Made by a program: the position numbers and the translations under genes. The notes under the pieces were generated by a model that saw only the letters and a program-made list of their open reading frames with translations, did no database searches and was not told the DNA's origin. Of a stretch of 33,358 nucleotides of DNA, positions 1 through 33,358 are shown one piece after another. Origin of the DNA: Deltaproteobacteria bacterium (GTDB taxonomy: Bacteria > Desulfobacterota > Dissulfuribacteria > Dissulfuribacterales > QOAL01); assembly GCA_026992735.1 (NCBI GenBank), contig JALWYO010000132.1, positions 1-33,358 of the forward strand, in the 5' to 3' direction. How positions within the stretch are numbered: position 1 is the first letter of the stretch; every line of letters starts with the position of its first letter.

Positions 1-318
1 CCGTAAGGATGGTATTGCCGAGTATCACCAAAAGGCCACTGCTGTCCTGAGCAAGATAGTAATTTCTCAAAAAGCAGGGCTAATGATTTTTGGATCCAGG
101 TAATTTCAACTCGGCAAAAAAACTTGTTTACCACAAAGGGCACGAAGACCACGAAGTGAGACTGATATAAATTCTTCGTGGTAATATATGGAAATGTGAA
201 TTACGTCTCCAAAGCCTTCAAAGCATATATTTACTGGAGAGAAACAGAACCATGGCAACCGGCAGACTGAATAAAATGCTGCCGGTTGCCATGCAAATCC
301 ATAAGCCCTTGATCAAGT

Positions 319-1150
319 TCAGTTGACCATGTAGTCGCACTGGCCGTCGCCATCAGCGTCTTCGAAACCAGAACCTTGCTTGGTGGCCGGACCCCTTGTT
401 GCCGCGACCCTGCTGCATACTGCCATCAGGCTGGGAGGAAAAACCGCCCATAGGATTACCCTTCCTGTCCACAGGACCTCTTTCATAGTCAGTGGCATTT
501 ATTGCATCCACTTCTTCCTGTGTCAGATACTGGGCGATGTAACTGATGCCAAGGTCAGCCAGTCTGGAACAGAAGGCCCTCATATGATTCCTGGAGCCCT
601 TGACCAGGTTCTGATAAACGGTCAGTATGTCATCATTATCAGCGGAAGACATCAATGCTTCCAGGTCCTTGATATCCAGATCTTCTATGGTTGCGCCTAC
701 ATGCAATGCCTCTGCAAGGCCCTGGGAACCTCTTTCCGTGAGGTTGAGATAGAGTTCCTGCACCTCTGGTGAATTAAATTGACCTGGACCCATGGCATCT
801 ACCGGGTCAGCGATGCCATACTTGTCAAGCAGGGCCTTTATGGCATCCATGTGACGCTGTTCAGACTGAGAAATCTTGTCAAAGACCGGGGCCTGAAACA
901 TGTCATAGAGGTACATATACACATCTCTTGCCAGTTTTTCCTCCTCGCGCATCTTTAACATGCCTTCCTGTTCAGCCTGGCTCAAATCCTGGTAGGGAAG
1001 CTGAGAAACCCCGGATGAGCAAGGGCAGTTGACTGCCTGCTGCTTGTTCCCGTTTGATTTGCCGTTTCCAGATGCCATGGCCGTATTCATGCTGAATCCC
1101 ATTGCCATCAATACAGTGATACAAAGATAAAATATTCCTGATCTCTTCAT
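319..1150 (-). CDS. DUF2202 (ferritin-like) domain secreted protein; annotated ORF stops at 353 but reading appears to continue to 319 after a 1-nt frameshift
   Basis: Signal peptide MKRSGIFYLCITVLMAMGFSMNTAMA, then EEKLARDVYMYLYDMF...FDKISQSEQRHMDAIKALLDKYGI typical of DUF2202. The alternative frame at the 3' end encodes ATKQGSGFEDADGDGQCDYMVN*. Confidence 0.8.
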
Positions 1151-1217
1151 TTCAAGTCTCCTTTGTTTATATGTTCTTGTTATTTATAGAAAATTTGCCG
1201 CTTTCCTTCCTGGTTTC

Positions 1218-1577
1218 TTATCTGTGCCCCCGACCATGTCCATTTCCACTGCCGGAACAGCAGCCACCTGAACCACCAGCACCCTGGCCCCATTGTCCCT
1301 GACCATAGTGATGACCTTGACCACTATTGCCACTGCCACGAGAACCCCAACCCCTGGAATATTGGGCGCGTTCTTCAGGAGAGGCTTCCTGCATCTTCTG
1401 GCGCCAGGCATCTCTGAAGGCATTTCTCTCCTCCTGAGACTTGTCCATCATGCTGCCCCTCATCTGGGAGAGTTCCTGCAGGGTGTAACTGCTGTAATCA
1501 GTTGCCATAACTGGCCCTGCCACAAAAAGCGCACATGTTGCTGCCACTAGTACCTTAGTCGTCCAATTTTTTTTCAT
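1218..1577 (-). CDS. Small periplasmic ZraP-like / Spy-like protein with Gly/His/Cys-rich tail
   Basis: Start at MKKNWTTKVLVAATCALFVAGPVMA with AGGAGG upstream (complement around 1589-1595); helical Arg/Glu/Met-rich core (MRGSMMDKSQEERNAFRDAWRQKMQEASPEERAQY) and tail GCCSGSGNGHGRGHR; sits beside a ZraSR-like pair. Confidence 0.6.
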   Translation of the reverse strand: MKKNWTTKVLVAATCALFVAGPVMATDYSSYTLQELSQMRGSMMDKSQEERNAFRDAWRQKMQEASPEERAQYSRGWGSRGSGNSGQGHHYGQGQWGQGAGGSGGCCSGSGNGHGRGHR

Positions 1578-1630
1578 CTTGTCAATTCCTCCTTGAGTGA
1601 GTTTTTTTCGTGTTTCTTGACCTATGCTAT

Positions 1631-1645
1631 TCAAGGATCGTGCCA
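1631..1645 (-). promoter_or_regulatory. Candidate sigma-54 promoter (-24/-12) for the ZraP-like/DUF2202 operon
   Basis: Minus-strand TGGCACGATCCTTGA; matches TGGCACG-N4-TTG with correct spacing, ending GA rather than GC. Confidence 0.6.
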
Positions 1646-1741
1646 AGTCGGGTTAATCAACATTTATCCTTTAAAAACAATTGATTATGTTGCGATGTTT
1701 CTGGAAACACCCCGGCACGGCTCGACAAATCCTTCCTATGG

Positions 1742-1759
1742 CTCGACAATATTGTCGAG
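1742..1759. promoter_or_regulatory. Perfect 18-bp palindrome CTCGACAATATTGTCGAG, candidate enhancer (UAS) for a sigma-54 activator
   Basis: Self-complementary over 18 nt; half-site GGCTCGACAA also at 1719-1728, 21 bp from its copy at 1740-1749. Confidence 0.6.
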
Positions 1760-1850
1760 GCGTGCGGACAGGACCGTGGCATCCAGGGCTTCTACCTGCA
1801 AGGAATCGGGTGTCCTGTAAACAAAACATAGAGAACTGCCATGGAATCCG

Positions 1851-1868
1851 TTGGTACTGTTATTGCAT
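1851..1868 (+). promoter_or_regulatory. Candidate sigma-54 promoter for the plus-strand operon
   Basis: TTGGTACTGTTATTGCAT; GG-N10-GC spacing and TTGCA element. Confidence 0.55.
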
Positions 1869-1930
1869 TTAATTGTTCGATGGAAATGTTCTGGCCCTGG
1901 TTCGCTATACTGGATATCCTGTCAGACAGT

Positions 1931-2413
1931 ATGACAACAGGCCGAATCTGTAGAAAACTGGTGATCAAATTGATTTTATCAAAATTCTTGAAATCTCTTT
2001 TCATATCTTTAATGCTTTGCATATCCAGCCATATGGCCATCGGTACCGCTCCGGCCAATGCCTCTGAACCGGTAAATGCGCTGGTAAAAGGTCTGGACCG
2101 CCAGGCAGGCACCATAATCATCCAGCCCTTTGGCAGCACTGAACAGAAAAGGGTATCCATGGACTCCCTGCAGGAATCACCTGAAGGATCGGCCAACATT
2201 ACTACAGGATCGCGAATCAGGATCTGGATATCTACAGGAAAAGATGGATCGTTCAGAGCAGACAGAATCCTGATGCTTAGACGCTGTGACTGCACGGGGA
2301 CAAGACGCAGACTCAGGATGGGGATAGGAAGGTTGGGGCATGACTCCTCATCCATGCAGCCAGGCATGGGCTGCCGCTGCCAGTGGCATATGGAAAACCG
2401 GTGTGAACAATAA
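1931..2413 (+). CDS. Small secreted hypothetical protein upstream of the sensor kinase
   Basis: In-frame ATG at 1931 gives a signal-peptide-like N-terminus (MTTGRICRKLVIKLILSKFLKSLFISLMLC...APANA); this start lies downstream of the putative promoter, unlike the ORF-track start at 1841. Confidence 0.45.
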   Translation: MTTGRICRKLVIKLILSKFLKSLFISLMLCISSHMAIGTAPANASEPVNALVKGLDRQAGTIIIQPFGSTEQKRVSMDSLQESPEGSANITTGSRIRIWISTGKDGSFRADRILMLRRCDCTGTRRRLRMGIGRLGHDSSSMQPGMGCRCQWHMENRCEQ

Positions 2414-4025
2414 GCCCATTTGCAGTTCAGAAGACAGCCGGACCTGTCCAGACCTCTGGAAGGCGAATCTTGCGGCCTTCCTCGCCATCCTTACAGTAGC
2501 AATCTCCGTTGCAGTCTGGCAAAGCCGGTACTTAGACCAGGCATTCATGGAAGATGCCAGGGATCACGCAAGGCTTGCCGCTGAGATAATCAGGCTGAAT
2601 GCACAAAACGCCATAGAGGCCAAGCAAACAAGCAGGAAAATTATTTCAAGCTTTCTCAAAAGCCAGGCCAGGTTCATCGAATATCTTCAACAGACAGAGC
2701 CGTTCACGCAGGGGGAACTCTCGGCATTTGCAGCCGAGGCAGGCCTTGCGGGAATAACCATCCTGGCACAGTTTGACAAGGCGCCTGTTGAAAGCAAAGA
2801 AGGATGGGCTGGCAAAGAAAAAGACATAAAACACCTGTGCCAGGCAGAACCTGGTCTCCATGTGAATCGGGACAGAAAGATATTCTTTTTTGTAAGCCCG
2901 GCGCGTCCCGTGAAACATCCATGTATCATTACAGGCATTGATGCAGGCAGCGTGCTGGCCATACAGGAACGAATAAGCCTTGACAACATATTGAAACAGG
3001 TCTCAGGCCTTGCAGGGGTAAAGTTTGTATACATAGCCGACCGTGAAACCGTATGCACACAGAAAAATGGCTGGGATTGCCCGCAATCAGCCAGCGGCAG
3101 AGGTGCTGTCAGCTACATGAACGGTCCTGATGGACCGGTGGTAAAGGTCCACTTTCCATTTGACAAGCAACGCCTGCTGATACTGGGAATGGATGCATCT
3201 TCCCTTCAGGAGAGACAGCATAATATATGGATTCTCTTGGGGATCTTCTCTATGGCTTTATGCCTGGCAGGGGGACTGGTAACGTGGTGGCTTTACAGGC
3301 ATCAGGCCGCATATCTTGCCAGGATGCAGGATTACGACAGGCAGCTCCTGGAAAAACGCCACGAGGCCAGCCTTGGACGCTCTGCCGCAATCATTGCCCA
3401 TGAGATAAGAAACCCGCTGAACAGTGTCTCCATGGGGATACAGAAACTCATCATAAATTCAGACAGTCTGTCTGGCAAACAGGCCGATATCCTGAGACTT
3501 CTGCAAGGCGAACTGGCCCGGACAGAGAAAATCATAGCCGGGCTGCTGAGTTATGCCAGGCCCATCACGCCGGACAGGCGCCCCCTGCTGCTCTCCGGGG
3601 AGATCAGGAAGGCCCTGTCCAGCCTTGAAGCAAGGCACCGGAGGCGCAATACAGGAATAGACCTGAAAATCATGGATGAAATCCAGGTGACTGCCGACCC
3701 ATTACTGATAAGGCAGGTATTTGAAAATACCATAGGCAATGCAATGGAGGCACAGCCTGAGGGAGGAACCATATCCATAGAACTTTCCACATGGAACGGA
3801 TATCAGACAGTGAGGATATCCAACAAGGGAGATGTGCCTGGAGCAGAATTCATGCGCCACATATTTGAACCATATACCACCGGCAAAACCAAGGGGACGG
3901 GCCTGGGGCTTGCCATCTGCAGGCGTATCATTGCAGCTCATTCCGGCTATATCAGGGCCTGGACAGAAAACGATACCTTTTTCCTGGAAATAGGCATTCC
4001 CCTGCAAGAGGATACTGGAGGCTGA
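2403..4025 (+). CDS. Membrane sensor histidine kinase, ZraS-like
   Basis: Two TM segments flanking a periplasmic domain; HEIRNPLNSVSMGIQKL H-box, NAMEAQPEGG N-box, GTGLGLAICRRI G-box; GTG start at 2403 overlapping the upstream stop. Confidence 0.8.
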   Translation: MNNKPICSSEDSRTCPDLWKANLAAFLAILTVAISVAVWQSRYLDQAFMEDARDHARLAAEIIRLNAQNAIEAKQTSRKIISSFLKSQARFIEYLQQTEPFTQGELSAFAAEAGLAGITILAQFDKAPVESKEGWAGKEKDIKHLCQAEPGLHVNRDRKIFFFVSPARPVKHPCIITGIDAGSVLAIQERISLDNILKQVSGLAGVKFVYIADRETVCTQKNGWDCPQSASGRGAVSYMNGPDGPVVKVHFPFDKQRLLILGMDASSLQERQHNIWILLGIFSMALCLAGGLVTWWLYRHQAAYLARMQDYDRQLLEKRHEASLGRSAAIIAHEIRNPLNSVSMGIQKLIINSDSLSGKQADILRLLQGELARTEKIIAGLLSYARPITPDRRPLLLSGEIRKALSSLEARHRRRNTGIDLKIMDEIQVTADPLLIRQVFENTIGNAMEAQPEGGTISIELSTWNGYQTVRISNKGDVPGAEFMRHIFEPYTTGKTKGTGLGLAICRRIIAAHSGYIRAWTENDTFFLEIGIPLQEDTGG

Positions 4026-4029
4026 TTAC

Positions 4030-5364
4030 ATGAAGATCCTGATAGTAGACGATGAGCCAGTCCAGAGGACTATCCTGAAGCAGTTCCTGGAAGAACAGGG
4101 TTTTCGGGTGGCGGAAGCGGAAGACGGGGCACAGGCCGTATCCCTGTTTAGAAAGGAATTCATGCCCATTGTACTGCTTGATCATCGAATGCCAGACATG
4201 AATGGTGACAAGGTACTTGCCATGCTGAAGGAGATAAATCCCACAGCCAGGGTAATAATGATAACGGCCTATGGAGCCGTGGATACTGCCGTAAACTGCA
4301 TGAAGCTCGGTGCGTCTGATTTCCTGGAAAAGCCGGTGGATCTCGAACTGCTCATGGAGAAGATAAGGGTCCTGGCCAATGATATAGAGACCGATTCAGA
4401 TATTCGGGCAGTCAGCAGGGGAATAGAGAAGACAAAGCTGCCAGGCACGTTCATAGGCAACAGCCCTCTGATGAAGGAAGCGGTATCCACGGCAAGCAGG
4501 GTGGCGCCAACACCCTGGCCGGTGCTCATCTACGGGGAAACAGGCACCGGGAAGGAGCTCATGGCAAGGCTGGTCCATGAGCTGAGCCCGAGAAAAAATG
4601 AGCATTTCATGGATGTCAACTGTGCGGCAATACCTGAAAACCTCTTTGAAAGCGAGTTGTTCGGCCATGTCAAGGGTGCGTTTACCGGGGCTGCGAAGGA
4701 CAAAAAGGGCATATTTGAATTCGCCAAGGGGGGCACTGTCTTTCTGGATGAGATTGGCGAGATGCCGGAGCAGCTCCAGGCAAAAATGCTCAGGGTCCTG
4801 CAGGAACAGCAGATGACCCCTGTCGGAGGTCTTAGGCCCATAAAGCTGGACGTGAGGATTGTCGCAGCCACAAACAGGAATCTCAAAAGGCTCATTGACC
4901 AGGGACAATTCAGACAGGACCTGTACTTCCGCCTGAATGTATTCGAGATTCATCTGCCTCCCCTGAGGGAGAGAAGGGAGGACATACCCGAACTCGCCAC
5001 CTTCTTCCTCGAAAAATACGGGACAGGCTCCATGGACATTTCTCACGAGGCCATGGATATGCTGATCAAATACGACTGGCCGGGAAATGTCAGGGAACTG
5101 GAGCACATTATCCAGCGGCTGGTTACCCTGTGCCGGGGCAATGTGATAAGGGGTTCTGACATACCTGTTGACCTGCAACACCAGTCTGAAGGCCCGGCAG
5201 ACCTGGAAGCGCGTATCATGAAGCTGGAAAAGGAAGAGATAATGAAGGCCCTGAGGGCCAATGACTGGGTACAGACAAGGGCTGCAGAAATGCTGGGCAT
5301 CAGCGAGAGGGTGTTGAGATACAAGATGAAAAAATACGGCATCTCAAAAAAGGGGCGGGCCTGA
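4030..5364 (+). CDS. Sigma-54-dependent response regulator, ZraR/AtoC-like
   Basis: Receiver ILIVDDEPVQRTIL; GETGTGKELMA Walker A; ESELFGHVKGAFTGA (GAFTGA motif); FLDEIGEMP; C-terminal Fis-type HTH. Confidence 0.9.
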   Translation: MKILIVDDEPVQRTILKQFLEEQGFRVAEAEDGAQAVSLFRKEFMPIVLLDHRMPDMNGDKVLAMLKEINPTARVIMITAYGAVDTAVNCMKLGASDFLEKPVDLELLMEKIRVLANDIETDSDIRAVSRGIEKTKLPGTFIGNSPLMKEAVSTASRVAPTPWPVLIYGETGTGKELMARLVHELSPRKNEHFMDVNCAAIPENLFESELFGHVKGAFTGAAKDKKGIFEFAKGGTVFLDEIGEMPEQLQAKMLRVLQEQQMTPVGGLRPIKLDVRIVAATNRNLKRLIDQGQFRQDLYFRLNVFEIHLPPLRERREDIPELATFFLEKYGTGSMDISHEAMDMLIKYDWPGNVRELEHIIQRLVTLCRGNVIRGSDIPVDLQHQSEGPADLEARIMKLEKEEIMKALRANDWVQTRAAEMLGISERVLRYKMKKYGISKKGRA

Positions 5365-5365
5365 C

Positions 5366-6064
5366 ATGGCAGAAGGCCACAGGCAGCGCCTGCGCAACAG
5401 GTTCCTGGAATACGGCCTCGACTCCTTCACGGACGAAGAGATAGTAGAGATGCTGCTGGCCCTTGGAACCCCTAGAAAGGACTGCAAGAAACAGGCAAGA
5501 GAGCTGTGCAGCCGCTTTGGCTCCCTTGCCCTTGTACTGGAGGCTGACATTGACGAGCTGAGAAAGACGAGGGGCATAGGCCCGAATAATGCCTTTGCAG
5601 TCAAATTCATCCACGAGGTAGCGCGGAGGTTTCTGAAACAGAGGCTGAAAGAACGGCAGCAGGTACATTCAGCAGCAGACATGGTGGACTACCTGTGCCA
5701 CAGCCTTTCCTTCAGGGACAGGGAGATATTCATAACAGCATTCCTGGACGCAGCCAATGCTGTCATAGACATAGAGGAGGTCTTTGCCGGCACGGCAGAC
5801 AAGGCAGCGGTCTATCCCAGGGAAATCATGCGAAAGGCATTGCTGAAAAACGCAACCGGCCTCATATTTGCCCATAATCACCCATCAGGGTCCCTGAAAC
5901 CTTCAATGGCGGACAGGGAGATAACCAGCCAGCTCGTAAGTGCAGCCAAGGTGCTTGGCATCAGGGTCCTGGACCATATCATTGTAGGCGGCCCTTCAGA
6001 CTATTTCAGCTTTGCGGAAAACGGCCTGATGCCTCCTGTCTTGAAAAGAGGGGAAACAATGTAG
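5366..6064 (+). CDS. radC: RadC family JAB-domain protein
   Basis: HNHPSG...S..D JAMM motif (LIFAHNHPSGSLKPSMADREITSQL), N-terminal HhH-like region (TRGIGPNNAFAVK). Confidence 0.9.
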   Translation: MAEGHRQRLRNRFLEYGLDSFTDEEIVEMLLALGTPRKDCKKQARELCSRFGSLALVLEADIDELRKTRGIGPNNAFAVKFIHEVARRFLKQRLKERQQVHSAADMVDYLCHSLSFRDREIFITAFLDAANAVIDIEEVFAGTADKAAVYPREIMRKALLKNATGLIFAHNHPSGSLKPSMADREITSQLVSAAKVLGIRVLDHIIVGGPSDYFSFAENGLMPPVLKRGETM

Positions 6065-6175
6065 ACGGATGAATATATTTGTGGTTCTGAATTATATAAC
6101 CCTCTTGCGTTTAGTAAACAAAGATTATATGCTAAATGATATTTATTTTGAACTTTTAAGGAATGGGGGGTATAT

Positions 6176-6601
6176 ATGAAAACTGTAATAGCGTGTAACT
6201 GTGTCCTGCTTATTATGGCAATGGCTGTGCTGACATGCGCTTATGCCATGACTCCTCAAGATTTCCAAAGAGCCGCAGAAAGGGCTGGGATCGACAGGGC
6301 TGTTGTGGATGCGCTTGCCGAGGGAATGGCTCCGGCCAAGATAGTCGAAGAAGCACTCAAGATCAAGGGAATGAAGTCCCAGGCGGTGCTAGCTGCCCTG
6401 TGCAAGGCAGGTGTTGACAAGGAAACCCTGGCAAAGGCTGCTGAGAAAAACCATGTTCCAGAGGTAATCTTTACATCAGCATGCAGGGAGTGTTCTATAT
6501 GGAAAGAGAACCACCCTCTGGCCATGGGGCCACATATACCAGGACATCCCGGTGGAAAACACAGGCACTCAGAGCCTTACACCAGCCAGTCAAGATTTTA
6601 A
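6176..6601 (+). CDS. Small secreted hypothetical protein
   Basis: Signal peptide MKTVIACNCVLLIMAMAVLTCAYA; two Cys near the C-terminus (CREC); preceded by GGAATGGGGGG. Confidence 0.6.
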   Translation: MKTVIACNCVLLIMAMAVLTCAYAMTPQDFQRAAERAGIDRAVVDALAEGMAPAKIVEEALKIKGMKSQAVLAALCKAGVDKETLAKAAEKNHVPEVIFTSACRECSIWKENHPLAMGPHIPGHPGGKHRHSEPYTSQSRF

Positions 6602-6769
6602 AAAACACCGGCGTCAACTTGGAGACAGAAATTATTGAGCCAACACGCGGCAGGCTTTCATTAACGGTACTGTTTGGTCAGGTCTGGAGATGGTCTGTAG
6701 CTGTACTGATTACCGGAAAGACCTGTTGCCATTGTCTACAAATTCAAGACAGAGGGAGGACACTGCATA

Positions 6770-8152
6770 ATGAAGGGGCTGATTCCAAAACATGAAAAAC
6801 GGGGAGTGGACCGGGTATATTTTTTTTTTATAGCCTTGCTATTTGTATCCCTTCCAATGAGTTTTGCAAATGCGGAAGAAGAGGCAGTACCAGCATCTGT
6901 TCAAAACGATCTGCATGGCCAGGCCGATGACTCTATCAAGATAACAACTCTTAACCCCGATGAACACATCAGCTCGACCACTGTCTTCGGCAGAAAGGGC
7001 GGCTACATCCACCCATTCATGTCTGTGAAATTAGAATCATCGGACAACATAAACTTTACCCACGACCATGAAAAACATGACTGGACAGTGATCTACAGCC
7101 CTGGCATCTGGCTTGCCTCTCCAGCTAAAAAAAGGATATATTTTGACCTGGACACGGCAACAATATCTCCCAATGGCCTTTACCACCAGGTAAACATACC
7201 GGAATCATTTACCCGCTACCAGGCCTACCTGCTCTACCTTGCCGATCTCGAAGATTTCCATAACTACAATGAGAGGGATACTGTCAAGCAAACAGTGGAC
7301 TCCTATTTTCAGTACAACCTGAGAGGCGGCCTCTCCACCAGCCTTTATTACAAGTTTCTGGACACGGAAGATCCCCTTGCTTATGACTACCGCACCGGTC
7401 GGCCTACAACAGACGTGGAGAAATACGTAAGCAGTCTCCTGGGCGTAGTGCTGGAACACAGGATCGGGGAGAAATTCCGTGTAAAAGGAGAGTACAACAA
7501 TTACTACTTGCACTATGATGAGGATTTCAGCGAGGGCAAGAACAGGATGGACAATTCCGGCTCCGCGTACCTCTACTATGACTATACTCCCAAAACCGCG
7601 TTTTTCGGCCAGTACCAGTACACAGATGTCCACTACTACAACTACAAGATACAGGACAGCTCCCAGCACTACGGGTACCTTGGTATTGACTGGAAGGCCA
7701 GCGAAAAGGTGCGGCTGCAGGGGAAAGTGGGGTTTGTCTACAGGGACAGCGATAATCCTGACGGGCATACTGTTACAGACCCGACATTTGAATTGACCTA
7801 TGATCACAAGCTTACGGAAAAGAGCAAGGTAAAACTTTTTACAGCTTACAAAATCAATGAATCCAGCATCTCTACTGCGGCATATTCCAAGGACAGTCTG
7901 GTAAGGCTGAATCTCTACCACGCATTCACAGCGAAGATTGAAGGGTCGATGTTTTTTGATTATACACACAGCAAGTTTCATGGCATCCACAGGACTGACG
8001 ACTATATCAGGGTTGGGCCAAGACTCCACTACATCGTAAAGAAGTGGCTCAAGACGGATCTTGGCTACACCTATTACAAAAACATATCAGACTATGACCT
8101 GGATGAATTTGATGCCAATATCTTTTTCCTGAGGGCTTCCATTGGTTTTTAA
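6770..8152 (+). CDS. Outer-membrane beta-barrel protein of an exopolysaccharide locus
   Basis: Signal peptide, many alternating aromatic beta-strands, C-terminal aromatic FFLRASIGF; immediately precedes a Wza homologue. Confidence 0.75.
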   Translation: MKGLIPKHEKRGVDRVYFFFIALLFVSLPMSFANAEEEAVPASVQNDLHGQADDSIKITTLNPDEHISSTTVFGRKGGYIHPFMSVKLESSDNINFTHDHEKHDWTVIYSPGIWLASPAKKRIYFDLDTATISPNGLYHQVNIPESFTRYQAYLLYLADLEDFHNYNERDTVKQTVDSYFQYNLRGGLSTSLYYKFLDTEDPLAYDYRTGRPTTDVEKYVSSLLGVVLEHRIGEKFRVKGEYNNYYLHYDEDFSEGKNRMDNSGSAYLYYDYTPKTAFFGQYQYTDVHYYNYKIQDSSQHYGYLGIDWKASEKVRLQGKVGFVYRDSDNPDGHTVTDPTFELTYDHKLTEKSKVKLFTAYKINESSISTAAYSKDSLVRLNLYHAFTAKIEGSMFFDYTHSKFHGIHRTDDYIRVGPRLHYIVKKWLKTDLGYTYYKNISDYDLDEFDANIFFLRASIGF

Positions 8153-8960
8153 CAGTTTTATGCGTCTTGCAGGCTTTATATTTTCAGTGCTTCTTGTAAT
8201 TTTAATCTTTTCCCCAACCAGCTGCCTTGCAAAATCCAGGGGTTATGTTGTCGGCAAGGGAGACGTGTTAAAGATAACGGTATATGACTATCCTGATCTT
8301 GAAACCAAGGTCAGGGTAAACGGAGACGGCCAGATACTAATGCCTCTCCTTGGCCATGTGGAGGTGGCAGGCCTGACGGTATCCCAGATATCCAGGAAGC
8401 TGGCAAAGATGCTTGCAAACGGCTACCTGGTAAACCCCCAAGTCAATGTCTTTATCGAGGAATATGGCAGCAAGAAGGTGGTGATACTTGGCATGGTCAA
8501 CCACCCCGGCCTCTACACAATAAACGGTCCCTCCAGCCTACTGGAGCTGATATCAAAGGCCGGGGGGCTTTCCATGGATGCGGGTAATGACGTTACGGTA
8601 AAGAGGACCGAACCTGACGGCAGTGAAAAGACTATACATATAGATCTCAAGGCCCTCATGCAGGGCGGGGATCTGTCTCTTAATATACAGATGAGAGACG
8701 GAGACAAGGTGTATGTCTCAAAGGCGGGAATGGTCTACGTTACCGGAGAGGTAAAAAAGCCGGATGCCTACAAGATAGACAAGGGCACCACTGTCATAAA
8801 GGCGATTGCCCTTGCCGGGGGCTTTACAGGCAAGGCGGCAAAGGGTTCTGTTAAGATCATCCGGGTAAAAGATGGCAAAAAAATGGTGCTTAAAGATGTG
8901 CCGATGGATACCCCGGTGTTGCCAGACGATGTCATAGTTGTTCCAGAAAGCTTTTTCTAA
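8142..8960 (+). CDS. Polysaccharide export protein, Wza-like (Poly_export + SLBB)
   Basis: YVVGKGDVLKITVYDYPDLETKVRVNGDGQILMPLLGHVEVAGLTVSQI; SLBB repeats (VVILGMVNHPGLYTI, VYVTGEVKKPDAYKI). Confidence 0.9.
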   Translation: MVFNSFMRLAGFIFSVLLVILIFSPTSCLAKSRGYVVGKGDVLKITVYDYPDLETKVRVNGDGQILMPLLGHVEVAGLTVSQISRKLAKMLANGYLVNPQVNVFIEEYGSKKVVILGMVNHPGLYTINGPSSLLELISKAGGLSMDAGNDVTVKRTEPDGSEKTIHIDLKALMQGGDLSLNIQMRDGDKVYVSKAGMVYVTGEVKKPDAYKIDKGTTVIKAIALAGGFTGKAAKGSVKIIRVKDGKKMVLKDVPMDTPVLPDDVIVVPESFF

Positions 8961-9082
8961 ATAATTTCCAAGTCTTGGTTATCGAACTTCCAGTAAATCC
9001 TTTTAACCATAAAGCAGTGCAATCACGATGGGCATCAAGAGACCTTGATGACTACTTCACGATACTGAGCGAGAATTAATAA

Positions 9083-11320
9083 ATGGAGTACCAGCAGCAG
9101 CCCCATGAGCAGGAGATCGACCTTCGAGATTATCTGAGAATATTAATAAAGCACAGGAATATAATCATCACGGTCACCATACTTGTAGTTGCAATCGCAG
9201 TACTCAAGGTATTTACGGCAACCCCTTACTATGTGGCAAGCGCAAAGCTTCTCATCGAGAGAAACTACAACGGCCAGATCGGCGGAAACATGTATATTCC
9301 CTACGATCCGGAGTTCCTCAAGACCCAGTTCGACATAATACAAAGCCGGGGTGTAATAAGCAGGGTTGTAAAAAAACTCAAACTTGACACGGAATACAAG
9401 CACTATTTCTTCAAGCAGGACAACCATTCATTCATAGCGCCTGTAACCGCCTGGTTTAACAATGCCATATATGGTACGATAAACTGGATGCTGGCATCGG
9501 ATTCGGATAATGAAACCGCTCAAAACTCAGCGGGCCCATCCCTATACTCCCAGGTAAAACCGGTTACCGAAGCGGACATTATTGCCTCAATAATCCAGAG
9601 CAGGCTGAGAGTCCACCCCATCCGGGAGACCAAGATCGTGGCCATAAGCTACATGGATGAAAATCCGGTGCTGGCCAGCCTTATCGTAAACGCCATTGCC
9701 GATGCCTACATGGATGAAATGCTGGATATCAAGATGAATGCCAGCAGGCATTCCATAAAATGGATGACCAGAAAGGCCGAAGAGGAAAAGAAAAAACTGG
9801 AAGCTGCCGAAAATGCCCTCCAGAAATACATGCAGGAGCATTCCATAGTAACCGTTCAAAATAAACTGGCGGTACTGCCCCAAAAATTGGCACAGTTCAG
9901 CACTGAGCTGTCCAAGGCTCAAACAGAGAGAAAGGAGCTGGAAGATATATACATGCAGATTAAGCAGGCAGGCAACAACCAGGCTGTCCTGGAATCCCTG
10001 CCTATCTTCAGCGTGAACCAAACACTCCAGTCATTGCGGGACCAGATTTTAAAGGCAAACCAGCACATAACAGAACTGTCCAAGAAATATGGCCCCAAGC
10101 ACCCGGTCATGATAAAGGCGCTCGAAGACCGCAGGGTCCTGCTTGGTGAAAAGAAAAAGGAGATACAGCGGATCGTCCAGACCACGGAGATGAAATACAG
10201 GCTGGCAAAGGCCAGGGAAGAAAACCTCCGGGACCTCCTGGAAAAAACAAAGCAGCAGCTAATCAACCTGAAGGGAAAGATGATACAATACGACATCCTC
10301 AAGAAACAGGCTGAGATCAACAGCGCCTTGTATGATACCCTGATAATGCGCATAAAACAGGAGACCGCCAACGAACAGACACAGACGGTCAATATCTGGA
10401 TGATAAGCAGGGCGGAAGTCCCCGACTACCCGGCAGTGCCCAGAAAGGGACGAACCATTCTGCTGGCCCTGGTCCTGGGGCTGTTTGGCGGTATAGGCAT
10501 TGCTTTCCTGATAGAATACCTTGACAATACGGTAAAATCTGCAAAGGAAATAGAAGAAAAAATCGGCATTCCAGTCCTCGCTACTTTAGCAGATATAAAA
10601 GACAGAGATAAAAATTCAAAGGAATCTATTGATGACGAAGTATTAAAACACCCGAGGGGACAGTTGGCCGAAAACCTCAGAACTCTGAGGTCCCAGCTCA
10701 TGCTGTCTTCAGCAGAGCATCCACCCCGTACCATACTGATTTCAAGTGCCGTGCCAGGAGAGGGCAAGACCTCGCTTGCTGCAAACCTTGCAGCCATCTT
10801 ATGCGAGGCCAAAAACAAGGTGCTGATGATAGACTGTGATATGCGGAAAGCCCGGATGCACAGGGTCTATAACATCGTAAATGAAAAAGGGCTCAGCTCA
10901 TTTCTCGCCGGCGAGGCAAAGGAAGGCGAGATAATCGCAAGGCTTACTGATCATGATATTCACGTTATTCCATCCGGCCCAATCCCCCCCAACCCGGCAG
11001 AACTCCTGATATCGCAGCGCATGAACAGGCTTGTAAAACACATGCGGGACAAGTATGACTTCATACTTTTTGACAGCCCTCCCATATTGAGCGTTACAGA
11101 TGCCCAGATACTGAGCAAGATCTCAGACGGAACAATAATCGTGGTCAGGGCTGCAAGTACCACCTTTGAACAATTAGAAAGCACATTAAAGCTCTTTACA
11201 AGCGTAAACGCACATATCCTTGGCATAGTGCTGAACAGGATGGACCTTTCCAAACATGGCTATTCATACTACCCAGGATATTACAGCTATTACTATCAGT
11301 ACAAGACAACAGACAAATAG
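9083..11320 (+). CDS. Chain-length determinant / BY-type tyrosine kinase (Wzc-like)
   Basis: N-terminal Wzz domain; Walker A SSAVPGEGKTSLAANLA; Walker A' VLMIDCDMRKA; Walker B FILFDSPP; Tyr-rich tail GYSYYPGYYSYYYQYK. Confidence 0.9.
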   Translation: MEYQQQPHEQEIDLRDYLRILIKHRNIIITVTILVVAIAVLKVFTATPYYVASAKLLIERNYNGQIGGNMYIPYDPEFLKTQFDIIQSRGVISRVVKKLKLDTEYKHYFFKQDNHSFIAPVTAWFNNAIYGTINWMLASDSDNETAQNSAGPSLYSQVKPVTEADIIASIIQSRLRVHPIRETKIVAISYMDENPVLASLIVNAIADAYMDEMLDIKMNASRHSIKWMTRKAEEEKKKLEAAENALQKYMQEHSIVTVQNKLAVLPQKLAQFSTELSKAQTERKELEDIYMQIKQAGNNQAVLESLPIFSVNQTLQSLRDQILKANQHITELSKKYGPKHPVMIKALEDRRVLLGEKKKEIQRIVQTTEMKYRLAKAREENLRDLLEKTKQQLINLKGKMIQYDILKKQAEINSALYDTLIMRIKQETANEQTQTVNIWMISRAEVPDYPAVPRKGRTILLALVLGLFGGIGIAFLIEYLDNTVKSAKEIEEKIGIPVLATLADIKDRDKNSKESIDDEVLKHPRGQLAENLRTLRSQLMLSSAEHPPRTILISSAVPGEGKTSLAANLAAILCEAKNKVLMIDCDMRKARMHRVYNIVNEKGLSSFLAGEAKEGEIIARLTDHDIHVIPSGPIPPNPAELLISQRMNRLVKHMRDKYDFILFDSPPILSVTDAQILSKISDGTIIVVRAASTTFEQLESTLKLFTSVNAHILGIVLNRMDLSKHGYSYYPGYYSYYYQYKTTDK

Positions 11321-11450
11321 ACAAAATATCCGCTGTTATGGGGCAGCCACCCAATGCTACTAATATGCCAGGATACAATCCATAAAATATCAATAAATTG
11401 CCTATGTAAGCAGATACAGAAGAATTTGCACGGACTTATAGAGAAGTTAC

Positions 11451-12167
11451 ATGATAGACATACACTGCCATATCCTGCCCGGCATTGATGATGGGGCCAT
11501 GGACCAGGAAGAATCCATCCACATGGCTGAAATCGCCTTGTCAGACGGGATAAGCTGTGCCATTGCAACTCCCCACGTACTCGGGCCGTCGCCTCGCATG
11601 GATGAAATCAGGCAGGAAGTGGACAGACTGAACGGAATGATAAGCAAACAGGGGCTGGATTTCAGGATCTTCCCCGGGGCCGAGGTAAATTTTTATGCCG
11701 AACTGCCGGACATGGCGCAATACTGCCTGAACGAAACAAAATATCTCCTGTTCGAACTACCCTTTGACCACATACCTTCTGCAGCAGGAGAGCGCATATC
11801 AATGCTGTGCAGTCACGGCATTCACCCCATCCTTGCACACCCGGAAAGGAACTTAGCGGTAGTCATGGAACCAGACAAGCTCAGGGAACTTGCAGGGACA
11901 AACGTGCTGGTGCAGATATCTGCAGGTAGCCTTACAGGGCTATTTGGCCCGGACGTACAGCGATGCGCCATGTACCTCGTCGGCCAGGGCCTGGTGGATT
12001 TCCTTGCCACAGATGCACATTCTGCCAGCCATCGCCCGCCCCTGATGTCCAAGGCTTCAAAGATCGCCGCCAGAATAGCGGGGCGTGATGCTGCAAGGCG
12101 GATGGTTTATGACAATGCCACGCAAATTGTTGCGCAATGCAGCGCAGACGGAAAACACCCCGGGTAA
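11451..12167 (+). CDS. PHP-type tyrosine-protein phosphatase, CpsB/YwqE-like
   Basis: MIDIHCHILPGIDDGAMDQEESIHMAEIALSDGISCAIATPHV; HPERN; ATDAHS. Confidence 0.85.
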   Translation: MIDIHCHILPGIDDGAMDQEESIHMAEIALSDGISCAIATPHVLGPSPRMDEIRQEVDRLNGMISKQGLDFRIFPGAEVNFYAELPDMAQYCLNETKYLLFELPFDHIPSAAGERISMLCSHGIHPILAHPERNLAVVMEPDKLRELAGTNVLVQISAGSLTGLFGPDVQRCAMYLVGQGLVDFLATDAHSASHRPPLMSKASKIAARIAGRDAARRMVYDNATQIVAQCSADGKHPG

Positions 12168-12193
12168 AAGCCAGCGGGAATTACGAGGTTACC

Positions 12194-14551
12194 ATGCTGC
12201 ATGCAAAGGTCTGGTCAATCGAGTTCGTTCTGTACCTGTTCATACTGGTCTTCTGCCCGCTTGCATTTGGAACCGTGGAGCAATGGTCCATCACGGTCAT
12301 GGAATTCGTGGTGACTGCCTCCCTGTCCATCCTGCTTTTGCGCACTGTTGCAAGGAACAGGGGACGCTGCTACAGGGTTCCTGGGGCTGTTCCCCTGTTC
12401 CTGCTCCTGGCATTCATGATGATCCAGGCAGTGCCCCTGCCCCCTGGGCTGCAAAGCAGCTTATCGCCGGCAGCCCATAACGTCTATGAATCCCTGCAAA
12501 TACTCCAGGGCCATCTTCCATACCTTCCCCTTACAGTAAACCTGCAGGCCACTGCCAGGGAATTTTTCAGAATAGCCACGTACGTGCTCTTCTACCTGCT
12601 CACCGTCAACCTCCTTGACAGTTATGCCCGCCTGAAAACAACCCTGTTTATTGTTGCCGGCCTTGCCGGAACCATCGCCTTTCTGGCCATACTGCAGAAA
12701 TTTACATCACATGGGCTTATCTTCTGGTTCCGCAGCGCGCCTGAAAACACTGCTCCAGTAGGGCCCTGGATATACCACAACCAATTTGCAGGCTTTATGG
12801 AAATGCTCATACCGCTCACGGCTGCCCTGTTCCTCTGCTACAGGCCGAATGTATCCTACAAGATCCCTCTCAGGCAAAAAATCGTAGAATTTTTCTCATT
12901 TCCCGGCGCAAACAGTTATATCCTCCTGGGATTTTCTGCTGTCATAGCCGCGGTATCTATCTTCATCAGCCTTTCAAGAGGAGGGATAACCTCGTTTCTT
13001 CTCTCGTTTCTCCTGTTTCTCTTCCTGGTTGCGCGCAGAAACAGCCTGATCAGAAGCATACTCCCGGTACTGACCATATTCGTACTGTTCATCCAAGGAG
13101 TCACCTGGTTTGGATGGGAGCCAATAGTCAAACGCTTTCAGGGCATAGTCAATGAACAGGGGCAGATATTTAACGGGCGGTTTTACATCTGGCAGGACTG
13201 CTTAAACATCATAAAGGACTACTGGCTTTGCGGCACCGGTTTTGGCACACTGGAACAGATATTTCCCCTGTACAGGAACAAGATGCCCTATGGCACCATA
13301 CTCGACCACGCCCATAATGATTTCATAGAGCTCTGGACAGACGGCGGCATCATATCCCTGGTACTCGTGGGCTGGTTTTTTATGACCATAATGTGGCACG
13401 GATGGAACAGGATCAGGAACCGCAGAGATATCTTTTCCATCTACTGCTTCAAGGGCGCCTTCTGCGGCATCGCTGCCATGTTCTTCCACAGTTTCCTTGA
13501 CTTCAACATGCACAACGGTGCCGATGGCCTGTATTTCTTCTTTCTGTGCGGGGTCATGGTCTCTGCAATAAATATCAGGAGATACGGCAGGACAAGGAAA
13601 AACCTGCTTGATAAAAGGAAGACCGCCATGGCCCTGCTTACCGTGTCTGTTTTTATCATGATCATAGGCACCAGGTTCAACGTGGGACAGCTCGTCTCCC
13701 AGAATATATTCAACCAGATAAACAGGGTGTACCTGAACAGGTTCATCCCAAGGGAACGCCTAATGGACATGAGGGCCTCCATCCAGAAGGCCATTGACGC
13801 CAATCCTCTAGACGCCCGGAACAGATTCGCAGCGGCGAACATCGACGCATTCCTGAACCGCCCATCCATGACCTTGGAGGAGTATGGAAAGACCCTGTGG
13901 CTTGAGCCAACCAACCCGGATTTTCTCATGCGGATCGGCATCTATACCGGCCGGGATGATTTCAAGGCAGGCAACTCCCTGATGAAACGGGCCATAAAAT
14001 ATGATCATCTCAATCCTGACCTTCACTTTGAATATGCTGCCTGGCTTTTTGAACAAGGACATATCAGAGAAGGCATCGAAGAGCTGAAGGAGGTCATGGA
14101 CCTGGATGCGAAACGGCTGAAGGAGTGCATAAATCTTCTTATTGCCCATGGCATGGACATACAGGATACGGAACAAATCATGCCTGACAGGGTTCGGCCA
14201 TACCTCAACCTTGCCGCCTATTTTGAAAAGACGGGCCAGGAAAAGACCGCCACAGCCTTGTACCGCAAGGCCCTTTTCATGGTGAAACATGAAAAAAAGA
14301 TGGAAAGACATTTCTTTATCGTTCCATACAATTTCTTTGTCAGGCACCATATGTACGACGAGGCCCTGGTTGCCATCAACCAGGGGATACGATACCGTCC
14401 CAAGGATAGCCTCATCCACATGAAGGCCGGAGATCTCTACAGGAGGATAGGCCTGGTATTCAAGGCAGAGGAGGAATATAGGCAGGTACTGGTCATTGAC
14501 CCGGACAACAATGCGGCCAGAAAGAAACTGCAGGCCGTCTCCAGGGATTGA
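12194..14551 (+). CDS. O-antigen ligase/polymerase (Wzy_C-like) membrane protein with C-terminal TPR region
   Basis: Many TM helices; FNGRFYIWQDCLNIIKDYWLCGTGFGTLEQIFPLYR...DHAHNDFIELWTDGGI ligase motif; TPR-like C-terminus. Start moved to ATG 12194 (GAGG upstream). Confidence 0.8.
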   Translation: MLHAKVWSIEFVLYLFILVFCPLAFGTVEQWSITVMEFVVTASLSILLLRTVARNRGRCYRVPGAVPLFLLLAFMMIQAVPLPPGLQSSLSPAAHNVYESLQILQGHLPYLPLTVNLQATAREFFRIATYVLFYLLTVNLLDSYARLKTTLFIVAGLAGTIAFLAILQKFTSHGLIFWFRSAPENTAPVGPWIYHNQFAGFMEMLIPLTAALFLCYRPNVSYKIPLRQKIVEFFSFPGANSYILLGFSAVIAAVSIFISLSRGGITSFLLSFLLFLFLVARRNSLIRSILPVLTIFVLFIQGVTWFGWEPIVKRFQGIVNEQGQIFNGRFYIWQDCLNIIKDYWLCGTGFGTLEQIFPLYRNKMPYGTILDHAHNDFIELWTDGGIISLVLVGWFFMTIMWHGWNRIRNRRDIFSIYCFKGAFCGIAAMFFHSFLDFNMHNGADGLYFFFLCGVMVSAINIRRYGRTRKNLLDKRKTAMALLTVSVFIMIIGTRFNVGQLVSQNIFNQINRVYLNRFIPRERLMDMRASIQKAIDANPLDARNRFAAANIDAFLNRPSMTLEEYGKTLWLEPTNPDFLMRIGIYTGRDDFKAGNSLMKRAIKYDHLNPDLHFEYAAWLFEQGHIREGIEELKEVMDLDAKRLKECINLLIAHGMDIQDTEQIMPDRVRPYLNLAAYFEKTGQEKTATALYRKALFMVKHEKKMERHFFIVPYNFFVRHHMYDEALVAINQGIRYRPKDSLIHMKAGDLYRRIGLVFKAEEEYRQVLVIDPDNNAARKKLQAVSRD

Positions 14552-14594
14552 CATCCGGGTCTTCATGTGCAGTGTCCAGACATCTAAACATGAC

Positions 14595-14703
14595 GTAAGC
14601 GCTCAAAGAGTGCCGCATCTGCTGTGTTGGCGGGCGCTTGAAGTACAGGGAGTACGACTGCGCGCCCACCGCCTTACATCTGCGGCACTCTTTGAGCGCT
14701 TAC
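14595..14703. repeat. Long palindromic/hairpin element with 23-bp perfect outer arms
   Basis: Arm GTAAGCGCTCAAAGAGTGCCGCA (14595-14617) is the exact reverse complement of TGCGGCACTCTTTGAGCGCTTAC (14681-14703); inner GGGCGC/GCGCCC and GTAC/GTAC arms extend the fold. Confidence 0.85.
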
Positions 14704-14731
14704 AGAATGGGAATATATACAGTAAAGCCCA

Positions 14732-15256
14732 TTGGAACCTGTGATCAGTTACAACATGACAGAAATTCCCCACGAAATAGCCGTTAATTTCATGGAACAG
14801 GCCATTGCGCAGGCTCTGACGGCCAGGGATATGGCTGAGGTTCCGATAGGTGCCGTGATCGTCTCGCAAACAGGAGAAATCCTGGCTGTCGCCCACAACA
14901 GCCCTGTATCCCTCAATGATCCTACAGCCCATGCGGAGATCCTTGCCATTAGAAAGGCGGCTGAGAAGGCCGGGAACTACCGTCTTCCAGGCACAACCAT
15001 GTTTGTAACCATTGAGCCATGCCCAATGTGTGCAGGCGCCATGATACATGCCAGGGTGAAAAGGGTATTTTTTGGCGCCAGCGACCCTAAAGGCGGCGCC
15101 TTCGGCTCGGTAATGAATATAAACTCCGTTCCGGGCCTGAACCACCGAATTGAAGTACATGGCGGCCTGCTGGCATCCAGGTGTGCGCATATCATCAGGG
15201 ATTTCTTTGCAGAAAGACGCATGGCTGGGGAAATACCTCCTGCTGACGGGCAATGA
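14732..15256 (+). CDS. tadA: tRNA(adenine34) deaminase
   Basis: HAEILAIRKAAE, PCPMCAGAMIHARVKRVFFGASDPKGGAFGS zinc-deaminase motifs. Start could also be ATG 14756. Confidence 0.88.
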   Translation: MEPVISYNMTEIPHEIAVNFMEQAIAQALTARDMAEVPIGAVIVSQTGEILAVAHNSPVSLNDPTAHAEILAIRKAAEKAGNYRLPGTTMFVTIEPCPMCAGAMIHARVKRVFFGASDPKGGAFGSVMNINSVPGLNHRIEVHGGLLASRCAHIIRDFFAERRMAGEIPPADGQ

Positions 15257-15383
15257 ACCGTGCACATACCACATCAGCTTGTCTTTCCTCTTTCATGAAA
15301 CCGGGCTTGCCCCAGGTACAAGGCGGTCTTAGTGTAATCATATGTAACATGGATGCATTCGATCTGTGTGGAGAAATTTCAGG

Positions 15384-15494
15384 ATGAAAGAAATGAAAAG
15401 ATTAAATGTAAAAGGGCTGGCTATTGCCCTTGGCGCTACCTGGTCCCTGGGCGTCTTGATGAAGGTTGCCGGGCGCCACAGGACGTTAAGGTGA
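15384..15494 (+). pseudogene. Possible remnant of a small phage-holin-like/membrane protein gene
   Basis: MKEMKRLNVKGLAIALGATWSLGVLMKVAGRHRTLR* has one hydrophobic segment and stops early; weak family resemblance from memory only. Confidence 0.25.
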
Positions 15495-15664
15495 TCCACG
15501 GCTGTATCAAGGCCATAACTCCTGGCCAGGAAACCAGGCCATGCCACCTTTGATTATATATGGATTTTCTTGCCTCTCCCATCCTTATTTGATACATTTT
15601 AGAGATTTTAGAACGGGTTATTTCATAGAAGAATTCCTGGTCTGGGGCACAAGAAATAAGACAA

Positions 15665-15757
<93 letters not shown>

Positions 15758-15957
15758 TTTTTTGCCTTTTGTTGTTGACGCCATGCAGGAAACAGGGGTA
15801 TAAACATCAGCCTGCATGCCTGCAGCCTTGATTCATGCAGCATTTTAACTGGCCCAGCCGCATCTTCCTGTATTTTCTTCCAGACGATGAATAATGGATA
15901 TGCTTGGCAATAACAGAATTTGGGTATAAAGTTAAACCAGTTTTTTAATAGAGAGAC

Positions 15958-16048
<91 letters not shown>

Positions 16049-16066
16049 CATGCCAGAGACCATTTT

Positions 16067-16168
16067 GATAGCCGGGTCCTGCGCAACGAAATCCCGCGAA
16101 CCCCGCCAGGTCCGGAAGGAAGCAACGGTAGTGGGACCCTTCGTGTGCCGCAGGGGTGCCTGGCTATC
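16067..16168 (+). ncRNA. ffs: Bacterial small SRP RNA (4.5S)
   Basis: GATAGCCGGG...GGCTATC closing stem; CCAGGTCCGGAAGGAAGCAACGG apical motif; lies upstream of dnaX. Confidence 0.92.
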
Positions 16169-16200
16169 ATCTTTTTCTTCTATCTTTTACAGCAGGTACA

Positions 16201-17988
16201 ATGTCCTATTTAGTGCTGGCCAGAAAATGGCGGCCCCAGACCTTTGAAGCAGTAATAGGCCAGGGCCATGTAACCAGAACGCTGCAGAATGCGCTCGGAA
16301 ATGACCGGGTCGCCCATGCCCTCCTGTTCAGCGGGCCGCGTGGCGTTGGCAAAACCTCTGTGGCACGTATACTCGCCAAGGCCCTCAACTGCGAAAACGG
16401 CCCTGCGCCTGACCCATGCAACGACTGTGCAATATGCAGACAAATCACTGCTGGCCACAATGTTGATGTAAACGAGATAGACGGGGCCTCAAACAGGGGC
16501 ATAGACGAGATCCGGCAGCTCAGGGAAGACATCCGCTTCCAGCCAGCCCAGTGCAGATTCAGGATATACATCATAGATGAAGTACACATGCTTACCAAAG
16601 AGGCCTTCAATGCCCTGTTGAAGACCTTGGAAGAGCCGCCGTCCCATGCCTACTTTGTATTTGCCACCACTGAACCAAAAAAAATCCCGGCGACCATACA
16701 TTCCAGATGCCAGCACTTTGAATTCAGGCGTCTGCCGGAAAAGGAGCTGGCCGACCACCTTGACCACATAGTGGAAAAAGAGGGGCTTGGCCTGCCGCGA
16801 GAGGCCACTCTGCTGCTTGCAAGAGAGGCGGAAGGAAGCGTCAGGGACAGTCTTAGCCTGCTCGACCAGGTAGCTGCGTTTGGCGCCAGAACCTATCAGG
16901 ATGTCTGCGAAGCGCTTGGCGTAATCGGCATCAAAACCACAGAAAACCTTGCCTATTACATACTCCAGTCCGATATCCCGTCAGTCCTGGCTACCATAGA
17001 CAAGGCCTACCGTATGGGTTCTGATCTTGTAAAACTTGCCGAGGACCTGCTCAAATTTCTAAGGGACATTGCCCTGTTAAAAAGGCTGAAGCCACAGGAA
17101 AGTGCTGAACTGGTAAACATAGATACAGGGCGTATCCAGAACCTGCGTAAAAAATTTTCCTCCTGTACCTTCAGCCAGATACTACAGGCCATGCACATCC
17201 TGTCCAGCTCCATGGAGGATATCCACAGGAGCAGCAACCCCAAAATGACTCTGGAAATTATATTTCTCAGGCTCTGCACCCTCAGGGAATTCTCGGGGAT
17301 TGACGAGCTGATCCAGAAGGTAGAGGCCTTACTTAAGCTCTACAGAGAGACAGGAGGCTTAGAACAAGGCGGGGGGAAAGAGCAGCAACGGCCTGCCCCG
17401 CATGCGTCCCCGGCACTCCCGCCCCACTCGGAAGAGCCGCCTCCTGCCGAACCTGAAAATATCCAGATGGATTCAGTGCCGGATACCGAAGTAGCTGATC
17501 TTGCTGCTTCACCTGCACCTGACACAGAAAAAGGGCAGACCGCTGACAAAACTCCCGAGTCCCACAAGGACATCAAGGCCTGCTGGAACGAGTTCACAGA
17601 GACGGTAAGGGAAAAAAGGCCGAGCCTTGGGAGCGCACTTGATGCATCATGTATCGAACTAAAGGCCCTGGATGAATCATCCATGGAGATCACATGCCGT
17701 CCGGACATGATGGGAGAGATGCTATGTGACAGGGAAAACGCGGCTCTACTGAACCATCTTGCTGAAAAATTTTTCAACAGGCCTGTTAACATAAAATTCA
17801 AGATACAGCAGGCCCCGCAAGCCCCGGACAGCAAAAGCAGAACCGCCAAGGGGAAAAGGCTGCTCTCCAAGAGGGAACAGCTCATAAACAAACCGCTTGT
17901 ACAGGAAACATTAAACATCTTCCAGGCCAGGATAAGCGGTGTTACTCTCTACACAAACAGAAAATACAGAAAAAAATACAAGAGGTAG
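16201..17988 (+). CDS. dnaX: DNA polymerase III subunit gamma/tau
   Basis: MSYLVLARKWRPQTFEAVIGQGHVTRTLQNAL...FSGPRGVGKTSVARILAKALNC; zinc module; start ATG 16201. Confidence 0.95.
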   Translation: MSYLVLARKWRPQTFEAVIGQGHVTRTLQNALGNDRVAHALLFSGPRGVGKTSVARILAKALNCENGPAPDPCNDCAICRQITAGHNVDVNEIDGASNRGIDEIRQLREDIRFQPAQCRFRIYIIDEVHMLTKEAFNALLKTLEEPPSHAYFVFATTEPKKIPATIHSRCQHFEFRRLPEKELADHLDHIVEKEGLGLPREATLLLAREAEGSVRDSLSLLDQVAAFGARTYQDVCEALGVIGIKTTENLAYYILQSDIPSVLATIDKAYRMGSDLVKLAEDLLKFLRDIALLKRLKPQESAELVNIDTGRIQNLRKKFSSCTFSQILQAMHILSSSMEDIHRSSNPKMTLEIIFLRLCTLREFSGIDELIQKVEALLKLYRETGGLEQGGGKEQQRPAPHASPALPPHSEEPPPAEPENIQMDSVPDTEVADLAASPAPDTEKGQTADKTPESHKDIKACWNEFTETVREKRPSLGSALDASCIELKALDESSMEITCRPDMMGEMLCDRENAALLNHLAEKFFNRPVNIKFKIQQAPQAPDSKSRTAKGKRLLSKREQLINKPLVQETLNIFQARISGVTLYTNRKYRKKYKR

Positions 17989-17993
17989 ACAAG

Positions 17994-18308
17994 ATGAACC
18001 CAAATATGAAAGAAATGATGAGGCAGGCCCAGATACTCCAGAACAAGATCGCCAAGACACAGGAAGAACTCAAGAAGCGCACTGTGGAAGTCTCTGTTGG
18101 TGGAGGCATGGTAAAGGCAGTTGCCAACGGCACACCCCAGATAGTATCCCTGTCCATAGAAAAGGAAGTTGTGGACCCTGAAGACGTGGAGATGCTTCAG
18201 GATCTTGTTGTGGCTGCAGTAAACGAAGCCCTCGTCAGATCAAAGGAGATGGTTGACTCCGAAATGGCCAAAATAACCGGCGGACTCAAGATGCCAGGGA
18301 TGTTTTAA
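17994..18308 (+). CDS. YbaB/EbfC family nucleoid-associated protein
   Basis: MNPNMKEMMRQAQILQNKIAKTQEELKKRTVEVSVGGGMVKAVANG; dnaX-ybaB-recR order. Confidence 0.92.
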   Translation: MNPNMKEMMRQAQILQNKIAKTQEELKKRTVEVSVGGGMVKAVANGTPQIVSLSIEKEVVDPEDVEMLQDLVVAAVNEALVRSKEMVDSEMAKITGGLKMPGMF

Positions 18309-18314
18309 GAGCCC

Positions 18315-18920
18315 ATGCCCCAATCAATGCCTCCAGCCCTGGAGCGGCTGGTAAAGAACCTTCAGCGCCTACCGGGAATAGGTGAAAAGACCGCAACCAG
18401 GCTTGCGCTTCATGTGCTCAGATGGCCGCAGGCCCAGGCCAGGGAACTGGCGGAATCAATAGGAAATCTGCATGAAAAGATTGGGCTCTGTTCAAGGTGT
18501 TATACTTTTTCAGAGAAGGACCCGTGCGCTGTATGCAGCAACCCGGAAAGAGATACCAGCCTGATCTGCGTGGTCGAAGAGCCCGGAGACGTGCTGGCCA
18601 TAGAAAAGGCTGGCTGTTACAAGGGATTGTACCATGTCCTCCAGGGCGTGCTTGCTCCCATGGATGGCATTGGCCCTGAACAGCTCAAGATAACTGAACT
18701 CCTCGCCCGCCTGGAGACCGAACAGGTAAAGGAAGTGATAGTTGCCACGAGCAGCACGGCGGCAGGAGAGGCCACATCCAGCTACCTCTACGGGCTTCTG
18801 TCAGAAAAAGGCGTCAAGACGTCCAGGATAGCCTGCGGGATACCCATGGGCTCGGATCTGAAATACGCCGACCAGATGACACTGAAAAAGGCCATAGAGT
18901 TCAGGACCAGCCTTACCTGA
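18315..18920 (+). CDS. recR: Recombination protein RecR
   Basis: LVKNLQRLPGIGEKTATRLALH; CSRCYTFSEKDPCAVCSNPERD zinc finger; Toprim VVEEPGDVLAIEKAG. Confidence 0.95.
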   Translation: MPQSMPPALERLVKNLQRLPGIGEKTATRLALHVLRWPQAQARELAESIGNLHEKIGLCSRCYTFSEKDPCAVCSNPERDTSLICVVEEPGDVLAIEKAGCYKGLYHVLQGVLAPMDGIGPEQLKITELLARLETEQVKEVIVATSSTAAGEATSSYLYGLLSEKGVKTSRIACGIPMGSDLKYADQMTLKKAIEFRTSLT

Positions 18921-18945
18921 ACGGATGGACCCTTGTTTCATCTGC

Positions 18946-19461
18946 CTAAAAGGGAGTCTGGTGCGATGGTATGGACGCGATGACCTTTGCCACGAACCAG
19001 CTTATCATGATCCCGCATATCAGCAGGCGCACAAACGTGGCCACGATAAATCCGACAAAGCTGCCGAATCCAGACGTCAGTGCCTTTTTCATCTCCCCTC
19101 CATAGAGGAGCTCCCCTGCCACTGCTCCGAGAAAAGGGCCGATGATAAGGCCGGGAGGGCCAATGAAAAAGACCAGGGCCATTCCCAGCACAGCGCCCAC
19201 GGCACCGGCGGTAGTACCCTTGAACTTCTTCACACCCCAGATAGTGGCAAGATAATCCACTACGTAAGTAAGCAGGGCCAGGGCCCCCTCTGCGAAAAAG
19301 AAACCCATGGACCAGTGGACCTGTGGATTAAGAAACCCGTAGGCGACTATACCCAGCCAGACCATGAGCGCACCAGGGAGACCCGGCAATATCATGCCGG
19401 CAATGCCGGTAACAAGCAGGATAAACGATATTATGGCAGCAAGGGCAACAGAATCCATCAA
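18946..19461 (-). CDS. DUF456 family membrane protein
   Basis: Repeated TM segments with GLPGALMVWLGIVAYGF and FIGPPGLIIGPFLGAVAGELL. Confidence 0.8.
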   Translation of the reverse strand: MMDSVALAAIISFILLVTGIAGMILPGLPGALMVWLGIVAYGFLNPQVHWSMGFFFAEGALALLTYVVDYLATIWGVKKFKGTTAGAVGAVLGMALVFFIGPPGLIIGPFLGAVAGELLYGGEMKKALTSGFGSFVGFIVATFVRLLICGIMISWFVAKVIASIPSHQTPF

Positions 19462-20297
19462 CCACTCCTGAGAATTCCCTCAAGGGTAACCACGGAGTAT
19501 GCAAAAGTCCACAACAGCAATACAAGATAGGCGATCTTGATCTCTCTTTTCTTTACCCATGGCAGGATGGCAACGGTTACAACCGGAACTGCGGGGAACA
19601 CTATGCCCACAGCCAATGGATCAAAGTTCCTGAGCAGCTCCTGGATGCCCAGAAAAAACCATGGACCGTGAATCAGGTGCAGATGACCCTGGGGCAGGTC
19701 TATTGGAGCACGAATGAACAGGCAGAAAAGACAGAAAAATACCGTTGCCGCACAGAAAACCACTGAGTTTACCCGCACGGTCTTGGTATGATACCATGTG
19801 CCTGCCAGCCAGCAGGCCGCACCTGCCAGAATATGTACCAGGTATAGCCGGTTCAGGCCCTCGGTGCTGATGGCCATGAAAAGCCGGTTGAGGCCGTTGC
19901 CGGCAAGCGGTATGGCCAACAACAGGTGTTCTGCTATGGCGCCTGCCGCCTGGCCGGTGCCATCAAACCTCAACACATATCCGGAGAACAGGGCAAACAC
20001 TGCCAGGGGAATGCTGAGAGAGATCAATGTCCAGTGTATCTTTGCCTGTCTCTGGACATTCCTGCTTTTTATCCCGTTCCAGGCGTCCACGATATGCAAC
20101 ACCAGCAGCAGCACAAAGGCCTGACTGGTCCAGAAGTGCAGGGACCTCCAGAACCATCCAAATGGCAGCGTGGCTTCAATGGCAGTTGTAGAGACAAAAG
20201 GACTGGCCACCTCGTACTGGTATCCAACAACGAATCCAGTGATAATGGACAGCAGCAGGCACACTGTCCCCAGCTGGCCATACGTGATGGACTTCAT
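19458..20297 (-). CDS. Cytochrome b (b6-like) subunit
   Basis: His-ligand helices RSLHFWTSQAFVLLLVLHIVDAW and NRLYLVHILAGAACWLAGTWYH; 4-nt overlap with the Rieske gene. Confidence 0.82.
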   Translation of the reverse strand: MKSITYGQLGTVCLLLSIITGFVVGYQYEVASPFVSTTAIEATLPFGWFWRSLHFWTSQAFVLLLVLHIVDAWNGIKSRNVQRQAKIHWTLISLSIPLAVFALFSGYVLRFDGTGQAAGAIAEHLLLAIPLAGNGLNRLFMAISTEGLNRLYLVHILAGAACWLAGTWYHTKTVRVNSVVFCAATVFFCLFCLFIRAPIDLPQGHLHLIHGPWFFLGIQELLRNFDPLAVGIVFPAVPVVTVAILPWVKKREIKIAYLVLLLWTFAYSVVTLEGILRSG

Positions 20298-20689
20298 GCA
20301 GGAAGATATACTGTCACGCTCTGGCCGTCTTCCATGGGCGATACCCTGAAGGTGACAAGATCTTTCCTGGCAGGGCCGGAGATGTACCTGCCCTTACTGG
20401 TAAAACGGCTCTGGTGACACGGACAGAGAAATATCTTCTCATCCTCAAGGTAATTTATCCTGCAGCCGAGGTGCGTGCATGTGCGGGATACGGCAACCGG
20501 GCCATTGACGGTCTGGAACAGCACAAATTCTGGCTCTACCACAAACTGTCCTGGTTTGAGCTTCATGGATATCCTCTGTTCCCGTGGAGGCCTGTAGCGC
20601 CTTCTGTCTATGAATGAAAAAAGGGGCCAGGAAAGAACGGCTCCCATCAACCAGAAAAGGGCGCTTTTCAACAGGTTCCGCCTTTTCAT
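20294..20689 (-). CDS. Rieske 2Fe-2S protein
   Basis: CTHLGCRINYLEDEKIFLCPCHQSRF; N-terminal KRRNLLKSALFWLMGAVL anchor. Confidence 0.9.
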   Translation of the reverse strand: MKRRNLLKSALFWLMGAVLSWPLFSFIDRRRYRPPREQRISMKLKPGQFVVEPEFVLFQTVNGPVAVSRTCTHLGCRINYLEDEKIFLCPCHQSRFTSKGRYISGPARKDLVTFRVSPMEDGQSVTVYLPA

Positions 20690-20907
20690 TTTTTGAAGAT
20701 GGAAAACAGGATGGTCAGGATCACACTGATCAGGATAGATGTGGCAAGAGGAAAATAAAATGTAAAGTTGCCCTTTCTGATGACAATATCCCCCGGAAGC
20801 TTGCCCAGGAGTGGTATTTTGGGCAGAAACAGGAGAACCAGCCCGGCAATTGCCATCAAAAGCCCTATAAGCAGGAGGAGCTTTCCTAACTCGTTTACAG
20901 GACTCAT
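20686..20907 (-). CDS. DUF2905 small membrane protein
   Basis: MSPVNELGKLLLLIGLLMAIAGLVLLFLPKIPLLGKLPGDIVIRKGNFTFYFPLATSILISVILTILF. Confidence 0.85.
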   Translation of the reverse strand: MSPVNELGKLLLLIGLLMAIAGLVLLFLPKIPLLGKLPGDIVIRKGNFTFYFPLATSILISVILTILFSIFKK

Positions 20908-20908
20908 T

Positions 20909-21514
20909 TTACATCTCCTTGATACTACCCGCATGTTCATGGGAAGACGAAGCAAGCCTGTTCATAAGGCGGTCTATCCTCTTTGAATAGCGCTCTGCCT
21001 CGCTGAAAACACAACCGCAATACGGCTGCCTGTAAATTCCAAGCTCTATGCTGGCATCTATGCCCTGCTGCCAGCCCTTCCTGAAATCCTCGTAATAAAA
21101 ATCCAGTCCGTAAGCTTTGGCTACAGATCTGCCTGTTTCCAGAATGAGCTCGTGCCTCTGGTACCTGCTATAAAGCAATGTTGAAGAAATGACAGGTATA
21201 TTCATTTGCCTGGCCCTTCTTGCCGTCTCTTCCAATCTGAGCCTGTAGCAGACCGGACAGCGGGAGACCATATCAAACCTACCATCAAGAGCAGAGAGCC
21301 ATGAAGCAAGGCCATATCCCCCGGTATCCCATATCACAGGAAAATCCAGGGCCGAGGAAACAGCCTCCAGGGCCTCTATCCTGCGCTCCAGCTCCCTGAA
21401 GGGGTGAATATTCGGATTGAAAAAGAAGCCGACAGGCTCGACCCCCTGCTCCTTAAGAGAAACAACAGGATAAAGAGAACAGGGCCCGCAGCACACATGA
21501 AGCAGAATTTTCAT
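20909..21514 (-). CDS. queH: Epoxyqueuosine reductase QueH (DUF208)
   Basis: MKILLHVCCGPCSLYPV; CPVCYRLRLEETAR; QPYCGCVFSE; start at MKILLH. Confidence 0.88.
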   Translation of the reverse strand: MKILLHVCCGPCSLYPVVSLKEQGVEPVGFFFNPNIHPFRELERRIEALEAVSSALDFPVIWDTGGYGLASWLSALDGRFDMVSRCPVCYRLRLEETARRARQMNIPVISSTLLYSRYQRHELILETGRSVAKAYGLDFYYEDFRKGWQQGIDASIELGIYRQPYCGCVFSEAERYSKRIDRLMNRLASSSHEHAGSIKEM

Positions 21515-21645
21515 AAACAGAATATTAAATTGCCCTTTGAAATAGGTCAATATCCTGCATGGGATACCGGCGCAGCCTCGTCATTCCCAGCGCCAGATGT
21601 CATGATAGGCCATGAAGATTCCCGAAATAATGAAAATGAATTTTA

Positions 21646-21674
21646 TTGACAAACACCCTGCTCTCCGCTATTAA
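21646..21674 (+). promoter_or_regulatory. Sigma-70-type promoter for the cytochrome c3 gene
   Basis: TTGACA (21646-21651), 17-bp spacer, TATTAA (21669-21674). Confidence 0.6.
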
Positions 21675-21728
21675 ATCAAAAGTGAATTTATATTCATTCT
21701 TAAAAACACTGAAAGGAGGAGTTTTTAC

Positions 21729-22103
21729 ATGAGCAGCAAAAAGTTTTTTTCAATGGTGATCGCGGTGCTCTTCGCACTGGCAATCGGCGGTGTAGCTGTT
21801 GCAGCAGACACCGGCCCGGCAACCATCGTACTGAAGGCCAAAAAGGGGAATGTCACTTTTGAACACCACAAGCACCAGGAAAAGATCAAGTGTGGCGAGT
21901 GCCATCATGGCCCGGGCCATTCAGCCTACACAGAGGGCATGAAGATTCACGAGTGCCAGGAATGCCACAACAAGAACAATGCAGAAATGCCCAAGAAGCT
22001 TCAGAAGACAATGAACGCATTCCACAAAAACTGCAAAGACTGCCACAAGGAACACAAGGCAGAGGGTGCGCCGACCAAGTGCAATGGATGTCACAAGAAA
22101 TAA
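21729..22103 (+). CDS. Periplasmic tetrahaem cytochrome c3 (class III)
   Basis: Signal peptide; four CxxCH motifs (CGECH, CQECH, CKDCH, CNGCH); AGGAGG upstream. Confidence 0.9.
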   Translation: MSSKKFFSMVIAVLFALAIGGVAVAADTGPATIVLKAKKGNVTFEHHKHQEKIKCGECHHGPGHSAYTEGMKIHECQECHNKNNAEMPKKLQKTMNAFHKNCKDCHKEHKAEGAPTKCNGCHKK

Positions 22104-22124
22104 TTTCTTTTAAACAAACAGAAT

Positions 22125-22157
22125 AAAAAAGGCCTGCTGATACAGCAGGCCTTTTTG
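22125..22157. terminator. Rho-independent terminator between convergent genes
   Basis: AAAAAAGGCCTGCTGATACAGCAGGCCTTTTTG: 10-bp GC-rich stem with flanking A and T tracts. Confidence 0.85.
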
Positions 22158-22182
22158 TTTTAATGCCAGGACAGCCCCCTAT

Positions 22183-23577
22183 CTATCCGGCTATTTTCTT
22201 CCTTATATGCTTTAGGATACCTTGCCCCACTGCCCTGACATCAGGCAGGCCTGTCCTGGCTTCCAGCCTGCAGAGAAGCTCTTTCCTGATGTCTGACAGC
22301 ACGGACTCCCTGTCCGCATTCCGGGCAATCTGTTTCAGAACGCTCCTGGGACTGCTGCCGCCCCAGCCGCAGTCATGCTCGAAATAATAGCGTGACGCCT
22401 CTCCAACCAGGTACGAGCCATAGGCTGCAGCCATACCCTGGGGAAGAGCGGTAAGCAAGGTCCCGGCGCCCATGGTGGCCGCCTTGATGAAATGAGCGGC
22501 TGCATGAGTGCCCCATTCTGCCAGGGCTGTCCAGCCAGCGCTCTTTGCTATGCCAACGGCAAGACTCCCCGCACTGGAAAGGCTGATTTCCTCGCCATAT
22601 ATCCTGCCAAGGGCCGCCACCATGGCGGCATCGCTTCCAAAACCGCCCAGCACGTCTGCCACAGGAACCGGATTCATTGCCACGGCAGCTCCCTTTATGA
22701 CGCAGAAGTGGATGATCACCTTCCTTGCCCTGGCATCCCTCATCCTGACCTTTGTGGCCCTGAGCCTGTCGCTGGCCCGGGCTGCGAACAGGGCGCTGTT
22801 CAATGCTATCAGCTCCTTGCCCTCCCTTTCCAGGATTTCCAGGATCTTCAGCCTCAACTCATCCACCGAGGGAGGAGGTTTCACGTATTCATGGTGAACA
22901 TCTCCGCCCGGTGACTCTATTACATGCAGCAGTGGTGCGGGATCAGCACTTGTTGTGACTATACTGCCTGGAGGCAGGAGGCCCTCAACATGCCTCTTCA
23001 GGGCCGCTTTCAACTCCATCAGCTCTGAGCTGCTGTATAAGTCTGCCTTGTTCAGCACAAGAATGACCGGCTTGTGAACATCGATAAGCTGCCGGAAGAC
23101 CGCAAGCTCCTCATTGTTCAGATCCGAATCCGTGACAAAAAGGACCAGATCCGCCATCCCTGCCTCCTGGCAGGCAAGCTCCGCCCTCCTGCCGCCCTCC
23201 ACTTCATTTATTCCAGGTGTGTCTATTAGGTCCACGGACGACATACCCATACCGGCAACCCGGTAAGTGCGGGTGTCCCAGGTTATGCGCCTGGCAACCC
23301 TGGTAACGCCGCCCTGCACCCCGACTTCTGCCAGGTTCTGCCCTGACAGGGCATTGATCAGGGCAGACTTGCCGGTGGATATCTCACCAAGAAGCACTAT
23401 ATCCACCCTTCCGGATTCCAGCTTTGCTATCAGCTCATTGATTTGGTCCAGCTCCCTGACCAGGGGTTCCCTTTCATCCGTGGCAGCCGCATCAAAATCC
23501 CTGGCCGTCTTGTAGAGGGATTCAAGGGCCTGCCTGTATAGCCGTTCACTTCCGGGACCATTGCTGCTTTGTCTCAT
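22183..23577 (-). CDS. GTPase with C-terminal hydrophobic/DUF697-like region (paralogue B)
   Basis: GEISTGKSALINAL (G1), DTPGINEVEGG (G3), NKAD (G4); hydrophobic C-terminal region; start ATG 23577 overlaps the upstream stop by 4 nt. Confidence 0.8.
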   Translation of the reverse strand: MRQSSNGPGSERLYRQALESLYKTARDFDAAATDEREPLVRELDQINELIAKLESGRVDIVLLGEISTGKSALINALSGQNLAEVGVQGGVTRVARRITWDTRTYRVAGMGMSSVDLIDTPGINEVEGGRRAELACQEAGMADLVLFVTDSDLNNEELAVFRQLIDVHKPVILVLNKADLYSSSELMELKAALKRHVEGLLPPGSIVTTSADPAPLLHVIESPGGDVHHEYVKPPPSVDELRLKILEILEREGKELIALNSALFAARASDRLRATKVRMRDARARKVIIHFCVIKGAAVAMNPVPVADVLGGFGSDAAMVAALGRIYGEEISLSSAGSLAVGIAKSAGWTALAEWGTHAAAHFIKAATMGAGTLLTALPQGMAAAYGSYLVGEASRYYFEHDCGWGGSSPRSVLKQIARNADRESVLSDIRKELLCRLEARTGLPDVRAVGQGILKHIRKKIAG

Positions 23578-25190
23578 GCCCGACCTTCCACATCTTTCCC
23601 AGCCCTGAACCTTTTGAGGGCCTCTGCCGCCAGGGAGGCCAGATGGCTGGGAGCCGTGACCTTTTTCCATTCCTCCATTGCCACGGACTGCAGGTCCATG
23701 GCCTGCTCTGACTGGTGCTGCTCCTTGAAATAATCTATCATTACCAGACCCACCCAGCGTGTAATCACTGCCTGGGTAACCCCCTGAAGCATACCGCCGG
23801 TGAGGCTCCCTGCAACAGGCATTCCCTTCAGGCCAGAGGCAACTGCCTGGGCGGCTGCAGGCGCAAGGGCCGATGCCCCGAGAGATGCGTACAGGACCTT
23901 CAGAAGCTGGTTAAGAAGTTCCCTTGCATCATTCAATTCCAGCTTTCTCTCAAAAATTTCTGCAATATCCAGGATCATCTTGATGCTGAACCCCAGTCCT
24001 GCGGCAACGTCCACTATGGGAACAGGGCTGGCAGCTGCCGCCAGGGCTGCCTTCCATGTATAGGAATGAACCACTTTTTTGGCCCTGGACAGAAGGATAC
24101 GCCTGACTTTCTGTTGAACATTCCTGTTAAGCGCCCTTGACTGGAGCAGGAGATTGCACAGTAGAAGCTGCCTGCGCTCCCTTTTCAGCACTTCCGCCAT
24201 CCTTTCGGCCAGTGCCGAGATATCCGGTTTAATCTCCATCTTTTCAATAGTCCGGCTGCCTGTTTTGCTGACCCTGACAACTGTGCGCACCGAAAAGCCT
24301 GCCTGAACAGGTATGATATCTGCGGGATTCACCAGGGAATCGAGCTGCTCCCGCAGCTTTTCAAGGAGGACTGCCTGGTCTTCAGGAGAGAACCGGTCCT
24401 GCTTATTTAGGCACAGCAAAATCCTCTTTCCCATGGCGGCCAGGGAGCGGATAGACGAATATTCGAATGATTTAAGTGGGCCGTCTATAACAAACAGCAC
24501 CAGGTCAGCGCTGGCAGCAGCCTCCTGAGCCAGTTCCTGCCTTGAAGTGCCGTCTGCCTCGGCCAGGCCAGGCGTATCCACCAACATTATTTTATCACCT
24601 CCTGGAAACTCCACCTGCCTGACCCGCCTGGTCGTACCTGCTGCAACATGGGTATCAAAGCAGTCCGTGCCGACCAGGGTATTAAGCAGCGTGGACTTTC
24701 CGCTGGAGACAGTGCCTACAGCTGCAATCTCAAGGGTCTCAGTCTCGAGCTTCTGCTGAATGCTGGCAGAGGCCTTGTCTATGGCACTGGCGATTTCCGG
24801 TTCTTCCTGATAACTGCCCACGGCCTTACTGGCCTGCTCAATGTTTCTGGAAATCAGATCAAGCTTTTCCTTGTCTGAAAGCTCTTCAGCCGGGCTGGAA
24901 AGGGCCTTCCTTCTCTCTCTGCCTCGTCTGGTGTTGCGGAAAAACACATAAATAATCCAGGAGGCCGCACCAACAAAAAGCAAAAGACCTAAAATCACGG
25001 CAGAAAGATACAGATAGCCCCATATCTGGCCCTGTGCCTTTGCAGCCTGATACTGCTGGAAAAACTTGCCAGGAATGGTAAGCAGCAGGTATCCAAGAAA
25101 ACCTGCAAAACCTGCTATTATTAGGGAGTAACCATGCTTCTTCATTAATATATCATTGTATCCGGCAATATTTTGCCTGGTATTAGACAT
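23574..25190 (-). CDS. Membrane-anchored GTPase with two N-terminal TM helices and DUF697-like C-terminus (paralogue A)
   Basis: Two N-terminal TM segments; GTVSSGKSTLLNTL (G1), DTPGLAEADG (G3), NKQD (G4). Confidence 0.8.
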   Translation of the reverse strand: MSNTRQNIAGYNDILMKKHGYSLIIAGFAGFLGYLLLTIPGKFFQQYQAAKAQGQIWGYLYLSAVILGLLLFVGAASWIIYVFFRNTRRGRERRKALSSPAEELSDKEKLDLISRNIEQASKAVGSYQEEPEIASAIDKASASIQQKLETETLEIAAVGTVSSGKSTLLNTLVGTDCFDTHVAAGTTRRVRQVEFPGGDKIMLVDTPGLAEADGTSRQELAQEAAASADLVLFVIDGPLKSFEYSSIRSLAAMGKRILLCLNKQDRFSPEDQAVLLEKLREQLDSLVNPADIIPVQAGFSVRTVVRVSKTGSRTIEKMEIKPDISALAERMAEVLKRERRQLLLCNLLLQSRALNRNVQQKVRRILLSRAKKVVHSYTWKAALAAAASPVPIVDVAAGLGFSIKMILDIAEIFERKLELNDARELLNQLLKVLYASLGASALAPAAAQAVASGLKGMPVAGSLTGGMLQGVTQAVITRWVGLVMIDYFKEQHQSEQAMDLQSVAMEEWKKVTAPSHLASLAAEALKRFRAGKDVEGRA

Positions 25191-25468
25191 TAATGATAAG
25201 GCCTATGCCCGAAAAGCGCAATCGCACACATCCAAGAGATAATCTGTCAGGGATGGAAGCTGCCAAATTTTTTTTAATTTTTTAGTGAACCACTATTCAT
25301 TTTGTGATAAACTCAATTCGTGAAAATATTATCGCAAAGGGAACCTGTTCATTTTGTACATTGTTTGTTTCCGGAAAAGGCTGGGCTATTTTCAGGACTG
25401 GGGCTGGACCCACGCCCATATGTTTCAGCCGTAAACATAGTTTATGTAATAAAAAACTGTATAAAAAT

Positions 25469-25486
25469 TTGGACAGGGTGTTGCAA
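25469..25486 (+). promoter_or_regulatory. Possible sigma-54 promoter of the ferredoxin/cytochrome operon
   Basis: TTGGACAGGGTGTTGCAA: GG-N10-GC and TTGCAA, but TGGACA differs from TGGCAC. Confidence 0.4.
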
Positions 25487-25550
25487 TACTGGAGGTTTTG
25501 CGTTTAAAATCACATAACACTTTAGATAACCCCTTAGGAGGACAATAAAA

Positions 25551-26297
25551 GTGAAAGAACAACGGTCCACCAGCAAACCAGATTACGTAACGGACGAGGA
25601 AAGAAGGGAGTTTTTAAAGCTCGGCCTCAAGATAACCGGGGTCATGGCAGGAGGCACTGTCCTATCTCTCATGCCCATCTCGGACAAAGAGGCAACTGCT
25701 GAATTGGTGTTAAAGGGCTACGACAATACCAAGTACAAGCCTCATTACTGCATGGTGATCCGCCAGAATCACTGTGTTGACTGCGAGAAGTGCAAAGAGG
25801 CCTGCGTCAAGACGAACCACGTGCCTGAGTACGGGTTCAGGACCACTATCCTGGAGAGAGCGGCCACTGATGACGAGGGCGAGAAGTTTCCCGTATTCAT
25901 GCCGGTCCTTTGTAACCACTGCCTCAATCCTCCCTGTGTCAGGGTTTGTCCAACACGCGCCACCACGAAAGATCCGAAGACCGGTATCGTACTCATGCAC
26001 ATAGAAAAATGTATCGGGTGCAAGACCTGCATGGCAGCCTGTCCGTACAACGCCAGGTATTACAACGAGGAAAAGAAGGCCATAGATAAATGTAACTTCT
26101 GCTGGGATACCAGACTCTCAAAAGGTGAAAAACTCACCGCTTGCGCTGCAGCCTGTCCGGCACATGTGCGCGTGTTTGGCGATCTCTCCGATCATGGCAG
26201 CGAGGTATGGCAGCTGATTCATCAGCCAGGCAAGGCTGTATGGGTACTGAGGCCGGAAACAGGGGCCAGGCCCTGCATCTTCTACATGAATGACTAA
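25551..26297 (+). CDS. Tat-exported 4Fe-4S dicluster protein (HmcB/DsrO/NrfC-like)
   Basis: Tat-like ERREFLKLGLKITG; four Cys clusters incl. CVDCEKCKEAC, CNHCLNPPCVRVCP, CIGCKTCMAACPY; AGGAGG upstream. Confidence 0.85.
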   Translation: MKEQRSTSKPDYVTDEERREFLKLGLKITGVMAGGTVLSLMPISDKEATAELVLKGYDNTKYKPHYCMVIRQNHCVDCEKCKEACVKTNHVPEYGFRTTILERAATDDEGEKFPVFMPVLCNHCLNPPCVRVCPTRATTKDPKTGIVLMHIEKCIGCKTCMAACPYNARYYNEEKKAIDKCNFCWDTRLSKGEKLTACAAACPAHVRVFGDLSDHGSEVWQLIHQPGKAVWVLRPETGARPCIFYMND

Positions 26298-26313
26298 TTT
26301 GAGGGGGGACGAT

Positions 26314-26715
26314 ATGTTACGCAAAGGATTTCTGTCTGCTTTAATAGGAATACTCGCTGGTTTTATGTTTCTTGCAGTGAGTCAGGTTATGGCCCAGGAT
26401 GACGAGGACTATCCCCAGGAGCCCATTATCTTCACCAAGCCGGTAAAGGCCGTTATCTTCGACCACAAATATCACATAGAACAGGGTTTGGACTGTGACT
26501 CATGCCACGATGATCCATTCGAGATGGCAGCAGGCACAGCTGAAGAAAACGAGGACTTCAACATGAAGGCCTTGTACCAGGGTAAATATTGTGGCACCTG
26601 TCATGATGGAGAAAGCGCATTTGCATCAAATACACGCTGCACCCTCTGCCATATAGGAGTAAAAGGCTACAACCGGCTGATGGGCAAGTCCGAAGGGGGC
26701 CACGAACATCACTAA
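26314..26715 (+). CDS. Secreted trihaem cytochrome c (c7/c3-like)
   Basis: Signal peptide MLRKGFLSALIGILAGFMFLAVSQVMA; CDSCH, CGTCH, CTLCH; start ATG 26314. Confidence 0.85.
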   Translation: MLRKGFLSALIGILAGFMFLAVSQVMAQDDEDYPQEPIIFTKPVKAVIFDHKYHIEQGLDCDSCHDDPFEMAAGTAEENEDFNMKALYQGKYCGTCHDGESAFASNTRCTLCHIGVKGYNRLMGKSEGGHEHH

Positions 26716-26779
26716 TCATCGCTTTATTGTTTGACAAATCCCCATTGCTGGGGTTTTATCAACGGAACTTATAAACTTT

Positions 26780-26810
26780 AGGCCTGTTGTGAATAAAAAG
26801 CAGCAGGCCT
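26780..26810 (+). terminator. Strong hairpin, terminator-like or 5' leader attenuator
   Basis: AGGCCTGTTG-TGAATAAAAAG-CAGCAGGCCT, 10-bp stem with one wobble, followed by GTCTTTTC. Confidence 0.5.
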
Positions 26811-26827
26811 GTCTTTTCTGGAGAACC

Positions 26828-27016
26828 ATGGACAATATATTGAATTTACTTCTGATATTAGTTATCTGGATCGCTATAAACCGCTGGGTTCTTCCAAAGC
26901 TTGGGATTCCGTCCTGAGGTACCCAGTCATGCAGTGTCGGGGACCGGCACAAAAAAAATGCGGCTCGAACAGGAAACCCTAAGGGTAAATCCCGCCGCAG
27001 GAAATCTTCCATCTGA
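26828..27016 (+). CDS. Candidate 62-aa single-TM selenoprotein with in-frame TGA (Sec30)
   Basis: MDNILNLLLILVIWIAINRWVLPKLGIPS-U-GTQSCSVGDRHKKNAARTGNPKGKSRRRKSSI*; GGAG upstream of ATG; TGA at 26915-26917; hairpin GTGTCGG-GGA-CCGGCAC at 26934-26950. Confidence 0.5.
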
Positions 27017-27360
27017 AATACAGTTTTAACTTCAACTGTTATCAAGGGCTGCATAGAGGCTCAATCTCTGTAAGCTGTAAAATGTCTGTTGTATCTGCAG
27101 GTTAATTTATTTCTCCTGTTGCCTGTCATGATATATGGAGTTCGTTCCTCTGCCTCGCATCTACAGCACCGCATACAGATCTACAACCAGGGATTGTTCA
27201 GACTATTCAAAAAAGTCGGATTGAAGCTGCAATGCCCTGCAAATAAGCTCAAACATGAGGTTATCGAAAATAAAAGCGATTTAGCCCGAGATCTGTTACA
27301 ATAAAAATTCATAAAGTCAGACATACCTGGCCAGATTATAGGGAAAGGGGTTTTTTTATC

Positions 27361-28371
27361 TTGTCAGTAGCTCTCAGCAAAATCACCGGTTCAAAACAAT
27401 CCTTAAAGGAGGTAATGAATTTCTTCCAGCCGGATTTCGTCAGGATAGAAAATACACTGAAACAACATTTTGCCTCGCACATAGCCTTTGTCAACCAGGT
27501 GAGCAGTCATATCCTGTTCGCAGGCGGAAAGAGGCTCAGGCCCCTGCTTACCGTTTGTGCTGCAAGACTGTGCGGTTACTCTGGCGACAAGATCTATGAA
27601 CTCTCGGCAGTACCTGAATATCTTCATGCAGCCAGCCTTCTCCATGACGACGTTGTTGATGCAGGCGAGATGAGAAGGGGCAAGACTCCTGCCTACAAGA
27701 TATGGGGCAATAATGCAGCTGTTCTCGTGGGAGACTTCATGTATGCAAGGGCCATAGAGCTGGCAACCAGGTTCGAGGATATAAGGATTGCGCGCTCAAT
27801 CTCTAAAACAGTCGGGCTAATGGCCGAGGGCGAAATTATTCAGCTCCTCCACGCGAAGGTTCCAAGCTTTGATGAAGACACATATCTTGATGTAATATAC
27901 AGGAAGACCGCTGCGCTCATCTCTACATCCTGCCGCATTGGTGCCCTGATGGCCAGGGGTTCCCTGGAGGAGGTGGAGGCATTGAGCAACTACGGACTAT
28001 ACCTCGGGCAGGCATTTCAGATGGTGGACGATGTGCTGGATTTCACCGCAGACTCCAGTGAATTTGGCAAGGCCACTGGTACAGACCTGGCTGAGGGCAA
28101 ACTCACACTGCCCATAGTGATCGCCTTGGACAAGGCTCCAGCAGACAAAAAGGAAAAGCTCATGAATCTGCTGTGCCAGGGCTTTGCATCCTCGTCTGAT
28201 CTTTTATGGGTTAAAGAAGTTCTCATGGAAACAGGAGGGATACAGTACACCATAAAAAGGGCAAAAAGCCTGGTAGAGGCTGCCTGTGAAAGTCTTGATA
28301 TATTTCCCGATTCCACCATAAAAACAAACATGAAAATAATAGCACTCTATGTGCTGGAAAGAAAGAAATAG
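27361..28371 (+). CDS. Polyprenyl (octaprenyl-type) diphosphate synthase
   Basis: GGKRLRPLL; LLHDDVVDAGEMRRG (first DDxxD-type motif); FQMVDDVLDF (second). TTG start as in the ORF track. Confidence 0.92.
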   Translation: MSVALSKITGSKQSLKEVMNFFQPDFVRIENTLKQHFASHIAFVNQVSSHILFAGGKRLRPLLTVCAARLCGYSGDKIYELSAVPEYLHAASLLHDDVVDAGEMRRGKTPAYKIWGNNAAVLVGDFMYARAIELATRFEDIRIARSISKTVGLMAEGEIIQLLHAKVPSFDEDTYLDVIYRKTAALISTSCRIGALMARGSLEEVEALSNYGLYLGQAFQMVDDVLDFTADSSEFGKATGTDLAEGKLTLPIVIALDKAPADKKEKLMNLLCQGFASSSDLLWVKEVLMETGGIQYTIKRAKSLVEAACESLDIFPDSTIKTNMKIIALYVLERKK

Positions 28372-28427
28372 GCCGGAAGGGAGAAACAAGCTCCTGTAGT
28401 TAATCCCTCAGGACCGCCTGGGCATTT

Positions 28428-29039
28428 ATGGCTATGATAGCAGAAAAAGGGGGCTTTTTCCTTGAAAGATACCTTGCTTTTCCCTTGCTGCTGTTTATTT
28501 TCCTGTTTTTTCTGTCCTTCTCCGCAGTTCCCTGCACTGCAAAAGACGAAATAAGGCCGGTAATAACCGACGTACTGCTGACAACCTGTCAGGATTCTCT
28601 TTGTATCAACTTCAGGCTCCGAAACGGTCTCACAAGGGCCATGGAGCAGATTCTCCAGGGCGGCATCCCTGTGGTATATGTCTACAAGATATCCCTGGAG
28701 CATAAGCGGATGCTGTGGGATGATAAATTAAAGGACATAGAAATCAGGAGAACCATTGCCCTGGACAACATCAGGGATGAATACATCCTGAACTTTTCCT
28801 ATCCTTTAACCAGGATCATAACGGCTTCGCACATGAATGAGGCTGCAGATTATCTCTTAACTGTAAAACAGCTGCCCGTCATCAAGCTGAAAAAGCTGGT
28901 GAAGGGCCGGAAATATACCATTCTCATCAGGGCATTTGTCAAAAAAGAAGACACATCAATGCCTTTCAAGCGGCTGATAAAGATATTTTCTTCCTTCGAT
29001 TTCTCAACCGATCCGTATGAAATTGAATTTCAGTATTAA
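28428..29039 (+). CDS. DUF4390 domain protein
   Basis: Signal peptide/TM then VLLTTCQDSLCINFRLRNGLTRAMEQILQGGIPVVYVYKI; directly upstream of ntrY. Confidence 0.75.
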   Translation: MAMIAEKGGFFLERYLAFPLLLFIFLFFLSFSAVPCTAKDEIRPVITDVLLTTCQDSLCINFRLRNGLTRAMEQILQGGIPVVYVYKISLEHKRMLWDDKLKDIEIRRTIALDNIRDEYILNFSYPLTRIITASHMNEAADYLLTVKQLPVIKLKKLVKGRKYTILIRAFVKKEDTSMPFKRLIKIFSSFDFSTDPYEIEFQY

Positions 29040-31248
29040 GACCAAGACAGGACGCGAACGCTTGATATTTCTGGCAACCGCGCTGTTACTGGTAGTATTT
29101 TCAATCATAGAATTCAAGTTGGTTGCCACCATCAGGCCGCTTCCAAAGTATACCAATGTACTGGTATTCGCCATAATCAATGTCAACCTGCTGCTCATAC
29201 TTATACTGAGCTTTCTTGTAATCAGAAATCTGGTAAAACTCCTGTTCGAAGACAAGAGCCACCTGCTTGGCTCCAGTCTGAAGACCAGACTCACAGTCGG
29301 ATTCATAATCATATCCCTCCTTCCGACACTGCTGCTTTTCTTTATATCTTTCCAGTTTCTGAAAACCAGCCTGGCCTACTGGTTTGACAGCAGGATTGAG
29401 TACAGCCTGGAACAGGCGCTTTCTGTGGGAAGGAGTTATTACCAGTCCCAGGTAAGGCAGCTCAAGGATATTGAAAATGCCCTGGCTAATGAGATAAAAC
29501 TGCGCTGCCTGTCAGACAACCACACCATAGAAACCAGGTGCGTGGAAAACATCCTGAGTCCCTCGATAGTAAATCCAGCCCTGGCCCCGATAGGCTATGG
29601 TTCTATAAACTCTATGGAACTCCTGAATAATTCGGGCAAGGTGTTGCTAAAAAAGACTTGGCTGCCTCTTACTGAAAGCCTTCCAGCCGTTGACAGAGAA
29701 AAACTCAAGGAAGCATATTCCAGCAAACAATACATATACCATCTGGATATGGACACCGGCACGGTTATTCGGCTCGTGACTCCAATAGTAGACCAGGACA
29801 ATAATCCCCTGGCATATCTATGTGTGGGCAGGTTCCTGTCAGAGGACATAATCTCACAGTTAGAGGATATCAGGCAGGGCTTTGAGGGTTATAAGAGGCT
29901 CAAGATATTCCAGGACCCACTGAAAACCAGTCTTCTGTCCACCCTGTTTCTGATTACCATGCTCATAATATTTGTTTCAATCTGGTTTGCCTTCAAACTT
30001 GCAAGGGGCATAACAGAACCGCTTCAGATGCTGGGAAAGGCAACCCAACGCGTTGCCCAGGGAGATCTTGATTTCAAGCTGGAACCCAGGGGTAAAGATG
30101 AGCTTAGCAGCCTGGTACAGGCATTTAATACCATGACCAGGGATCTGAAAGAGGCCAGGACAAGAGCCGAAGCAGCTTCCAGGCAGTTGCTTAGGAGTTT
30201 CAGGGAGATAGAACATAGAAAGACCTATATCGAGATGCTGCTGGAGAATATCACTACAGGAGTGATCAGCATGGACAGGCAGGGCATTATTACTACCATA
30301 AACCGTTCCGCCTGCGAAATACTGGGCAAGGATCAGAAAAAGATGATCGGCTCAGCATATACCAGTCTTCTTGGACCAGAAAATCTAAGCGAATTCGAGA
30401 CCGTAACCAAGGAGTTATTCTCCCTGAAAAATGCTTCTGTAAAGAAGACCATCAAAATAGACATCCATGGAGAGGCGAGATCTTTACTGGTAAATTTTTC
30501 AACGCTGAGAGATTCCCAAAACCGGCTGTACGGAATCTTGATAATGTTTGACGATCTAACTGACATGGAGAGAATACAGCGGATAGCTGCATGGAGAGAC
30601 GTTGCGAGACGTATAGCCCATGAGGTAAAGAATCCTCTCACACCGATAAAGCTGTCTGCTCAGAGGCTTAAGAGAAAATTTTCAACGCGATTTTCAGACA
30701 AAGAACTGAAAATTTTTAACAGGTGTACCCAAACCATCATAACGCAGGCAGACGAACTCAAGATGCTTGTTGACGAATTCTCCAGGTTTGCCAGGATGCC
30801 TGCACCAGTACTCAAAAATACCCGGATCAAGTCCGTAATAGATGAAGCCGCTGCAGTCTATCAGGATATGGTAGAGATTAAGATAGATATACCCGATGAA
30901 CTTCCAAAGATAAAGATGGATACTGAACAGATAAAGAGGGTATTTATCAATATAATGGACAATGCTATATCTGCAGGAAAGGCAGACGAGATATCAATAT
31001 CCGGTTTCTACAGCGATAAAACAAATTCCATAGAGGTAATAATTGCAGACAATGGCAAGGGCATAAGGCCTGGACTGCTGTCGAGGATATTCGAGCCATA
31101 CTTTTCCAGGAAAAAAGGAGGAACAGGCCTGGGTCTTGCAATAGTAAAATCTATCCTTGAAGCACATGACGCTGAGATAAAAGTTGAGAGCAATAAACCG
31201 TCCGGCCTGGTATTTACCATAATATTCCAGGGAAGTCAGTCGGTATAA
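29017..31248 (+). CDS. ntrY: Sensor histidine kinase NtrY-like (HAMP, PAS, HisKA, HATPase)
   Basis: RRIAHEVKNPLTPIKLSAQRLKRKF; HAMP ITEPLQMLGKATQRVAQGDLDFKL; GTGLGLAIVKSILEAH. Confidence 0.88.
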   Translation: MKLNFSIKTKTGRERLIFLATALLLVVFSIIEFKLVATIRPLPKYTNVLVFAIINVNLLLILILSFLVIRNLVKLLFEDKSHLLGSSLKTRLTVGFIIISLLPTLLLFFISFQFLKTSLAYWFDSRIEYSLEQALSVGRSYYQSQVRQLKDIENALANEIKLRCLSDNHTIETRCVENILSPSIVNPALAPIGYGSINSMELLNNSGKVLLKKTWLPLTESLPAVDREKLKEAYSSKQYIYHLDMDTGTVIRLVTPIVDQDNNPLAYLCVGRFLSEDIISQLEDIRQGFEGYKRLKIFQDPLKTSLLSTLFLITMLIIFVSIWFAFKLARGITEPLQMLGKATQRVAQGDLDFKLEPRGKDELSSLVQAFNTMTRDLKEARTRAEAASRQLLRSFREIEHRKTYIEMLLENITTGVISMDRQGIITTINRSACEILGKDQKKMIGSAYTSLLGPENLSEFETVTKELFSLKNASVKKTIKIDIHGEARSLLVNFSTLRDSQNRLYGILIMFDDLTDMERIQRIAAWRDVARRIAHEVKNPLTPIKLSAQRLKRKFSTRFSDKELKIFNRCTQTIITQADELKMLVDEFSRFARMPAPVLKNTRIKSVIDEAAAVYQDMVEIKIDIPDELPKIKMDTEQIKRVFINIMDNAISAGKADEISISGFYSDKTNSIEVIIADNGKGIRPGLLSRIFEPYFSRKKGGTGLGLAIVKSILEAHDAEIKVESNKPSGLVFTIIFQGSQSV

Positions 31249-31255
31249 CACCTGA

Positions 31256-32638
31256 ATGACAGCAATGAAAAACAAGAAAATATTGGTGGTGGATGACGAA
31301 CGGTTCATCCTTGAATCTGTGACAGATATCCTAGAAGATGAAGGCTATCAGGTGGTAACGGCTGAAGACGGTCAAGGCTGCCTGGAATTCATGGAAAACC
31401 GCTTCCTTCCTGACCTGGTGCTGCTGGATATATGGATGCCTGGCATGGATGGGATCCAAGTGCTTGAAACAGTAAAAAAGAGGTGGCCGTTTGTGCCTGT
31501 CATAATAATGTCCGGCCACGGCACTATAGAGACTGCTGTACAGGCGACAAGACTCGGTGCCTTTGATTTCATAGAAAAACCCCTTTCCATAGACCCTTTA
31601 CTGCTTACAGTTGAAAATGCCCTGAAATTCAGCGAACTTCAGGAAGAAAATGTTCTCCTTAAGGAAAAAACCGGAAAGATAAGGGAAATAACGGGCAAGA
31701 GCAAAAAGATACAGGAACTAAAGAAACAGATAGAGATAGTGGCGCCTACAGATGCCTGGGTGCTTATCCGGGGTGAAAACGGTACAGGAAAGGAGCTTAT
31801 AGCCCAATCCATTCACCACCTGAGCAAGAGAAACAAGAAACCCCTGATAGATATAAATTGTGCTGCAATACCTGAAGAACTGATAGAAAGCGAGCTTTTC
31901 GGCCATGAACGCGGTGCCTTTACAGGCGCAAATAGAATGAAAAGGGGCAAGTTTGATCTGGCCAATGGAGGAACCCTGTTTCTGGACGAGATAGGAGACA
32001 TGACACTTAAGACCCAGGCAAAAATACTTAGGATACTCCAGGAGCAGAAATTTCAACGTGTTGGAGGCAGCAAGACCATAAGTGTAGATGTAAGGATAAT
32101 AGCAGCAACCAACAAAGACCTGGAAAAAGAGATAAAGAAAGGCGCTTTCAGAGAAGATCTCTACTTCAGGCTGAATGTAATTCCCATGGAGGTGCCGCCG
32201 CTAAGGGAACGCAAAGAGGACATCCCTCTGTTGGTAGAGGAATTTCTCAAAGAATTCTCAAAGAGTAAAATCACCATGGAGAAAGACGCTGTAGCCTCCC
32301 TGATGAACTATGAATGGCCTGGAAACATAAGAGAGCTGAGAAATCTCATAGAGAGAATGGTAATACTGTCAAAGGGGGGCAAAATCACCATAGATGACCT
32401 GCCTCACCAGTTTTCACCGGTTCGTGGAGACAGTTCCTTGAAAAATACCGCGGAAGGTTTTGACGCAAGCTGCTTTGCATGCCCAGATTTCAGACAGGCC
32501 AAAACCATGTTTGAAAAGATATATATCAGCAACAAACTCCGGGAACATGGAGGGAACATCAAGCGCACCGCAGAATCTATAGGAATAGAGCGGCGCCATC
32601 TTCACAGAAAAATAAAGTCTCTCAAGATTGAAACCTGA
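31256..32638 (+). CDS. ntrX: Sigma-54-dependent response regulator NtrX-like
   Basis: [61 protein letters not shown]; Fis-like HTH. Confidence 0.9.
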
Positions 32639-33221
32639 TCTTCTTCTCCTCTCCCCTGGAGAGCCTCTTCAGATTGTCTGCATGCCTGAACCATATTATC
32701 AGGCATATTGTCCATGACATGGACTCGAGCAAATCATTGCTGCAGAATACATGGACCAGCAAGGGAATAGAAGTGGCAGCAGAAAGCGAAGCAGCAGAAA
32801 CATAACCGGAAAGCCTTGCAACGGCAAAAAACACCAGGGCAGCCACACCCACGGCCTTGGGACATATGGCAAGAAAGACTCCTGCTGCAGTGGCAACTCC
32901 CTTTCCACCCCTGAACATCAGAAATATAGAAAAACAGTGACCCGCAACTGCCGCAAGACCTGTCAGGCCAATAAACATGACGTTTATATCTGATTTTATG
33001 GCAAAAATAACAGGAAGATACCCTTTGAGCATATCCAGCAAGAGGGTTATAATCCCCCACTTCTTTCCAATAACCCTGGCAATATTGGTGGCCCCGATAT
33101 TGCCGCTTCCATATTTTCTGGGATCTTTACCATGGAGCCGTGCCAGTATTAGGCCGAAAGGCACTGAACCCAGGACAAACCCCAATACAGGAAAAAACAG
33201 ATTCGTCATCATCTGATCCAT
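32622..33221 (-). CDS. plsY: Acyl-phosphate glycerol-3-phosphate acyltransferase
   Basis: GSVPFGLILARLHGKDPRKYGSGNIGATNIARVIGKKWGIITLLLDMLKG; FRGGKGVATAAG. ATG start at 33221 preferred to the TTG at 33230. Confidence 0.92.
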   Translation of the reverse strand: MDQMMTNLFFPVLGFVLGSVPFGLILARLHGKDPRKYGSGNIGATNIARVIGKKWGIITLLLDMLKGYLPVIFAIKSDINVMFIGLTGLAAVAGHCFSIFLMFRGGKGVATAAGVFLAICPKAVGVAALVFFAVARLSGYVSAASLSAATSIPLLVHVFCSNDLLESMSWTICLIIWFRHADNLKRLSRGEEKKIRFQS

Positions 33222-33226
33222 ATTTA

Positions 33227-33358
33227 TCAATCGTCTCCTTCAATATCTTCATCCATGAGTAGGGCTGAAAGCTCCCCGAAACGTTCCACATGAAACACTG
33301 CATCAAGTTTTCTGTTCTTATAGGCGAAAAATGGAGCCCCCTCCCTCATTGCAACCTC
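33227..33358 (-). CDS. C-terminal part of an unidentified CDS running off the window
   Basis: Open minus-strand frame ...EVAMREGAPFFAYKNRKLDAVFHVERFGELSALLMDEDIEGDD*, ending immediately before plsY. Confidence 0.5.
   Translation of the reverse strand, partial: EVAMREGAPFFAYKNRKLDAVFHVERFGELSALLMDEDIEGDD

Follow-up and report, generated by a model that had tools for sequence, protein, structure and literature searches.

A probable palindromic enhancer shared by two divergent sigma-54 promoters, and its proposed control by the adjacent two-component system, in a genome of the Dissulfuribacterales

The window, i.e., the whole stretch of 33,358 nucleotides that was analyzed, carries a perfect palindrome flanked by two divergent sigma-54 promoters. 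Judging from the sequence and its comparison among relatives, we are strongly confident that the palindrome is a single enhancer shared by both promoters and controlled by the two-component system that the plus-strand operon encodes. The palindrome, a third half-site beside it and the sigma-54 promoters are kept within the genus and across the order. The features concerned are the following.

353-1150, minus strand: secreted DUF2202 protein, second gene of the minus transcript and a relative of MJ0754
1218-1577, minus strand: small secreted protein of 119 aa with a signal peptide, a helical domain and a Gly/His/Cys-rich tail; DUF1104/HP0721-like and placed where ZraP would be
1630-1645, minus strand: minus promoter (-24/-12), TGGCACGATCCTTGAA (TGGCACGATCCTTGA at 1631-1645), serving the small secreted protein and DUF2202 genes
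1632-1728, minus strand: compound element (half-site plus promoter)
1675-1687, plus strand: IHF-like site, AAACAATTGATTA, one mismatch to WATCAANNNNTTR, between the enhancer and the minus promoter
1722-1728, plus strand: third half-site, TCGACAA, 21 bp (about two turns) toward the minus promoter, its end 76 bp from the -24 T
1742-1759: enhancer (UAS), perfect palindrome CTCGACAATATTGTCGAG, core TCGACAA-N2-TTGTCGA at 1743-1758; unique in the genome at up to one mismatch, with order-wide conservation upstream of the same genes
1752-1865, plus strand: compound element (half-site plus promoter)
1852-1867, plus strand: plus promoter (-24/-12), TGGTACTGTTATTGCA (TTGGTACTGTTATTGCAT at 1851-1868), serving the SEC-kinase-regulator operon
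1931-2413, plus strand: SEC, a secreted protein of no known family that heads the plus operon, as its homologues do in relatives
2402-4025, plus strand: sensor histidine kinase; two membrane helices, Cache-like domain in the periplasm
4030-5364, plus strand: NtrC-family response regulator with a receiver, a GAFTGA AAA+ domain and a Fis-type HTH (Pfam; GAFTGA in the translation), the presumed enhancer binder

The start codon of SEC (1931) is the likeliest among several, and the GTG start of the kinase (2402) was deduced from the overlap with SEC, the longest open reading frame beginning at 2340.

Promoters and palindromic enhancer

Both promoters, the palindrome and the extra half-site 21 bp away were found where the first-pass annotation had placed them. 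Each promoter has the marks of the sigma-54 class, namely GG at -24 and TTG(C/A) at -12 with the right spacing between them, and the genome itself encodes RpoN (PF04552 at G000:C40, E 4.3e-64). Over the 23 loci compared, TGGCA and the G of the -12 element are invariant in the minus promoter, and TTG is found in 22 of them. Its description as sigma-54-like stands except for one detail, the -12 element reading TTGA rather than TTGC. This ending is not a defect, since A is the commonest base at that position among the relatives (15/23).

The palindrome occurs once in the window with up to three mismatches, against 0.00 expected, and the third half-site belongs to a direct repeat, GGCTCGACAA at 1719-1728 being an exact copy of 1740-1749, 21 bp apart. 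The search of the genome for similar sites that had been proposed covered 2.3 Mb in 137 contigs, and the palindrome was the sole match with at most one mismatch to the 14-base core. At two mismatches there were 11 matches vs. 23 in the reversed control; as these are no commoner than in the control, they were left out as targets. Decisive was the compound element, defined as TTGTCGA, 68-98 bp and a sigma-54 promoter (TTGTCGA-N68-98-TGGYAY-N5-TTG). It is present exactly twice in the genome, both times here and once per direction, while the reversed pattern gave none.

A perfect inverted repeat could also form a hairpin in RNA or DNA, acting as a terminator or attenuator, and the promoters would then be chance matches; indeed, sigma-54-like sites taken singly are no rarer than chance in the window (26 matches vs. 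24 expected with up to two mismatches). However, the palindrome has neither a loop nor a run of T, and no terminator was found around it. A hairpin does not explain the direct-repeat half-site, and it is already contradicted because this half-site and the promoter spacing are conserved. We thus regard it as having practically no chance of being right, and the enhancer reading is followed below.

Conservation among relatives

The compound site was detected in 25 of 60 relatives, compared with two that gave matches in the reversed control. In three genomes of the same genus (G001, G002, G003) and one of another genus in the same family (G015), the block TCGACAA, 14 bp, TCGACAA-N2-TTGTCGA and the minus promoter align unambiguously, whereas the sequence around enhancer and promoter has diverged. 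The half-sites hardly vary over the 23 loci; 18 of these loci have the third half-site with at most one mismatch, where chance would give about 0.9% per locus. In relatives of the genus, family and order, the secreted-protein gene is preceded, at approximately 140-200 bp, by the palindrome or a derivative of it. Three separate public records (L129, L134 and L142, 'Candidatus Desulfobia pelagia') likewise have a perfect palindrome before this gene. Relatives of the open reading frame at 1218-1577 are present in 19 of the 60 related genomes, its own included; a single query with the small secreted protein gave no match in the named genomes; the alignment, used as query, found 19 loci. In a scan of 297 genomes of the phylum for the three-half-site pattern with up to two mismatches, the exact matches were confined to the order. 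Most of the remaining ones lie inside open reading frames and look like chance matches; an intergenic one (L195) is described at the end.

Promoter spacing and the IHF-like site

In the window the palindrome is 97 bp from the -24 element on the minus side and 93 bp on the plus side, while in the three same-genus relatives the respective distances are 96-98 and 73-75 bp. The near-symmetry pointed out in the annotation is therefore real in the window but particular to this genome, and it does not hold as a conserved trait.

An element that the annotation had missed is the IHF-like site between the enhancer and the minus promoter. It is found with at most one mismatch in 13 of the 23 loci, compared with 2.4 in shuffled sequences (sd 1.4, maximum 8, 300 shuffles), and the 13-mer is fixed in orientation and in position relative to the -24 T. 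The loci fall into two spacing classes on the minus side. In the first, the palindrome is at 94-98 bp and the IHF-like site at -40 to -42; in the second, the palindrome is at 71-75 bp and the IHF-like site mostly at -29 to -31. Between the classes the displacement is about two helical turns for the enhancer and about one for the IHF-like site, and for this reason helical phase appears to be under selection at the minus promoter. The two classes also offer a natural data set on how far sigma-54 enhancers tolerate displacement. An IHF consensus between UAS and -24 is what an IHF-assisted sigma-54 promoter has at the sequence level, and the genome carries at least five genes of the HU/IHF family (PF00216), a family match that pools IHF with HU.

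Two observations count against a shared enhancer: the departure of the plus spacing from that of the relatives, by approximately 18-20 bp, and the lack of a conserved IHF-like site on the plus side among the compared loci. Together with the position of the third half-site on the side of the minus promoter, they would suit an enhancer that acts on the minus promoter only, the plus match being incidental and the kinase-regulator operon being read from another promoter. However, TGGTAY-N5-TTGC is kept at the plus promoter, at 73-75 bp, in all three same-genus genomes, and in a further genus homologues of SEC are preceded by TGGTAT-N5-TTGA (L102, L103, L106). In addition, the search for a sigma-70 promoter as the alternative returned one site vs. 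0.8 expected and nothing convincing. We thus believe that a minus-only enhancer is unlikely, and an enhancer serving both promoters is retained.

The neighboring two-component system

The annotation had described the product of the plus operon as a GAFTGA-type sigma-54 activator. A receiver, a GAFTGA-bearing AAA+ domain and a Fis-type HTH were all recognized in the regulator, and we infer that it binds the enhancer. The proposal that the palindrome is the autoregulatory UAS of this regulator, shared by both sides, gains support from genomic linkage: in 15 genomes with exact compound matches, the operator, which lies upstream of the SEC-kinase-regulator operon, and the HTH of the orthologous regulator are on one contig, about 3.2-4.6 kb apart. 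In several of these (G006, G009, G011, G014, G016, G017 and G022) the operator lies beside the kinase operon or its divergent neighbor, and no copy of the small secreted-protein gene is linked to it. In family f2, most genomes are devoid of the operator and the secreted protein as well as of a strong orthologue of the HTH, and the co-occurrence of HTH orthologue and operator gave a Fisher p of 1.9e-4 in a crude 2x2 count that ignores kinship.

The palindrome by itself names no binder. Each genome has several NtrC-family regulators with similar HTHs, and therefore another of them, or a repressor, could bind it, with the neighboring regulator acting elsewhere. Furthermore, in two genomes (G004 and G010) the operator is present but a strong HTH orthologue is not; in both, the contig ends near the site. 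Against a different binder stands the linkage of the operator to this very operon in the 15 genomes, which holds even where the small secreted-protein gene is elsewhere or absent (G006, G009, G014, G022). The site is also placed 71-98 bp upstream of sigma-54 promoters, which require an activator of this class. A different binder accordingly seems quite improbable to us, and the enhancer is very probably bound by the neighboring two-component activator, which would switch on both sides.

Regarding the kinase, a Cache-like fold was predicted for its periplasmic part (pLDDT 84), and Foldseek returned Cache sensor domains with a probability near 1 but low TM-scores. In the sensor segment (2454-3374) Cys 129, Cys 157 and Trp 118, numbered along the aligned segment, are invariant in nine relatives, and the two periplasmic cysteines might form a disulfide or metal-binding switch. 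The SEC proteins matched no Pfam family. That of the window (1931-2413) and those of L102, L103 and L106, from another genus, share a C-terminal motif like GHDxTGMKRRLRKA and are encoded ahead of the kinase gene.

Secreted proteins and the putative regulon

The family of the small secreted protein (14 members) matches HP0721 (PDB 2xrh) with an E of 7.8e-5; Pfam DUF1104 was found in 6 of the 14 and Metal_resist, the ZraP-type (CnrX-like) family, weakly in two, the best E being 0.0075. The protein of the window had no Pfam match at E<=1, and the comparison of its predicted fold with the PDB gave no useful match.

In relatives, the compound sites are neighbored by genes for the small secreted protein, DUF2202 proteins and the SEC-kinase-regulator operon, as well as by those for a second family of small secreted proteins, marked by the motif GTGP..IYDG. 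In G022 and G030 a lipoprotein with an OmpA domain and a glycine zipper is encoded beside a perfect palindrome. For a relative like G022, four sites are predicted, belonging to the small secreted protein, an EF-hand-like secreted protein, this lipoprotein and the kinase operon. Since all targets found are periplasmic, outer-membrane or regulatory, we conclude, from this sequence comparison, that the genes with compound sites would form an autoregulated envelope regulon under an NtrC-type activator. A connection of the regulon to metal or redox conditions is plausible.

The DUF2202 open reading frame appears to be disturbed at its 3' end (319-410, minus strand). It ends in ...GSGHQARFWFRRR, while another frame carries GFEDADGDGQCDYMVN, resembling the ends FTDMDGDGICDNMQD and FIDMNGDGICDNRQ of the relatives L036 and L037. 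Either a mutation or an assembly error has likely shifted the frame near 380-410. In the same two loci, which belong to the same genus, a second kinase/regulator pair lies just past DUF2202 (L036:4472-5584, L037:4065-5045); the contig of the window ends before that point.

Comparison with ZraPSR and other known systems

In the ZraPSR system of E. coli and Salmonella, ZraR is reported to control divergent sigma-54 promoters (PMC4987338), and ChIP-exo revealed only one extra direct target of E. coli ZraR, mgtA (PMC7657598). According to our reading of the E. coli zraP-zraSR region, a large inverted repeat is flanked by two outward sigma-54-like sites, at distances of about 42 and 51 bp. The likeness to the window is apparent in the layout, as here too a small secreted-protein gene diverges from an operon for a kinase and an NtrC-type regulator, with sigma-54 promoters on both sides of a shared inverted-repeat enhancer. 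Moreover, the regulator is 42% identical to ZraR, and the kinase is similar over its C-terminal half. The differences concern the components and the operator. The DUF2202 and SEC genes are extra here, the site is found at several envelope genes of relatives whereas mgtA is the only additional target in E. coli, and the half-site TCGACAA/TTGTCGA was absent, with up to one mismatch, from the E. coli zraP-zraSR intergenic region.

Homology of the small secreted protein to ZraP and orthology of the regulator to ZraR were both rejected. In hhalign, the 14-member profile of the small secreted protein aligned with ZraP with a probability of 2%, through the Gly-rich tail alone, and the regulator scored 362 bits against an NCBIfam ZraR cut-off of 760, the AtoC and NtrC models scoring higher. 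Of the zraP/zraSR resemblance put forward earlier, the layout was thus borne out, while ZraP homology and a common operator were not. With no E. coli half-site, no ZraP homology and a regulator that scores higher as AtoC or NtrC, the system, as judged from sequence, is one that works like ZraPSR in layout and is not a member of it.

NtrC- and NifA-type promoters have a UAS about 70-100 bp upstream of the -24/-12 element, an IHF site in between and tandem sites on one face. The locus resembles such IHF-bent promoters in the UAS distance, the intervening IHF-like site and the tandem sites on one helical face, and differs from other NtrC-family enhancers in having its own half-site, TCGACAA, and a fixed grammar in which a single half-site accompanies the palindrome at a distance of about 21 bp. 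As a string, the motif does not occur in the main texts of two surveys of sigma-54 and its regulators in D. vulgaris, which keep their motif tables in supplements.

HP0721 of H. pylori was isolated with a nickel affinity resin (PMC2225478). Both this protein and Pfam DUF1104 are matched by the family of the minus-strand protein, and the window protein differs in its Gly/His/Cys-rich tail; any metal binding by it is putative.

Proposed mechanism

In the mechanism that we propose, the kinase (2402-4025) would sense a periplasmic condition and phosphorylate the regulator (4030-5364), dimers of which would bind the palindrome. A further subunit or dimer on the third half-site, 21 bp off and on the same helix face, could then nucleate the hexamer. 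For the minus promoter, bending of the DNA by an IHF/HU-type protein would bring the AAA+ ring into contact with the sigma-54 polymerase at 1630-1645, and the promoter would open for transcription of the two minus-strand genes, which encode the DUF1104-like secreted protein and DUF2202. The assembly would also activate the plus promoter at 1852-1867 and raise the levels of the system's own kinase and regulator, in positive autoregulation. The regulon as a whole would constitute a periplasm or envelope response.

A broader and more speculative reading, which we put forward only tentatively, is that of an undescribed envelope-stress regulon of a mostly uncultured order, with its own three-half-site enhancer code and a ZraPSR layout reached independently. 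DUF1104 would be a periplasmic chaperone or metal-linked feedback protein, and the Cache sensor with its two invariant periplasmic cysteines a possible redox or metal switch. With this locus, an envelope response of bacteria known mainly from metagenomes gains a definite operator code and a short list of targets, and roles open to testing can be proposed for DUF1104 and DUF2202, families of unknown function.

Additional observations

A gene of the RadC family (5366-6064) begins 2 bp past the end of the regulator gene and is found in the same place in G001 and G002; a DNA-repair-type gene is puzzling as the last member of an envelope-response operon. After the operon, 6176-6601 encodes a small secreted protein with weak similarity, below the cut-off, to DUF2795/DUF5791, and no compound site precedes it. 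Finally, the scan of the phylum returned a three-half-site match with two mismatches from a distantly related genome (L195, G081:C2:203926-203962). It is intergenic, lies before small secreted-protein genes and may be real, possibly as part of the same regulon outside the order.
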